From positions 315,501 through 379,500 of the forward strand of contig NC_007722.1 in assembly GCF_000013005.1 (NCBI RefSeq): DNA of 64,000 nt, read 5' to 3'. The position numbers and the translations under genes are program-made. Origin of the DNA: Erythrobacter litoralis HTCC2594 (GTDB taxonomy: Bacteria > Pseudomonadota > Alphaproteobacteria > Sphingomonadales > Sphingomonadaceae). Below are positions 1-64,000 of the stretch, piece after piece. Position 1 is the stretch's first letter. Each line of letters begins with the position of its first letter. The notes below the pieces were generated by a model. It was given only the letters and a program-made list of their open reading frames with translations. It had not been told where the DNA came from and made no database searches.

Positions 1-32
1 GCAAGAGCCCCCGCAATCACTGTGTTACGCAT
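1..32 (-). CDS. N-terminus of an exported protein, cut by the window edge
   Basis: Only the first ten codons are present, reading MRNTVIAGAL, which looks like the start of a signal peptide. An ATG at 32-30 follows a purine-rich GGAGAG box in the 11-bp gap after the stop codon of the upstream gene at 44. The spacing suggests it is cotranscribed with that gene. Nothing can be said of its function. Confidence 0.5.
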   Translation of the reverse strand, partial: MRNTVIAGAL

Positions 33-43
33 GCTCGCTCTCC

Positions 44-838
44 TTACCGCCCGCGGCAATTGGGATGCTGGCCGATATCCCGAATGTCGTAGAAGCGTCC
101 GTCAGCGATGGTCACTTGCAGGCACTGCTGCGACTGGCCGCGCCACTGGATCGAATAGCGGGTGTTGCCACTGGTGAAATTGTCGACCTGCCGGAAGCCC
201 CTCTGTTCGAGAGCATCCATGCCGCTGCTTGCTCGTGCGCCGCTCAGGTCGTTGAACTGCGCTGTCGGACTATAGCCGCCGCGCCGCTTGTGATGGCGCA
301 AATTCGCTTCTCGCTCTTCGACCCCGGCTTCGTAGCCGTTTGCATAGGAATCGGAGCGATCGTAATTGTGATAGGAAGCGTTGTGCAGCCCGTCCTGGTA
401 TCCGCGGTCGTATTGCTGCTCGGTCGCGTAATCGTCGTGATGTTTGCCATCGTCATGGTGGTGGGACTTGTGGCCGAGCAAAGCACCTAGGATGGCCGCG
501 CCAGCCACTACACCGACCGCCGCAGCGGCATTGCTACCCTCGTGATGACCGCAATCCTGATCGGTCGCATCCTGAATCGTTTCGACTCTGCCGTTATAGA
601 CTTCGACCTGGACGCAATCGTCGTCGCTCTCGTTCCACCAATAGCTGTAAACATACCCCATGGTATTTTTGTGAGTGGAAATGTGCGCGAAGCCACGATC
701 GCGCAGTGCGCTTTCAGCATCGCGCCCGAACATTCCGTTGATATCGACCAGTTGGCTCGCCTTTTCGGCTAGGACCGGCGTGGCGACCACGGCTGACATG
801 GCGGCTCCAGCTACGGCATATTTTGCAATCCGCTTCAT
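44..838 (-). CDS. Exported protein with duplicated Cys-containing domain and His-rich glycine-zipper linker
   Basis: A 264-residue protein starting at the ATG at 838, preceded by a GGGGAAGAG ribosome binding site; the open frame extends upstream but the signal peptide starts here (MKRIAKYAVAG...VLAEK). Residues about 29-96 and 197-261 are clearly the same roughly 65-residue unit: both have an AL-x-x-RGF motif, a central YS-x-x-W, a Cys followed by a QV beta strand, DGR or NGR, and a second Cys 21-22 residues later (C75/C96 and C239/C261). Between them lie an Ala/Gly-rich glycine-zipper segment (about 103-122) and a His/Asp/Tyr-rich stretch (123-185). I do not recognise a named family. An envelope protein, perhaps metal-binding, is an inference from composition only. 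Confidence 0.8.
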   Translation of the reverse strand: MKRIAKYAVAGAAMSAVVATPVLAEKASQLVDINGMFGRDAESALRDRGFAHISTHKNTMGYVYSYWWNESDDDCVQVEVYNGRVETIQDATDQDCGHHEGSNAAAAVGVVAGAAILGALLGHKSHHHDDGKHHDDYATEQQYDRGYQDGLHNASYHNYDRSDSYANGYEAGVEEREANLRHHKRRGGYSPTAQFNDLSGARASSGMDALEQRGFRQVDNFTSGNTRYSIQWRGQSQQCLQVTIADGRFYDIRDIGQHPNCRGR

Positions 839-903
839 CTTTCTCTTCCCCTGATGAAATTCGCTGTGGCGACCACGCAGGCTTTTTGGCCCTTCGATTC
901 GCC

Positions 904-931
904 ATGCTACCAACAACTGGGATCGGGTCAA
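904..931 (-). promoter_or_regulatory. Possible sigma-70 type promoter
   Basis: Read on the minus strand there is TTGACC (931-926), 16 bp, then TAGCAT (909-904), about 66 bp before the ATG at 838. The match is fair but not tested, and AT-poor DNA of this kind gives chance matches. Confidence 0.35.
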
Positions 932-1087
932 ATCGGCATGGTTTACATACAATTAAAAGCGCAGCCGGGCGCGCGGTCAATCAGTGTTGCCGCGGCCACC
1001 ATAGCGTAGCCGCGGGCCATGCGACGTCGCCATGCCAGGTGGCGTGACAGACTAGGAAGGAGAGGCCCATGAACCTCGCACAAGAAA

Positions 1088-1113
1088 GGGCCGCCGGATC
1101 GCTCCGGCGGCCC
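1088..1113 (-). terminator. Rho-independent terminator
   Basis: A perfect 11-bp inverted repeat (GGGCCGCCGGA with a TCGC loop) is followed on the minus strand by TTTCTTG. It sits 28 bp after the stop codon of the gene at 1141-1446. Confidence 0.75.
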
Positions 1114-1140
1114 TCGATTTCTCGCTGATTCTGTGAGTTA

Positions 1141-1446
1141 TCAGCCCTGGCGTTCGCCGGTCAGTGGCATGGCGCCGAAAGCGCCAGCATTGACGTTGCC
1201 GGTCAGCTGGTCGCCTTCGACCGTGGCTTCGCATTCGAGCTTCATCGGCATCGGGACGGTCATGTTCATGTCCCAGGTCAGCTTGTTGCCGTCGATCTTG
1301 CCGTTCTCGACATCCATCGAGCCCATGCCGCCAGCCATGCTGCCGGTGAAGGTGTCGCCATCGTCGCCCGGCACCACGGTGAAGGTGCCGCTCTGGTCGC
1401 CCATCGGGCTCTTGACGACGGTATTGTAGGTTCCTGCTACGGACAT
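1141..1446 (-). CDS. Small conserved beta-rich protein, function unknown
   Basis: A 101-residue protein, MSVAGTYNTVV..., with a purine-rich AAAGGAGAT box just before the ATG. It has no signal peptide or membrane segment. The alternation of Thr/Val-rich strands with Gly/Asp turns (GTYNTV, GTFTVV, GDTFTG, NKLTW, DQLTGN) suggests a small antiparallel beta barrel, like domains often appended to lipid- or cofactor-handling proteins, but no ligand residues can be named. It is a single-gene unit with its own terminator, downstream of the M16 protease on the same strand. I do not recognise a characterised homologue. Confidence 0.75.
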   Translation of the reverse strand: MSVAGTYNTVVKSPMGDQSGTFTVVPGDDGDTFTGSMAGGMGSMDVENGKIDGNKLTWDMNMTVPMPMKLECEATVEGDQLTGNVNAGAFGAMPLTGERQG

Positions 1447-1504
1447 TGAAATCTCCTTTGGTTGGTGTGGCGCGGCTTTTCGCCACTATTTACATGCGTG
1501 TCAA

Positions 1505-4357
1505 TTATTGCTCCAGCTCGATCTGTTCGATCGGCAGGCCGAGGGTTTCGAGCTGCGGGCGGACCTTTTCGGCATCACCCACCACGACCCAGGTGAAGCG
1601 ATCGAGGTCGAGCGCTTCGCGCGCTGCGGCATCGAGACTTTCGGTCGTCTGGTTAGTGTACCGTTCCGACAGGGTTTCGTAATAATCCATCGGGCGATCA
1701 TAGAGCGCGTTGGTCTGCATCGCGTTCAGCACCGCGCCCGAGGTTTCGAACTGGCCCGGCAGCTCGCGGATCTCGTTGTTGACGATCCGGACCAGCTCGT
1801 CCTCGCTGACGCCCCGGTCGGTCAGGAACTCGCCGATCTCGCGGCGCAGTTCGGCGAGGGAATCTCCCGTCCGGTCGGCCTGCACCGGGGCGGATACGAG
1901 GTAGCCGACCGCCCCTTCTCGCTGCGACACGCCTCCGCGCACGCCGTAAGACCAGCCCTTGGTCTCACGCAAGTTCATGTTGAGCCGGGCGAGGAAGTTG
2001 CCTCCCAGCGCATTGTTGGCGTTGAGCAGGTCGACGATACCGGCATCCTGCGCACGGGCATTGGTGATCATCCCGCCGTAAATGAAGCTTTGCGGCGAGT
2101 TGGGTCGGTTGACGAGCACGATCCTGGTCTGCTCGGGCGCCTCGGCGATGGTCGAGAAATCCTTCAGACCGCGGGCCATGCGGTTGGCGGCCCACTGACC
2201 GAACGCCTCATCGAGCGCCGGTTTGATATCCTCCAGCGCCATGTCGGAAACCACGAACAGCTCGGCATTGTCGGGCTGGATCCAGCGGTTCTTGAACATC
2301 ACCAGATCGTCGCGCGTGATCGCCGAGACGGATTCGACCGTGCCGCTGCCGCTATCGCCATAGGGGCTGTCCTCACCGTAGAGCAACGGAGTGAGCGTCA
2401 TGTTGGCGATGCCCTGCGGTGTGCGCATCTGCTGCTGGATACCGGTGATCGTCTGCGCTTTGACGCGGCGCAGCTCGCCTTCGTCGAAGGCCGGGTTGCG
2501 CACGATATCGGTCATCAGGTCGAGCGAAGGCGCGAGGTTGGCGGTGAGCGCCGTCAGTGTGAAGGTCGACCGGTCCGAGCCGCCGCCGGTCGAGATGACC
2601 GCGCCGAGCCGCTCGCGCTCTTCCGCGATTTCGCGCGAGCTGCGGGTGGTGGTGCCTTCATCATAGAGGCTCATCGCCAGCCCCTCGAGCCCGCGCTTCG
2701 CGACCGGGTCGGCGGCCGAGCCGGCATCGAAGGAAATCGCCACGCGCGTTACCGGTACGGCGTCGCGCTGGGCATAATAAACCTTCATGCCGTTGCTCAG
2801 CGTGGTTTCCTGCACGGTGGGGAAATCGAGCTCGGCGAGCGTTTCGATCTCCGGCTTGGGCCGCTCCACCGATACCGTCAGCGTATTGTCGGCCGGGTCT
2901 GCGTCGGCATCTTCGCTGTCGCCGACGGAGGCCGCTTCCTCGTAATCGTCTTCGCGCTCGCCGGGTTCGAGGACCAGCGTCATCGCCGGGCGGGTCATCC
3001 ATCGCTGCATCGCTGCCTGCACTTCGGCAGGGGTCAGCGTGGCGAGAATTTCAAGCTGTTTGGCATAAAACTCGGGATCGTCGACGAAGACCTCGCCGCT
3101 GGCGAGCGTCACGGCCTTGCCGCCGAAGCCGCCGACCTGCTCGAGCCCGCGAATGGTGCTGGCGACCTGCTGGGTGGCCGCGCGGCGGACCTCGTCTTCG
3201 GTCGGTCCCTCGGCGATGAGTTCGGCGATGATCTCGTCCATCCGCGCTTCGACCTTGGCCGCGTCCTCGCCCGGCTTCACCGTCGCGCCGACATTGAGCA
3301 CGCCGACGCGCTGGAACGAGAAATTGCCCGCCGAAACGCCGACCGCGATCTGCTCGTCGCGGACCAGCGCATTGTCGAGACGGCTGGAGGAGAGCCCGCC
3401 GAGGATTTCCGCGCCGACCGTCAGCGCCACGAGATCGCGGCTGTCGAGGCCCGGTGCAGTCCAGTAGCGGCTGATATTGGTGGCGGCGACCTGGTCCTTC
3501 ATCACCGTACGGACATCTTCGTCCAGCTCGGGGATCGCTGCGGCTGCAGGGGTGTTGACCGGCCCGCGTTCGATTGCGCCGAAATACTTTTCGACCAGGG
3601 GGCGCGCTTCGTCGGCGCTGATGTCGCCGGCGAGGACGAGCGTTGCGTTGTTGGGTCCGTACTTGTCACGGAACCAGGCGCGAACGTCTTCCATGCTGGC
3701 CGCATCGAGGTCTGCCATCGATCCGATCGGCGTGTGGCCGTAGGGATGCGGCTTGGGGAAGAGCGTCTCGACGATCTCGTAGAAGACGAGGCCGCCCGGC
3801 TGGTTGTCGCCCTGGCGCTTTTCGTTCTGGACGACACCGCGCTGGTTATCGAGCTTTTCCTGCGTGACCGCGCCGAGCAGGTAGCCCATGCGGTCGCTTT
3901 CCAGCCACAGCGCCCGTTCCAGTGCGCCGCTGGGCACGGTCTGGAAGTAGTTGGTGCGGTCGAAACTGGTGGTGCCGTTGTAATCGGTTGCGCCCATTTC
4001 CTGCAGATACTGGAAATAGTCGCCGGGTGCGTTTTCGCTGCCGTTGAACATCAGGTGTTCGAACAGGTGGGCGAAGCCGGTCTTGCCCTCCGGCTCGTCC
4101 TTGGAGCCGACATTGTACCACATGGCGACGCCCACGATCGGGGCCTTGCGGTCTTCGTGCACGATGACGGTCAGACCGTTGTCGAGCTCAAACTGGGTGT
4201 AGGGAATGGCGACTTCGTCGATCAGGTCCGGCAACGGGGCGATGGCTTCGGCCGATGTCGCCGCGGCTTCGGGCTTGGCTGCGTGATTGTCGGCAAGAGC
4301 GGGAACGGACGTCGCGATTGCGATGGCGGCTAGGCTGGTCGAAGCAAAACGAAGCAT
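1505..4357 (-). CDS. Periplasmic M16 zinc metallopeptidase, two-domain
   Basis: A 950-residue protein starting at ATG 4357 behind GGAGAGACC, with a signal peptide (MLRFASTSLAAIAIA...ALADN). The N-terminal M16 half carries the inverted zinc motif HLFEH at 97-101 (H97, E100, H101) and a downstream Glu in LWLESDRMG. The second half, from about residue 510, repeats the fold but has no HxxEH, as in the inactive halves of pitrilysin-family proteins. An Asp/Glu-rich linker near 480-500 joins the halves. Such proteins degrade peptides in the periplasm. It lies 50 bp downstream of the penicillin-acylase gene on the same strand and probably shares its transcript. The open frame runs 90 codons upstream of the chosen start, but that stretch reads as coding shadow. 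Confidence 0.93.
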   Translation of the reverse strand: MLRFASTSLAAIAIATSVPALADNHAAKPEAAATSAEAIAPLPDLIDEVAIPYTQFELDNGLTVIVHEDRKAPIVGVAMWYNVGSKDEPEGKTGFAHLFEHLMFNGSENAPGDYFQYLQEMGATDYNGTTSFDRTNYFQTVPSGALERALWLESDRMGYLLGAVTQEKLDNQRGVVQNEKRQGDNQPGGLVFYEIVETLFPKPHPYGHTPIGSMADLDAASMEDVRAWFRDKYGPNNATLVLAGDISADEARPLVEKYFGAIERGPVNTPAAAAIPELDEDVRTVMKDQVAATNISRYWTAPGLDSRDLVALTVGAEILGGLSSSRLDNALVRDEQIAVGVSAGNFSFQRVGVLNVGATVKPGEDAAKVEARMDEIIAELIAEGPTEDEVRRAATQQVASTIRGLEQVGGFGGKAVTLASGEVFVDDPEFYAKQLEILATLTPAEVQAAMQRWMTRPAMTLVLEPGEREDDYEEAASVGDSEDADADPADNTLTVSVERPKPEIETLAELDFPTVQETTLSNGMKVYYAQRDAVPVTRVAISFDAGSAADPVAKRGLEGLAMSLYDEGTTTRSSREIAEERERLGAVISTGGGSDRSTFTLTALTANLAPSLDLMTDIVRNPAFDEGELRRVKAQTITGIQQQMRTPQGIANMTLTPLLYGEDSPYGDSGSGTVESVSAITRDDLVMFKNRWIQPDNAELFVVSDMALEDIKPALDEAFGQWAANRMARGLKDFSTIAEAPEQTRIVLVNRPNSPQSFIYGGMITNARAQDAGIVDLLNANNALGGNFLARLNMNLRETKGWSYGVRGGVSQREGAVGYLVSAPVQADRTGDSLAELRREIGEFLTDRGVSEDELVRIVNNEIRELPGQFETSGAVLNAMQTNALYDRPMDYYETLSERYTNQTTESLDAAAREALDLDRFTWVVVGDAEKVRPQLETLGLPIEQIELEQ

Positions 4358-4407
4358 GGTCTCTCCAGGACAGGTGTGGTTCTTTATTGAAAAGGGTATG
4401 TATCGAG

Positions 4408-6651
4408 TCAGTTCCGGCTGGTCACTGCCTTTTGGTTCGTGACGATTTTGCGGCTCCGGGCATTGGCGAGCGCATCTTCGCGCCAGAAGTGGACCGGTTT
4501 CAGCTTCTTCTGGACGAACAGCGTCGCCTGATCGGTGAAATGCGGGCTGTCGGGCCGGGTAATCGCTGCACCGAACGGCTGGACCGAGCGCGATCGCACC
4601 CGCTCGCCCGGTCGCCACTCGACCCACTGGATGAAGCTGTCGCCATGGACCAGCCGCAGGCGGCCGTCGGGATCGACCTGCCAGGTGGTCGATGCGCGCA
4701 GCGTGTCCGAACCGCCGTCGAGCGGCAGGTCGACGGCATGCAGCCCCGGGTCTTGCCGCAGGCGCAGCAGCTCGCTCATCGGCGGATCGAGCCGACCGAA
4801 GTGCTCCTGCAGGTGATCGACCGCCTTGCGCAGATGTGTGGCGACATCGGGCGCTTCGGCTTTGTTCTGGTATTCGGCCGACATGAAGTCCCTAATCATC
4901 AGCAGCGCCAGGGCGTCGCCCGGGCCGACATTGTCGGCGGTGAAATCCCATTCCAGCAGGATGCGGCGCGCTTCGCCGAGATCGGCATCGCCCGGCTCGA
5001 ATTGTTCGAGCGCGTCCCACAGATCTGCGACATAGCCTTCGCGTTCGTAGGCGGTGTCGTATTTGATCCGCCGCAGGGTGTCGTTGTCGAGCCGCCCGGC
5101 CTCGCTCATCAGCTTCCACGCGCGGCGCGACCGGTTGGTCTGCTTCAGCTCGACGCCGAGATAGGGCGAAACGCTGTCGGGCGAGAGGTCGCTGTCCGGG
5201 CCTGCCGCCCTGAACGGCGTGTTGTTGGCATTCATCAGCCAGCCGCTGGCCGGGTTCACGTATTTGGGGATTGCGGCGTAGTCGACCGGACCGTCCCAGA
5301 TCAGGTCTGAGCGATCGCCGGGCAGGATGCCGCGCCAGTCGTGCCCTTCCGGGCGGTCCGGGATCGCTGCGTTGTAGACCATGGCGATATTGCCCTCGGC
5401 ATCGCCATAGATGAAATTGGTGGAGGGCACGTCCATCCGGGAGAGGATCGCCTGCCATTCCTCCAGCGTGCTGGCCTTGTTGAGCCGGTAATAGGCGTCG
5501 AGCTGGTCGATATTGTCGATCCCGCCATAGCGCATAGCGAAGGCGCCGTTGTCGTTCACGATCACCGGGCCGTGGACGCTGCGATAGACGGTTTCGCGGA
5601 TCGGCAGCACAAGCGGGCCGAGCTTTACCGGCAGCGTGACCTCGCGCGCTTCGAGATCACGCCATTCGCCGTCGAGCCGGTATTGGGTACCGTCCTCGTT
5701 CAGCACCAGCTCGTAGATATCGACCATGTCCGGGCGATTGACGGTGTTGGTCCAGCCGAGCGTGCGATTGTGCCCGAGGAAGGGGAAGGGCGAGCCGGGG
5801 AAGTTGGCCCCGGTAAAATGCCACCCTTCGCCGCTCTCGACGACCATTTCGTACCACGCGACGCCCCCTTCCAGCGGCTGGTGGCTGTTGGAGATCAGGA
5901 TCGTGCCTTCCCCCGACTTTTCAGGCGCGACGGCAAAGGCATTGGAGCCTGAAAGCGCCGCCATTTCACCCCACGGAAGCGGCATGGCACGGGCGGTCTG
6001 CGCAGGTTTGCGCTCCACTTCGATCTCGTCGCCCCCGCTGCCTTCGCGCGGGAAGCCGGGAATATCGGGGCCGAACTCGCGCCGCGGCGGCTTGTTGTCG
6101 GAGAGTTGACCGATGACTCCGGCAAGCCCGAAGAAGAAAGGCTGACGCAGCGCAAAGCCCGCGGCGACATCCTCGCCATTGACCGGGAACAGCCCGGCGA
6201 GTTTCAGCTCGTCGGGATTCTCTTCGGCGTATTGGTTGAGCCCGGTGGCATAAGCATCGAAGATGGCGCGCGTATCGGCGGGCAGGCTGCCATACTGCCG
6301 TTCGGCCGTGCCGCGCGCGTCGAGCAGGTAATAGACGTAATCGACCTGCGCGCCGTCGGGCCCGGCGATCGCGCCATAGCGGCCCTTGGACATGGCGACC
6401 ACGTCCTGCAGCGTGAAAAAATCGTCCTCGCTCTGCGCGATGGCCACGCCGTAAGCGACATCGGCATCGGTCTCGCCGTAGATATGCGGCACGCCGTAGT
6501 CGCTGCGGAGAATTTCGGCCCGGTACGTACGGTGCGTGCTGGGCGCGGCGGTCTCGCGGGCGAAGAACGGCTCCCACGTCATCAGCCCTACAAGCACCAC
6601 CAGCACGAGCGCCAGCACGCCGCCGCCGATCCGCAGCATCCATTTTCTCAT
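4408..6651 (-). CDS. Penicillin acylase family Ntn hydrolase
   Basis: A 747-residue precursor with an N-terminal signal anchor (about residues 5-25) and the S45 family layout: short alpha chain, linker, then beta chain beginning at the catalytic Ser. The autoprocessing site is Gly235-Ser236-Asn237 in LSGSNAFAV; Ser236 would become the free N-terminal nucleophile. Conserved S45 landmarks follow (LISNSHQPL, WTNTVNRPD, and NANNTPF in the C-terminal half). Members hydrolyse amide bonds of beta-lactams, acyl-homoserine lactones or other N-acyl compounds; the substrate cannot be read from sequence. It is divergently placed from the ATPase at 6781 and followed closely by the M16 protease, which fits a shared role in breaking down peptide or amide nutrients. 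Confidence 0.92.
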   Translation of the reverse strand: MRKWMLRIGGGVLALVLVVLVGLMTWEPFFARETAAPSTHRTYRAEILRSDYGVPHIYGETDADVAYGVAIAQSEDDFFTLQDVVAMSKGRYGAIAGPDGAQVDYVYYLLDARGTAERQYGSLPADTRAIFDAYATGLNQYAEENPDELKLAGLFPVNGEDVAAGFALRQPFFFGLAGVIGQLSDNKPPRREFGPDIPGFPREGSGGDEIEVERKPAQTARAMPLPWGEMAALSGSNAFAVAPEKSGEGTILISNSHQPLEGGVAWYEMVVESGEGWHFTGANFPGSPFPFLGHNRTLGWTNTVNRPDMVDIYELVLNEDGTQYRLDGEWRDLEAREVTLPVKLGPLVLPIRETVYRSVHGPVIVNDNGAFAMRYGGIDNIDQLDAYYRLNKASTLEEWQAILSRMDVPSTNFIYGDAEGNIAMVYNAAIPDRPEGHDWRGILPGDRSDLIWDGPVDYAAIPKYVNPASGWLMNANNTPFRAAGPDSDLSPDSVSPYLGVELKQTNRSRRAWKLMSEAGRLDNDTLRRIKYDTAYEREGYVADLWDALEQFEPGDADLGEARRILLEWDFTADNVGPGDALALLMIRDFMSAEYQNKAEAPDVATHLRKAVDHLQEHFGRLDPPMSELLRLRQDPGLHAVDLPLDGGSDTLRASTTWQVDPDGRLRLVHGDSFIQWVEWRPGERVRSRSVQPFGAAITRPDSPHFTDQATLFVQKKLKPVHFWREDALANARSRKIVTNQKAVTSRN

Positions 6652-6780
6652 CGTAGTCAGACCTCTCCGGTTGTGGCCAGCCTAGCGACCCGCGTGAGCG
6701 GGGTGAAGGGGCAAATCGACTCAGGATAAGTCGCGGGGCGATCTTCCGGTTGACGATCGGCGCACGCTAGGCAGGGAATC

Positions 6781-8220
6781 GTGCAAGCCGAAATCACCAT
6801 AGGTCATGAAGCGGGCAAGAAGCCCGTGCTGTTCGATGTCGAGGAACTGCTCGCCACGCGCCTGCTGGTGCAGGGCAACAGCGGTTCGGGAAAGTCGCAC
6901 CTGCTGCGCCGCCTGCTCGAAGAGAGCGCGGAGATGGTGCAGCAGGTGGTGATCGATCCCGAAGGCGATTTTCCGTCGCTGGCGGAGAAATTCGGCCATG
7001 TGGTGATCGACGGCTCGGCCTATTCGCCGCCGGAGATCGAGGCGCTGGCGCGGCGCATTCGCGAGCACCGCGCGAGCGTGGTGCTCGATCTCGACGGGCT
7101 GGAAGTCGAGCAGCAGATCCGATGCGCCGCACAGTTCCTGAACGCGCTGTTCGAAGCTCCGCGCGAACACTGGTTCCCGGCACTGGTGGTGGTCGACGAG
7201 GCGCAGATGTTCGCGCCTTCGGTCGCGGGCGAGATCGGTGAAGACACCCGGCGGATGACGCTGTCGGCGATGACTAACTTGATGTGCCGTGGGCGGAAGC
7301 GCGGGCTGGCCGGGATCGTCGCGACCCAGCGGCTGGCGAAGCTCGCCAAGAACGTCGCGGCGGAAGCCAGCAACTTCCTGATGGGGCGGACCTTCCTCGA
7401 TATCGACATGCAGCGCGCCGCCGACCTGCTGGGTATGGAGCGGCGACAGGCCGAGCGGATACGCGACTTGGAGCGCGGGCATTTTCTCGCCCTAGGCCCC
7501 GCGATCAGCCGCCGCCCGGTGGCGGTGAAGATCGGCCCGGTGCAGACCGGCCACCAAGCGCGCGCCGAAGGGCTGGTGCCACTGCCCAATGCGCCAAGCG
7601 GAGGCATGGAAGCGCTGCTGACCGGCGACTTGACAGCTGATGTGCAGGGGACCTCTCCGCCGCCGCCACCGCCGCCTGCGCCCAAACCGGCGGAGCTTGT
7701 GCCTGACACTCCGGCGGTGGCCACTACCGGCGAACCGGCCGCAGGGGACAGCGTGGATCGCGATGCGGAGCTGGCGGCTCTTCTCGAAGCGCTGGCCCGG
7801 GAGGATGGCGCAACCTTCCAGTCCGCCAGCCGACTCTACCAGACCTTCCTGACCCGCGCGCGGGCCGAAGGCTTTCTGGGTGTGCCGATCGATATGGCAG
7901 CTTTCCGTCGTCAGTTCGCGATTGCCAGCGCAAGGCTGGAGCGGCTGGACGAGCCAACGCGCGCTCGAGTGCTGCAACTGGGTGCGCATGTCGATGACGA
8001 TATCCTCGCGCCTTATCTCGCGATCGCTGCGGCGGCGTCCCAAGGCTTGTCGGCACCCGAAGACGAAGAGCTGGCAAGGGTCTATGGCACCAGCTCGCCG
8101 GGCCGCATCCGACGCTTGCTCGACCATCTCGAAAAGCTCGGCCTGATCGTCGTGCGCGAGGAATTCGGCGGTGGGCGCAGCCTGCTGGTGCCGGGGCTCG
8201 AAAGTCAGCCAGCCGAGTGA
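6781..8220 (+). CDS. HerA/DUF87-type ATPase with C-terminal winged-helix-like domain
   Basis: A 479-residue protein with a GTG start at 6781. Walker A is GNSGSGKS (32-39); Walker B is the hydrophobic strand ending VVVDEAQMF (about 134-142). The segment around CRGRKRGLAGIVATQR is typical of HerA/FtsK-like DNA-translocase motors. The ATPase ends near residue 270, followed by a proline-rich linker with seven consecutive prolines (about 292-300) and an alpha-helical C-terminus whose last 60 residues (SSPGRIRRLLDHLEKLGLI) look like a winged helix. No NurA-type nuclease lies beside it. It could act in DNA processing or as a regulatory ATPase; which is open. The start lacks a strong ribosome binding site. 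Confidence 0.85.
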   Translation: MQAEITIGHEAGKKPVLFDVEELLATRLLVQGNSGSGKSHLLRRLLEESAEMVQQVVIDPEGDFPSLAEKFGHVVIDGSAYSPPEIEALARRIREHRASVVLDLDGLEVEQQIRCAAQFLNALFEAPREHWFPALVVVDEAQMFAPSVAGEIGEDTRRMTLSAMTNLMCRGRKRGLAGIVATQRLAKLAKNVAAEASNFLMGRTFLDIDMQRAADLLGMERRQAERIRDLERGHFLALGPAISRRPVAVKIGPVQTGHQARAEGLVPLPNAPSGGMEALLTGDLTADVQGTSPPPPPPPAPKPAELVPDTPAVATTGEPAAGDSVDRDAELAALLEALAREDGATFQSASRLYQTFLTRARAEGFLGVPIDMAAFRRQFAIASARLERLDEPTRARVLQLGAHVDDDILAPYLAIAAAASQGLSAPEDEELARVYGTSSPGRIRRLLDHLEKLGLIVVREEFGGGRSLLVPGLESQPAE

Positions 8221-8310
8221 TCTGGCCGGAAAAATCGCGTCGCCCCCTGTTCGAGCGCGCACCTGGTCCTATATCCGACTAACACACCTCCTCGTCGAGG
8301 GGTTGAAGGA

Positions 8311-8338
8311 CTTGTGTTGCACATTTACAACACTATAT
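8311..8338 (+). promoter_or_regulatory. Likely heat-shock (RpoH) promoter of clpB
   Basis: CTTG at 8311-8314 and CTATAT at 8333-8338 are 18 bp apart, close to the alphaproteobacterial sigma-32 pattern, and lie about 30 bp before the clpB ATG. The element overlaps an inverted repeat GTGTTG-N8-CAACAC (8314-8319 and 8328-8333). The region is noticeably AT-rich for this genome. Confidence 0.5.
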
Positions 8339-8366
8339 GTCTCGGGTAACGATTGAGGGATAGGCG

Positions 8367-10946
<2,580 letters not shown>

Positions 10947-11315
10947 CGGCTACCCCAATACGGCTTTCGGTCAGGATATTCGGCCGACCATGCAATCCCG
11001 GCGGAGCGGGCGTGCCTGCCGCGCGCAAGGGCTGTAATGATCTTTCGTGCGCGCTTCCGCTCGGGCAATTTTATGCCGACTGCGTGGATCGCGTCGCTCG
11101 ATTGTGGGATTTCGGCAACATGCTTGCGGGACAATGAACCGCGCATGGGCAAGCCTTTTGACATTTCCGCGGCGCCTATTGCACCTAGGCGACACCGCAG
11201 GAACTGGGGGTTCCGCATATTCGAGTCGCGTTCGACGGCAGCCGGGGGGCTGGGTTCGATTTCTGCGTCTCTTTGATGGGGGCTGTCGGTTCCGGTCGCA
11301 CTGACTGGAGATACC
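10947..11315 (+). other. Intergenic region, 369 bp, upstream of TonB receptor
   Basis: No believable gene is seen. It probably carries the leader and promoter of the receptor at 11316; a TTGACA box lies at 11158-11163 but I find no good -10 box at the right distance. No terminator-like hairpin for clpB was recognised. Confidence 0.5.
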
Positions 11316-14300
11316 ATGAACAAGAATCGCATTAATTCGGTGAAGGGGCTGACGCTGTCCGCTTCTATCGTCGCTCTCGCCGTTTCGGGTCCGGCATTTG
11401 CACAGACCGTAGGGACCCCTGAGCCTCTCGAAGGCGACGAATGTGCGCTGAGTGCCGACGGCACCCTGCCCGAGGGCTGTGAAGACGAGCAAACCCCGGA
11501 CATCACTTCGAACCCGGAAGATGTGGTTCCGCCCGAAGGTCAAATCGTCGTCACCGGTTCGCGCCTCAAGCGCGACACCTTCACCAGCATCTCCCCGCTG
11601 CAGGTCCTCCAGACCGAGCAGTCGCGCGATGCCGGCCTGTTCGATCCTTCGCAGATCCTGCAGCGTTCCGAATCCGCTGCCGGTACCCAGATCGACGCAA
11701 CCTTCCAGGGCTTCGTCCTCGACAATGGCCCGGGCTCGCAGACGCTGAACCTGCGCGGCCTCGGTGCCGACCGTACGCTGCTCCTCGTCAACGGCCGCCG
11801 CCTCGCTCCGGCCGGTGTGGAAGGCGCGCCGACCGTCCCCTCGATCAACCTGCTCCCGGGCTCGCTCATCGAACGCTATGACCTCCTGCTCGACGGCGCG
11901 TCGTCGATCTATGGTTCGGACGCAGTTGCCGGCGTGGGTAACATCATCCTGCGCAAGGACTTCGACGGACTCGAGCTGTTCGCTCGCGGCGAAATCAACC
12001 CTGAAGGCGCCGGTGAAGACTACACCCTCAGCGCCGCGTGGGGCGTCAACGGCGACCGCGGCTTCTTCGGCATCGGTGCCGAATACGATTACCGCGATGC
12101 CGTCCGCCTGCGCGACCGCGATTTCTTCAGCGGCTGCGATACACATCGCGAAATCGACGAGAGCGGCAATCTCCTGACGCTCGGCGTCGCCGACAATGCT
12201 GTCGTCCAGAACCGGACACCCGGCGTTTCGGTGTCGGAGAGCGAGTGTAAGATCGGCGGCATCAGCGGCCGTATCTTCCAGCCGTTCGCCCGCTTCGGTT
12301 CGGTTTATTTTCCGGCCAACGGCAACATCGCCAACTTCCCGCGTGACCCGCGCACCGGCCGTCCGTTCAATTTCGGCGAGTCGACGAACTTCTTCGGAAC
12401 CGACCTCGATTCAAATGGCGATGGCATCCGCGACGTCGACTTCCAGAACGTCAACACCAACGGCGCCAACCTCGACCAGACTTTCCTGAGCGAGCAGAAG
12501 CTGTTCAACGTGATGGCTTACGGTGAGTACACCTTCCCCAGCGAAGTGAACCTGACGCCGTTTTTCGAAGTCAACTACAGCCGCGCCGAGATTTTCTCGG
12601 ACAATACCGGCTTCCCGCAGCTCTTTCCGAGCGTGCCCGACCTCAACCCCTTCAACCCATGTAACTTCATCACCAACCCCGATGGCGTTGACTGTCGTGC
12701 AGTGGACAACGCGCTGCAAGCACAAGCGGGTCGGCCGTTCAGGCCCTTGTCGACCGGCTTCCCGCTTCCGACATCGCCGATTGTTTCCGTCGTCGGTGAT
12801 CGCAACAACGTCGACATCGTTCAGGAGCAGTTCCGTGCGGTCGTGGGTATTCGCGGCGACGCGCCGATCTTCGGCCCGAGCTGGACCTTCGAAACCTCGC
12901 TGGTCTATTCCCGCTCGGAGGGTTCCTCGGTCCGTCGCGGTATCCGTGAAGACCGGCTCGCTCTTGCCATCGGTCTCGACCCCACCGCCGATTACGACGG
13001 CGACGGCGTGATCGATAACAACGGCAACGGCATTGCCGACGATTACGACAGCAACCTCGACGTATTCGGGTTCTTCGGCGATCCGCAGTTCATCGGCGTT
13101 TGTAACGGTGCAGGTCTCGCCAACCCCGACGCTGCCGCTCCCGATCTCAACGCCGCGGGCTGTGTGCCGGTTAACCTGTTCGCCCCGAGCATCCTCGGTG
13201 CACCGATCGGTGACTTCGCAACCCAGGCCGAGCGTGACTATGTCTTCGGGGTCCGCGAATTCGACACCACCTACAAACAGATCGTCTGGAATGGTTTCGT
13301 CACCGGCGACCTGTTCGAGCTTCCGGGTGGCACTGCCGGCCTCGTGCTCGGTGGCGAATTCCGCCGCGACGAAATCAACTCGCAGCCGAACCTTACTGCT
13401 TCGGACGGCCTGCTGTTCGGTTTCTTTGCCGACCGCGGCGCAATCGGTTCGAAGGAAATCCAGGAAGGCTTTGCCGAGCTCGATCTCCCGCTAATCGCGG
13501 GTCAGCCGGGCATCCAGGAACTCAACGTCAACCTGTCGGGCCGTGTTACGAACGAGGAGTTCTATGGCACCAACTTTACCTACTCGGCCAAGATCGGCTA
13601 TCGTCCGATCGAGCCGCTGTTGCTGCGCGCCAGCTACGGCACGTCGTTCCGCGCACCGAACCTGCGTGAGAACTTCCTGCTCGGTCAGTCGGGCTTCCTG
13701 ACGCTGTTCGATCCCTGCGCCGTTCCGGACGATGCCTTCGTCGGCGGTGCCTACAATGCGGCAACCGATCCGCGCGATCCGGTGATCCTGCAGAACTGTC
13801 GCCGTGAAGGTCGTGACCCGACGGTGGCCGGTGTCGGCACCAACGGTTTCAATACGCTGCAGACGGCAAGCGTCGAAATCGTTCGCCAGGGTTCGCTCGA
13901 CATCGATCCGGAAACCTCGACCTCGCTGACCGCCGGTTTCGCGTTCGAGGAAACCTTCGGGCCGATCGATTTCAGCCTGGGCTTCAACTACTACCGTATC
14001 AAGCTGAAGGATTCGGTGGTCGAGCCGAGCAGCCAGTTCATCCTGAACGACTGCTACACCCGTGACGATGGCCAGCGCAGCCCGTTCTGCGACGACATCA
14101 TCATCGATGCCAGCCCGACCGGTCGTTTCCTCGTCGAGCAGACGACGCCGAACTTCCTCAACCTCGACCAGGAAAAGGTCGAAGGCATGGACTTCAACCT
14201 GTTCATCGGGTCCGAAGTCAGCCTATTCGGTACGCTGGTCGATCTCGGTCTGACCGTCCAAGCGAACCACCTGATGGAACGTTCGACCCTGTTCATCGAC

Positions 14301-14774
14301 GACACCGGCGAAGAAACCTTCGACGACGATGCCGGCGAATTCAGCCTGCCGAAGTGGACCGGTCGTTCGACGCTGACGGCGGACATCGACAATTTCCGCG
14401 TAACCTACCAGATCCGCTACACGGGTCCGGTCGAGCAGGACATTCTCGGTATCGACGAGTTCGACGATGCCTTCGGCAGCCGCGGTACCGGCTTCTTCGG
14501 TGACACCTGTACGGGCGCTGGCGGTGCGAACTTCGCTGGCGACGGCGTGTTCTGTCGCGATGTGGGCTTTGCGGACGAGCAGTTCCTGCACACCGTCTCG
14601 TTCCGCTACCGGACCGGAACCTGGACCTTCCGCGCCGGTATCGACAACCTGTTCGATACCGCTCCGCCGCTGGTCGACGGTAACGAAGTCCTCGCGATCG
14701 CCAATACCGCGATCGGTAACGGCTACGATTACGACGGCCGCGAGTTCTTCTTCTCCGTCGAGAAGTCGTTCTAA
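11316..14774 (+). CDS. TonB-dependent outer membrane receptor with Ca-binding-like loops
   Basis: A 1152-residue receptor with a signal peptide ending in GPAFAQ. The plug domain begins at IVVTGSRLKRD (about 76) and contains LNLRGLGADRTLLLVNGRR and the GASSIYGSDAVAGVGNI block typical of Oar-like receptors of Sphingomonadales. A 22-strand barrel follows and the protein ends in Phe, the outer-membrane sorting signal. Two Asp/Asn/Gly-rich loops resemble EF-hand or thrombospondin-3 calcium sites: DLDSNGDGIRD (363-373) and a longer one at about 559-582 with DYDGDGVIDNNGNG. Several Cys-containing long loops are probably disulphide-stabilised. The substrate is unknown; size suggests something large such as a peptide or glycan. 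GGAG lies 8 bp before the ATG. Confidence 0.95.
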   Translation: MNKNRINSVKGLTLSASIVALAVSGPAFAQTVGTPEPLEGDECALSADGTLPEGCEDEQTPDITSNPEDVVPPEGQIVVTGSRLKRDTFTSISPLQVLQTEQSRDAGLFDPSQILQRSESAAGTQIDATFQGFVLDNGPGSQTLNLRGLGADRTLLLVNGRRLAPAGVEGAPTVPSINLLPGSLIERYDLLLDGASSIYGSDAVAGVGNIILRKDFDGLELFARGEINPEGAGEDYTLSAAWGVNGDRGFFGIGAEYDYRDAVRLRDRDFFSGCDTHREIDESGNLLTLGVADNAVVQNRTPGVSVSESECKIGGISGRIFQPFARFGSVYFPANGNIANFPRDPRTGRPFNFGESTNFFGTDLDSNGDGIRDVDFQNVNTNGANLDQTFLSEQKLFNVMAYGEYTFPSEVNLTPFFEVNYSRAEIFSDNTGFPQLFPSVPDLNPFNPCNFITNPDGVDCRAVDNALQAQAGRPFRPLSTGFPLPTSPIVSVVGDRNNVDIVQEQFRAVVGIRGDAPIFGPSWTFETSLVYSRSEGSSVRRGIREDRLALAIGLDPTADYDGDGVIDNNGNGIADDYDSNLDVFGFFGDPQFIGVCNGAGLANPDAAAPDLNAAGCVPVNLFAPSILGAPIGDFATQAERDYVFGVREFDTTYKQIVWNGFVTGDLFELPGGTAGLVLGGEFRRDEINSQPNLTASDGLLFGFFADRGAIGSKEIQEGFAELDLPLIAGQPGIQELNVNLSGRVTNEEFYGTNFTYSAKIGYRPIEPLLLRASYGTSFRAPNLRENFLLGQSGFLTLFDPCAVPDDAFVGGAYNAATDPRDPVILQNCRREGRDPTVAGVGTNGFNTLQTASVEIVRQGSLDIDPETSTSLTAGFAFEETFGPIDFSLGFNYYRIKLKDSVVEPSSQFILNDCYTRDDGQRSPFCDDIIIDASPTGRFLVEQTTPNFLNLDQEKVEGMDFNLFIGSEVSLFGTLVDLGLTVQANHLMERSTLFIDDTGEETFDDDAGEFSLPKWTGRSTLTADIDNFRVTYQIRYTGPVEQDILGIDEFDDAFGSRGTGFFGDTCTGAGGANFAGDGVFCRDVGFADEQFLHTVSFRYRTGTWTFRAGIDNLFDTAPPLVDGNEVLAIANTAIGNGYDYDGREFFFSVEKSF

Positions 14775-14800
14775 GAAGGTTCAGCCTTGTTGAACCAGGG

Positions 14801-14839
14801 AAGGGCGGCTCCGGGCAATTGCGCTTGGGCCGCCCTTTT
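14801..14839 (+). terminator. Terminator after the first TonB receptor
   Basis: AAGGGCGGC (14801-14809) pairs with GCCGCCCTT (14829-14837), followed by a short T run. A second small hairpin, GGTTCA/TGAACC, lies just before it. Confidence 0.75.
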
Positions 14840-14894
14840 CGTATCAATTCCAATCCGATATGTTCTCCATCCACCCAATTGTAAGAGTCGCATT

Positions 14895-16892
14895 ATGAAG
14901 CTGCTGAAGACCGCCTGTTTTGCCGTTGCCGGGGCTGCGATGGCAGCTGGCCTGGCACCTGCCGCCATGGCCGCCAAGGACAACCAGCCCTCGGTGCCGA
15001 TCGAAGTCTGGGCGCTGCGCAATGTCGTGAACACCGTGCAGGTTTCGCCCGACGGCAGGCACCTGCTGGTGCTGAAGACCGAGAGCCGCGAAGGCGAGCA
15101 CATCCTCGAGATCTACAAGACCGACGACATGTCGAAGCCGTTCCGCCGCCTGAACGCCGATCCGATGGAATTCATCAGCGCGAGCTGGGTCAGCAGCAAC
15201 CACATTTTCGGCACCGCATGGCAGGTCAAGCGCAGCAAGGTGAACGGCCCCGAAGAGGACGTGCGCGAATATGCGACCTATTCCTACAATCTGGAAAAGA
15301 ACAAGTTCCAGCAGGTCGACGGCGAATTCAGCATCGTCAACATCCTGCCGGGCGAGCCGATGGAAGTGCTCGTCGCCACCGGGCGCGACGATAGCGCGCT
15401 GACCGGCGTCGACCCGTTCTCAGCGTTCAAGCCGCGGTCCTATTACCGCTACAATCTCGAGACCGGCAAACGGAACCTCGTGATGCGCGGTACCGTGAAA
15501 TACCCGCGCCCGACTTTCGATCTCGAAGGCAACCCGCGCTATGTCGAATCCTACGATCCGGCGACCAAGACGCTCAAGACCTACTACCGTCTGCCAGGTG
15601 ACGGGACCTGGACCGAGTTCGGTCAGAGCTACGATCTCGACAGCCACGAGAATCTCTATCGCGTCCTCGGCGGCTTCATGGGGCTCGCCGGTTTCAAGGA
15701 AGACGACCCGACGATCGGCTACATCATCGACAACCGTGGCGAGGACAAGGCCGCGCTGTGGGAGTTCGATTTCAAGACCGGCCAGTTCGGCGAGAAGCTG
15801 TTTTCGACCCCCGATGCCGATGTGATGGGCATCGCGACGAGCTCGATGCCGGATTCGACCAAGCTGGTGGCCGCCGTCTACCCCGGTGCCAAGTTCGAGC
15901 GCGCCTGGTTCGACACCGAAGAACTCGCGTTGTACGAGCAGTTCTACAAGCTCATTCCCAACGCGCACCAGATCAGCGTTTCCAGCCGTTCGCTCGATGG
16001 CAATACCATGGTGGTCCAGAACACGGGCCCAAAGGATCCCGGCTCGTTCTGGTTCGTCAAGGATGGCAAGATCACCAAGCTCGGCAGCCGCAACCCGCTG
16101 CTGCAGCCGGAACAGCTCGCCGATGTCGAGTTCATCAAATATCCGGCGCGCGACGGGCACATGATTCCGGCCTATTTGACCAAGCCCAAGGGCGAAGGTC
16201 CGTTCCCGCTGATCGTGCTGCCGCACGGCGGCCCGCACGTGACCGAAGTCGTCACCTATGACGAATGGGGCCAGCTGCTCGCCAATGCCGGCTACATGGT
16301 GTTGCAGCCGCAGTACCGCATGTCCGTCGGCTGGGGGCAGAAGCACTTCGACGACGCTTACGGCCAGCACGGCCTGCTGATGCAGGACGACAAGGACGAT
16401 GGCGCCAAGTACTTGATCGAGCAGGGCCTGGTCGACCCCGACCGCGTCGCCATGTTCGGCTGGTCCTACGGCGGCTATGCGGCCTTGGTCGCGCTGACGC
16501 GTGAAGACAATCTCTACCAGTGTGCGATTGCCGGCGCGGCCGTCGCGGATCCGGAGAAAGTGTACAAGAAGCGTCGCAATCCCAACGATGCGAAGGCCCT
16601 GGACGACTGGAGCCAGCGTCGCGGCATGATCGGCATCAACCCGATCAAGGAGGTGAACAAGCCCTCGATCCCGCTGCTGATGGTGCACGGCGACGTCGAT
16701 GCGCGCGTGCTCTACTTCAACTTCACCGACTACAAGAAGGCGATGGAGGACGCGGGCAAGACCAATGCGCAATACCTGACGCTCAAGGGTGCCGATCACT
16801 TCTCGCGCACGCTGATGTACGAGCACCAGGAAGCATTTTACACCAAGATGATCGACTATCTCGCCAACGATTGCGGGCCGGGCGGCCTGTGA
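14895..16892 (+). CDS. S9 family prolyl oligopeptidase-like peptidase, exported
   Basis: A 665-residue protein with a signal peptide (MKLLKTACFAVAG...AAMAAK). An N-terminal beta-propeller (about 30-400) precedes an alpha/beta-hydrolase domain with the nucleophile motif GWSYGGY (Ser524), HGDVDARV (Asp602) and GADHF (His635) as catalytic triad. This is the acylaminoacyl-peptidase/dipeptidyl-peptidase branch; it should cleave short peptides in the periplasm or at the envelope. It sits between two TonB-dependent receptors, which supports a role in processing imported peptides. I chose ATG 14895 because the signal peptide starts there; the frame extends 36 codons upstream into the preceding terminator. 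The ribosome binding site is weak. Confidence 0.93.
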   Translation: MKLLKTACFAVAGAAMAAGLAPAAMAAKDNQPSVPIEVWALRNVVNTVQVSPDGRHLLVLKTESREGEHILEIYKTDDMSKPFRRLNADPMEFISASWVSSNHIFGTAWQVKRSKVNGPEEDVREYATYSYNLEKNKFQQVDGEFSIVNILPGEPMEVLVATGRDDSALTGVDPFSAFKPRSYYRYNLETGKRNLVMRGTVKYPRPTFDLEGNPRYVESYDPATKTLKTYYRLPGDGTWTEFGQSYDLDSHENLYRVLGGFMGLAGFKEDDPTIGYIIDNRGEDKAALWEFDFKTGQFGEKLFSTPDADVMGIATSSMPDSTKLVAAVYPGAKFERAWFDTEELALYEQFYKLIPNAHQISVSSRSLDGNTMVVQNTGPKDPGSFWFVKDGKITKLGSRNPLLQPEQLADVEFIKYPARDGHMIPAYLTKPKGEGPFPLIVLPHGGPHVTEVVTYDEWGQLLANAGYMVLQPQYRMSVGWGQKHFDDAYGQHGLLMQDDKDDGAKYLIEQGLVDPDRVAMFGWSYGGYAALVALTREDNLYQCAIAGAAVADPEKVYKKRRNPNDAKALDDWSQRRGMIGINPIKEVNKPSIPLLMVHGDVDARVLYFNFTDYKKAMEDAGKTNAQYLTLKGADHFSRTLMYEHQEAFYTKMIDYLANDCGPGGL

Positions 16893-16918
16893 TCCTGCGC
16901 TGACAGGCAATCAAACAG

Positions 16919-16949
16919 AAAAGGCGCGGCCCGCGGGTCGCGCCTTTTT
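16919..16949 (+). terminator. Rho-independent terminator after the S9 peptidase
   Basis: AAAAGGCGCG (16919-16928) pairs perfectly with CGCGCCTTTT (16939-16948) across a 10-nt loop, with a run of five T. Confidence 0.9.
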
Positions 16950-17013
16950 CATGTCCAGCCCTGCGATTGCTGAGGCTCAGTGCAAACGAGCCCTGCCGGT
17001 CGCGCAATAGCGG

Positions 17014-17538
17014 TCACTCGATCCGGCGACCTTTCACCCCGATCTGGCCGTTCACGCGGATGAAAAAGCTGCCCATGGCGGCGCGCTTGAACACCACTGT
17101 CTGGCCCGGACGCGGAGGCCGCCAGCCGAGCTTGGTTTCGGCGATGCGCCAGGTCGAACCTTCCTCGGTCGTGAAGATCCAGCCCTCGCGACCCTCGCGG
17201 CGGACGCGCGTGATGGTGGTTTCCAGCTCGGTCAGTTCGCCCTCATCGCCTCCGAAGAGCTTGAGATTGGGCAGCGAGAAGCCGAACAGGCGCCGCTTGG
17301 TGTCCTCGACATCCTGCTGGTCGACGACCTGCAGCGTGCCCTGTTCGGTGGCGGTGATGACTTGGCCTACTTCGCGGTCGTAGCAGGTGAGTCGCTGCAT
17401 CGGGTCGGCGATCGCCCGGCAGGATTTGAGCTGTTCGATCGTGTCAGTGTCGTTAGCAACTTCGGCATCCTGGGCTACGGACGGCGAAGCTGCGAAAAGT
17501 GCTGCCGAAACGGCAATAAGTGGCAAGCGGGGCACCAT
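17014..17538 (-). CDS. Exported protein of unknown function, 174 aa
   Basis: A clear signal peptide (MVPRLPLIAVSAALFAA...VAQD) leads a mature protein with a short N-terminal motif, C40-x11-C52, in a context 'RLTCYD' seen in several unrelated exported proteins and probably forming a disulphide. The rest is beta-rich (TITRVRREGREGWIFTTEEG, then TVVFKRAAMGSFFIRVNG), resembling a small OB- or SH3-like barrel. It is a single gene convergent with the S9 peptidase and divergent from the receptor at 17756. I do not recognise a characterised homologue. Confidence 0.8.
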   Translation of the reverse strand: MVPRLPLIAVSAALFAASPSVAQDAEVANDTDTIEQLKSCRAIADPMQRLTCYDREVGQVITATEQGTLQVVDQQDVEDTKRRLFGFSLPNLKLFGGDEGELTELETTITRVRREGREGWIFTTEEGSTWRIAETKLGWRPPRPGQTVVFKRAAMGSFFIRVNGQIGVKGRRIE

Positions 17539-17755
17539 GGAATCTCCCTGATTTCAAGGCGTCAGTGCCACAGCGTCGCCCCTGCGCCAACTGTCACTTC
17601 AAAGTCACACATGGCCGCGCAGTGCGCAAAACGGCGGTTTCCGCATTGCTACGCGGCTTCGCCCTGTCCTAGACGCGGCCCATTCGGACCTAGCTGTCCG
17701 AAGGACCAACCGTTCAAGGCGTGCCAAGGTGGCACGCAGGATCAAGGGGATTGGA

Positions 17756-20683
17756 ATGTCCAACCGATTTAACAAGGCGGCCCTTCTCACCGGTACCATC
17801 ATGGCCGGTGCGATGGTTGCTACTCCAGTTTACGCTCAGGATGGCGACGACGAAGCAGCGCTTCAGTCGGGTGCCGATGCCAACCGCGACGACGGCCTGA
17901 TCGTCGTTACCGGTTCGCGTATTGCTCAGCGCAACGTCGAGACCGCTGCTCCGATCGCAGTCGTGCAGGATGAAGAGTTCAAGCTCTCCGGTACGGTCAA
18001 CGTCGAAAACGTGGTCAACACGCTGCCGCAGGTTGTCCCGGGCTTCACCTCCAACTCGAACAACCCCGGCACCGGTACCGCCACGCTGAACCTGCGTGGC
18101 CTCGGTTCGACCCGCACCATGGTGCTGGTCAACGGCCGTCGCTGGATGTTCTACGATACAGCGCAGATCGTCGACCTCAACACGATCCCGTCGTTCCTGC
18201 TCGACAGCGTCGACGTGGTGACCGGCGGCGCATCGGCCGTTTACGGTTCGGACGCTCTTGCCGGCGTCGTGAACTTCCGCCTCAAGGATGTCGAAGGCAT
18301 CGAAGTCGGTGGCCAGTACTCGCTGACGCAGGAAGGCGACGGCGCACGCTATAACATCTACGGTGCGATCGGTACCTCGTTCGACGATGGTCGCGGTAGC
18401 GCCACTGTCTTCGCCGAATATTTCAATCGTAAGCCGATCTTCCAGGGCGACCGCGACTTCTCGTTCTTCGCGCTGGGTGGCGAGACCTCGCGTGTTCCGC
18501 AGCAGCAGTTCGGTTCGTCGACTCTGCCGAACGGCGTCATTCGCTACTTCGGCAACGGCACCCGCACTGGCACCGACTTCGCGGCCAACCGTGCCGTCGT
18601 GTTCGACGATGTTGCGGGTGACTTCCGTACGCGGACCGGTGACCTCTATAACTATGCTCCGGTCAACTACCTGCAGATCCCGCAGGAACGTTACCTGATC
18701 GGCGGCTATGCGGATTATGAATTCGCCGACGGCCATGAAGCCTACATGGAAGTGTCGTTCGTCAACAACCGCGTAGCCCAGGAATTGGCGGCTACTCCGG
18801 TAACCGGTACGTTCAACGTCGATCTCGGCGTGATCCAGCCGTTCCTGACGCCGTCCGACTTCGCCCAGCTTCAGCAGCTTGATCGTACTGAAACCGGCAC
18901 CGGTGCTTCGGCTCCGAACAACAACCAGTTGGCGCTCTTCCTGCAGCGTCGTACGATCGAAACCGGCCCGCGTAACAGCCTCGACGAGCGTAACGCTTTC
19001 CGTGTGCTTGGCGGTGTCCGTGGTTCGCTTACCGACTGGCTGAATTACGACGCGTATTATATGTACGCCCGCACGCGTAACGCCAACGTCCAGGAGGGTA
19101 ACATCTCGCGGTCCGCTTTCCAGCGCGGCCTCGATGGCACCGATCCGGCGATTAACATCTTCGGCCTGAACACCCTCACGCCTGCCATGGTCAACCAGAT
19201 CTCGATCCGTGCGCAGAACGGCGACATCTCGACGCTTGAAGTTGCCAACGCTGCCCTCTCGGGCTTCATCGGCGACCTCGGCTTCGGTGGCGGCGACATC
19301 GGCTTCGCAGCCGGTGTCGAGTACCGCGAAGTTGCTTCGCAGTTCATTCCCGACACGGCTCTCGCCTCGGGTGACGTGATCGGCTTCAACGCCGGTAGCC
19401 CGACCGAAGGTGGTTACAACGTGCGTGAGTTCTTTGCAGAGCTCAACGTACCTGTGTTCGAAACCGATGGCGGTACGCGTCTCGAACTGACCGGTGCAGG
19501 TCGCTATTCCGACTACTCGCTCAACGCGATCGGCGGCGTGTGGACCTATGCTGGCGGTGCGGAACTCGCACTGGTCGACGGTATTGTTCTTCGTGGCCAG
19601 TACCAGCGCGCAGTTCGTGCCCCGAACGTGGGCGAACTGTTCGGCGGTCAGGCAATCGGCTTCCCGGGTGCAACCGACCCGTGTGGTACGGCTGCTGCTA
19701 CTCCGGGTAGCGCGCTGGGCAACATCTGCGTCGCCAACGGCGTGCCGGCTGCCAATCTCGGTAGCTCGCAGATCCAGTTGAACACGCAGATCCCGGCTCT
19801 GTTCGGCGGTAACCCGCTGCTTCAGGAAGAAACGTCTGACTCGTTCACTGCAGGTATCGTGCTTCAGCCGTCCTTCATCCCGGGCCTGACGATCACGGCC
19901 GACTACTTCGATATCGAAGTTGAGGACGCGATCAGCACGATCTCGCTGCAGCAATCGTTCGATCTGTGTTTCAACCAGGTCCAGAACCCCGCTGCGACAG
20001 CTTGTCAGCCGTTCTTCGCGTTCGGTCCGATTCGTAACGCCGGTGGCGCCATCACGACGGCGAACCCGCCGGTCCTTGGTCCGCAGAACGTTGCGAACCT
20101 CGGCGTTTCGGGTGTCGACCTTCAGGTCAACTACACGACGACGATCCCGTTCTCGTTGCTGACCGACACCGGTGAGCAGACGGTCAATCTCAACTTCCTC
20201 GGCACCTGGACCGAAAGCGCATCGTTCGAAGCGTTCCCGGGCGCCAACGTCGTTGAGTGCGCCGGCGAGTTCGGCCAGACCTGTGGTGAGCCCACGCCTT
20301 CGTTCAAGTGGACGTCGCGTCTGTCGTTCGTCGACGGCCCACTGACTACCTCGATCCGCTGGCGTCACCTGTCCGGCGTCGAAGATGACGACGATACGGT
20401 CGATTACGCTGCCTTCAACGGCGTCGAGCGTATTCCGGCTTACGACCTCATCGACCTGACCTTCTCGTTCGACGTGAACGAGCAGGTGACGGTGGCCTTC
20501 GGTGTCAACAACCTGTTCGACGAACTGCCGCAAGCGCCCGTGTTCACGGCCGGTAGTGTTGTCGTTCAGAACCAGAACGACGGAACCCGCCTTGGTGACA
20601 ACCAGGAGCAGGCCAACACCTACCCGAGCACCTACGACGTGCTGGGTCGCGACTTCTTCGTCTCGGCGAACTTCCGCTTCTAA
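17756..20683 (+). CDS. TonB-dependent outer membrane receptor
   Basis: A 975-residue receptor. ATG 17756 is preceded by AAGGGGATT and opens a signal peptide (MSNRFNKAALLTG...VYAQD); the in-frame GTG or ATG codons upstream are not needed. The plug starts at LIVVTGSRIAQRN (about 45) and carries LNLRGLGSTRTMVLVNGRR and GGASAVYGSDALAGVVNF; the barrel ends in NFRF. Same Oar-like class as the receptor at 11316 but without the calcium-like loops. It is the only gene in its unit and ends in a strong terminator. Its codons end in T (CGT, GGT, GCT) more often than those of its neighbours, a pattern expected of a very highly expressed protein. Substrate unknown. Confidence 0.95.
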   Translation: MSNRFNKAALLTGTIMAGAMVATPVYAQDGDDEAALQSGADANRDDGLIVVTGSRIAQRNVETAAPIAVVQDEEFKLSGTVNVENVVNTLPQVVPGFTSNSNNPGTGTATLNLRGLGSTRTMVLVNGRRWMFYDTAQIVDLNTIPSFLLDSVDVVTGGASAVYGSDALAGVVNFRLKDVEGIEVGGQYSLTQEGDGARYNIYGAIGTSFDDGRGSATVFAEYFNRKPIFQGDRDFSFFALGGETSRVPQQQFGSSTLPNGVIRYFGNGTRTGTDFAANRAVVFDDVAGDFRTRTGDLYNYAPVNYLQIPQERYLIGGYADYEFADGHEAYMEVSFVNNRVAQELAATPVTGTFNVDLGVIQPFLTPSDFAQLQQLDRTETGTGASAPNNNQLALFLQRRTIETGPRNSLDERNAFRVLGGVRGSLTDWLNYDAYYMYARTRNANVQEGNISRSAFQRGLDGTDPAINIFGLNTLTPAMVNQISIRAQNGDISTLEVANAALSGFIGDLGFGGGDIGFAAGVEYREVASQFIPDTALASGDVIGFNAGSPTEGGYNVREFFAELNVPVFETDGGTRLELTGAGRYSDYSLNAIGGVWTYAGGAELALVDGIVLRGQYQRAVRAPNVGELFGGQAIGFPGATDPCGTAAATPGSALGNICVANGVPAANLGSSQIQLNTQIPALFGGNPLLQEETSDSFTAGIVLQPSFIPGLTITADYFDIEVEDAISTISLQQSFDLCFNQVQNPAATACQPFFAFGPIRNAGGAITTANPPVLGPQNVANLGVSGVDLQVNYTTTIPFSLLTDTGEQTVNLNFLGTWTESASFEAFPGANVVECAGEFGQTCGEPTPSFKWTSRLSFVDGPLTTSIRWRHLSGVEDDDDTVDYAAFNGVERIPAYDLIDLTFSFDVNEQVTVAFGVNNLFDELPQAPVFTAGSVVVQNQNDGTRLGDNQEQANTYPSTYDVLGRDFFVSANFRF

Positions 20684-20710
20684 GACGACGCTAGTCCAAG
20701 GACAGAAAAC

Positions 20711-20747
20711 GGGCGGTGGAGCTTCGGCTCCGCCGCCCTTTTCTTTT
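20711..20747 (+). terminator. Strong terminator with TTCG tetraloop
   Basis: A 12-bp stem (20711-20722 with 20727-20738, one G-U pair) closed by TTCG and followed by TTTTCTTTT, 27 bp after the receptor stop codon. Confidence 0.95.
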
Positions 20748-20837
20748 GCGCGGGAGGTTGTCGGCTCGCGGATGCTAGCGGGCGCGGTTCCTCAACCGGG
20801 GCGCGTCCGTTAGGTTCTAACTGACAGGGGTTGGGCT

Positions 20838-21746
20838 TTACGCCAGCGTCAGGAGGCGAAATTCGGCAAAGGGGGCCGATTCTTGCGCTTCGGCCAGCGG
20901 CGCGCTGCTTGCCGATACAAAGCCTGCAGCCTCGAATGCAGTCGCCCACGCATCTTCATCCGCCGCGGTTCTGCAAGCGGCTTCCAGCGATGCGATCCGC
21001 CCCATTTCATTGGCGGCCTGCACGCCGATCTGATCGAGTGTCGCCGCGAGTTGGGCAGCCGGGACATGTGCCGGGGCCAGCAAGGTGCGCCGCACCGCTT
21101 CGGAAATTTCCCACGCTGCTGATTGCGGCCCGAAGCGATGCGCGCCTTCCTGCACCGCCTGCGTGATTTCCATCGGGACGGCAGCTACGCCGCCTGCGCG
21201 CAAGGCGAGACTTCGCTTGGCAACGCCGATGACATCCTTGCGCTCCAATGCCCAGCCGATCTGCATCCGCCGCGCTTTGTTGTGGGCGAGGATCGGGCCC
21301 TCGAGCCGGTGCGTCATCAGCGCCACCGTGCCGCCCGGCGCCAGCACGCGCGCAATCTCATGCGCGGTCTTGGCCATATCGCCATATTCAAAGCCGAACT
21401 GGCTTACGACAGCTTCGAAACTTCCATCATCGAACGGCAGCTCTTCCATGGGAATGCCGGATTTGACTGTCGTGCCTTTCGGCGGGGGCGGCAGGCTCGG
21501 CGCCAGATCGACGCCTGTGCATTCCAGGTCGGGCCGGGTGTCGAGCATCCAGCGCATCACCCGGCCGTCGCCCGTGGCCAGATCCAGCACGCGCGCGCCT
21601 TGCGGCAAGTCGGCTGCGAAGCCGTGCCACGCTTCTTGCTGGACTGCGTCGATGCCGCGCCAGCCTTCTGGCAGACACCCACCGCGCTGCTGCCCGCTTT
21701 GCCGGGCCCAGAAGTCGCCCCAGGCTGCTTCGCTGTCGTGTGCCAT
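20838..21746 (-). CDS. SAM-dependent methyltransferase (class I)
   Basis: A 302-residue cytosolic protein with the SAM-binding motif I VLDLATGDG (53-61), an acidic residue ending strand 2 (CTGVDLAP), and motif IV/V-like segments (FDDGSFEAVVSQFGFEY, then RVLAPGGTVAL), as in methyltransferase family 11/25. The substrate is not evident. Its ATG lies 4 bp after the stop codon of the TPR-oxygenase gene, so it is the last gene of a three-gene operon whose first two products are 2-oxoglutarate oxygenases. That suggests successive modification of one target, which is inference only. Confidence 0.88.
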   Translation of the reverse strand: MAHDSEAAWGDFWARQSGQQRGGCLPEGWRGIDAVQQEAWHGFAADLPQGARVLDLATGDGRVMRWMLDTRPDLECTGVDLAPSLPPPPKGTTVKSGIPMEELPFDDGSFEAVVSQFGFEYGDMAKTAHEIARVLAPGGTVALMTHRLEGPILAHNKARRMQIGWALERKDVIGVAKRSLALRAGGVAAVPMEITQAVQEGAHRFGPQSAAWEISEAVRRTLLAPAHVPAAQLAATLDQIGVQAANEMGRIASLEAACRTAADEDAWATAFEAAGFVSASSAPLAEAQESAPFAEFRLLTLA

Positions 21747-21750
21747 CGTC

Positions 21751-23433
21751 TCAGTCCTCGCGAGTTACGACGTCGAAAGCAACCGTCATCCGCCGCGACG
21801 GCCCGAAGGGCGTGGTGCCGTGATAGAGCGTGCTGGGAAACAGTGCGAGGTGGCCGACCTTGGGTTCGATCACGCGGACCGGCCCCAGATCGACACGCAG
21901 GTCGGGGGCAGGGCGGCCCACTTCGAGGTCGCCTTCGCCCTTGCCGCGCCCCTCCGGCAGTTCGAGGTAGCAGGCGGAGCTGACGATCCCCTGCGGATGG
22001 ATATGCGCGGTATGATGATCCCCGCCACCCAGCAGTCGCACCGACCAGGAGCCGAGGATCCGCCACGGCGTCTCGCGATGCCGCAACAGCGGATGTGCCT
22101 CGTCGAGCGGCGGCAGGCCGCTGCGATAGTTTTCCAGCGTCGCAAGGATCGCGTCTTGCAGCGCCGCGAATTCCGGTTCGGTGCGGTGAAACAGGATGCC
22201 GCGCGTCTGCGACCCGCCGCGCAGCGACTGGCCCAAGGGCATGGGGGAATTATCGTGCAGTTGATGAAGCTTGGCGATGGCTGGCGGCAGCACGCTATCG
22301 GCCTCGACCAGCGGCTCGAGCCCGACCAGACCCTCCTGCTCGTGCAGCCACGCCGCGCGATCGTCGCCCTCCAGCCGCCACGCGATTCCGCGCAGCGCCC
22401 AGGCGGAAATATCCCAGGGTTGCTCCGCCAGCGCCCTGTCCAACGCAGCGTGCGCGCGGTCGACCTGCCCCAGCCGCAAGCGATGCCGGGCTTCCTGCAC
22501 GAAGCGGTCCGCGCTTTCCAAGGCGAGTTCGGCGAAGATTGTGTCCGCCCGAGCATCATCGCCCGCGGCCCCGGCATTCACCGCTTCGAGAAGAGCGAAT
22601 TGCGGGATCTGCGGAAACCGCTGGCGCGCCTCTGCGGCGACGTTTGCCGCGTCTGCCGCGTAGTCCAGCCCGGCGAGCACGGAGATGTGATCGGCAGGGA
22701 TGTTGGGATCCTGCTGCACGCTCATCGCTGCCAATGTGTAGTGGTTGCACCACTCCTTGTCGCCCGCGGCGTGGCGGAGCTGGGCGAGGAAGCGCAGCCC
22801 TTCGAGCCAGTGCGGCGCCTGCTCGACCAATTGCTCTGCGATCTCGCGCGCGCCCTGCCGATCGCCGGCGACATCGAGCGCCTGCGCCTTCGCAAGCCAG
22901 ATGTCCGCATCGCCTGAATTGACCGCCAACGCGGCATCGACCCGCGCCACCGCATCGGCCTCGCCGCGTTCGATCGCGGTTCGTGCCCGTCCGTGCAACC
23001 CGCGCGCATGGTTCGGATCGAGCGCGAGGCACAGATCGTACCACTCGGCTGCTGCTGCAGGATTGCCCGCTTGCCGCTCCGCCGCAGCCCTGGCTGAGCA
23101 GTAGCGCACGGCCTCCCGTCCCTGGTTTTCGAACGGAGCCATCGCAGCAACGGCTGCCTGTGGTTTGCCGCTGCCGCACAGGGCAATGCTGAGATTTATG
23201 GCGAAATCGACCGTACTTGGGCGAGCCTCAAGCGCGGCGGCGAAGAATTCGGCGGCCTTGGCCGGGTCACCCTGCCGGATGCAGACATTGCCTGCGCTGT
23301 TGAGCAGGTCGGCATGGCCGGGATGCGCCTTCAGCCCCTCTTCGAGAATGGTGAGCGCCTCGGCAGGATTGCCGGCGCGTTCGGCAGCAACCGCGCGGGC
23401 GTGGAAATCCTGCGGGGCGGGGGCGCTGCTCAC
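21751..23433 (-). CDS. TPR protein with C-terminal 2OG-Fe(II) oxygenase domain
   Basis: A 560-residue protein. The GTG at 23433 overlaps the upstream stop codon as GTGA, which decides the start. About residues 5-370 are helical TPR-like repeats (for example GNVCIRQGDPAKAAEFFAAA, and GNPAAAAEWYDLCLALDPNH). The C-terminal 200 residues match the putative 2OG-Fe(II) oxygenase family: H477-I-H479-P followed by a YLELP strand, then LFPSTLYH (His538) and RMTVAFDV, which supply the iron ligands and the 2-oxoglutarate Arg. TPR repeats usually bind a protein partner, so a protein substrate is plausible. Overlap with the prolyl hydroxylase gene and a 4-bp gap to the methyltransferase imply translational coupling. 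Confidence 0.88.
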   Translation of the reverse strand: MSSAPAPQDFHARAVAAERAGNPAEALTILEEGLKAHPGHADLLNSAGNVCIRQGDPAKAAEFFAAALEARPSTVDFAINLSIALCGSGKPQAAVAAMAPFENQGREAVRYCSARAAAERQAGNPAAAAEWYDLCLALDPNHARGLHGRARTAIERGEADAVARVDAALAVNSGDADIWLAKAQALDVAGDRQGAREIAEQLVEQAPHWLEGLRFLAQLRHAAGDKEWCNHYTLAAMSVQQDPNIPADHISVLAGLDYAADAANVAAEARQRFPQIPQFALLEAVNAGAAGDDARADTIFAELALESADRFVQEARHRLRLGQVDRAHAALDRALAEQPWDISAWALRGIAWRLEGDDRAAWLHEQEGLVGLEPLVEADSVLPPAIAKLHQLHDNSPMPLGQSLRGGSQTRGILFHRTEPEFAALQDAILATLENYRSGLPPLDEAHPLLRHRETPWRILGSWSVRLLGGGDHHTAHIHPQGIVSSACYLELPEGRGKGEGDLEVGRPAPDLRVDLGPVRVIEPKVGHLALFPSTLYHGTTPFGPSRRMTVAFDVVTRED

Positions 23434-24173
23434 CGGTCGCGCAGCCAGCCGGTGATGGCATAGCGCCCCAGCGGCGCGAAGGGCGCCACGATACTGACCG
23501 AATGCGGCTGCGGCACCAGCAGCAGGTTGAGCGAGTTGAAGCGCGGCAGGAAGCCCTGTTCGATGTTGCCATCCTCGTCCAGGAATTGGAGATACCCACC
23601 CCAGTCGGGATGCCAGTCGTCGATGGTGAAGTTCATCACGTAGGCGACCTTCCACCCCTCGGCGACGTGGCTGTCGATATGGCGCCCGAGGAAGTGCTGC
23701 CTGGCGTAGAGCGTCGCCTGCCCATCGGCCTTAACCAGATCGTCGAAACCGGTGATGTCGCGCGCCAGCTGGATGAAGTCCGGCGCGTTGATGTATTCGA
23801 GGATAAGCTCGTGCGGGCTGCCCGGGTTCCAGCCTTCCTGCACCGCCTGCAGGATCGGATATTGCGCATAGCGGAAAGCGTACTTGCCTTGCGCTGCTGC
23901 CTTGTCGGTGGCTGCGCCCAGTGCCTGCGCGCGCTGCTGTCCTTCGCGGGTGTTCATCTGCTGCGGCAGGACCTGCTGCGGCCCGTCCTGCCCCGAGCCG
24001 TCGGCCTGCATTGCGAGGCCCCACGGCGTTGCCGTCTGCAGGATCGAACGGATTTCTTTGGCCGTTTCTTCTGTGAGAAAATCGCGCACCTGCACGCGCG
24101 TGTCGTGTGCGAAACGCGCCGCCAGTTCGGCCCGGTCCAGGTCCGGATTAATCTCGAAGAGCTTCTTCGCCAT
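23430..24173 (-). CDS. 2-oxoglutarate/Fe(II) prolyl hydroxylase-like protein
   Basis: A 247-residue protein beginning MAKKLFEINPDL at ATG 24173; the in-frame sequence upstream is not protein-like. The double-stranded beta-helix core has the full ligand set: H165-I-D167 and H224 for iron, R237 for 2-oxoglutarate (in GRYAITGW). The arrangement HxD ... PQPHSV ... RYAITGW is that of the Tpa1/Ofd1 and prolyl 4-hydroxylase-like group, whose known members hydroxylate prolines in ribosomal or translation proteins. First gene of the operon with the TPR-oxygenase and the methyltransferase; divergent from the thiolase gene. Confidence 0.9.
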   Translation of the reverse strand: MAKKLFEINPDLDRAELAARFAHDTRVQVRDFLTEETAKEIRSILQTATPWGLAMQADGSGQDGPQQVLPQQMNTREGQQRAQALGAATDKAAAQGKYAFRYAQYPILQAVQEGWNPGSPHELILEYINAPDFIQLARDITGFDDLVKADGQATLYARQHFLGRHIDSHVAEGWKVAYVMNFTIDDWHPDWGGYLQFLDEDGNIEQGFLPRFNSLNLLLVPQPHSVSIVAPFAPLGRYAITGWLRDR

Positions 24174-24268
24174 GTTCCCGCCGCGCTTTATGCCTATGCG
24201 CTTCGGCTTGGCAACCGGATGGTGCACCGCGAGCGGAAAACACGGTCCAGAAACCCGGTTGACGCAAA

Positions 24269-24285
24269 CGTAAGGTCACCTTACG
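24269..24285. promoter_or_regulatory. Perfect 17-bp palindrome, probable operator
   Basis: CGTAAGGT-C-ACCTTACG is a perfect palindrome with 8-bp arms, 36 bp before the thiolase ATG, in the divergent region. A TTGACG box (24259-24264) just upstream could be the -35 element, so a bound protein would cover the promoter spacer. No second copy was noticed in the window. Confidence 0.6.
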
Positions 24286-24321
24286 CGAGTGGCAAATCGC
24301 AACGTATCGAGAGGAATGCCC

Positions 24322-25494
24322 ATGACCACCGCCTATATCGTCGAAGCCGTTCGTACCGCGGGGGGCCGTCGTGGAGGCCGCCTGGCCGGTGTCCACCCGG
24401 TCGACCTGCTGGCGAAATCGCTCGATGCGGTGGTCGAGCGCAGCGGAGTGGATCCGGCGGCCATTGACGATGTGGTGACCGGCTGCGTCAGCCAGGCTGG
24501 TGAGCAGGCGATGCAGGTTGGCCGCATGGGCGTGCTGGCCTCCAAGCACCTGCCGCAATCGACCCCGGCGGTGACGATCGATCGCCAGTGCGGTTCGTCG
24601 CAGCAGGCGATCCAGTTCGCGGCGCAAGCGGTGATGAGCGGGACGCAGGATGCGGTGATCGCCAGCGGCGTCGAAAGCATGAGCCGGGTGCCGATGGGCT
24701 CGAACGCGACCTTCCACATGAAGGAAGGGCTGGGCCATTACAAATCGCCGGGCCTCGAAGAGAAATACCCGAAGGTTCAGTTCAGCCAGTTCATGGGCGC
24801 GGAAATGATCGCCAACAAGCATGGCTTCGACAAGGACCAGCTCGACAGCTTCGCGCTCGGCAGTCATGCGAAGGCGATCAAGGCGACCGAAACCGGCGCT
24901 TTCAAAGCCGAGATCGTCCCGGTCGAAGTGGAAACACCCGAAGGCGAGCAGATGCACACTGTGGATGAAGGCATCCGCTTCGATGCCACTTTGGACGGCA
25001 TTGCCGGCGTCAAGCTGATCAGCACGGAAGGAAAGATCACCGCCGCCACCTCCAGCCAGATCTGCGACGGGTCGAGCGCTGTGCTGGTGGTGAGCGAGGA
25101 ATTCCTCAAGACCCACAACCTCACCCCGCTGGCGCGCATTCACAACCTGACGGTGACGGCCGGTGATCCGGTCATCATGCTGGAAGAGCCGCTGTTCGCC
25201 ACGGACAAGGCGCTGGAGCGCGCGGGCATGAAGATCGACGATATCGATCTTTACGAAGTCAACGAAGCCTTTGCGCCGGTGCCGCTGGCGTGGCTCAAGC
25301 ACACTGGCGCGGACCCGGACAAGCTCAACGTCCATGGCGGCGCGATCGCGCTAGGCCACCCGCTGGGGGCTTCCGGCACCAAGCTGATGGCGACACTCGT
25401 CCATGCGCTCAAGCGCCATGACAAGAAGTACGGCCTGCAGACGATGTGCGAAGGCGGCGGTGTCGCCAATGTGACGATTGTCGAGGCGGTTTAG
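24322..25494 (+). CDS. Thiolase (acetyl-CoA C-acyltransferase family)
   Basis: A 390-residue thiolase of normal length; ATG 24322 follows GAGAGGAATG. Catalytic residues are all present: nucleophile Cys90 (DRQCGSSQQA), His346 in GGAIALGHPLGASG, and Cys376 in MCEGGG. It cleaves 3-ketoacyl-CoA with CoA or runs in reverse. The neighbours downstream, an SDR dehydrogenase and a crotonase-fold enzyme, are the other steps of acyl-CoA beta-oxidation, so a degradative role is likely; whether for fatty acids, branched acids or sterol side chains cannot be told. Its promoter carries a perfect palindrome (24269-24285). Confidence 0.95.
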   Translation: MTTAYIVEAVRTAGGRRGGRLAGVHPVDLLAKSLDAVVERSGVDPAAIDDVVTGCVSQAGEQAMQVGRMGVLASKHLPQSTPAVTIDRQCGSSQQAIQFAAQAVMSGTQDAVIASGVESMSRVPMGSNATFHMKEGLGHYKSPGLEEKYPKVQFSQFMGAEMIANKHGFDKDQLDSFALGSHAKAIKATETGAFKAEIVPVEVETPEGEQMHTVDEGIRFDATLDGIAGVKLISTEGKITAATSSQICDGSSAVLVVSEEFLKTHNLTPLARIHNLTVTAGDPVIMLEEPLFATDKALERAGMKIDDIDLYEVNEAFAPVPLAWLKHTGADPDKLNVHGGAIALGHPLGASGTKLMATLVHALKRHDKKYGLQTMCEGGGVANVTIVEAV

Positions 25495-25517
25495 GGTCTA
25501 GCCGGACTTACCCAATC

Positions 25518-25618
25518 CCGTTCGGGCTGAGCCTGTCGAAGCCCCGTCCTTTTCTTCGGGTGCGCGGTTCCAAAAAGAAGTACGGCCCTTCGACAGGCTC
25601 AGGGCGAACGGTTTTTTT
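25518..25618 (+). repeat. REP-type inverted repeat that may also act as terminator
   Basis: Arms at 25518-25541 and 25588-25611 are 24 nt long and complementary at 22 positions. The core, TTCGACAGGCTCAGGGC, is a well known kind of dispersed extragenic palindrome in many proteobacterial genomes. The 46-nt centre contains no gene. Seven T follow the right arm, so the structure could end transcription from the thiolase gene; it lies between thiolase and SDR. Confidence 0.8.
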
Positions 25619-25636
25619 GTGTTTCAGGAGAGAATA

Positions 25637-26422
25637 ATGGAAGTATCAGCCAACACCCCCGCCGTCGTGACCGGTGGTGCATCGGGCCTCGGCGAGGCCA
25701 CCGCCCGCGCGCTCGCTGCCAAGGGCGCGAAGGTCGCCATCTTCGACATGAACGAAGAGAAGGGCGAAGCCGTCGCCAAGGATATCGGCGGCGTGTTTTG
25801 CAAGGTCAATGTGACCAGCGATGAAGAGGTCGACGCCGGTTTCGCCAAGGCCCGCGACGCGCACGGGCAGGAGCGCATCCTGGTCAACTGCGCCGGCATC
25901 GGCAATGCGATCAAAACCGCCAGTCGCGACAAGCAGACCGGTGAAATCAAGCATTTCCCGATTTCGGCTTTCGACTTCGTGATCCAGGTGAACCTGATCG
26001 GCACCTTCCGCTGCATCGCCAAGTCGGCCGCCGGGATGATGAGCCTCGACCCGCTTTCGGACGAAGGCGATCGCGGCGCTATCGTGAACACCGCTTCGGT
26101 CGCGGCTGAAGACGGGCAGATGGGCCAGGCCGCCTATTCGGCATCGAAGGGCGGCGTCGTCGGCATGACCCTGCCGATCGCGCGCGACCTCATGCGCGAA
26201 GGCATCCGCGTGAATACCATCCTGCCGGGCATCTTCAACACTCCGCTGATGAACGCCGCCCCGCCGCAGGTGAAGGAAGCGCTCGCCGCCAGCGTCCCGT
26301 TCCCCAAGCGGCTCGGCAATGCGGAAGAATACGCCAATCTCGCCATGTGCATGATCGAGACCGGCTATTTCAACGGCGAGGACGTCCGCTTGGACGGCGC
26401 CATCCGCATGGCACCGCGGTAA
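25637..26422 (+). CDS. SDR family dehydrogenase, likely 3-hydroxyacyl-CoA dehydrogenase type
   Basis: A 261-residue short-chain dehydrogenase; ATG 25637 is preceded by AGGAGA. The NAD-binding motif is TGGASGLGEA near the N-terminus, NCAGIG marks the fourth strand, and the catalytic Tyr167-x3-Lys171 lies in AYSASK with a Ser about 13 residues before. The sequence around IVNTASVAAEDGQMGQ and the C-terminal GYFNGEDVRLDGAIRM resemble 3-hydroxyacyl-CoA dehydrogenase type 2 (HSD17B10-like). Position between thiolase and crotonase genes supports the beta-oxidation assignment. Asp after the second strand (FDMNEE) favours NAD over NADP. Confidence 0.9.
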   Translation: MEVSANTPAVVTGGASGLGEATARALAAKGAKVAIFDMNEEKGEAVAKDIGGVFCKVNVTSDEEVDAGFAKARDAHGQERILVNCAGIGNAIKTASRDKQTGEIKHFPISAFDFVIQVNLIGTFRCIAKSAAGMMSLDPLSDEGDRGAIVNTASVAAEDGQMGQAAYSASKGGVVGMTLPIARDLMREGIRVNTILPGIFNTPLMNAAPPQVKEALAASVPFPKRLGNAEEYANLAMCMIETGYFNGEDVRLDGAIRMAPR

Positions 26423-26474
26423 GGATGGACTTTCCTACAGATAGGGCGAGCGCTAGCTTGTCGACATGATATAC

Positions 26475-26527
26475 GCAGCGCCCCGCATTCCCCTGTTTCG
26501 GCAGCGGAATCGGGGCGCTGCTTTTTT
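26475..26527 (+). terminator. Rho-independent terminator after the SDR gene
   Basis: GCAGCGCCCCG (26475-26485) pairs with CGGGGCGCTGC (26511-26521), with an inner ATTCC/GGAAT extension, then six T. Confidence 0.92.
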
Positions 26528-26593
26528 CGGCATTGGACCGTGTAACATGCGGTCCATGTGTTCGCCCGATGCGATGAATGGAGAGGCTTCGCG

Positions 26594-27466
26594 ATGACCG
26601 ACTACACCCAGATCCTCGTCGACAAGGCGGATGGCATCGCCACCGTCACGCTCAACCGTCCGGAGAAGATGAACGCTTTCACCGGCACGATCATGAGCGA
26701 GATCATCACGGCGATGGACGATCTCGACGAGGACGACGATGTCCGCGCGGTGATCTTCACCGGGGCCGGAGACCGGGCCTTCTGTGCCGGGGCCGACCTG
26801 ACGCCCGAAGGCGGGGGTCGCGTGTTCTCCGACCCCAACGAAGTCGATGACCTGTCCGACGAGCGCGTGCGCGACGGCGGCGGGCGGCTGACGCTGCGGC
26901 TGTTCGACAGCAAGAAGCCGCTGATCGCGGCCTGCAACGGCGCGGCGGTGGGGGTCGGTTCGACCATGCAATTGCCGATGGATATCCGCCTTGCGAGCGA
27001 CAACGCGCGCTACGGCTTCGTCTTTGCGCGGCGCGGGATCGTGCCGGAAGCGGCGTCGAGCTGGTTTCTGCCCAAGCTCGTCGGCATCAGCCAGGCGCTG
27101 GAGTGGTGCTATTCGGGCCGGGTGTTCGATGCGCAGGAAGCGCTCGCCGGGGGCCTGGTGCGTTCGGTCCATCCGCAGGCCGAACTGATGGACGTGGCGC
27201 GCGGGATTGCACGAGAAATCGCCGACAACACCTCGGCTGTTTCGGTGTCGATGACCCGCGCGATGATGTGGCGCCTGCCGTCGGGCGATCACCCGATGGA
27301 CGCGCACCGCATCGATAGCCGCGCGATCTATCGCCTGTCTCGGGGCAAGGATGCGGCGGAAGGTATCGCCAGCTTCCTCGAGAAGCGCGAACCGAACTAT
27401 CCCGGCAAGGTCAGCGAAGACATGCCGGACTTCTATCCCTGGTGGGACCAGCCCGAATACAAGTGA
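26594..27466 (+). CDS. Crotonase-fold protein (enoyl-CoA hydratase/isomerase family)
   Basis: A 290-residue protein with ATG 26594 behind GGAGAGGC. Crotonase landmarks are NRPEKMNAF, the oxyanion-hole segment FCAGADL (63-69), and a second one at NGAAVGVGST. Aligning by eye to rat enoyl-CoA hydratase, the positions of both hydratase Glu residues hold non-acidic residues here (Thr124 and Phe144), while Glu152 in IVPEAASS sits where delta3,delta2-enoyl-CoA isomerases keep their single catalytic Glu. An isomerase or another crotonase reaction is therefore more likely than plain hydration. It ends 10 bp before the mtnP gene. Confidence 0.88.
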   Translation: MTDYTQILVDKADGIATVTLNRPEKMNAFTGTIMSEIITAMDDLDEDDDVRAVIFTGAGDRAFCAGADLTPEGGGRVFSDPNEVDDLSDERVRDGGGRLTLRLFDSKKPLIAACNGAAVGVGSTMQLPMDIRLASDNARYGFVFARRGIVPEAASSWFLPKLVGISQALEWCYSGRVFDAQEALAGGLVRSVHPQAELMDVARGIAREIADNTSAVSVSMTRAMMWRLPSGDHPMDAHRIDSRAIYRLSRGKDAAEGIASFLEKREPNYPGKVSEDMPDFYPWWDQPEYK

Positions 27467-27476
27467 GATCGCACAC

Positions 27477-28346
27477 ATGAGCAATTGGCATATCGGCGTC
27501 CTTGGCGGATCGGGTCTGTACGAGGGGATCGCGCTGGAAGAACAGCAGGAGATCGAGGTTTCCTCACCGTTCGGCGCACCTTCCGGCCCGGTCACTACCG
27601 GGCGAATCGGCGATGTGCGGCTGACCTTTCTTGCACGCCACGGGGCCGGGCACCGCCTGTCGCCCGACAGCGTCAATTATCGCGCCAATGTGGATGTGAT
27701 GAAGCGCTGCGGGGTGACGGACCTGCTCGCGATCAGCGCGATCGGGAGCCTGCGCGAGGAGCTGGCACCCGGCAGTTTCGTGGCCGTCGACCAGTTCATC
27801 GATCGCACGCTGGGCAGCAGACCGTCCAGCTTCTTCGGCGTAGGGCTGGTGGGGCATGTCGCGCTCTCCGATCCGGTCTGCACAAGACTGTCGGGCCTCG
27901 CCGCCGACGCTGCCGAAGCGGCGGGCGCAACTGTGCATCGCGGCGGGACCTATTTGGCAATGGAGGGTCCGCAATTCTCGACCCGCGCCGAAAGCCGCAT
28001 GTACCGCGCGTGGGGCGGAGACGTCATCGGGATGACGGGCATGCCCGAGGCCAAGCTCGCGCGCGAAGCGGAGCTGCCGTACGCCATGCTCGCCATGGTC
28101 ACCGATTACGACAGCTGGCGCGATGACCAGGCGGGCGTAGAGACGGTCGATATCCTCAAGGTTCTGCAGGCCAATGCGGATATGGCAAGAAAGACCATGT
28201 TACAGCTGGTCTCGTCGTTACCCGCTACGCGCGAGCCAAGTCCGCATGACACCGCACTCGAATATGCGATCTTGACCACGCCGGAGCAGCGCGATCCGGT
28301 GCTCGTCGCCAAGCTCGATGCCGTAGCCGGACGGGTGCTGGGGTAA
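27477..28346 (+). CDS. mtnP: S-methyl-5'-thioadenosine phosphorylase
   Basis: A 289-residue purine phosphorylase family member. The phosphate and substrate motifs are intact: GGSGLYEG near the N-terminus, FLARHGAGH, the MEGPQFSTRAE block, MTGMPEAKLARE and TDYDSW. The last, with its second Asp, and the overall length point to methylthioadenosine phosphorylase, which splits MTA to adenine and methylthioribose-1-phosphate. It follows the crotonase gene by 10 bp, so the two are probably cotranscribed although their functions are not obviously linked. No strong ribosome binding site is visible before ATG 27477. Confidence 0.92.
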   Translation: MSNWHIGVLGGSGLYEGIALEEQQEIEVSSPFGAPSGPVTTGRIGDVRLTFLARHGAGHRLSPDSVNYRANVDVMKRCGVTDLLAISAIGSLREELAPGSFVAVDQFIDRTLGSRPSSFFGVGLVGHVALSDPVCTRLSGLAADAAEAAGATVHRGGTYLAMEGPQFSTRAESRMYRAWGGDVIGMTGMPEAKLAREAELPYAMLAMVTDYDSWRDDQAGVETVDILKVLQANADMARKTMLQLVSSLPATREPSPHDTALEYAILTTPEQRDPVLVAKLDAVAGRVLG

Positions 28347-28370
28347 AGCAAGCCTGCGCTTGCCAAGTGG

Positions 28371-28862
28371 ATGGTTTCGTTGGAAACTAGTGTCATGGCC
28401 AGCGACATGACTCATGCCCCGGTCCTTGCGGACTTTCTGCCCTACCAGCTCTCGATCGCATCCAATGCGGTCAGTGGGCGCATTGCCGAACTTTACCAGG
28501 CGCGCTTCGAGCTCAAGATCAGCGAATGGCGGATCATGGCGGTGTTGGGGGAGGCCGACGCCCTGACCCAGCGCGAACTGGCTGCCCGCACTCTGATGGA
28601 CAAAGTGGCGGTGAACCGAGCGTGCAAGGTGCTGGAGGATCGGGGCCTCGTCGCGCGTCGCCCCAACGAGGAAGACGGTCGTTCTCACCATGTCGCGCTG
28701 ACCGGCGAGGGGCGGGAGATCTACGGCCAGATCATGCCGCTCGCGCGCGATGTCGAGCGGCAATTGCTGGAGCCCTTCGCTGAAGAAGAACGCGATATGC
28801 TGCGCGACCTGCTCGGGCGCTTGCGCGAAGCCTCGCTCAAAATAGAAGCGGCGGGAGACTAG
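28371..28862 (+). CDS. MarR family transcriptional regulator
   Basis: A 163-residue winged-helix regulator. The recognition helix region is LTQRELAARTLMDKVAVNRA and the wing is PNEEDGRSHHVALT, with dimerisation helices at both ends. The start is uncertain: ATG at 28371, 28395 and 28407 are in frame; an inverted repeat (28374-28387) overlaps the first, and none has a strong ribosome binding site. Conserved sequence of the family begins near THAPVLADFLPY, which would suit 28407. It could control the acyl-CoA genes upstream, itself, or both; the sequence does not settle this. Confidence 0.88.
   Translation: MVSLETSVMASDMTHAPVLADFLPYQLSIASNAVSGRIAELYQARFELKISEWRIMAVLGEADALTQRELAARTLMDKVAVNRACKVLEDRGLVARRPNEEDGRSHHVALTGEGREIYGQIMPLARDVERQLLEPFAEEERDMLRDLLGRLREASLKIEAAGD
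28374..28387. promoter_or_regulatory. Small inverted repeat at the marR start, possible autoregulatory operator
   Basis: GTTTC-GTTG-GAAAC lies across the first candidate start codons of the MarR gene. MarR proteins commonly bind short palindromes at their own promoter. The arms are only 5 bp, so chance is possible. A second repeat, GCAAGC-CTGC-GCTTGC (28348-28363), lies just upstream. Confidence 0.3.
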
Positions 28863-28874
28863 GTCCCCCGCCGC
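28848..28874. terminator. Hairpin between convergent genes
   Basis: GCGGCGGG (28848-28855), inside the 3' end of the MarR gene, pairs with CCCGCCGC (28867-28874), followed by TTGCCTTCTTCC. It may end transcription of marR; the T run is poor. Confidence 0.5.
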
Positions 28875-28899
28875 TTGCCTTCTTCCCGAGGAGGAAGGG

Positions 28900-29895
28900 T
28901 TACATCGAGAATGCGTCGCTGATCGAACAGGCCGCCGGACCGAGGATGACGATGAACAGGACCGGCAGGATGAACAGGATCAGCGGAACGGTCATGATCG
29001 CGGGCAGGCGCGCGGCCTTTTCCTCGGCGCGCATCATGCGCTCGTTGCGGAATTCGGCGGAAAGCACGCGCAAGGCCGAGGCCAGCGGCGTACCATAGCG
29101 TTCGGTCTGCACCATGGTGGTCACTACGCCTTTGACCGCTTCGAGATCGACGCGATAGGCGAGGTTGTCGAAGGCCTGCTTGCGTTCGGTCAGGAACGAG
29201 AGTTCGATGGCGGTGAGCGCAAATTCGTCGCCCAGTTCCGGATAGGCACGCCCCAGTTCCTTGGCGACGCGGTTGAAGGCAGCGTCGACCGTGAGGCCGG
29301 CTTCCGCGCAGATGACCAGCAGGTCGAGTGCATCGGGCAGGCCCTTGCGGATTGCGTCGGTGCGTTTTGCTGCCTTGTTCTTGAGCAGCATCTCCGGGCC
29401 CTTGTAACCCAGGCCCATCGCGACCACGAGCGCGGCATAGCGCTTCATCGCGCCCCATTCGGGGAAGAAGTCGAGGCCATAGACGACCAGGGCGACGATC
29501 CCGCCGAGAACGATCGGCAGAACCAGCCGCGCCCCGATAACGACGACCGCGAGTTCCTTGTTGCGGATGCCCGCATGCGCCAGCTTCTGCTGGATGACTT
29601 CGATCTGGCTCTGCTGCAGAACCTTCATATTCTGCAGCGTGTCCTTGACCTTTTCGGTCTGGTCGGTCTTGCGGACCAGGCTCTGGCGCTTCTTGCCGCT
29701 CGACTTGACGATACCGGCTTTCAGCTCGTCGCGACGCTCGTTGAGGGCCTTGACGCGCTTGGCCATGGGATCCTTGATTGTCACGGCGGCATAGATCGCC
29801 ATCATGACGGCAAGCGCTGCGAGGCCGGCAAGGATCGAGCCGACGAGAATAACGTCAACACCGAGCAGGGTGGGGCCGGATGAATTCTGGATCAT
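28900..29895 (-). CDS. tadC: Tad pilus inner-membrane platform protein TadC
   Basis: A 331-residue T2SSF-family membrane protein. One hydrophobic segment lies at about 15-38, two more near 112-165, and a C-terminal one near 295-320; the cytoplasmic T2SSF domain has the ICAEAGLTVDAAF and ERYGTPLASALRVLS blocks typical of TadC. With TadB it forms the platform on which the pilus is assembled. It starts 12 bp after the tadB stop codon behind a strong GGGAGGCAGG site and is the last gene of the locus on this strand, facing marR. tadD, which often follows, is absent. Confidence 0.95.
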   Translation of the reverse strand: MIQNSSGPTLLGVDVILVGSILAGLAALAVMMAIYAAVTIKDPMAKRVKALNERRDELKAGIVKSSGKKRQSLVRKTDQTEKVKDTLQNMKVLQQSQIEVIQQKLAHAGIRNKELAVVVIGARLVLPIVLGGIVALVVYGLDFFPEWGAMKRYAALVVAMGLGYKGPEMLLKNKAAKRTDAIRKGLPDALDLLVICAEAGLTVDAAFNRVAKELGRAYPELGDEFALTAIELSFLTERKQAFDNLAYRVDLEAVKGVVTTMVQTERYGTPLASALRVLSAEFRNERMMRAEEKAARLPAIMTVPLILFILPVLFIVILGPAACSISDAFSM

Positions 29896-29907
29896 GTCCT
29901 GCCTCCC

Positions 29908-30879
29908 TTATATTTCGAAGCTGACCATCTTGGCCATGATGAATGCCCCGATGCTCATCCACACCATGCCGCCCAGGCCGATCACGATCAGGCGTTCGTC
30001 GGTGAAGAAGCCATCGATATAGGTCGGGTTTATCCACCAGATCATCGCGAACACGATGAAGGGCAGGGCACCCACGATATAGGCCGAAGCTTTGGACTCC
30101 GAGCTCATGGCCCGGATCTTGAGCTTCATCTGGCCGCGCTTGCGCAGCACTTCCGACAGGTTCGACAGCGTTTCGGCGAGGTTTCCCCCGGTCTCACGCT
30201 GGATCGCCAGTGTGATGCAGAAGAAGTTGAACTCGGGGATATTCAGCTTGTCGGCCGTATCCTGGAGGCCTTCTTCCATCGTTTTCCCGATCTTGATGCG
30301 TTCGACGATCGACTTGAACTCGACACCGACCGGTCCCGGGACTTCCTGTGCCACCACGGCGAGGGTTTCCGTGACCGGTAGGCCCGAGCGCAGGCCGCGC
30401 ACGAGCAGTTCGATCGCATCGGGAAACTTCGAATTGAAGTCCGCCGTCCGCTTGTTAATGAAAAATCCGACCACGAAATGCGGCAGGCCGGCTCCGATCA
30501 CTGCACCCACGCCGAGCGAGAGCAGCAGCGCTCCGCTGCGCAGGAAGATCAGCACCGCGACGGTCAGACCGACGCCCAGCGAAGCATAGAAATACTGGCT
30601 GACCGTCCAGCCTTTTCCAGTCCGGTCCAGACGCAGTTCGAGCGCTTCGATACGCGAGGCCGAGCCGGCGATCCGATGTGCCTTGGGCTTGCGGGCCGCG
30701 ATGGCCTTCTTCAGCTGCGATTCAACCTTGGTGTCGGTGCTTTCGGAGTGGCGATAGCGCACGGCATTGAGCCGTCGCTGGCTTTCTTTTGCGGCGTTGG
30801 GACCGGACAGCGCGGAATATCCGACCACCATCAGGGCCATCAGGCCGCCTCCGAATAGCAAGAGCTGCAAAATGCTCAT
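29908..30879 (-). CDS. tadB: Tad pilus inner-membrane platform protein TadB
   Basis: A 323-residue T2SSF-family protein with an N-terminal membrane segment (about 3-22), a basic cytoplasmic stretch, two central membrane segments (about 95-140) and a C-terminal pair (about 265-320). The conserved GLRSGLPVTETLAVVA and QRETGGNLAETL blocks belong to TadB. It should bind the TadA/CpaF ATPase, but no such gene precedes it here: the next gene upstream is cpaE, 75 bp away. Confidence 0.95.
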   Translation of the reverse strand: MSILQLLLFGGGLMALMVVGYSALSGPNAAKESQRRLNAVRYRHSESTDTKVESQLKKAIAARKPKAHRIAGSASRIEALELRLDRTGKGWTVSQYFYASLGVGLTVAVLIFLRSGALLLSLGVGAVIGAGLPHFVVGFFINKRTADFNSKFPDAIELLVRGLRSGLPVTETLAVVAQEVPGPVGVEFKSIVERIKIGKTMEEGLQDTADKLNIPEFNFFCITLAIQRETGGNLAETLSNLSEVLRKRGQMKLKIRAMSSESKASAYIVGALPFIVFAMIWWINPTYIDGFFTDERLIVIGLGGMVWMSIGAFIMAKMVSFEI

Positions 30880-30912
30880 GCGCGCTTACCGCCTTTCCAA
30901 TTCATTATTCCG

Positions 30913-30946
30913 CCCGCCGGATCGCGGTTGCGCGATTGCCGGCGGG
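30913..30946 (-). other. Strong stem-loop in the cpaE-tadB gap
   Basis: CCCGCCGG (30913-30920) pairs with CCGGCGGG (30939-30946) and inside it ATCGCG pairs with CGCGAT, leaving a GTTG loop and a 2-nt bulge. No T run follows on either strand, so it is more likely an RNA processing or attenuation element than a terminator. It occupies the position where the secretion ATPase gene is normally found. Confidence 0.65.
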
Positions 30947-30954
30947 GGAGGGCA

Positions 30955-32238
30955 TTACTCGGCCTCAGCCTTCTCGGCTGCGGGCTCTTTCTTTTTCAGC
31001 AGCGACTTGAAGTCGAAGCCGCCGAGAAGCGATTTCTTCTGCGGCGCGCCGTCTTCACCGTCCTCGTCGCCCGCACCGATGATGCGTTCGGCGAGCTGGC
31101 GCACGACCTGGGTCGACTTTGCGCCCGGGTTGGCATCGACGAAGACCTGGCCGAGCTTGGCGGCGTTGGCGGCGGATTTCACATCGTAAGGGACGGTGAA
31201 ATCGATGCTGCGTTCGATCGAGGCTTCGAAATCGGCCTTGCTGATTTCGGCAACGCCCGATTGCACCTTGTTGGCGATCACGATCGGTACCGCGTGGGCA
31301 GCGTTGGTCTTGAGCCACGACAGGATGCGGATCGTGTCGCGCGCGGAAGCAAGCGTCATTTCCGTTGCGAGCGCGACGACGTTCACGTCGGCGAGCAGGT
31401 GCGGAAAATTGATCAGCATGTTGCGCGGCAGGTCGATCACCGTCATTTCGAACGCCTGGCGGAATTCCTCCTCCAGCTGCACGAATGCCGAACCGTCGGT
31501 CATCAGCGGCGCATTGATGGGCGCTTCTGCCGATAGGATGGCGAGGTTGTCGTTGGCGCGGATCATGGCGCGTTCGATGAACAGGCCGTCGATGCGGCTC
31601 GGGTTGTCGATCGCGTCGGTCAGGCCGCGGCCCGGTTCGAGATCGAGCGCGAGCGCACCGGTGCCGAAATGCACGTCGAGATCGAGCAATGCAGTTGGCA
31701 TCTTGTGTTCATCGCTGAACAGCCATGCGAGCGAAGTCGAGAGCATCGAAGCGCCGACCCCCCCACGTGTGCCGACAACCGCGGTCGAGATGTGGCGCTT
31801 GACGGTTTCGCCGTCACCCGCCTTGGGCGCAGCGAACACGGCCTGGGCCTGGTTCAGCGAATCGCGCAGCTGGCCGGCCGACAGCGGCTTGAGCAGGTAG
31901 TCGTGGATGCCGCTCGCAAGCAGGTCGCGATACAGGCGCACGTCATTGACCTGGCCGATTGCGACCACGACCGTGCCGGGTTCGCAAACTTCGGCCAGGG
32001 CATTGATGTCGTTCAGCGGATCTCCGCTTTCCGACAGGTCGACCATCAGGATGTTCGGACTGGCCGAAACCGATAGCGACTGGACCGCATTGCGCAGGCC
32101 GCCCTTGTTGCACTTTTCCGGAGCCCAGCCCATTTCGATGACGACCGGGCGCAGGATGTCCAGCGCGGTGTCATCGCAAATATAGGCTGCGAAAGGATCA
32201 CGATTGCCGGGCATACCGGCGTTCCATGGGGCGTTCAT
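30955..32238 (-). CDS. cpaE: Pilus assembly protein CpaE/TadZ (MinD-like)
   Basis: A 427-residue protein: an N-terminal receiver-like domain (about 18-135, with ILMVDLSE and the C-terminal LLKPLS) and a MinD/ParA-like ATPase fold from about 150. The P-loop is TRGGVGAS (157-164): both lysines of the MinD signature are replaced, by Arg158 and Ala163, as is usual in this family, so ATP hydrolysis is doubtful. LLDLDVHFG and VIDLPRNM are the other nucleotide-site strands. The C-terminus is a charged tail with KKKEP. TadZ-type proteins place the pilus machine at the cell pole. The gene starts 3 bp after the cpaD stop codon. Confidence 0.95.
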   Translation of the reverse strand: MNAPWNAGMPGNRDPFAAYICDDTALDILRPVVIEMGWAPEKCNKGGLRNAVQSLSVSASPNILMVDLSESGDPLNDINALAEVCEPGTVVVAIGQVNDVRLYRDLLASGIHDYLLKPLSAGQLRDSLNQAQAVFAAPKAGDGETVKRHISTAVVGTRGGVGASMLSTSLAWLFSDEHKMPTALLDLDVHFGTGALALDLEPGRGLTDAIDNPSRIDGLFIERAMIRANDNLAILSAEAPINAPLMTDGSAFVQLEEEFRQAFEMTVIDLPRNMLINFPHLLADVNVVALATEMTLASARDTIRILSWLKTNAAHAVPIVIANKVQSGVAEISKADFEASIERSIDFTVPYDVKSAANAAKLGQVFVDANPGAKSTQVVRQLAERIIGAGDEDGEDGAPQKKSLLGGFDFKSLLKKKEPAAEKAEAE

Positions 32239-32240
32239 TG

Positions 32241-32882
32241 TTATCCTCCCGTGCCGCCGGCCGAGGGCAGTGCGCCCACGCCTTCGGGTGCTTTAGCGCG
32301 ATAGGCTTCGACAGCTTTCGAGCCGCGACGCACATATGTTTCGCCGGAGCCCTCGTCGCCCTTCACCAGGTCTTCCGGATCGGCGACCATTGCGGCGAGA
32401 TTGCCGTTGATCGCGCAGCCGTAACCGGGGTGCGTGCCATTGGTGTAGTTCATCTCGGACTTGACCGACCAATCGGGACAACCCGGGACCGAAGCGCTGG
32501 AACGGGTGATGACGACGCGGGCGCTGCCCGGCTCGACATAGCCCGACGTGACCGGCGCACCGTCGCTCACGAGGATCCCATGACGCCCGGCAAGCTGCGA
32601 GATCGCATCCTTGGTAGAGCCGCTGAGCATCGGATCTTCGATCGACACGCGATCGCCGTAGCGCAGGTTCATGGCTTCGAACCAGCCGGAGAGCCGCTGC
32701 TGCTCGGGGATCGAAAGGCCACCCGGACCGGTGCGAACATCGAGCGTATAGTTCGTACGCTCGACCACCGGCTGCTTGGTGGAATACATCGTGCGGTTCT
32801 GCGGCATGCCACCGCAGGCGGCAAGCGAGAGGCCGACAGTCAGGGTGAGTACCCCGGCAAGTTTCCTAGTCAGTTTGGGCAT
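32241..32882 (-). CDS. cpaD: Pilus assembly lipoprotein CpaD
   Basis: A 213-residue lipoprotein with lipobox LAAC and acylated Cys23. I chose ATG 32882, which has AGGAAGGTGAGA before it; a GTG at 32900 overlaps the cpaC stop codon as GTGA and is an alternative start. The mature part has the CpaD-family features GLSIPEQQRLSGWF and PGCPDWS, with two further Cys that may pair. It is thought to help the CpaC secretin in the outer membrane. Confidence 0.92.
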   Translation of the reverse strand: MPKLTRKLAGVLTLTVGLSLAACGGMPQNRTMYSTKQPVVERTNYTLDVRTGPGGLSIPEQQRLSGWFEAMNLRYGDRVSIEDPMLSGSTKDAISQLAGRHGILVSDGAPVTSGYVEPGSARVVITRSSASVPGCPDWSVKSEMNYTNGTHPGYGCAINGNLAAMVADPEDLVKGDEGSGETYVRRGSKAVEAYRAKAPEGVGALPSAGGTGG

Positions 32883-32896
32883 CGTTCTCACCTTCC

Positions 32897-34543
32897 TCAC
32901 TTCAGGCTGAAACCGGGCGCGGCAGCAGCGGTGCGCTGCTTGTCACGCTTCGATTTCTTCGATTTCTTGGCGCTGCGGCGATCGTCCTTCTGCGTTTTCG
33001 GCGCAGGCAGCACCGCTGCGGGGTCGATCCTCGAAACGGCCGGGTTGGGACCGTCGCGATCCTGGGCGGTCGGTTTGGGCCGATCGCCGCCGGTCTTGCC
33101 GTCATTCTCCAGGAAGCCCAGCGTACGCTGCAGCTCATTGGGTGTCTGATAGCCGTCGGTCGGCAGCTTGATGTCGGTGCCGTCGACCGGCTTCACCAGA
33201 TACGGCGTAACCACGATCACCAGTTCGGTCTCGCCCTTGCGGAACGAGGTCGAACGGAACAGGTTGCCGATGATCGGCACGTCACCGAGGCCTGGGGCCT
33301 TGTCGACGGTATTCTGCGAGCTGTTGCTCATCAGGCCTGCGATCATGAAGCTCTGGCCGGAGCCAAGTTCCACGGTCGTTTCAGCGCGCCGAGTTGTAAG
33401 GGCCGGGATCTGGAAGCCGTTGAGCGTGATGGCGCCCTGGCTCGAGAGTTCCGACACTTCCGGCCGCACGCGGATCGAGATCCGGCCATTGGCGAGCACG
33501 GTCGGCGAATAGGCCAGGCTGACGCCGAAGTTGCGGTATTCGATCGAAGTCGTACCGAGGCCCTGGCTGATAGGGATCGGGAATTCACCGCCAGCCAGGA
33601 AGGTGGCGGTTTCGCCCGAGAGCGCGGTCAGATTCGGATTGGAGAGCGTCGTGATCAGGCCAAGGCGCTCGCCGACATCGAATGCGCTGGCAATGTCCAG
33701 ACCGAACAGGCGGCCTGCGAAGTTGAGCGCGGTCTGACCCGGGTTGTTGCTCGCAACGGGAAAATTCGCGCCACCGACGACAAATTGTCCGGTTGCCGGG
33801 TTGAATGGCAAGCTCAGCGACCCGGGCGGCAGGCCGAACTGTGCGGATGCGTCGAGTTGCGGAAACCCTGATGTGTCGATGTCGGTAATCGACCCGAAGT
33901 TGCGACCGCGATTGACACCGAACAGGAAGCCGTCGGTCGTATCGCGGGTCGTCAGGTTGGAGCCGATTTCACGTACCAGCGAGCGGCTGACTTCGGCAAT
34001 TCGCACCTGCAGGTTGACCTGCAGCGGAGTGGCCATTTTCAGGCGGCTGATAACGTTGGCACCGTCACCCAGGAAAGCCGTCACGAGACGCTCTGCCTCG
34101 GCAGCATCTTCCGGAGCAGCGACAGTGCCGGTCAGCAGCACAGTGTTGGTGCCCATGGTCGCCGTGGCGATCTTCGCTTCAGGCATGGCGAGCGCCAGCA
34201 TCTGGTCGAGGCTGTCGATATTGTTCGCTACGCGGACATTGGCCGCCCAGATAACGTCGCCGGCGGAATTGCTGGCGTAGATGGTCGTTTCGCCGCCGGA
34301 CTTGCCGAAGACATAGAGCTGGCGCTGCGATTTGATCTGGACGTCGGCCACCGCGTCGTTGGCGATAAACACATCTGCCATCGCGCCGGGCACGCTGATC
34401 AGTTCACCGCGACCGATCGACAGGACGACATCCTGCGACGGTTTCACGATCGACTGGGCGTGCGCGACCTGGGCCGGGCCGGCTGCGACTGGCAGCGCGG
34501 CAAGGCTCGCGACGAGCGCTTTTGCAATCAGGCGACGTTTCAT
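32897..34543 (-). CDS. cpaC: Tad pilus outer-membrane secretin CpaC/RcpA
   Basis: A 548-residue secretin with a signal peptide ending in HAQ; ATG 34543 has GAGGGGCAAG before it. The N-terminal pilus domain (VLSIGRGELISVPG, then YVFGKSGGETTIYA) is followed by a BON-like segment and the secretin domain (about 220-490) with LVREIGSNL, ALSGETATFLAGGEFPIP and the VPIIGNLFRS motif near its end. A basic, Lys-rich tail (KKSKKSKRDKQR) closes the protein, an unusual feature whose role is unclear. It forms the channel through which the pilus crosses the outer membrane. Confidence 0.95.
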   Translation of the reverse strand: MKRRLIAKALVASLAALPVAAGPAQVAHAQSIVKPSQDVVLSIGRGELISVPGAMADVFIANDAVADVQIKSQRQLYVFGKSGGETTIYASNSAGDVIWAANVRVANNIDSLDQMLALAMPEAKIATATMGTNTVLLTGTVAAPEDAAEAERLVTAFLGDGANVISRLKMATPLQVNLQVRIAEVSRSLVREIGSNLTTRDTTDGFLFGVNRGRNFGSITDIDTSGFPQLDASAQFGLPPGSLSLPFNPATGQFVVGGANFPVASNNPGQTALNFAGRLFGLDIASAFDVGERLGLITTLSNPNLTALSGETATFLAGGEFPIPISQGLGTTSIEYRNFGVSLAYSPTVLANGRISIRVRPEVSELSSQGAITLNGFQIPALTTRRAETTVELGSGQSFMIAGLMSNSSQNTVDKAPGLGDVPIIGNLFRSTSFRKGETELVIVVTPYLVKPVDGTDIKLPTDGYQTPNELQRTLGFLENDGKTGGDRPKPTAQDRDGPNPAVSRIDPAAVLPAPKTQKDDRRSAKKSKKSKRDKQRTAAAAPGFSLK

Positions 34544-34617
34544 GGTCTTGCCCCTCGTTTGGGAATTCGCCGTTTCGAATTGGCGACGGAATAAGATTGG
34601 GTTGGTCATGATGGTGC

Positions 34618-35733
34618 TCACCGGACCATTCCTGCACTGGCAGCGGGAACCGCCTGGGCGGCTTCGCCGAGACCTTGTTGCTGGCCCGACAGCACCTTGC
34701 CGGCAGCGCCGATCGGCACTTCGGTGGTCTGCTTGCCGCGCGTTACACGAACGGTCGGAACCGGCCGGACGACAACTTGCGTGCCGGGCGCCATGCCCCC
34801 GTTCTTCTGCGCGGTTTCGATAAACGCTGCGGCAGCGGCCTGAGCCTTTTCTTCCTTGCTGCGGGGCAGGGTCGAGCTCTGGAACCGCGAGACATCGCCG
34901 CCCGTGACGTAGCTTGTCGCGCCGTCGTTGGGGCGGTTCATGGCCGCCTGGATGATGCGCTCTTCCTCTTCCGGCGAAGCACCGTCGGGAATTTTCACGT
35001 CGCCCGAAGCGATAGCCCGCTCGAGCTCGGCCTGGTTATCGGCAATCGAGCGCAGCGCGAGACTGAGCGTGCCGAGAGTCTGGGCGACAGCGACCTTCTC
35101 GGCGATCTTCGGCGTCACTTCGAGCGTGACGGTGCGGAAGGCGCGAACGACAGTCTTGCCGGCTTCGTTGGTAGTCTGTTCGGTGGTCTGGTCAGTTGCG
35201 AGCACGCGCAGGTTGCGCAGGATCGTCTCGGTAGCCTTGAGATCGGTTTCCTCGCCTTTGACCGCCTGGGTCAGCATCAGGTCGACCCGGTCACCCGGGA
35301 AAACGAAGCCGGCGACGCCCGTGTTGGCCGAAACCGGCACCGTAATGGCGCGCATGCCCGGGCCGAGCGCCGCAGCGAGAAAGCCGCGGTCGCCGGGGCT
35401 CACCAGCGTACCCTGGGTAAGCGGTTCGCCAGCCGTAACGGGATGGCGCACAACGGTGCCGAGAAGCTGGGTGATGTCGGATTCGCCTTCGATGAAGTAG
35501 GCGTCCTGCACCAGCTCTTCGGGCCACATCTGGAACCCGAGCGCATCGGCGGTGATGATGGTGCCCACAGGCAGGCCGCGCTGGGCGACCAGCACCTTGG
35601 GTCCCTGGGGCTCTTGCACAGCTGCCGTCGCCTCCGGCGCGGAGGCTCCTGCAAACATGCTCCGGGCTGCCATGGCGGTGCCTACCGCAATGATCAGCGC
35701 TGCGAGCAGCAGAACGAGCTTCTTCCTGTCCAT
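34618..35733 (-). CDS. cpaB: Pilus assembly protein CpaB/RcpC
   Basis: A 371-residue protein anchored by one N-terminal membrane segment (about 5-24) with a SAF domain (VLVAQRGLPVGTIITADAL, about 49-110) and a second Flp-assembly domain containing GDRVDLMLT. It is a periplasmic partner of the secretin. ATG 35733 carries AGGGGG at a slightly long spacing. The C-terminal 100 residues are Ala/Gln-rich and low in complexity. Confidence 0.93.
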   Translation of the reverse strand: MDRKKLVLLLAALIIAVGTAMAARSMFAGASAPEATAAVQEPQGPKVLVAQRGLPVGTIITADALGFQMWPEELVQDAYFIEGESDITQLLGTVVRHPVTAGEPLTQGTLVSPGDRGFLAAALGPGMRAITVPVSANTGVAGFVFPGDRVDLMLTQAVKGEETDLKATETILRNLRVLATDQTTEQTTNEAGKTVVRAFRTVTLEVTPKIAEKVAVAQTLGTLSLALRSIADNQAELERAIASGDVKIPDGASPEEEERIIQAAMNRPNDGATSYVTGGDVSRFQSSTLPRSKEEKAQAAAAAFIETAQKNGGMAPGTQVVVRPVPTVRVTRGKQTTEVPIGAAGKVLSGQQQGLGEAAQAVPAASAGMVR

Positions 35734-35820
35734 GGCTATGTAGCCCCCTTCAGTCGTGCCCGCGGACATCGCGGGTTGGTATGGTTGCCGTCGTTACGGC
35801 CAAAGTAGTTAAAATCGGGT

Positions 35821-36324
35821 TCACCCCACTGCGCTGCCGGCGGCGATCGAGGCTTGCGCGAGCGGAAAATAATGTGTTGTCAGGATCCACAGGCCGGCGG
35901 CCGAGATCGCTACGCCATAGGGAATGGCGAGCCGTTCTCGCTGGCGGCGGATCAGGTGCCACATGCCGAACAGCAGCGTCAGTACGCCGCCGAGCAGGGC
36001 CATGATCACGATGAGATTGAAGAACAGCGCCGGGGCGATCCACAACGCCAGCGCGGTAAGCAGTTTGACATCGCCGCCGCCCATCCAGCGCATTGCGAAC
36101 AAGCCGGCGCAGATCGCGAAAGTGATGAGGGCCACGCCAAGCTGCCACGCGACCCCGGGCCACAGGTCGAGCCCGCTCGACCACCAGAAGAGGGGGGCGC
36201 CCAGAGCGATCGCGCCGTTGAGCCAGTTGCCGATCTGGCGACTGCGCAAATCGGTGAACGCGGCCGTCAGCAGTGCGATTGCCAACGCCACAAGCAGTCC
36301 GTAGTGAAGATAGTCAGCCACCAT
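35821..36324 (-). CDS. cpaA: Type IV prepilin peptidase CpaA (TadV)
   Basis: A 167-residue polytopic protein, the short TadV-like form without the methyltransferase domain. The two catalytic aspartates are Asp25 in FTDLRSRQIGNW and Asp85 in GGGDVKLL. It should cut the leader from Flp pilin. It is the first gene of the locus on this strand; no flp pilin gene lies upstream (the hydrolase at 36444 is divergent) or in the 87 bp before cpaB. Confidence 0.93.
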   Translation of the reverse strand: MVADYLHYGLLVALAIALLTAAFTDLRSRQIGNWLNGAIALGAPLFWWSSGLDLWPGVAWQLGVALITFAICAGLFAMRWMGGGDVKLLTALALWIAPALFFNLIVIMALLGGVLTLLFGMWHLIRRQRERLAIPYGVAISAAGLWILTTHYFPLAQASIAAGSAVG

Positions 36325-36443
36325 GGCCAGCCCCTGTAAATCCCCGTGTCGGAACAGGTGCTACAGGTCATCACTTACCAAATAGTAACCAAGTCCAGAA
36401 GCGCGCCATAAGCCATCGCATTCAAGCCGAGACCAACGCCGAC

Positions 36444-37391
36444 ATGACCCGTTTCGATCGCCGCGCCATTCCGTCATCAGCGAAGGAAGATTGGTGGGGC
36501 CTGCCCGATGGGCACAGGGTGCGCCGTATCGATTGGGCGAGCGAGGCCGAGCCTCCGCGCGGCTCCATCCTGTTCATGCCGGGGCGCGGCGATCACTACG
36601 AGAAATACCTCGAAAGTCTGGATGAATGGCATCGCGCCGGCTGGCAGGTGACGGCAGCCGACTGGCGCGGCCAAGGTGCCTCCGGACGGCTCGGGACCGA
36701 CGAGGTGACTGGCCATGTCGACGACTTTGCGATCTGGATCGACGATTTGGCGGCGCTGTGGGCCGACTGGAAAGCGCAGACGCCAGGACCGCATGTGCTG
36801 GTCGCGCATTCCATGGGCGGACATCTGGGCTTGCGGGCGGTGGCCGAAGAACGGGTCGATCCCGGCGCGGTGGTGCTTTCCGCGCCCATGCTCGGCTTTG
36901 TCGGCAACCTCCCCGTCAGCCTGACGCACGGCGTAGCGCGGCTGATGTCCCGGGTGGGCGACCCCAGGCGGCCGGCGTGGAAGTGGAGCGAAAAGCCCGG
37001 AGAAATTCCTGCGGGCCGCCTCAAGCTCCTGACCCACGACGACGAGCGCTATCAGGACGAACTATGGTGGCGTGAAAAGCGGCCCGAACTCGTCATGGGC
37101 CCCGGAAGCTGGGGCTGGGTGGAGCGCGCTTATGCCTCGATGCGCGGCTTGTTCGCGGAAGGCGTGCTCGAAAGCGTTACGACACCGATCTTGCTGCTGT
37201 CGACCTCGAACGACAAACTCGTGAGCCACCGCAAGGTGGTCGACGCTGCGGAACGCCTGCCCAACAGCGAGCTCTTGGCTTTCGGACGCGAATGTCATCA
37301 CGAAATCCTTCGCGAAGTCGATGCCGTTCGCGATCGCGCGATGGAGGGTATCGCCAATTTCCTCGACCGCAAGGCGCCCGCGAGAGACTGA
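36444..37391 (+). CDS. Alpha/beta hydrolase, lysophospholipase-like
   Basis: A 315-residue cytosolic hydrolase of the serine-aminopeptidase S33/monoacylglycerol lipase type. The nucleophile elbow is VAHSMGGH (Ser123); LLLSTSNDKLVSH supplies the acid and ECHHEIL the histidine. DWRGQGASGR matches the strand-4 motif of lysophospholipase L2. ATG 36444 was chosen because upstream codons overlap the divergent cpaA gene. It ends 7 bp before the oxidoreductase gene, so the two are probably cotranscribed. Confidence 0.9.
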   Translation: MTRFDRRAIPSSAKEDWWGLPDGHRVRRIDWASEAEPPRGSILFMPGRGDHYEKYLESLDEWHRAGWQVTAADWRGQGASGRLGTDEVTGHVDDFAIWIDDLAALWADWKAQTPGPHVLVAHSMGGHLGLRAVAEERVDPGAVVLSAPMLGFVGNLPVSLTHGVARLMSRVGDPRRPAWKWSEKPGEIPAGRLKLLTHDDERYQDELWWREKRPELVMGPGSWGWVERAYASMRGLFAEGVLESVTTPILLLSTSNDKLVSHRKVVDAAERLPNSELLAFGRECHHEILREVDAVRDRAMEGIANFLDRKAPARD

Positions 37392-37398
37392 CCGGGTC

Positions 37399-38493
37399 AT
37401 GGCGGACTACGATATCGCCATCATAGGGGCGGGAATGGCCGGTGCCAGCCTTGCCGCGGAATGCGTGCCCCATGCGCGGGTTCTGTTGCTCGAAGCCGAG
37501 GATATGCCGGGCTACCACACGACCGGACGCTCCGCCGCATTCTGGGAGGAATGCTATGGCGGGCCGGAGCTCGTGCCGCTTACCCTCGCGTCGGGGGCGT
37601 ATCTGCGTGAGCACGGCTTTCTGACGGAACGCGGAGCCTTATACATTGCGCGTCGGGATGGTGTGGCATCTCTCGACGCTTTTATGGACCGGTTCGGCCC
37701 TACCGGCGTGACGATCAAGCGTGTGGGCCGCGCCGAGCTCGAACAACGCCTGCCCCGGCTCAGGCCGGCATGGGTGGAAGGCATCTGGCAACCGCGGTGC
37801 AGCGATATCGATGTCGCGGGCCTGCACCAGCACTATCTCGGGCAAGCAAGAAAGGGCGGCGCCGCGCCGGTGTGCCGGGCACGCATCTCGCGGATCGAGC
37901 GCGCGGAAGGCGGCTGGCGGCTGTGGTCGGAACGCGGGCAATCGTGGTCTGCCCGCACGATAGCCAACGCCGCCGGGGCCTGGGCCGACCAGATCGCCGG
38001 AATGGCCGGGGCGCAAGCAGTTGGTATCCAGCCCTATCGCCGGACAGTCGCGCAACTGGCGACCGATCCACCTCCTCCGGGCGACCAGCCGCTGGTGCTC
38101 GACATCGGCGGCGGGTTCTATTTCAAGCCCGATGCAGGGCGGGTCTGGCTCAGCCCGCATGACGAGGAACCGAGCGAGCCCTGCGATGCTGCGCCCGAGG
38201 AGCTCGTTGTGGCGGAAGCGATCGATCGGTTCGAGCAGGTCGTTGACTGGGACATCCGCAAAATCGAGCGGAAATGGGCCGGACTGCGCAGCTTTTCGCC
38301 CGATCGCTTGCCGGTCTACGGTTGGGACCGCGAACGCGACGGTTTCTTCTGGTTCGCGGGCCAAGGAGGCTACGGTATCCAGACCGCGCCTGCGGCGGCG
38401 CGGCTCGGCGCGCAATTGCTGCTCGGACGGGAACGGGACGCTCTTACACAGGGTCTCGACGCAAACCTTTATAGTCCGGCCCGCTTTCGCTAG
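37399..38493 (+). CDS. FAD-dependent oxidoreductase (DAO family)
   Basis: A 364-residue flavoprotein with the dinucleotide motif IIGAGMAGAS (8-17), an acidic residue ending the next strand (LLLEAE), and the DAO-family C-terminal FAD segment GFFWFAGQGGYGIQTAP. GRSAAFWEECYGG follows the FAD fold as in glycine or D-amino-acid oxidases. It probably oxidises an amino or hydroxy acid; the substrate is not known. Start codon ATG 37399 lies 7 bp downstream of the hydrolase stop. Confidence 0.9.
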   Translation: MADYDIAIIGAGMAGASLAAECVPHARVLLLEAEDMPGYHTTGRSAAFWEECYGGPELVPLTLASGAYLREHGFLTERGALYIARRDGVASLDAFMDRFGPTGVTIKRVGRAELEQRLPRLRPAWVEGIWQPRCSDIDVAGLHQHYLGQARKGGAAPVCRARISRIERAEGGWRLWSERGQSWSARTIANAAGAWADQIAGMAGAQAVGIQPYRRTVAQLATDPPPPGDQPLVLDIGGGFYFKPDAGRVWLSPHDEEPSEPCDAAPEELVVAEAIDRFEQVVDWDIRKIERKWAGLRSFSPDRLPVYGWDRERDGFFWFAGQGGYGIQTAPAAARLGAQLLLGRERDALTQGLDANLYSPARFR

Positions 38494-38556
38494 TCAGAGT
38501 TTCGGCCTCTTTTGGCCGTGACGCTTGAGACAAAAAAATATTACGAGAGGGCAGAT

Positions 38557-38733
38557 ATGGCGCACAAGTTCGAGATTTACAAAGACAATGCCGGCGAGTT
38601 TCGCGTTCGCTTCAAGCACAACAACGAAGTGATGTTCTCGACGCAGGGCTATTCCCAGAAATCGAGTGCGCAGAATGCGATCGACTCGATCAAGAAAAAT
38701 GGCCCGGACGCACCGACCGAAGATAATAGCTGA
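38557..38733 (+). CDS. YegP-like small protein (DUF1508)
   Basis: A 58-residue protein that is a single copy of the roughly 50-residue YegP repeat: FEIYKDNAGEFRVRFKHNNE followed by a Ser/Lys-rich helix (SQKSSAQNAIDSIKKNG). Many members carry two copies; this has one and would need to dimerise to form the same fold. ATG 38557 has GAGAGGGC before it; the frame continues upstream but only with weak start codons. Function is unknown across the family. Confidence 0.88.
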   Translation: MAHKFEIYKDNAGEFRVRFKHNNEVMFSTQGYSQKSSAQNAIDSIKKNGPDAPTEDNS

Positions 38734-38763
38734 TTGGGACCACGCGGAGCATTTGCGCCGACT

Positions 38764-39198
38764 TTACGATTGCAGGTCGGCCGCTTCGCTGGCGAGGCGG
38801 TCGGCCCGTTCGTTTTCGGCGTGCCCGTTATGACCCTTGACCCAGTGCCACGTGACTTTGTGCCGTAATTCGGCTTCGATTAGGTCGTGCCACAGGTCGT
38901 CGTTGCGCACCGGTTTTTTGCTGGCGTTGACCCAGCCCCGCTTTTTCCAGCCGTGCACCCACTTGGTAATGCCGTCGACGACATATTTGCTGTCGGTGTA
39001 GAGTTCGACTTCGCACGGCTCGATCAAGGCGTTGAGGCCTTCGATAGCCGCGCGCAGTTCCATCCGGTTGTTGGTCGTCTCCGGCTCGCCGCCCGACAAT
39101 TCCTTCTCGTGTTTGCCCATACGCAGCAGCACGCCCCAGCCGCCAGGGCCGGGATTGCCCTTGCAGGCACCATCGGTGAAGATCTCGACCTTCTTCAT
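38764..39198 (-). CDS. rnhA: Ribonuclease HI
   Basis: A 144-residue enzyme with all active-site residues: Asp9 ([14 protein letters not shown]), Glu47 (NRMELRA), Asp69 (YTDSKYV) and Asp133 (RADRLA), plus the mobile His123 in KGHNGH. It removes RNA from RNA-DNA hybrids. The ATG overlaps the thrB stop codon as ATGA, so translation is coupled; it is the last gene of ispH-thrB-rnhA. Confidence 0.97.
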
Positions 39199-40172
39199 GC
39201 GTTGAACACTTTCTCGCCGTCACGGCGATAGAACTGCAGCCGCCGCGCAAAATCCATCGGATCCTTGCGGGTCACCAGCGCATCGGCGGGCGTATCGAGC
39301 CAGTCCTGGATGCGCGTGGCTATGAAACGCATCGCCGCACCTTGCGCAAGCAGCGGAAGGGCAGCAATCTCGCTTTGGGACAGCGGGCGCACCGACTGGT
39401 ATCCCTCCAGCAACGCCGCTCCGACCTCGGTGCGGTAATCATGGCCGCCGGCAGTGAATGACCACGCGACATGCGTAACGGCAAGGTCGTAGGCCGTGAT
39501 ATCGTGACAGGAGAAATAGAAGTCTATCAACGCGCTGACCCGCGATCCCAGCATCAGCACGTTGTCGGGAAAGAGGTCGGCATGCACGATGGACGAGGGC
39601 AGATCCTCCGGCCAATGCTCCAGTAAGTCGGACAGCGATTCCTCGATTACCGACGGCAAGGCGCGATCGATGGTGCCGATGGCTCCCGCACCTGCATCTG
39701 CGAGGATGGCGGCCCAGTCACGCGGGCGTAGGTCGTTCTCGCGCGTAAGCGCGAAGTCGGTCGAGGCCAGGTGCAGGTCGGCCAGAGCAATGCCCACGGC
39801 CCGGGCCTGTTCGGGCGTCGGATGGCCGACCGATACGCCGGGCAGATATTCGATCAGGGCCACCGCCTTGTCGTCGACCATGCGCGACGATGCGCCGTCG
39901 CGATCATGGATGGTGCGTGGAACGGGCACGCCTTTTGCCGAAAGGTGATCGAGCAGGCCGAGGAAAAAGGGCAGATCGGAAAGGTCGATCCGCCGTTCGT
40001 ACATCGTGAGAATGAAGCGCGCGCCATTGCCGTCAGAACCGGTGGTCTCCACCAGCCAGTTGGAATTGGAAATACCTTCGGCAATTCCCTTCGCCGAAAC
40101 CAGTTTTCCGACATCGTAGTGCCCGATCAGGCGGGCCAGATCTTCTGCCGAAAGATGGGTGTAAACCGCCAT
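39195..40172 (-). CDS. thrB: Homoserine kinase (choline-kinase-like ThrB)
   Basis: A 325-residue kinase of the aminoglycoside-phosphotransferase fold that serves as homoserine kinase in alphaproteobacteria, unlike the GHMP-type enzyme of E. coli. [13 protein letters not shown] is the Brenner motif with the catalytic Asp, and [11 protein letters not shown] supplies the Mg-binding Asp. Phosphorylation of homoserine leads to threonine. Nine base pairs separate it from ispH, and it overlaps rnhA. Confidence 0.95.
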
Positions 40173-40181
40173 GTGGCGTGC

Positions 40182-41159
40182 TCAATCCATCAATTGGCGC
40201 GGCAATTTGAAGACCATATTTTCCTCGGCGGCAGCAATCGTGTTCTCTTGGACTTCGCGCCACTCGCCGAGTTTCTCGACCACTTCGCGAACAAGCAGTT
40301 CGGGCGCGGAAGCGCCGGCGGTGAGACCGATCGTGCCGACTCCTTCGAGCCAAGCGGGATCGATATCGTCTGCACGCTGGATCAGCTTGGCCTTCGTCCC
40401 GAGCCTTTCTGCAACCTCGACCAGTCGCAGCGAATTCGAGGAATTGGTCGCGCCGATGACCAGCACCAGGTCGCTACCGGGGGCAATCCGTTTGACGGCA
40501 GCCTGTCGGTTCGATGTGGCGTAGCAGATATCCTCCGCTTTCGGTCCTGCGATCTCGGGATAGCGCGCCTCGAGCGCAGCGATGATTTCCGCCGTGTCGT
40601 CGACCGACAGTGTGGTCTGCGTGAGGTAGGCGAGCTTGTCATCCGCGCCAAACGGCAGTGCGGCAACATCCTCCACGGTTTCAACCAGCGTCATCTGCCC
40701 GGCTTCGACCTGCCCCATCGTACCCACCACTTCAGGATGCCCGGCGTGGCCGATAAACACGATATGTCGGTCTTTCTCGATCTGTCTCTCGGCCTGACGA
40801 TGAACCTTGCTTACGAGCGGGCAGGTCGCATCGACATAGAGCAATTGCCGCCGGTCGGCTTCGGCCGGCACCGACTTCGGCACACCGTGCGCACTGAACA
40901 CCACGGGGACACCGTCCGGCACCTCGTCGAGCTCTTCGACGAAGATGGCCCCTTTTTCACGCAAAGCGTCGACCACGTACTTGTTGTGCACGATCTCATG
41001 CCGGACATAGACCGGCGCACCGTATTTATCGAGGGCGCGTTCGACGATGTCGATGGCGCGGTCGACACCGGCACAAAAGCCACGCGGAGCCGCAATCAGG
41101 AGGCTCAAGCCGGGTTTGCCGGACTGCGAGGGCTCGGGGGATTGAAAGGGAGCGTTCAT
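40182..41159 (-). CDS. ispH: 4-hydroxy-3-methylbut-2-enyl diphosphate reductase
   Basis: A 325-residue iron-sulphur enzyme, last step of the non-mevalonate isoprenoid pathway. The three cluster cysteines are Cys29 (APRGFCAGV), Cys113 (DATCPLV) and Cys212 (ICYATSNRQ); the active-site Glu lies in the GHxxHPEV region and HGVPK and SSNSLRL are substrate contacts. First gene of the ispH-thrB-rnhA operon, divergent from the lipoprotein at 41229 across 69 bp. Confidence 0.98.
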
Positions 41160-41228
41160 AGCCCGCCCTCTAGCGCTTTCGAAAGACGCCCGCTAGGGGA
41201 CGCGTGAGCGATTGACGTGAGGACTTCG

Positions 41229-41879
41229 ATGAACTGCAATTTCCGCCCGACCCTTGCCCTGGCCGCACTGGCGGTGCTGGCGGCGTGTTCCAATGAAGGC
41301 GAACTCGTCCTGGCAGAGGGGGTTGGCGTGACCGCGGTGCGCACGGCGTGCCCGTCGGTCGGGGTGCCCGATTACACCGGCGACATTACCACTTTCCGCA
41401 GCCCGACTTCGCGGACGGTCAACGATATCGACGTCACTGCGGCGATTACCAATGTCCGCTCGACCTGCGACGAGACCGGCGATCGGATTTACAGCAATGT
41501 GACGTTCGACGTGCTCGCGACGCGTGCCGATGCGCGCGGTGCCCGCACCGTGGAACTGCCCTATTTTTCGACTGTGCTGCGCGGCGGCACGGCGGTGGTC
41601 AGCAAGCGGGTAGGCTCGGTCACGGTGAGTTTCGCCGATGGGCAGGCGCGCGCGCAAGGCAGCGGCCAGGCAGGCGCCTTCATCAACCGCGCGGAAGCGA
41701 CATTGCCGGCCGACATTCGCGAGCGGATTACCCGCAAGCGCAAACCGGGCGATGTCGACGCCGCGCTCGACCCGCTGGCCGATCCGCAGGTTCGCGCCGC
41801 GTTGCAACGGGCGACCTTCGAACTGCTTGTGGGTTTCCAGCTGAGCGAGAGCCAGCTGGCATACAACGCGACCCGCTAA
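41229..41879 (+). CDS. Lipoprotein of unknown function
   Basis: A 216-residue lipoprotein: signal peptide MNCNFRPTLALAALAVLAAC with acylated Cys20. ATG 41229 has GAGGA at good spacing; a GTG at 41217 is an alternative. The mature part has two Cys (in RTACPSVG and RSTCDETG) that may pair, and beta-rich sequence (SRTVNDIDVTAAITNV, YSNVTFDVLATRAD) reminiscent of an immunoglobulin-like fold. The C-terminus is helical and basic. The family is common beside argS in related genomes, as I recall, but has no assigned role. Confidence 0.85.
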   Translation: MNCNFRPTLALAALAVLAACSNEGELVLAEGVGVTAVRTACPSVGVPDYTGDITTFRSPTSRTVNDIDVTAAITNVRSTCDETGDRIYSNVTFDVLATRADARGARTVELPYFSTVLRGGTAVVSKRVGSVTVSFADGQARAQGSGQAGAFINRAEATLPADIRERITRKRKPGDVDAALDPLADPQVRAALQRATFELLVGFQLSESQLAYNATR

Positions 41880-41934
41880 ACGCCCCGCCAATCTCGCTTT
41901 GCGATAGGGCGCGTTTCCGGCTAACCGCGCCCGC

Positions 41935-43680
41935 ATGTCCGAATTGAACACGATTCACGCCGCCTTCGCTGCGAAGGTCGATGCGGTGCTGTCCGCGCTC
42001 GAAGCCGAAGGCACGCTGCCTGCCGGTGTCGAGCGCCGCAATGTGACGGTCGAACCGCCGCGCGACCCATCGCACGGAGACCTGGCGACCAACGCCGCCA
42101 TGGTGCTGGCCAAACAGGCCGCCACCAATCCGCGCGCGCTCGCGGAAAAGATCGTCGAGCATCTCGAGCGCGATCCCGATATCACCGAGACGGCAATTGC
42201 CGGGCCCGGCTTCATCAATCTGCGTCTGGCCGACCGCGCGTGGCTGGGCGAACTCGAAGCGATTGCGGCGTTGGGCGAGGGCTATGGCCGTTCTCAGATG
42301 GGCGAGGGCAAGCGGGTCAATGTCGAATATGTTTCCGCCAATCCGACCGGCCCGATGCACATGGGGCATTGTCGCGGCGCGGTGGTCGGCGATGCCTTGG
42401 CGGCGTTGCTGGAATATGCCGGACACGAGGTCACGCGCGAATATTATGTCAACGACGCTGGCGGACAAGTCGATACGCTCGCCCGTTCGGCGCACTTGCG
42501 TTACCGCGAGGCGCTGGGCGAAGATATCGGCGCAATTCCCGGGGGCCTTTACCCTGGAGACTACCTGAAACCGGTGGGCGAATATCTCGCGCAGGAACTG
42601 GGCGATCGCTTCAAGGATGCGCCGGAAGACGAATGGCTGCCGATATTCCGCGCCGAGGCGGTCGAAAAGATGATGGACGTCATCCGCGCCGACCTCGCGC
42701 TTCTGGGCATCCATCACGACCTGTTTTCGTCCGAGGCGGCGCTGCAGGCAGCGGGCAAGCCCGAGCAGGCCGAGGCGTGGCTGCGCGAGCATGGTCTTGT
42801 CTATGACGGCGTGCTCGAACAGCCCAAGGGCAAGGTGATCGAGGACTGGGAGCCGGTCGAACTGCCGCTGTTCCGTTCGACCAAGTTCGGCGACGATCAG
42901 GATCGACCGATCAGGAAATCCGACGGCAAATGGACCTATTTCGGGGCCGATCTTGCCTATCACATGCAGAAGGCGGAAGAAGCCGATGCGCTGATCGACA
43001 TCTGGGGCGCCGACCATGCGGGCACGGTCAAGCGGATCAAGGCGGCGGTGGCGGCGCTATCGGAAGGGCAGGGCAAGCCGATTCCCTTCGATGTAAAGCT
43101 TGTACAAATGGTGCAACTGATGCGCGCGGGCGAGCCGGTGAAGATGTCTAAGCGTTCGGGCAATTTCATCACCATCGCCGACATGGTCGAGGAGGTCGGC
43201 AAGGATGTCGTTCGTTTCACCATGCTGACCCGCAAACCCGAAGCGCAGATGGATTTCGATTTCGCCAAGGTAGTGGAAGCGTCCAAGGACAATCCGGTTT
43301 TCTACGTCCAGTATGCCCACGCACGGATCCATTCGACGTTGCGCAAGGCCAGGGCCGAAGGGATCGAGCCTTCGACAGAGGCGATCGCACAGCTGGGCGA
43401 GGAAGAACTGGGCCTGATCAAACAGGCGGCGCAATTCCCGCGCATCGTCGAAGCGGCGGCCGCAGCGCGCGAACCACATCGGATCGCCTTCTTCCTTTAT
43501 GATCTCGCGAGCGCGTTCCATTCGTTTTACAATCTCGGGAACGACAATCCGTCGAAACGCGTCATTCTGGCACAGGATCCGGCGCTTTCCGCAGCAAGGC
43601 TTTTCCTGATCGACACAATCGGGCAAGTTATCCGCAATGGGCTAACCCTGCTCGGGGTCGAGGCCGTGGAGGAGATGTGA
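41935..43680 (+). CDS. argS: Arginine--tRNA ligase
   Basis: A 581-residue class I synthetase of normal length. The N-terminal tRNA-binding domain has [13 protein letters not shown], followed by [20 protein letters not shown] with the HIGH motif HMGH (142-145); the KMSKS-like motif is KMSKR (403-407). The C-terminal DALR anticodon-binding domain (about 455-581) ends with [20 protein letters not shown]. Followed after 1 bp by the SPOR gene, with which it is probably cotranscribed. Confidence 0.98.
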
Positions 43681-43681
43681 G

Positions 43682-44413
43682 ATGATCGCTGAGAGCGGTG
43701 ACAGGGACAAGCACGACGAGCCGATCGAGCAGTTCGAAGACGAGCAGGAAACCGACGAGCTCGACCTCGACGACGATGAACCGCTGCCGTGGCTCGAATC
43801 CTCGGATTACGAAGAGGAAGAGGGCGTCGATACAGGTCGTCTCATCGGGTTCGTTCTGCTCGGCCTGCTGGCGCTTGGATTGATCCTGGGTGCCTTCTAT
43901 TTCCTGACCAATCGGGGCACGGATCCTGAGCTGGTGGCCGACGGTTCGACCATCGAGGCGCCAGAAGGCGACTTCAAGGAACGCCCCGAGGACCCGGGTG
44001 GCAAGGAATTCGCCGGAACCGGCGATGTCGCACCGGCTGTCGGCGAAGGCCAGGCCCGCGAAGGGCGTCTGGCCGAGGGCAACCGGGCCGGCGGTTCGGG
44101 CGATGGCTCCGGTTCCAGCGCGCGACCGAGCGTGGATGCACCGACCGCCGGTTCGACCGGCAACGCCAGCGCAAGCGGCGGCGTCGGCGTCCAGGTCGGC
44201 GCCTATTCGACCCGCGCTTCGGCCGAACAGGGCTGGCAACAGCTGACGCGGCAGACCGATGCGCTGAGCGGCTTCAAATACCGTATCCAGCAGGGCACCG
44301 CCGATATCGGCACCGTCTATCGCCTGCAGGCAGTCGCGGGCGATGCGGCGGCTGCGAACCGCCTGTGCGATGCGTTGAAAGCCGATGGGGTCGCCTGCCA
44401 GGTCAAGCGCTAG
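43682..44413 (+). CDS. SPOR domain membrane protein
   Basis: A 243-residue bitopic protein: a very acidic cytoplasmic N-terminus (residues 1-50), one membrane segment (about 53-75), a Gly/Ser/Ala-rich periplasmic linker, and a C-terminal SPOR domain (about 166-243, VGVQVGAYSTRASAEQGW ... GVACQVKR). SPOR domains bind denuded peptidoglycan at the division septum, so a division or cell-wall role is likely; an FtsN-like job is possible but not shown. It begins 1 bp after argS and is followed by nagZ, another cell-wall gene. Confidence 0.93.
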   Translation: MIAESGDRDKHDEPIEQFEDEQETDELDLDDDEPLPWLESSDYEEEEGVDTGRLIGFVLLGLLALGLILGAFYFLTNRGTDPELVADGSTIEAPEGDFKERPEDPGGKEFAGTGDVAPAVGEGQAREGRLAEGNRAGGSGDGSGSSARPSVDAPTAGSTGNASASGGVGVQVGAYSTRASAEQGWQQLTRQTDALSGFKYRIQQGTADIGTVYRLQAVAGDAAAANRLCDALKADGVACQVKR

Positions 44414-44465
44414 GACTCGCTTGGTCGCGCCGGTAAAACTGCATAGCTAATATCCACACCGGGAA

Positions 44466-44498
44466 GCCCCGCCGCCCTTGTGGCAGGCGGGGTTTCTT
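44466..44498 (+). terminator. Terminator after the SPOR gene
   Basis: CCCCGCC (44467-44473) pairs with GGCGGGG (44486-44492), with an inner GCC/GGC, followed by TTTCTT. It divides argS-SPOR from nagZ-scpAB-tatABC, though readthrough is possible. Confidence 0.7.
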
Positions 44499-44516
44499 GC
44501 GAATCTCGAAGGTTCT

Positions 44517-45533
44517 ATGACGCCTGCAATCTTCGGCATGTCCGGCCTCACGCTGAGCCCGGAAGAACGCGCCTTCTTCCGCGATGCCGATCCTGCGGGC
44601 TACATCCTGTTCGGACGCAATATCGAGGATCGCCGGCAGGTGCGGGCGCTGACCGATGAATTGCGCGCCATCCATGGGCGCGAAGACCTGTTTATCTGCA
44701 TCGACCAGGAAGGTGGCCGTGTCGCGCGGATGCGGCCGCCTGAATGGACGGGCTTTCCCGCAGGTGAAGCGTTCGACCGGCTTTACCGGATAGCCCCTGC
44801 CAGCGCGATCGAGGCCACGCGGGTCAATGCGCAAGTCCTCGCGATGGAACTGGCCGAAGTCGGCATTACCGTCGATTGCCATCCGCCGCTCGATGTGCGC
44901 CAGCCCGGCGCGCATGACGTGATTGGCGATCGCGCGCTCGGCAGCGAGCCTATGCAGGTTGCGGCGCTCGGCCGCGCTATCCTAGACGGGCTGGCGAAGG
45001 GCGGTGTCCTGGGTTGCATCAAGCATATGCCCGGCCATGGGCGCACCACCTGCGATACGCACAAGGACCTGCCGACCGTCCATGCCAGCGGCGAAGAACT
45101 GGAAGTGGATCTCGCGCCGTTCCGCGCGCTCAACCAGACCCCGGTGGGCATGACGGGGCACCTGCTGTTCCCGCTGTGGGACGAGGAAAATCCCTCGACC
45201 CTGTCGAAGACCATCATAGCCGACATCATTCGCGGTCGGATCGGTTTCGACGGGCTGCTGCTGACCGACGATATCGACATGGAAGCGCTTTCAGGCACGA
45301 TCCCCGAGCGCGCCGAGCGGGCAATCGCGGCGGGCTGCGACGTGGTGCTCAATTGCTGGGCCAAGATGGACGACATGCAGGGCATCGTCGAGCGCTGCGG
45401 CACCATGCGAACCGAGAGCACCACGCGGCTCGATCGCGCACTGGCGGCACGCGCAAGAGCCGAAGAGGCCGACAAGGCGGCCCTGCTAGCGAAGCGCGAT
45501 CGATTGCTCGGCATCGAGGGGGCGATGGCATGA
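44517..45533 (+). CDS. nagZ: Beta-N-acetylhexosaminidase NagZ
   Basis: A 338-residue family 3 glycoside hydrolase. FICIDQEGGRVARM is the substrate-binding strand, KHMPGHG (169-175) with the following Asp180-Thr-His182 forms the NagZ flexible loop that supplies the acid/base dyad, and Asp251 in LLTDDIDMEA is the nucleophile. It removes N-acetylglucosamine from muropeptides during peptidoglycan recycling in the cytoplasm. ATG 44517 was chosen because conserved sequence begins there. Its stop overlaps the scpA start as ATGA. Confidence 0.96.
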   Translation: MTPAIFGMSGLTLSPEERAFFRDADPAGYILFGRNIEDRRQVRALTDELRAIHGREDLFICIDQEGGRVARMRPPEWTGFPAGEAFDRLYRIAPASAIEATRVNAQVLAMELAEVGITVDCHPPLDVRQPGAHDVIGDRALGSEPMQVAALGRAILDGLAKGGVLGCIKHMPGHGRTTCDTHKDLPTVHASGEELEVDLAPFRALNQTPVGMTGHLLFPLWDEENPSTLSKTIIADIIRGRIGFDGLLLTDDIDMEALSGTIPERAERAIAAGCDVVLNCWAKMDDMQGIVERCGTMRTESTTRLDRALAARARAEEADKAALLAKRDRLLGIEGAMA

Positions 45534-46342
45534 CCGAGGACGCGCTCGTGGTGCCCGATGAGACCGGCGGTTTCGACAGCGGCGAATGGGATGGCATCGC
45601 CGCGGCCGGCAGCAAGGATGAAGGCGCGCTCTATCTCGCGCTCGACGGATGGGAAGGGCCGCTCGACCTGCTGCTGGACCTTGCACGTCGACAGAAGGTC
45701 GATCTGCGCCAGATCTCGATCCTCGCACTGGTCGACCAGTATCTCGATTATATCGAGCGCGCCGAAGCGCTGAAGCTGGAGCTTGCGGCCGACTACCTCG
45801 TCATGGCGGCGTGGCTGGCCTATCTCAAATCCTCGCTGCTATTGCCAAAGGAAGAGCAGGAAGACCCGAGCCCTGAGGAGCTTGCGCTGCGGCTGCAACT
45901 GCGGCTCCAGCGGCTGGGCGCGATGCGTGAGAGTGCCGCCCGGCTGATGGCGCGCGACCGGGTCGGCCGCGATGTCTTCCTGCGCGGCGCGCCCGAGGGG
46001 CTGCGTACCGATCGCAAGACAAAATGGCAGGCGGCGTGGTTCGATGTCGTGCAGGCCTATGGCCAGGTGAAGGCGCGCACCGCGCCGGTCGTGCACATGG
46101 TGCAGGAACGCCCGGTGATGACGCTCGACAGCGCGCTCGACCGGGTTTCCGCCATGCTTGGCGTCGCGCTCGACTGGATGGCGCTGGAGGAATTCCTGCC
46201 GCCCCATGCCGATGCGCAATTGCGCCGTAGCGCCAAGGCATCGAGTTTTGTCGCTGCGCTCGAACTGGCGCGGCTCGGCAAGGCGGAAATCCAGCAGGAC
46301 GAAGCCTTCGGCGAATTGCGGCTGCGGAGGGTCAAGGCATGA
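45530..46342 (+). CDS. scpA: Segregation and condensation protein A
   Basis: A 270-residue kleisin. After a 25-residue acidic leader the ScpA signature appears: LDGWEGPLDLLLDLARRQKV, then ISILALVDQYLDYIE and the ADYLVMAAWLAYLKSSLLLP helix. The C-terminal winged helix that binds SMC is at about 195-270. It acts with ScpB and SMC in chromosome condensation. ATGA overlaps at both ends (with nagZ and scpB) show tight translational coupling. Confidence 0.95.
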   Translation: MTEDALVVPDETGGFDSGEWDGIAAAGSKDEGALYLALDGWEGPLDLLLDLARRQKVDLRQISILALVDQYLDYIERAEALKLELAADYLVMAAWLAYLKSSLLLPKEEQEDPSPEELALRLQLRLQRLGAMRESAARLMARDRVGRDVFLRGAPEGLRTDRKTKWQAAWFDVVQAYGQVKARTAPVVHMVQERPVMTLDSALDRVSAMLGVALDWMALEEFLPPHADAQLRRSAKASSFVAALELARLGKAEIQQDEAFGELRLRRVKA

Positions 46343-47031
46343 GCGGGCAATTGAGCGATCTCGAGCGCGCGATCGAAGCGACCCTGTTTGCGTCTGAGGA
46401 TCCGATGGGTGTCGAATCGCTCGCAACGCATTTGGGTGATGCTGCCGCAAGCGATGTGCGCGATGCCCTCAAGAACCTCGCCAAGCATTACGAGGAGCGT
46501 GGTGTCCACCTCGTCGAGCGGTCCAGGCGCTGGCATTTCCAGACCGCGCCCGACCTCGCGCATCTGCTGCGACGCGAGAAAGAGCAGGTTCGCCGCTTGA
46601 GCCGGGCTGCGACCGAAGTGCTGGCGATCGTCGCCTATCACGAGCCGGTCAGCCGCGCCGAGATCGAGGCGATCCGCGGCGTGCAAACCGCCAAGGGCAC
46701 GCTCGACGTGCTGATGGAAGCGGGCTGGGTCCGCGCCGCCGGACGCCGCGAAGTGCCCGGCCGCCCGGTTATCTACGCGACGACGCCCGAATTCCTGCAG
46801 CATTTCGGCCTCGCCAGCCGCAAGGACCTGCCCGGTCTCGACGAGCTCAAGGCCTCGGGCCTGCTCGATCCGGTCGACGATGCCTATGAGGCGCTGACCG
46901 CCATGGGCGACGAAGAAGATCGGGACGAGGACAGTGAGGGCGACGAAGAAGGCATTGAAACGCTCGACGATGACCGGCCCGACGTAACCGAAAACGAATT
47001 CGAATCGGAAACCCCCGAAACACCGGCATGA
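46339..47031 (+). CDS. scpB: Segregation and condensation protein B
   Basis: A 230-residue protein with two winged-helix domains: LERAIEATLFASEDPM opens the first, and ATEVLAIVAYHEPVSRAEIEAIRG begins the second, followed by GRREVPGRPVIYATTPEFLQHFGL, the ScpB signature. The last 45 residues are a highly acidic, disordered tail (Asp/Glu-rich). Partner of ScpA and SMC. Confidence 0.96.
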   Translation: MSGQLSDLERAIEATLFASEDPMGVESLATHLGDAAASDVRDALKNLAKHYEERGVHLVERSRRWHFQTAPDLAHLLRREKEQVRRLSRAATEVLAIVAYHEPVSRAEIEAIRGVQTAKGTLDVLMEAGWVRAAGRREVPGRPVIYATTPEFLQHFGLASRKDLPGLDELKASGLLDPVDDAYEALTAMGDEEDRDEDSEGDEEGIETLDDDRPDVTENEFESETPETPA

Positions 47032-47090
47032 CTCGCGTTTGCGTGCGCGAGCCCCTATATCTGCCGCAACACTGATTGAAGGAAGGTCCG

Positions 47091-47333
47091 ATGGGACAGA
47101 TTGGTATTTGGCAAATCCTGATTATCGCACTGGTAATCCTCGTGCTCTTCGGGCGCGGGAAGATCAGCGACATGATGGGCGATTTCGGCAAGGGCGTATC
47201 CAGCTTCAAGAAGGGGCTGAACGAGGAAGACAAGCCTGCCGAACCGGCCGCCAAGATCGAAGGCCCCAGCCACGAAGCCAAGCCCGCCGGCGAGGCGGCC
47301 AAGGACCCACGGCCTGCCGACAAGCAGGGCTAG
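47091..47333 (+). CDS. tatA: Sec-independent translocase subunit TatA
   Basis: An 80-residue protein: a membrane helix at about 4-20 (IWQILIIALVILVLFG), the FGRGK hinge, an amphipathic helix (DFGKGVSSFKKGL) and a charged low-complexity tail. It forms the pore of the twin-arginine export system. GGAAGG lies just before ATG 47091. First of the tatABC genes. Confidence 0.97.
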   Translation: MGQIGIWQILIIALVILVLFGRGKISDMMGDFGKGVSSFKKGLNEEDKPAEPAAKIEGPSHEAKPAGEAAKDPRPADKQG

Positions 47334-47351
47334 TCCGCGAGGAGCAGCGCC

Positions 47352-47768
47352 ATGTTCGATATCGGCGCGACCGAACTGCTGGTCATTGCGATCGTCGCGA
47401 TTCTGGTGATCGGCCCCAAGGATATGCCGCTCGCGCTGCGCACGGCGGGGCGCTGGATCGGCAAGATCCGGCAGGTTTCCAGCCATTTCCGCACCGGGCT
47501 CGACGCGATGATCCGCGAGGCCGAGATCGAGGAAATGGACAAGAAATGGCGCGAGCGGAATGCCGAGATCATGGCCAAGCATCCGGCCGATCAAATGCAG
47601 CCGCTCGATGCACCCGATCCTGCCTTGAGCGCCGCCGAAGCAAGAGCGGCGCACACCGAAGCCGCGAAGCCCGCTCGCGCGGCTGAGGAAACACAGGCCG
47701 ATCGTGCGTCGGCTGACGAACACCCTGCTGCAAGCGAGCCGCGGCTGCCGCTCGAGGGCAGGGACTGA
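47352..47768 (+). CDS. tatB: Sec-independent translocase subunit TatB
   Basis: A 138-residue protein starting MFDIGATELLVIAIVAILVIGP, the TatB membrane helix and hinge, followed by an amphipathic helix and long charged coil (AEIEEMDKKWRERN) and an Ala/Glu-rich tail. It receives twin-arginine substrates with TatC. GAGGAG precedes the ATG. Confidence 0.96.
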   Translation: MFDIGATELLVIAIVAILVIGPKDMPLALRTAGRWIGKIRQVSSHFRTGLDAMIREAEIEEMDKKWRERNAEIMAKHPADQMQPLDAPDPALSAAEARAAHTEAAKPARAAEETQADRASADEHPAASEPRLPLEGRD

Positions 47769-47775
47769 CAACGGC

Positions 47776-48582
47776 ATGGCACTCGGTATCAAGGACATCG
47801 ACGAAACGCAGGCTCCGCTGCTCGACCATCTGGTGGAGCTGCGCACGCGCCTGCTGCGCTCGGTGATCGCGCTGGCGATCGCCTTCGGCGTCTGCTTCTA
47901 TTTCGCCGACGAGATTTTCGGCATCCTCGTCCGCCCGCTGACCGCTTCCTTCCCGGCGGGTGAAGGCAAGCTGATTTTCACCCAGCTTTACGAGGTGTTC
48001 TTCGTCGAGCTGAAGGTTGCGCTGTTCGCAGCCTTCTTCGTCAGCTTTCCGATCATCGCAAACCAGATGTGGGCCTTCATCGCGCCTGGCCTCTACGCGA
48101 AGGAGAAGAAGGCTTTCCTGCCGTTCCTGTTCGCGACGCCGATATTGTTCACTGCCGGGGCCGCTCTGGCCTATTTCGTAGTGATGCCGATCGCGATCCG
48201 CTGGTTCCTCGGTTTCGAAGGCACTATCGGGGGGCTGGACGTCGAGGCTTTGCCCGGGGCCGGCAATTATCTCGGACTGGCCATGCAGTTCATCCTCGCC
48301 TTCGGGATCAGCTTCCTGCTGCCGGTGCTGCTTTTGCTGCTGAACAGGGCGGGGATCGTCAGCCGCGCGCAATTCGTGAAGGCGCGGCGCTATGTGATCG
48401 TGGGCGTGGTCGCGGTTGCGGCGATCATGACCCCGCCCGATCCGGGCTCGCAGTTGATCCTGGCGGGTCCGCTCTACCTGTTGTTTGAAGGTTCGATGCT
48501 GCTGATGCTGTTCAGCGAGCGCAAGCAAAGGAAGGGCGGACAATTGAATGCCGCCGACGAGGCAGAAGCCGAGACGCTCTGA
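47776..48582 (+). CDS. tatC: Sec-independent translocase subunit TatC
   Basis: A 268-residue six-helix membrane protein. The TatC N-terminal signature is LLDHLVELRTRLLRS; FFVSFPIIANQMWAFIAPGL and YVIVGVVAVAAIMTPPDP are the other conserved blocks, the last carrying the typical TPPD. It is the receptor for twin-arginine signal peptides. ATG 47776 lies 7 bp after the tatB stop. Confidence 0.97.
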   Translation: MALGIKDIDETQAPLLDHLVELRTRLLRSVIALAIAFGVCFYFADEIFGILVRPLTASFPAGEGKLIFTQLYEVFFVELKVALFAAFFVSFPIIANQMWAFIAPGLYAKEKKAFLPFLFATPILFTAGAALAYFVVMPIAIRWFLGFEGTIGGLDVEALPGAGNYLGLAMQFILAFGISFLLPVLLLLLNRAGIVSRAQFVKARRYVIVGVVAVAAIMTPPDPGSQLILAGPLYLLFEGSMLLMLFSERKQRKGGQLNAADEAEAETL

Positions 48583-48632
48583 GGGCAGGTCGCAGCGACA
48601 GCTTGGCCCTGCTCCTCAAATCCGGATCGGGC

Positions 48633-48662
48633 ACAAAAAAAGCGGGGCCGCAGCCCCGCTTT
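48633..48662 (-). terminator. Bidirectional terminator between tatC and small exported gene
   Basis: AAAGCGGGGC (48639-48648) pairs with GCCCCGCTTT (48653-48662) around a CGCA loop. On the minus strand a run of seven T follows, so it ends the gene at 48683; on the plus strand it may also stop tatC. Confidence 0.88.
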
Positions 48663-48682
48663 CAATGTTCGATTGCTTCGCC

Positions 48683-48901
48683 TTACTGGCTGAGCGCGTC
48701 GTTGTCGTCGCCGCTCGCAGCGATGATGATGCCGCCGATGATGGCGACAGCAGCGAAGATGCCGAGCAGCGCACCGCCACCACCAGCTTCGCTTTCACCT
48801 TCGACCGGGGTCGAGGCGCGCGCGAAGCTCGCTTCAGCGACGGCCGGTGCAGCAGCAAGAGAAAGAGCTGCGGTTGCAGCCAGTACGTTACGCAAAATCA
48901 T
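48683..48901 (-). CDS. Small exported membrane protein with DALSQ tail
   Basis: A 72-residue protein: a signal peptide (MILRNVLAATAALSLAAAP...AEA), a short polar stretch, a Gly-rich hydrophobic segment (about 43-62), and the tail GDDNDALSQ. AGGAGGGC precedes the ATG and a strong terminator follows. The neighbour at 49077 is a clear paralogue with the same layout and the same last five residues. I do not recognise a named family. Confidence 0.85.
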   Translation of the reverse strand: MILRNVLAATAALSLAAAPAVAEASFARASTPVEGESEAGGGGALLGIFAAVAIIGGIIIAASGDDNDALSQ

Positions 48902-49076
48902 TGTATGCCCTCCTGAAGGAAGATTCTGTATCTCAAATTCCGGCCCGTATTAGGGCAGGGTTCGGGAATGCGCAAGCCTCAAAAGCCGAGAATTTCCAAT
49001 GCGCTCGGAGGCCTTGCCACCCGTTGCCGATAGGCCACACAAGGACGCGGCACTTTCCGGCAAGGGCAATGCGGCT

Positions 49077-49289
49077 TTACTGGCTCAGCGCGTCGTCATC
49101 GTCGTCGGCTGCGAGCACGATGACGCCGGCGACGATGGCCAGCGCGCCGAGAATCAGGAACAGGTCGCTGTTTTCAGCAAGTTGGCTCGATCCGTCGACC
49201 GGCGCGCCTGCGCGGAACGATTCGGCAGCGACCGGAGCGGCTGCGAGGCCGAGAGCGGCCACAGCCATGGTAAGGTTGCGAAAGGTCAT
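49077..49289 (-). CDS. Small exported membrane protein with DALSQ tail, paralogue
   Basis: A 70-residue protein with signal peptide (MTFRNLTMAVAALGLAAAP...AES), polar stretch, hydrophobic segment (about 42-60, LFLILGALAIVAGVIVLA) and the tail DDDDDALSQ. Same architecture as the gene at 48683 but only partly conserved in sequence, so the duplication is not recent. A 175-bp gap separates the two, so each may have its own promoter. The open frame continues upstream of ATG 49289 but without a signal peptide start. Confidence 0.82.
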   Translation of the reverse strand: MTFRNLTMAVAALGLAAAPVAAESFRAGAPVDGSSQLAENSDLFLILGALAIVAGVIVLAADDDDDALSQ

Positions 49290-49467
49290 AAATTCAAACT
49301 CCAAGCGGGAACACGGAAAGCGTTCCTGTAAATTCATCGCCACGACGGGTAACGGCCCGACCGAGCGACGCGCACTGCGACGATAAGGTAAAAAAGGCAT
49401 GAACGGCCAGCGAATATCGCACTCATTCGTATGCCCGGGCGTCTGCAAAGAGGCGTTGCCGCGCCCG

Positions 49468-51126
49468 TCAGTCGGCGCGGCGGCGATACACACGCTCGCC
49501 GCCGATCCAGGTCTCCAGCACCTTTGCATCGCGCAGGTCGTCGGCGCTCGCCAGCATCGGGTCGCGGTCGAGAATCAGGAAATCCGCCCGCTCGCCGGCT
49601 ACCAAGCGTCCGAAACGCCCGTCGGCGAAGCCGGCATATGCCGCGTCGGCACTGAACCCGGCCAGCGCCGCCTCGCGGCTCACGCGGTCCTGCGGGCGCC
49701 ATCCGCCGAAGGGCTGGCCATCGGCATCCTCGCGGGTGAAAGCGACCGCCCATCCGGCGAACGGATCGGGAGATTCGACCGGTGCGTCCGAACCGAATGC
49801 GAGGCGTGAGCCGGTGTCGGCGATGGTCTTCCAGGCGTAGGCGCCGTCGAGCCGGTCCGGCCCGAGCCGGGCTTCTGCCATCAGCCGGTCGGAGGTCTGG
49901 TGAACCGGCTGCATCGAAGCGATGATGCCATATTTGCCGAATTCGGCGATGTCGGTCGGATCGATCACCTGCGCATGCTCGATCCGCCAGCGGCGGTCGC
50001 CGCCATAGGTCTCCGCCAGTTCGTCGATTGCGGCCAGCACTTCGGCATTGGCGGCATCGCCGATGGCGTGGATGGCGAGCTGGAAGTTGTCCATCGCTGC
50101 GCGGCTCATCAGGTTGCGCAATTGCGCCGGGTTCTGCAGCGGCAGGCCGGTGTTGCCCGGATCGTCGGCATAGGGCCGCTTGAGCCACGCCCCGCGCGAA
50201 CCGAGCGCACCGTCGAGGTAAAGCTTCACACCATTGAGGCGCAGCCGGTCATCGTAAAGCCATGGCGTCGGGCCGGGGCCGGCGATGGCCTCCATCGCAT
50301 CGACACCGGCAGCGTAGGACATGATCCGCAGCTTGAGTCGCCCTTCGTCGCCAGCGCGGCGGAAGGTCTGCCAGTCTTCCAGCGAGGTGCCCATGTCGGC
50401 AGCCGCTGTAATGCCCATCGCCAGCAGGATGTCCTGCGCCTTCTGCAAGGCGAGATCGCGTTCGCGCGGACGCGGCGCCGGGACCCTGGAATAGATGAGT
50501 TCACTCGCCGCATCGACGAAGACGCCCGAAGGCATCTGCGAACCTGCCAGCCGCTCGATACGGCCGCCGGAAGGGCTCTTGGTTTGCGCCGTCACACCGG
50601 CCAGTTCCATCGCCCTGGTGTTGGCCCACGTAGCGTGGCCGTCGACACGTTCCAGCACGACGGGCACGTCGGCGACGGCCGCGTCGAGCTCGGCAGCGGT
50701 CGGGAAGCGACCGAGGCCCCAGGTCTCCTGGTTCCAGCCGCGCCCGATGATCCATTGGCGGCCGGGGTTGGCAGCGGCGAAATCGGCAATGGCCTGCTGC
50801 GCTTCGGCAAGCGAGCGGGTGCCCGACAGGTCCAGCGTCAGCGCGCCGAAGCCGATGCCCATGACGTGCAGGTGTGCATCGATCAGACCGGGAATGACGA
50901 CCCGGCCTTCGCCGTCGACCGAATAGGTCGTGCCGTCGGGGCGCTTGTCGCGGCGGTCGAGCACCTGTTTGATACGCCCGTCATCGTCGATCCACAGGCC
51001 GGTGAAGCGATCGACTTCGCCGTCCTCGTCGATGCGGATGCCGGCGATATTGTCGACCAGCACATCCGCAACGGCAGGCGTTGCGAGGGAAAGGGCCGCG
51101 AGCGCGGCCAGCGATTTCTTGAACAT
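49468..51126 (-). CDS. Exported amidohydrolase family 3 protein
   Basis: A 552-residue protein with a signal peptide (MFKKSLAALAALSLATPAVA). The metal site starts with the DAHLH motif (His85, His87); further ligands are in the LNGVKLYLDGALGS strand, HAIGDAAN (His), EHAQ (His) and FGSDAPVE (Asp). This is the YtcJ-like amidohydrolase_3 group, which hydrolyses amide or related bonds of unknown substrates. The ATG shares one base with the stop codon of the upstream dehydrogenase gene, so the two are cotranslated. Confidence 0.92.
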   Translation of the reverse strand: MFKKSLAALAALSLATPAVADVLVDNIAGIRIDEDGEVDRFTGLWIDDDGRIKQVLDRRDKRPDGTTYSVDGEGRVVIPGLIDAHLHVMGIGFGALTLDLSGTRSLAEAQQAIADFAAANPGRQWIIGRGWNQETWGLGRFPTAAELDAAVADVPVVLERVDGHATWANTRAMELAGVTAQTKSPSGGRIERLAGSQMPSGVFVDAASELIYSRVPAPRPRERDLALQKAQDILLAMGITAAADMGTSLEDWQTFRRAGDEGRLKLRIMSYAAGVDAMEAIAGPGPTPWLYDDRLRLNGVKLYLDGALGSRGAWLKRPYADDPGNTGLPLQNPAQLRNLMSRAAMDNFQLAIHAIGDAANAEVLAAIDELAETYGGDRRWRIEHAQVIDPTDIAEFGKYGIIASMQPVHQTSDRLMAEARLGPDRLDGAYAWKTIADTGSRLAFGSDAPVESPDPFAGWAVAFTREDADGQPFGGWRPQDRVSREAALAGFSADAAYAGFADGRFGRLVAGERADFLILDRDPMLASADDLRDAKVLETWIGGERVYRRRAD

Positions 51127-52031
51127 CAGGTGTCTTTCTTTCCTTGAGGCAGGCGACGGATCAAGGCGCTGGTATCCTGCCGCGCACCGCCCATGGCCTG
51201 AACCTCTGCGTAGAACTGGTCAACCAGCGCCGAAACCGGCGAACTGAGGCCGAGACGCTGGGCTTCTTCCAGCGCATAGCCCATGTCTTTGCGCATCCAG
51301 TCGATCGCGAAGCCGAAATCGAATTCGCCCTTCGCCATCGTCGCCCAGCGATTGTCCATCTGCCAGCTTTGCGCCGCCCCGCCGGAGATGGCGTCATATA
51401 CCTTGTCCATGTCGAGGCCCGAAGCCTGCGACAGCCGGATCGCTTCGGACAGGCCCGCCAGGACCCCGGCGATACACATCTGGTTGGCCATCTTGGTGGT
51501 CTGGCCCGCGCCCGCTTCGCCGACATGGACGATGCGCGCCGCGAATGACTCCATCGCCGGACGCGCGCGCTCGACCGCCGCCTGGCTGCCACCGCACATC
51601 ACGGCGAGCTTGCCGTTTTCGGCACCGGCCTGCCCCCCAGACACCGGGGCGTCGACCGCTGCGACCCCGCGTTCGCGGGCCGCAGCATCGATCCGCCGCG
51701 CCATTTTCGCCGAAACGGTGGTATGGTCGACCAGCAGCGAGCCTTCGCGCATGGCAGGCAGAGCGCCTGTTTCGCCGAGCAGGACCTGTTCCAGATCTTC
51801 GTCGTTTCCGACGCAGGCCATGACGAGATCCTTGCCTCGCGCGGCTTCTGCCGGTGTATCTGCTGTCCCGACTTCGAGACCTTCGTCGCCGAGCTTATCG
51901 GCCCAGGCTGCGGCCCGCGAGGCGGTGCGGTTGTAGCCCGTCACCGCATAGCCTGCCCACGCCAGGTGCCCTGCCATCGGTGCGCCCATCACACCGAGGC
52001 CGAGAAAAGCTATCGTCTTGATCTCGCTCAT
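51126..52031 (-). CDS. NAD(P)-dependent 3-hydroxyisobutyrate dehydrogenase family protein
   Basis: A 301-residue beta-hydroxyacid dehydrogenase. The dinucleotide motif is FLGLGVMGAPMAGHL (9-23), the substrate loop DAPVSGGQAGAENG (127-140), and the catalytic Lys180 in GQTTKMANQ. It may be 3-hydroxyisobutyrate, 2-hydroxy-3-oxopropionate or a related reductase; Asn34-Arg35 after the second strand favours NADP. Divergent from the threonine ammonia-lyase gene. Confidence 0.92.
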   Translation of the reverse strand: MSEIKTIAFLGLGVMGAPMAGHLAWAGYAVTGYNRTASRAAAWADKLGDEGLEVGTADTPAEAARGKDLVMACVGNDEDLEQVLLGETGALPAMREGSLLVDHTTVSAKMARRIDAAARERGVAAVDAPVSGGQAGAENGKLAVMCGGSQAAVERARPAMESFAARIVHVGEAGAGQTTKMANQMCIAGVLAGLSEAIRLSQASGLDMDKVYDAISGGAAQSWQMDNRWATMAKGEFDFGFAIDWMRKDMGYALEEAQRLGLSSPVSALVDQFYAEVQAMGGARQDTSALIRRLPQGKKDT

Positions 52032-52118
52032 GCGGCCATGCGCGTAATGGCAATGTTTGCCGCTGCCAACATTCTTTCGAATTGCGCGAGGTGTGTATCG
52101 CCCCTAGGGCGCGCAGCC

Positions 52119-53372
52119 ATGGACACGAGGGACCCTACGGAATCGGCACCCGGCATCGATGCGCTTACGCTCGACGATGTGCGTGCGGCGGCAAAGCGGA
52201 TCGAAGGCGCAGTCGTGCGCACGCCGACGATGCATTCTATCACGCTGTCGCAGATTACCGGGGCCGATATCTGGCTCAAGTTCGAAAATCTGCAGTTCAC
52301 CGCCGCCTATAAGGAACGCGGCGCGCTCAACGCGCTCCTGCAATTGAGCGAAAAGCAGCGCGAGCGCGGCGTCATTGCGGCCTCGGCGGGCAACCACAGC
52401 CAGGGCCTCAGCTATCACGGCACCCGGCTCGGCGTGCCGGTGACCATCGTCATGCCGCGCACCACGCCGTCGGTGAAAGTAATGCAGACCGAAAGCGTCG
52501 GCGGAGACGTGGTCCTGCAAGGCGATACATTCGACGAAGCCTATGCCCATGCGCGCGAACTGGAGCGCGAACGCGGCCTTACTTTCGTACATCCCTTCGA
52601 CGATCCGCATGTGGCGGCCGGGGCCGGGACCACTGCGCTGGAGCTGTTCGAAGATGCCCCCGAACTGGACTGCATCGTCACGCCTATCGGTGGCGGCGGA
52701 TTGATGAGCGGCATGGCGACGGTCGCCAACGCGCTCTATCCCGACATGAAAGTGGTCGGCGTACAGGCAGAACTGTTTCCGTCCATGTTCGCCAAGATCA
52801 ACGGGGTGGAGAAGGATTGCGGCGGCGACACGCTGGCCGAGGGCATCGCCGTCAAGGCGCCGGGCCAATTCACGTCGAAAGTGATTGCCGAGCGTGTCGA
52901 CGAGATCCTGCTGGTTAGCGAACCGAAGCTGGAAAACGCGGTTTCGCTGCTATTGCAGATCGAGAAGACCGTGGTCGAAGGGGCGGGCGCGGCGGGTCTG
53001 GCCGCAGTCCTCGCGCATCCCGAGAAATTCAGGGGCCGCAAGATCGGCCTGGTGCTGTGCGGCGGCAATATCGATTCGCGCCTACTTGCAAATGTGCTGC
53101 TGCGCGATCTCGCCCGGGCCGGGCGGCTCGCGCGTCTTCGCATCACGCTGCAGGATCGCCCCGGTGCGCTCTACAACGTGATGCGCGAATTCGATGCGCA
53201 CAACGTCAACATCATCGAAATCTATCACCAGCGCATCTTCACCAACCTGCCCGCCAAGGGCCTGATTACCGATATCGAATGCGAGGCGCGCGATGCGCAG
53301 CAGCTTTCCGCACTGGTCGCTGCGCTGCGCGGCAAGGGCTACATCGTGAGCCCGGTCGAACTCGACAAATAG
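52119..53372 (+). CDS. ilvA: Threonine ammonia-lyase with C-terminal ACT domain
   Basis: A 417-residue PLP enzyme of the medium-length form. Lys65 in TAAYKERGA holds the cofactor, SAGNHSQG binds its phosphate side, and TPIGGGGLMSG is the Gly loop. A single ACT-like domain (about 340-417, LRITLQDRPGALYNVM) is expected to bind an allosteric effector. It deaminates threonine to 2-oxobutyrate, the entry to isoleucine. ATG 52119 was chosen since conserved sequence begins shortly after; upstream codons overlap the divergent gene. Confidence 0.94.
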   Translation: MDTRDPTESAPGIDALTLDDVRAAAKRIEGAVVRTPTMHSITLSQITGADIWLKFENLQFTAAYKERGALNALLQLSEKQRERGVIAASAGNHSQGLSYHGTRLGVPVTIVMPRTTPSVKVMQTESVGGDVVLQGDTFDEAYAHARELERERGLTFVHPFDDPHVAAGAGTTALELFEDAPELDCIVTPIGGGGLMSGMATVANALYPDMKVVGVQAELFPSMFAKINGVEKDCGGDTLAEGIAVKAPGQFTSKVIAERVDEILLVSEPKLENAVSLLLQIEKTVVEGAGAAGLAAVLAHPEKFRGRKIGLVLCGGNIDSRLLANVLLRDLARAGRLARLRITLQDRPGALYNVMREFDAHNVNIIEIYHQRIFTNLPAKGLITDIECEARDAQQLSALVAALRGKGYIVSPVELDK

Positions 53373-53423
53373 GCGCGGTTCCTGCGGCGTGCCGGCCCCG
53401 CCAGGTGTTGAAAGTCGTCGAAT

Positions 53424-53446
53424 CTTAACCCTGTTACGTGGTTAAG
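53424..53446. promoter_or_regulatory. Inverted repeat between ilvA and bpt
   Basis: CTTAACC and GGTTAAG are perfect 7-bp arms with a 9-nt centre, 51 bp after the ilvA stop and some 85 bp before bpt. It is followed by GGGCCTTTT. It could be a weak terminator for ilvA or an operator for the bpt-tamAB genes. Confidence 0.4.
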
Positions 53447-53532
53447 GGCCTTTTACCGACGGCCTCCGTCAGGCATATGGGGTGCAGTGTTTGTGCGCGA
53501 TTCCAACGCCTGACAGGAGCTTAGCCCCAGCC

Positions 53533-54354
53533 GTGACGGCCCCCGTACGCTTTCCCCGCTTTTTCGTGACGAGCCCTGCGCCGTGCCCGTATCTGCCGGG
53601 CAAGACCGAGCGGAAAGTGTTTACCGAGCTCAAGGGCCCGCATGCCGACCAGCTCAACGAAGCGCTCGGCCGGATCGGATTCCGCCGCAGCCAGACCGTT
53701 GCCTATCGGCCCAGCTGCGTCGACTGCAATGCCTGCGTTTCGGTGCGCGTCGCCGCGACGGAGTTCGCGCCGTCCAATTCGCAGAAGCGGAACCTCAAGC
53801 GCAACAGCGACCTCATTCGGGTGGAATGTCGGCCTTGGGCGACCACGGAGCAATTCGATTTGCTGCGGCAATATCTCGCTACGCGCCATCCCGAAGGGGG
53901 CATGGCGGCGATGGACGAGATGGATTTTGCAGATATGGTGGAACATACGCCCGTCTCAAGCTATGTGATTGAATATAGGGAGCCCACCGAGACGGGAGAG
54001 CCCGGCCGATTGGTCGGTGCATGCCTCACGGACCGGCAGGGCGACGGGTTGTCGATGATCTACAGTTTCTACGACCCGGAACATGTGAAACGATCGGGTC
54101 TTGGCAATTATATCATCCTTGATCACATCCGGATGGCGGCGGAAGAAGGCCTGCCTTTCGTGTACCTCGGCTATTGGGTCGATGGCTCGGGGCGGATGGA
54201 ATACAAGATCCGCTATCGCCCGATCGAAAAACTCGGACCCAGTGGCTGGCTCCGCGTCTCCGGCGACGAGCAGGACCGGCTGGTGCGCCGCGCCGCCGAT
54301 CAACGCGCGGCAGCGCGCGCTCGCAGGTCCGCGCAGTTCAGCTCGGCAGGCTAG
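53533..54354 (+). CDS. bpt: Aspartate/glutamate leucyltransferase (arginyltransferase family)
   Basis: A 273-residue N-end-rule transferase with GTG start at 53533 ([14 protein letters not shown]); the frame opens earlier at 53482 but homologues as I recall them begin at this point. The N-terminal motif [16 protein letters not shown] and the Cys cluster in [10 protein letters not shown] are those of bacterial Bpt/eukaryotic ATE1, as are [21 protein letters not shown] and [15 protein letters not shown]. It adds Leu to N-terminal Asp or Glu so that ClpS/ClpAP can degrade the protein. The ribosome binding site (AGGAG at 53515) is far from this GTG. Its 3' end overlaps the probable start region of tamA. 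Confidence 0.93.
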
Positions 54355-56488
54355 TCTGATCGCCGGCTCGCTGCATTGGGCGGCAATCCTGGCGCTGGCC
54401 CTTCCTTCCCAACTCGCCGCGCAGCAAAGCCAGCAGCAGCGGCTCGAGGACCTGATCCCCGACAGCGCCGTGGAGGACCCGGACAGCTGGGCGGCGCAAG
54501 GCGTGGAAGCGCGTCCTGAAGACGCAGTCGATGAGGTTGCGGACGCCGACATCGACACCGATACGCCCTTGGCCGAACTGCCCGATATGGCGATCGAATG
54601 GCCCGACGAGATCGAACTTGCCGAAGCGCCCGAGGTCGAGCCCGACGAATCGCTGGAATTTGCCGAAGCTACATTCGGCGACGAGGATTTCCTGCCCGAT
54701 GCGCAGGTTGTCGAGATCACCGATTCGCTCGTGCTCGCTTTCCCGGCGCAGGACGAGGGCTTCACCGTCCGCAATGAATTCGTCGAGCGGTTCGATGCGC
54801 TGTCCAACATCAAGGCATTCGATGACGGCGAGACCAATGTCGCTCAGCTGGCCGCGCGGGCGGCGGCCGACGAGGAACTGCTCAACAACCTGCTGCGCAA
54901 CTATGGCTTCTACGACGGCCTGGTCGTGCGGACCCTGGGCGAAATCCAGGAAGCGGACGAAATCCCGGCGGTACGTTTCGACATCGTCCCGGGGCCGCGC
55001 TACCGCTTCGGGGTCATCGATCTCGGTTCGCTCGTAACCGCGCCCGATGCGAACGAACTGCGCGCTGCCTTCGAGATCGAGAGCGGCGACCCGCTCGACA
55101 ACGATCGCATCATTGCGGAGCAGCTCGACCTCGATATCGCTTTGGGCGAAACCGGCTATCCCTTCGCCGAAATTGCGGCGCCGAGCCTGCTGATCGACCA
55201 TGATCGCAGCGAGGGCGATCTGACGCTGCCGGTCGAACCCAACGGAAAATACGCTTTCGGGCAGGTGATCTCGGACCGGCCTGAATTCCTGTCGAGCCGC
55301 CACCTCCAGCGCATCGCCCGCTTCGAAGCGGGCGACGTCTACCAGCGCAGCCTGCAGTTGGACCTGCGGCGTGCGATCACCGCGACAGGGCTTGTTTCGC
55401 GCGTGTCGATCGACGTGCAGGAAGTCCAGCCGCCTGCCGATGGCGACGTGGGCGTCGTCGATCTCAATGTCGCCATGACCCCCGCGCCGTTGCGCACGAT
55501 CGCCGGCGCGGTCGGCTACGGGTCGGAAGAGGGCTTCAGGGTCCAGGCCAGCTGGGAACACCGCAACCTGTTCCCGCCCGAAGGTTCGCTGCGCGTCCGC
55601 GGCATTCTCGGCACGCGCGAGCAATTGGCGGGCGTCACCTTCCGCAAGAACAATTTCCGCAAGCGCGACCAGATCCTGACGCTCGACGCCTATGCGTCAG
55701 ATTTAGAGACCGACGCCGTGGATGCCCGCACGATCGCCTTGCGCGGCACGTTCGAACGCGTCAGCAACCTGCTGTTCCAGAAGGATTTCAGCTGGCTGGT
55801 CGGCGCAGAAGTGCTGGCGACCGACGAGCGTAACGTGGTGCGCGCGGCGCAGACCCCCAACCCGCTCCCGCGCGAGACATTTTTCATCGGATCGATCTTC
55901 GGCGAAGCGACCATCGACGACACCGATTCGCTGCTCGATCCGACCAAGGGTTTCCGTCTGCGAGGCTTCGCCGCGCCCGAAGTTTCGCGCACGCAAGGCT
56001 CGCAATATTTCTACCTGCGCGCTCAGGTCGATGGCAGCATCTACCAGCGGGTCACCGACAATGTGGTCCTCGCCGGACGCCTGACCGCCGCCACGATCAC
56101 AGGTGCGCCGCGCTTCGCCATTGCACCGTCGCGGCGGCTCTATGCCGGCGGCGGCGGTTCCGTGCGCGGCTACGGCTTCCAGGCGATCGGCCCGGTCGAC
56201 CAGTTCGACATCCCGCTCGGCGGGCGCTCGCTGGTCGAAGGTTCGGTCGAAGCGAGGGTGCAGACCGGCTTCATGGATGGCGCGGTCTCGGTCGTACCGT
56301 TCCTCGACTTCGGCAGCGTTTCGACCAGTTCGATCCCCGATTTCGAGACGGTCAAGTTCGGGGCCGGACTCGGCCTGCGCTATGCGACCGGCTTCGGGCC
56401 GATCCGCTTCGATGTCGGTGTGCCGCTCAACCCCGGTCCGAATGACAGTTCCGTCGCTGTCTACGTTTCGCTGGGTCAGGCCTTCTGA
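54242..56488 (+). CDS. tamA: Outer membrane translocation module protein TamA (Omp85 family)
   Basis: An Omp85 protein of about 748 residues from the GTG at 54242. A hydrophobic signal-like segment [16 protein letters not shown] lies 45 residues in, yet no ATG, GTG or TTG occurs between it and 54242; a CTG at 54356, two bases after the bpt stop, is an alternative. After the signal comes an unusual acidic stretch of some 90 residues, then POTRA domains (about 175-400, [14 protein letters not shown]), and a 16-strand barrel with [15 protein letters not shown], the Omp85 loop-6 motif, and a terminal Phe. TamA works with TamB, encoded next, in lipid transport or outer membrane biogenesis. The tamB ATG shares a base with the tamA stop. 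Confidence 0.88.
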
Positions 56489-59400
56489 TGGCGGACGAGA
56501 CCATGACCGAAGAAGCGGATCGTGCAACCGCCGCACCAGCTCCGCGCAAACGCAAGCGGCGCTGGGCCAAGCGGTTCACGGCGGCGATCGGCGTTCTCCT
56601 GCTGCTGCTCGTGGGCCTGCTGGCTCTGGTCAATTCACCCATCGGCAAGCGCTACGTCGCCGATCAGATCGCCCAGGTCGCACCCGCATCCGGTTTGCGC
56701 TTCGAGGTCGGTCGCATCGAAGGGGACCTGTTCCGCGATGCGCGGCTCTACGATGTCGTCCTCTACGATCCGAAGGGCGCGTTCCTGCGCATCCCCGAGG
56801 CCGAGATGGACTGGCGGCCGCTCTCGTGGTTCACCTCCGGCCTCGACATCCGCACCGCGATCGCTCGCCGTGCGACACTCGAGCGTCTGCCCGAGCTGTT
56901 GCCGGGCGACCCCGACGCGCCGACCCTGCCCAATTTCGATATCCGGATCGATCGTCTGGCAATCGAAAATCTGACCATCGCCCCAGGCATCATCGACGAG
57001 CGTAGCCACCGCGTCGATCTCACCGCCAGCGCCGACATTCGGGAGGGGCTCGCCGATGTCGAGGCTAGCGGGCGGCTGGGGCGCGAGGATCGATTCGTGC
57101 TCGACCTCGAAGCCGAGCCTGACGGCAATGTCTTCGATCTCGACCTCGACTATGTCGCGCCGCGCGACGGCGTTATCGCCAGCCTTGTCGGAGCGGAAGC
57201 AGGCTACGAGGCGCGCGTGCGCGGTGGCGGCACCTGGCGCGACTGGAAGGGGTTCCTGACCGTCCGGCGGGACGACAGCATGATCGGCGGTTTTCGCCTG
57301 ACCAACAAAGCGGGTCTGTACGGTCTGGTCGGGCAGATCGACGCCGCGCCGTTATCAGAGGGTCTGATCGAAGCGGCTGCCGCGCCGAGGCTCTCGCTGG
57401 CCTTCTTCACCACGCTGGAAGAATCGGTTCTCGACGGAGCCTTGCGCGCTCGCAGCAGGGCCTTGAACCTGCGGGCCGATGGTGTTGTGGACCTTGCCAA
57501 CAATACAATCGACGAGATCGAATTCGCGGGAGACTTGCTCGACCCTGACCTCTTGGGCGCCGATGTCGCCCGGCTCGAAGGGGCGCGGATCGAAGGTACG
57601 CTTGCGGGCGCTTTCGACGCGCTCGACATTCAGCACGTCCTGACGGTCGATCGCGCAATCGCAGGCACCGCACAGATCGCCGGTATCCGCCAGCAAGGCC
57701 GCGCGCGCTATGCCGACGGGCGCTGGGTCCTGCCGCTCGATCTCAAGGTGGATCGCATCGCGACCGGAACGGCGATGGTCGATCCCCGCCTGATCGATGG
57801 CTCGCTCGGCGGGCAGATCGTGCTGGCGGGCGATCGCCTGACTTCCGAAGCGCTCCGCTTCGCCTTCCCCGGAGCCACCGGACAGGTTGCGCTCGACGGC
57901 AATCTTTCGACGGGTCGCTATGCGGTCTCCGGGCCGGTGGCCATCAACGGATTGCCGTTCGACAATCTCGGCGTCGTCAATGCCGGGGGGCAGGTCGACT
58001 TCGTGCTGCCGGGCGATGGCGGTTGGCGGCTCGCCATCGACGGGCGCGCCAATGTGCCGCGCGTCAGCAATGAGACGGTGGCCAATTTCGTCGGGCCGAG
58101 CCTCGCCTTGCGCGGAGGGGTCACGCTTGGGGACGCCGGACCGGTAGCTTTCCGAAACGTCGTACTCGATGCCGCCAAACTTTCGCTCAATGCCGATGGC
58201 GCGATTACGCCCGGGCGCACGACGCTGACCGGCAACGGGCGGCATGTCGATTACGGCCCTTTCACGATCGAAGGGGCCTATACAGACGCAGGGCCCGAGG
58301 CCGTGCTGGTCCTCGCCGACCCATTGCCCGCCGCCGAGCTCAGTAATGTCCGGCTCGCCATCAGCCCGTCGGAAACCGGTTTCGCCATCGCTACGACCGG
58401 CGGTTCGCTGCTTGGTCCCTTCGAAGGCGATCTCAACCTGGCGCTACCGGCCGACGGGCCTGCGCGTCTGGATATCGCCCGACTGCGCGTGTGGGAAACC
58501 GACATAACCGGCAATGTCACCTTCGCGGATGCCGGCGCTCGCGGAAGGATCGCGCTGTCGGGTGGCGGCCTGGACGGCAATATCTCGATTGCGCCACAGG
58601 GCGAGGCGCTGCGCTTCGCTTTCGATGTCGATGCCAACAACGCGACCTTCGGCGGCGATACCCCCATCGCAATCAGGCGCGCAGACATCGAGGGCGAGGG
58701 AATCCTGCTCGACGGGTCCAGCACCGTCAATGCCAGCGTTTTCGCACAAGGCGTCAGCTACGGCACGGTGTTCATCGGGCGTCTCGCCGCGAATGCGGAA
58801 CTGACCGACGGTCGCGGCAAGGTCACCGGCTCTGTTGCCGGTCGCCGCGGGAGCCGGTTTGCATTGCAGGTCGATGCCAACATCGCGCCCGACCGGGTGG
58901 CGGTGGCCGCGCAAGGCGACTTTGCCGGACGGCCGCTTCGATTCCCGCGTCGCGCAGTGTTGACGCGCCGCAGCGATGGCGGCTGGGACCTTGCCCGTAC
59001 GCAATTGAGCTACGATGGGGGTCGCACCGTTGTCGAAGGGACCTTCGGCGGGGAAACGCTGGCCATGCGCGCCTGGTTCGATGGCATGCCGCTTTCGCTC
59101 GCCGACATTGCTTCTGCCGATCAGGGGCTGGGCGGGCGTCTATCGGGTACCGTCGAGTATAACGCTCCGCAAACAGGCGCTCCCACCGGTGAGATGCGTA
59201 TCAAGGTCGACAAGCTGACCCGTTCCGGCCTTGTCCTGACATCGCGCCCGATCGACCTCGGCCTCGTCGCGCGCCTGCAACCGTCGCGCCTCGAAGCGCG
59301 CGCGGTTATCGCCGAGGACGGCGGACAGCGCGGTCGCGCGCAGGCGCGGATCACCGGCTTGCCGGCCAGCGGCGGACTTTACGAGCGGCTCAGCGCGGGC

Positions 59401-60690
59401 GACCTCTTTGCGCAGTTGCGTTATGATGGCGCGGCGCAGGCGCTGTGGCGGCTCGCCCGGATCGAAACCTTCGATGTCGGCGGGCCGGTCAAGGTTTCGG
59501 CGGATGTGCGCGGGACGCTGGCACGACCGGTCGTCCGCGGTGCGCTCGCCAGCGACGATCTTCGGATACAAAGCGCGTTGTCGGGCACCAACATCGCCCA
59601 GGTCTCGGTGCGCGGCCGCTTCTCCGGTTCGCGGCTGCGCTTGACGCGCTTTGCCGGCACCGCGGCCAACGGTGGCCAGGTCAGCGGCAGCGGCGTGGTC
59701 GATCTCGCCAATATCAGTGCCACGCGCGGGCCCGAGATCGACCTTCGCATCGCCGCCAGCAATGCGCAGCTTATCGCCGCAAACGGTCTCGACGCGACGG
59801 TGACCGGGCCCATCCGGATCGTCTCCGACGGCATCGGCGGCACGATCGCCGGACGGCTGCGGATCGACCGCGCCAGCTGGCAATTGGGCGTAGCCGATGA
59901 AGACGTGCGGTTGCCGCAGATCGCCACGCGAGAAATCAACGCTCCCGCCGATGTCGCGCCGACTCCCGCGGCGGCCGCCCCATGGCGCTATCTCATCAAC
60001 GCTACAGCCGACAGCAGGGTCGATGTCGACGGCATGGGCCTCGACAGCGAGTGGGAGGCCGATATCCGCTTGCGCGGGACAACCGACGATCCGCGTCTCG
60101 GGGGCCAGGCCCGCGTGGTGCGCGGCTTCTATTCCTTTGCCGGAACACGTTTCGAATTGACGCGAGGGCGGATTGCTTTCGACGAAAGCGTTCCGATCGA
60201 TCCGCGTATCGACATCGTCGCCGAGACGGACCGGGCGGGGATCGATGTCGCCGTGTCGGTCCAGGGCAGCGCAACGCAGCCGGAAATCCGGTTCAGTTCG
60301 ACACCGGCCTTGCCGGAAGAGGAAATTCTCGCCCGCTTGTTGTTCGGCGGGTCCGTGACGGAGCTTTCCGCCACCGACGCCGTTCAGTTGGGCGCGGCGC
60401 TGGCCTCGCTGCGCGGCGGCGGCGGGATGGACCCGATCAACCAGCTACGGACTGCCATTGGATTGGACCGGTTGCGTATTGTGGGGGCCGATCCGGCGCT
60501 GGGTCGCTCGACCGGGGTTGCGCTCGGCAAGAACATCGGTCGACGCTTCTATGTTGAACTCATCACCGACGGGCGCGGCTACAGCGCCACCGAAGTCGAG
60601 TTCCGCATAACGAGCTGGCTATCGCTGCTTGGCGCGGTATCGACTGTCGGCAGGGAAAGCGTCGTTGTGGAAATCAGCCGCGATTACTGA
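56488..60690 (+). CDS. tamB: Translocation and assembly module protein TamB
   Basis: A 1400-residue AsmA-like bridge protein. A basic cytoplasmic start (RKRKRRWAKR) and one membrane helix (about 32-48) lead into a very long beta-helical groove built from repeated two-strand units, ending in the TamB C-terminal domain (about 1060-1400) with RGFYSFAGTRFELTRGRIAF and PEEEILARLLFGGSVTELS. It spans the periplasm and passes phospholipids or outer membrane proteins to TamA. An alternative start is the Met at residue 6. Length is within the normal range. Confidence 0.95.
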   Translation: MADETMTEEADRATAAPAPRKRKRRWAKRFTAAIGVLLLLLVGLLALVNSPIGKRYVADQIAQVAPASGLRFEVGRIEGDLFRDARLYDVVLYDPKGAFLRIPEAEMDWRPLSWFTSGLDIRTAIARRATLERLPELLPGDPDAPTLPNFDIRIDRLAIENLTIAPGIIDERSHRVDLTASADIREGLADVEASGRLGREDRFVLDLEAEPDGNVFDLDLDYVAPRDGVIASLVGAEAGYEARVRGGGTWRDWKGFLTVRRDDSMIGGFRLTNKAGLYGLVGQIDAAPLSEGLIEAAAAPRLSLAFFTTLEESVLDGALRARSRALNLRADGVVDLANNTIDEIEFAGDLLDPDLLGADVARLEGARIEGTLAGAFDALDIQHVLTVDRAIAGTAQIAGIRQQGRARYADGRWVLPLDLKVDRIATGTAMVDPRLIDGSLGGQIVLAGDRLTSEALRFAFPGATGQVALDGNLSTGRYAVSGPVAINGLPFDNLGVVNAGGQVDFVLPGDGGWRLAIDGRANVPRVSNETVANFVGPSLALRGGVTLGDAGPVAFRNVVLDAAKLSLNADGAITPGRTTLTGNGRHVDYGPFTIEGAYTDAGPEAVLVLADPLPAAELSNVRLAISPSETGFAIATTGGSLLGPFEGDLNLALPADGPARLDIARLRVWETDITGNVTFADAGARGRIALSGGGLDGNISIAPQGEALRFAFDVDANNATFGGDTPIAIRRADIEGEGILLDGSSTVNASVFAQGVSYGTVFIGRLAANAELTDGRGKVTGSVAGRRGSRFALQVDANIAPDRVAVAAQGDFAGRPLRFPRRAVLTRRSDGGWDLARTQLSYDGGRTVVEGTFGGETLAMRAWFDGMPLSLADIASADQGLGGRLSGTVEYNAPQTGAPTGEMRIKVDKLTRSGLVLTSRPIDLGLVARLQPSRLEARAVIAEDGGQRGRAQARITGLPASGGLYERLSAGDLFAQLRYDGAAQALWRLARIETFDVGGPVKVSADVRGTLARPVVRGALASDDLRIQSALSGTNIAQVSVRGRFSGSRLRLTRFAGTAANGGQVSGSGVVDLANISATRGPEIDLRIAASNAQLIAANGLDATVTGPIRIVSDGIGGTIAGRLRIDRASWQLGVADEDVRLPQIATREINAPADVAPTPAAAAPWRYLINATADSRVDVDGMGLDSEWEADIRLRGTTDDPRLGGQARVVRGFYSFAGTRFELTRGRIAFDESVPIDPRIDIVAETDRAGIDVAVSVQGSATQPEIRFSSTPALPEEEILARLLFGGSVTELSATDAVQLGAALASLRGGGGMDPINQLRTAIGLDRLRIVGADPALGRSTGVALGKNIGRRFYVELITDGRGYSATEVEFRITSWLSLLGAVSTVGRESVVVEISRDY

Positions 60691-60720
60691 CGGCAGTCTC
60701 AGGCAGATTGAAGCAAGCGG

Positions 60721-61269
60721 TCAGGCAGCTGCATCGCGCGCCGGCGGAGCGGTCAGCACAGCGTCGACCACCAGCAGCGTACCGTTTTCGGCCTGTCCGC
60801 CGGCACCGGTCATCCGGGCCGACAACCCGCTTTCCGAATGCGTCGCCAGCAGGTCGTCGCCATTGTGCGAAAATTCGAGCGTGCCCTGGCCGACGGTAGC
60901 GACCCTGACCGGACCGCCGTTGCTTTCGATCGCCGACACTATCGCCTCGCGGTCGAGGTGGCCCGGCACGATGTGCTCGCGCAAGAGCGCTGCAAGGACC
61001 GGCGGCTCGAGGTCTTCGTCGCCAGTGATTTCAGCGAAGGCAGCGTCGCTCGGAGCGATGATGGTGTAGCTCGTTCCCGGGCCGTGGAGCAGCGAGGCAA
61101 GGCCGGTCGCCTCCATGGCATTGCGGACGGTCGAAAGCTCGTCAGTGTCTTCGAGCACCACGCTGAGGTTGTCGCTTATCGCTTCGGGTGCGCCAGATGG
61201 GTCCGCGTCGCCGCACGCCGCAAGGGCCGTCGCCGCGAGCAGGGCGGGGAGGATCGTGATTGTTCTCAT
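60721..61269 (-). CDS. Fasciclin-domain lipoprotein
   Basis: A 182-residue lipoprotein with lipobox LAAC (Cys19). Residues about 33-175 form one FAS1 domain: the first conserved box is YTIIAPSDAAFAEI and the second GTLLVVDAVL, with a central HIVPGHLD. FAS1 proteins mediate adhesion or surface stability. It is the second of two minus-strand exported genes, 14 bp after the gene at 61284-62288. Confidence 0.9.
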   Translation of the reverse strand: MRTITILPALLAATALAACGDADPSGAPEAISDNLSVVLEDTDELSTVRNAMEATGLASLLHGPGTSYTIIAPSDAAFAEITGDEDLEPPVLAALLREHIVPGHLDREAIVSAIESNGGPVRVATVGQGTLEFSHNGDDLLATHSESGLSARMTGAGGQAENGTLLVVDAVLTAPPARDAAA

Positions 61270-61283
61270 TATGATCGTATCCC

Positions 61284-62288
61284 TCAGTTCAGCGCGAGTT
61301 CGATCGCGGCTGCGACGAGCCGCGTTTCCGGGTCCATGCGGTACACATAGCCGTCGGAATAGCGATAATAGCCGTCGGGCCCGTCGACATATTGGTCGCG
61401 GTAGCGATAGGGCACATTATAGATGTCGTAGCCTCGCGGAGCCGGCTGCCCGACCACGAACTCGTCGCCCGTCAATAGCGCTGCCACCGACTGGATGGCG
61501 GCGGTTTGCGGATCGACGCGGTAGATCGTGTTGTTGGCGTAGCGGTACCCGTTGGGCTCTAGCCCGTAATAGTCACGATAGTAGGGTCGGAGCTCGACCG
61601 GTTGGTAGTAGGATGGCCATGTATTGCCGATCCCGAGAGCTCCACCGAGAAGCGGGATCGCGGCGGAGATGAGGCCACCTTCGCCAAGGCGGAGCAAATA
61701 GCCGTCATCGTAGTAGAACGGGCCGCCACCGAACCCCGAATAGCCGAAGAATGACGGGCTGTAGCTGGCGCGTTGCCTCGCGAGGCCCGGCGGTGTGCAG
61801 CCATTGTATTTCTTGGCGAGGCCCGGCGGACAGCCATCGTATGCGCCGAGCGCACGATCGTATTCGCGGAACAGATCGAAATCGCGCCCGCCATCTTCGT
61901 AGCGTCGGGCGCTCTCGAATGCTCGGCTTGCGCCGCGACTGGCCGATTGGCCGTTGCCGCGCGCGGGTGGACCGGCATCGCGGTTGCGCCCGGATTGTCC
62001 TCTCTCGACCTGAGCGCGCCCATCGGCACCGGCCTTGCGTTTTGCATTGTCGTCGTTCCTGGCAGCGGCATTACCGCGATTTCCGCGCGTCTTCTCGACA
62101 CCGCCATCATCGCGCGGATTGCCGCGCATTCGTGGGCCGCCGCCGCGATCGGCTTTCGGGCCCTTCTCGGCCTTGGCGGGTGGGCCGCCGCCGCGCTCGT
62201 TGCCTTGTCCCTTGCCATTGCCCGGCTGAGCCAAGGCGCCGCTTGCCATCAGGGCACCGGCTGCGATCGTCGCCATTAGAATACGCAT
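61284..62288 (-). CDS. Exported low-complexity protein with CPPGLAKK motif
   Basis: A 334-residue protein with a signal peptide (MRILMATIAAGALMASGALA). Residues 21-125 are Gly/Asn/Arg/Lys-rich and look disordered and strongly basic. They lead to the motif CPPGLAKKYNGCTPPGLARQ (Cys153, Cys164), often seen in sphingomonad exported proteins of the RcnB/YXWGXW-like kind, and then a Tyr/Gly/Pro-rich half with two similar units (YRYANNTIYRVDPQTAAIQS and YRYSDGYVYRMDPETRLVAA). I cannot assign a function; a periplasmic or surface role is likely. Confidence 0.82.
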   Translation of the reverse strand: MRILMATIAAGALMASGALAQPGNGKGQGNERGGGPPAKAEKGPKADRGGGPRMRGNPRDDGGVEKTRGNRGNAAARNDDNAKRKAGADGRAQVERGQSGRNRDAGPPARGNGQSASRGASRAFESARRYEDGGRDFDLFREYDRALGAYDGCPPGLAKKYNGCTPPGLARQRASYSPSFFGYSGFGGGPFYYDDGYLLRLGEGGLISAAIPLLGGALGIGNTWPSYYQPVELRPYYRDYYGLEPNGYRYANNTIYRVDPQTAAIQSVAALLTGDEFVVGQPAPRGYDIYNVPYRYRDQYVDGPDGYYRYSDGYVYRMDPETRLVAAAIELALN

Positions 62289-62371
62289 GGTCCGCTCCTT
62301 CGATAAGAGGAACGATCGGAGGCCGCGCGGTATCCCGAACGCCGCATTTTGCAGCCGTGGCGCGCTTGCGC

Positions 62372-62404
62372 ACGAAAAAGGGCCCGACTTTCGCCGGGCC
62401 CTTT
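62372..62404 (-). terminator. Rho-independent terminator of glnA
   Basis: AAAGGGCCCG (62377-62386) pairs perfectly with CGGGCCCTTT (62395-62404); on the minus strand five T and CG follow, 22 bp after the glnA stop codon. Confidence 0.92.
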
Positions 62405-62425
62405 CGAATTATCAGAGCGACGCGA

Positions 62426-63835
62426 TCAGGCGCTGTAATACATGTCGAATTCGACCGGGCACGGCGTGGTTTCGGTGCGCATGACCTCTTCCCACTTGAG
62501 TTCCGCATAGGCGTCGATCTGGTCCTTGGTGAAGACATCGCCCTTGAGCAGGAATTCGTGATCGGCTTCGAGCGCCTCGAGCGCTTCGCGCAAGGAGCCG
62601 CAGACGGTCGGAACTTCGGCGAGCTCTGCCGGCGGCAGGTCGTAGAGGTTCTTGTCCATGGCATCGCCCGGATGGATCTTGTTGGTGATCCCGTCGAGGC
62701 CCGCCATCAGCAGCGCCGAATAGGCGAGGTAGGGATTGGCCATCGCATCGGGGAAGCGGAACTCGACGCGCTTCGCCTTGTCGCCCGCGCCGTACGGGAT
62801 GCGGCACGATGCCGAGCGGTTGCGGGCCGAATAGGCGAGCAGCACCGGTGCTTCGAAGCCCGGAACTAGCCGCTTGTAGCTGTTGGTGGTCGGATTGGTG
62901 AAAGCGTTCAGCGCCTTGGCGTGCTTGATGACACCGCCGATGTAATAGAGGCAGTTCTCGCTCAGCCCGGCATATTCGTTGCCGGCGAATGTCGGCTTGT
63001 CGCCTTCCCAGATCGACATGTGCGTGTGCATGCCGGAACCGTTATCTTCCTTGATCGGCTTGGGCATGAAGGTCGCGGTCTTGCCATAGGCATGGGCGAC
63101 CTGGTGTACGACATACTTGTAGATCTGCATGCGGTCGGCGGTCTGGACCAGCGTGCCGAAGGTCAGGCCGAGTTCGTGCTGGGCGGCGGCGACCTCATGG
63201 TGGTGCTTGTCGCAGGGCAAGCCCAGTTCGAGCATTGTCGCGACCATTTCGGCGCGAATGTCCATAGCGCTGTCCACCGGAGCGACGGGGAAATAGCCGC
63301 CCTTGGCGCGCGGCCGGTGGCCCATGTTGCCGCCCTCGTATTCCTTGCCCATGTTGGTCGGCAATTCGATGTCGTCGATGGCGAAGCCCGACCCCGCGTA
63401 GCCGTCTTCGAAGCGGACATCGTCGAACATGAAGAATTCGGCTTCCGGACCGACATAGATCGTGTCGCCGATACCGGTGCTCTTCAGATAGGCTTCGGCA
63501 CGCTTGGCGGTGGAACGGGGATCGCGGGAATACCAGTCGCCGGTCGAGGGCTCGACGATGTCGCAATTGACGATCAGCATCGGCGTGGCGCTGAACGGAT
63601 CGAGCCAGGTTTCGGACAGGTCCGGCTTCAGGATCATGTCGGATTCGTTGATGGCCTTCCAGCCCGCGATCGACGATCCGTCGAACATCAGCCCGTCTTC
63701 GAGCGCATCTTCGTCCATCACGCTGGCGACCATCGAAAGGTGCTGCCACTTGCCCTTCGGATCGGTGAACCGCAGATCGACCCACTCGATCTCGTGTTCC
63801 TTGATTTTCTTGATGATGTCTTTTGCGCTGGACAT
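62426..63835 (-). CDS. glnA: Glutamine synthetase, type I
   Basis: A 469-residue GSI-beta subunit. [10 protein letters not shown] near the N-terminus, [11 protein letters not shown] (metal-binding Glu), [11 protein letters not shown] (metal-binding His) and the ammonia/glutamate loops around [15 protein letters not shown] are all present. Tyr398 in KNLYDLPP is the adenylylation site, so activity is probably controlled by GlnE and PII. It makes glutamine from glutamate and ammonia with ATP. It lies 50 bp downstream of glnB on the same strand, the usual alphaproteobacterial glnBA operon. Confidence 0.98.
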
Positions 63836-63885
63836 GCAGTATTTCCTTGCTGGTGTTCGGCCTTACAGGCGCGATTGGTTGAAAT

Positions 63886-64000
<115 letters not shown>

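Follow-up and report, generated by a model that had tools for sequence, protein, structure and literature searches.

The analysed window covers 64,000 nucleotides of the Erythrobacter litoralis HTCC2594 chromosome (G000:C1:315501-379500). Its minus strand carries seven open reading frames of a tad locus, six of which matched their Pfam families above the cut-off, with the CbiA match of cpaE falling below it. The parts of the locus are as follows:

35821..36324, minus strand: cpaA/tadV, prepilin peptidase (Peptidase_A24, E = 4.8e-13)
34618..35769, minus strand: cpaB/rcpC (RcpC, E = 5.1e-37, and SAF); frame limits are given, and the start may lie further in
32897..34621, minus strand: cpaC/rcpA, secretin (Secretin, E = 6.7e-42, and T2SS-T3SS_pil_N); frame limits are given, and the start may lie further in
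32241..32900, minus strand: cpaD (Pilus_CpaD, E = 2.1e-42)
30955..32238, minus strand: cpaE/tadZ, MinD-like ATPase (CbiA, E = 2.7e-4, below the cut-off)
30880..30954, minus strand: 75-bp cpaE-tadB spacer, the site of the resident cpaF in related loci, with a predicted RNA hairpin
29908..30879, minus strand: tadB/cpaG, platform protein (T2SSF, E = 3.7e-26)
28900..29895, minus strand: tadC/cpaH, platform protein (T2SSF, E = 7.5e-19)

The cpaE product was also below the cut-off for TIGR03815 (CpaE_hom_Actino), scoring 46.9 bits. As the initial annotation had described, cpaA to cpaE, tadB, and tadC were intact and in order, and cpaF was absent between cpaE and tadB. Its observation that the locus contained no motor, Flp pilin, or tadE gene was also confirmed, as the T2SSE, Flp_Fap, and TadE matches found in the whole genome were all located outside the window.

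Three readings had been offered for this gene content: missing genes located elsewhere on the chromosome, a clean internal deletion with loss of pili in the strain, or a remaining complex with another function. The first was true for CpaF, the Flp pilins, and TadE/TadG, and the genome search proposed for CpaF/TadA and Flp pilin returned an intact CpaF and two pilins. A single intact CpaF/TadA ATPase of 507 aa is encoded at 519.8–521.4 kb on the same chromosome (L014:5840-7363), approximately 174 kb from the tad locus. It matched T2SSE (E = 5.2e-60) and the solved CpaF chains 9e24 and 8rkd (E = 3e-143), and scored 331.9 bits against TIGR03819, under the cut-off of 373.15. Two Flp pilin matches exceeded the cut-off (1029.1 and 1029.4 kb), while a third at 41.6 kb was below it. 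A tadG-E-E cluster was found at 1697–1700 kb (PF13400 and PF07811 matches), and PF07811 had five matches genome-wide. The chromosome therefore holds a motor, TadB and TadC, the secretin, RcpC, and CpaD, Flp pilin, and the TadE/TadF/TadG minor components, with the tad genes at no fewer than four places rather than in the single locus that is usual, yet not essential, for the system. A second Tad platform in the genome was ruled out, as one secretin (cpaC, the sole PF00263 match) and one tadB/tadC pair (the only two T2SSF matches) were present.

The junction was compared in named relatives retrieved on the basis of TadB similarity, and 38 of the 39 were testable. The cpaE-tadB junction lacked cpaF in all 38. 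Removal of cpaF from the locus by an assembly error, a possibility raised in the initial annotation for 30880-30954 and favoured only by the clean 75-bp junction itself, is refuted by the presence of the same junction in these other assemblies and can be regarded as practically nil. The shared junction likewise contradicts a clean deletion with loss of pili within the strain, as do the low dN/dS values of cpaF and the locus genes (between two congeners, 0.07–0.12 for cpaF, tadB, tadC, cpaE, and cpaB, and 0.23 for cpaC).

Among 59 family genomes, an orphan-type CpaF (72–100% identity) was found in 46, in none of which was it within 12 kb of a tadB. 'Orphan CpaF lineage' is a name coined in this analysis for CpaFs standing apart from tadB. 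VirB11-like matches (≤40% identity) were left out of this survey, and 14 own-family genomes from the order sample were not tallied. CpaF was present in all 53 genomes having a tadB match, whereas the five genomes lacking CpaF likewise had no tadB match. The two genes co-occurred in all but one of 54 genomes, the exception being G025 (380 contigs), where an orphan CpaF was present but tadB had no match. The cpaF-less locus, as first noted, is ordinary for the family. The co-occurrence speaks against the suggestion that the remaining complex does something else. Similarly, it is highly unlikely that Tad pili were lost in the strain or lineage, leaving the seven genes as a remnant or with another, motorless function: the locus itself has no motor or pilin, as such a loss would leave it, but intact genes for the motor, the pilins, and TadE/G lie at other places on the chromosome, the dN/dS values are low, and cpaF and tadB occur together in all but one of the 54 genomes.

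In a tree of 56 rows, orphan and in-locus CpaFs were split by one branch with a support of 100/99. The orphan group kept a support of 100/100 when class outgroups were included in a tree of 62 rows. This tree was built from 36 of the earlier 56 rows, omitting 18 close orphan rows of the own family, G035_in, and G077_det, together with 26 of the 29 loci from the class, omitting one from the own family and two that were short. The E. litoralis HTCC2594 CpaF fell within the orphan clade in both trees. The clade may have arisen by duplication or by transfer, as the 62-row tree gave it no clear sister. A Walker A motif and a Walker-B-like stretch were present in all 36 orphan rows; TLHSN was found in 12 of the 36 where others have TLHAN, and three were outside the pattern used. 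Regain of resident-type residues by the orphan-only CpaFs was rejected: one such column was observed against 13 keeping the orphan state, and there is therefore no convergence signal in this comparison, from which five outlying in-locus rows and the orphans of G077 and G080 were excluded.

A quick tree of the loci placed the orphan-only tad loci in one group (SH-aLRT 100), nested in loci having a resident motor. It comprised 43 loci after removal of three second-locus rows, with states assigned by hand; G071 was scored as having both motors, though its in-locus gene is not settled, and the tree did not include the main loci of G077, G080, or G082. A gene neighbouring the tad locus was found at 4 of 18 loci with a resident cpaF versus 19 of 25 loci without one. 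Both kinds of CpaF, orphan and resident, are carried by G005, G040, and G056, and orphan CpaFs also occur alongside resident ones in six other families. These findings bear on whether the resident cpaF merely moved out of its operon, with no second motor ever involved. Pieces of this system do move, as shown by the scattering of the pilin genes and tadG/E/F of this locus; however, the two kinds of CpaF lie on two sides of one branch and coexist in single genomes and in other families, which makes simple relocation highly improbable. Judged by the trees, the distant cpaF is a member of a separate orphan clade, not a relocated resident gene. The interpretation in the initial annotation was partly supported: one of its three options, missing genes elsewhere on the chromosome, was correct, while the orphan lineage of the distant CpaF was not foreseeable from the window.

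In all 11 orphan loci retrieved from outside the orphan-only group, a small DUF6812 gene was located directly downstream of the orphan cpaF. Ten of these 11 genomes also kept the ordinary cpaF beside tadB, the eleventh being an ambiguous case. Three of four members exceeded the PF20660 cut-off and one was below it, while searches with NCBIfam gave nothing near a cut-off; neither Pfam nor NCBIfam holds a known function for the family. Orphan cpaF and DUF6812 form a two-gene unit that is so far undescribed. DUF6812 had no match in the E. litoralis HTCC2594 genome and was missing from the entire orphan-only group; therefore, its presence is a sign of the ancestral condition rather than of the orphan lineage as such.

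The gene content and positions, the tree split, the shared neighbour gene, and the co-occurrence are very probably explained by a single scattered Tad (type IVc) pilus in which an orphan motor has replaced the resident cpaF. The window locus would supply the secretin, alignment, and platform part, with the CpaF motor (519.8–521.4 kb), two Flp pilins (approximately 1029 kb), and tadG-E-E (1697–1700 kb) contributed from outside. The ancestors would have had two motors alongside one such tad locus: a resident cpaF located between cpaE and tadB, and an orphan cpaF at another site, accompanied by its DUF6812 partner. In the lineage of the window, the resident cpaF and DUF6812 would have been lost, most simply in one event, and the orphan cpaF kept as the sole motor. 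Across a large group of sphingomonads, the orphan motor appears to have taken the place of the original.

The orphan CpaF would accordingly be expected to drive the platform TadB/TadC of the window. That it instead serves another machine, with another ATPase such as the VirB11-type enzyme at 684.8 kb driving the platform, has very little probability. No platform gene adjoins the orphan cpaF, which suits that reading, but the 684.8-kb T2SSE-family gene passes the VirB11 equivalog cut-off and was ruled out as a Tad motor, the genome has no further T2SSF or secretin, and in Sphingopyxis granuli, cpaF is repressed together with the tad pieces (PMC6472365). Under motor replacement, the scattered pieces are presumably expressed together in E. 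litoralis as well, such expression being in print for S. granuli only. We consider, tentatively and as a rather unlikely extension, that orphan CpaF and DUF6812 formed a dedicated second Tad motor unit, acting as a PilT counterpart or as another motor for extension, under the control of the small, putatively Hfq-like partner, and that in the window's lineage it displaced the resident motor and lost that partner. If so, a once two-motor Tad machine would now run on its auxiliary motor alone.

Interest lies in the replacement of the motor and in the so far undescribed unit of two genes, not in the missing cpaF itself. Within one family, scattering of the tad genes is the usual arrangement in most of the sampled genera, and a locus viewed alone would label such strains pilus-deficient, which is a trap for annotation. 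Genomes retaining both motors provide a natural series for motor replacement, and the two-motor hypothesis could be tested in those that combine two CpaF types with a single matching platform.

The cpaF gene of Caulobacter crescentus is located inside the cpa locus, whereas the motor gene of E. litoralis lies far from the locus and belongs to the orphan lineage. The Tad pilus of C. crescentus has the same components (secretin, CpaE, CpaF, two platform proteins, and Flp pilin), and one CpaF alone mediates both extension and retraction, although how it powers both was called elusive (PMC11300603). In S. granuli TFA, cpaABCDEtadBC form one run without cpaF, and Flp pilin, tadGE1E2, and cpaF have other gene numbers; this is the same scattered set as in E. 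litoralis, with cpaF apart, and all the pieces were repressed under anoxia in an RNA-seq table (PMC6472365). The available text of that paper presents the genes as table rows, with no comment on the split or a separate CpaF lineage, and among the matches listed in a literature search for dispersed or orphan cpaF in sphingomonads, it alone contained the split layout. Sinorhizobium meliloti GR4 has two flp clusters with cpaF1 and cpaF2, names unrelated to the orphan and resident types (PMC10934763). Each of its CpaFs lies in a cluster with platform genes, whereas the orphan CpaF described here has none adjoining; in carrying two CpaF genes per genome, GR4 resembles the two-motor sphingomonads (PMC10934763).

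The seven tad/cpa genes in the window (C1:315501-379500) were confirmed as open frames with matching Pfam domains (the CbiA match of cpaE fell under the cut-off in the Pfam search of the window frames), with the 75-bp spacer between cpaE and tadB as described in the initial annotation. The first of its three options, that missing genes were sited elsewhere on the chromosome (3.05 Mb, single contig C1), held for CpaF, the Flp pilins, and TadE/TadG in whole-genome family searches.

Tad/Flp pilus genes of E. litoralis HTCC2594
Window 28900-36324, minus strand: tadC, tadB, cpaE, cpaD, cpaC, cpaB, and cpaA
C1:519842-521359: cpaF (507 aa, T2SSE match), about 174 kb from tadB
C1, 1029.1 and 1029.4 kb: two Flp pilins, both over the cut-off
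C1, 1697-1700 kb: one TadG-like gene and two TadE genes, together

The T2SSE family search retrieved two genes. CpaF matched solved CpaF chains with an E value of 3e-143, and the second gene, at 684.8 kb, was rejected as Tad motor, as it passes the VirB11 equivalog cut-off. The genome contains one secretin match and only two T2SSF matches, the tadB and tadC of the window, and thus one Tad platform with parts in at least four places. A third Flp pilin match (41.6 kb) was under the cut-off. Separately, a second TadG/TadE-like cluster (L016:4162-8597, about 1324-1329 kb) lies apart from all other tad pieces, and two small genes between cpaF and glmS (L014:7616-8199) resemble, by eye, a putative antitoxin and PIN-domain toxin pair.

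The locus as first noted is explained, and its layout is ordinary for the family Sphingomonadaceae. In 38 of 39 named relatives chosen by TadB similarity, the stretch covered cpaE as well as tadB, and none of the 38 carried cpaF between them; their spacers were 6-101 nt, frame end to frame end. The spacer of the window (30880-30954) had an RNA folding z of -1.73. The 75 nt after cpaE in 38 loci among L020-L057, which reach into tadB where the spacer is short, showed a hairpin tendency (mean z -1.86, 17 below -2), and the control inside cpaE gave a mean z of -0.27 (3 below -2).

In a family sample of 59 genomes from 58 genera, own genome included, CpaF 72-100% identical to that of HTCC2594 was found in 46, never within 12 kb of a tadB. 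Of these genes, 25 sat on the same contig as a tadB, the closest pair being 12.6 kb apart (G029); the others were on different contigs, one of them cut by the contig end (G034); G025 had one such CpaF and no tadB match. A CpaF of 45-60% identity adjoined tadB in 15 genomes. In six of them (G015, G017, G020, G031, G035, and G058), the adjoining tadB was only 27-36% identical to that of the window and, judged by sequence, belongs to a different Tad locus; such extra loci, with their own cpaF, were seen in L112 (G015), L113 (G035), and L118 (G017). In the other nine (G005, G007, G012, G013, G022, G030, G040, G052, and G056), it was the nearest in the genome to the window tadB (37-55% over the longest piece). 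CpaF was present in all 53 genomes with a tadB match, and five genomes had neither. G005, G040, and G056 have both motors, the resident cpaF sitting between cpaE and tadB. In G007, the in-locus cpaF is broken across two frames (L170:6430-7937), and a DUF6812 gene follows only the last 60 CpaF residues (L169:3365-3789); these oddities may be errors of an assembly whose completeness is 86% and contamination 7%.

Elsewhere in Sphingomonadales, cpaF adjoined tadB in 42 of 43 genomes with tadB (in the exception, G071, tadB is near a contig end), and three genomes had neither. Outside the family, tadB was beside cpaF at 27 of 28 CpaF loci fetched from the class Alphaproteobacteria; at the 28th, cpaF was alone on its stretch. 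Parts other than cpaF have also left the locus: tadE or tadG relatives adjoin it in some loci of other families (G060, G065, G071, G072, and G090), and within the family sample, pilins lie away from it even where the resident cpaF is kept (e.g., G005, G012, G040, and G052).

The distant motor, which we call the orphan CpaF, belongs by phylogeny to a different lineage from the in-locus CpaFs. In a tree of 56 CpaF rows, 36 apart from tadB and 20 beside tadB were split by one branch (100/99), and the orphans stayed together (100/100) in a second tree that gained 26 class rows and dropped 20 of the first. An orphan CpaF also turned up in six other families, in eight genomes altogether (G060, G071, G073, G076, G077, G080, G082, and G084); seven of these genomes also have a resident CpaF beside tadB. 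By this second tree, which does not settle the sister group of the orphans, the lineage may stem from either an old duplication or a transfer.

In a quick joined CpaC, CpaE, TadB, and TadC tree of 43 loci, the 25 loci with the orphan as sole motor formed one group (SH-aLRT 100) nested inside loci with a resident motor. A relative of the window gene at 37321-38493 adjoins 19 of 25 fetched loci without resident cpaF and 4 of 18 with it (G012, G052, G056, and G076), so the locus itself has not moved. The simplest account is that the resident cpaF was lost once. Outside this orphan-only group, a small DUF6812 gene, predicted by modeling to be an Hfq-like small barrel, follows the orphan cpaF at all 11 loci.

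DUF6812 genes after orphan cpaF (seven further loci also have one)
L078:8285-8527
L076:8549-8863
L099:5876-6139
L111:7927-8181

Worth pursuing further are the orphan motor, the DUF6812 partner that it lost, and its replacement of the resident cpaF.

All 36 orphan rows retain GGTGSGKTT and a Walker-B-like stretch; the later histidine motif is TLHAN in 19, TLHSN in 12, and TIHAN or TVHAN in 2, with 3 not matching the pattern. Against one congener, dN/dS was 0.07 for cpaF and tadB, 0.08-0.12 for cpaE, tadC, and cpaB, and 0.23 for cpaC. A table for Sphingopyxis granuli lists cpaABCDEtadBC (1907-1901), Flp pilin (3632), tadGE1E2 (0765-0767), and cpaF (3775), all 4- to 13-fold lower under anoxia, and the accompanying text describes 13 pilus genes, all repressed (PMC6472365). 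This repression supports one co-regulated, scattered machine, and we infer that the orphan CpaF drives the platform of the window.

Among the matches listed in a search for published work on dispersed or orphan cpaF in sphingomonads, none pointed to the orphan lineage by title or abstract opening. An excerpt on Caulobacter crescentus attributes both extension and retraction to CpaF alone, by means termed elusive, and states that most systems lack a dedicated retraction ATPase (PMC11300603). A passage of PMC6668835 describes Tad genes as nearly always confined to one locus and scattered systems as very rare; in HTCC2594 the parts lie in at least four places. The arrangement also differs from that of S. 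meliloti GR4, whose two cpaF genes, as outlined in PMC10934763, are in separate flp clusters, each with platform genes.
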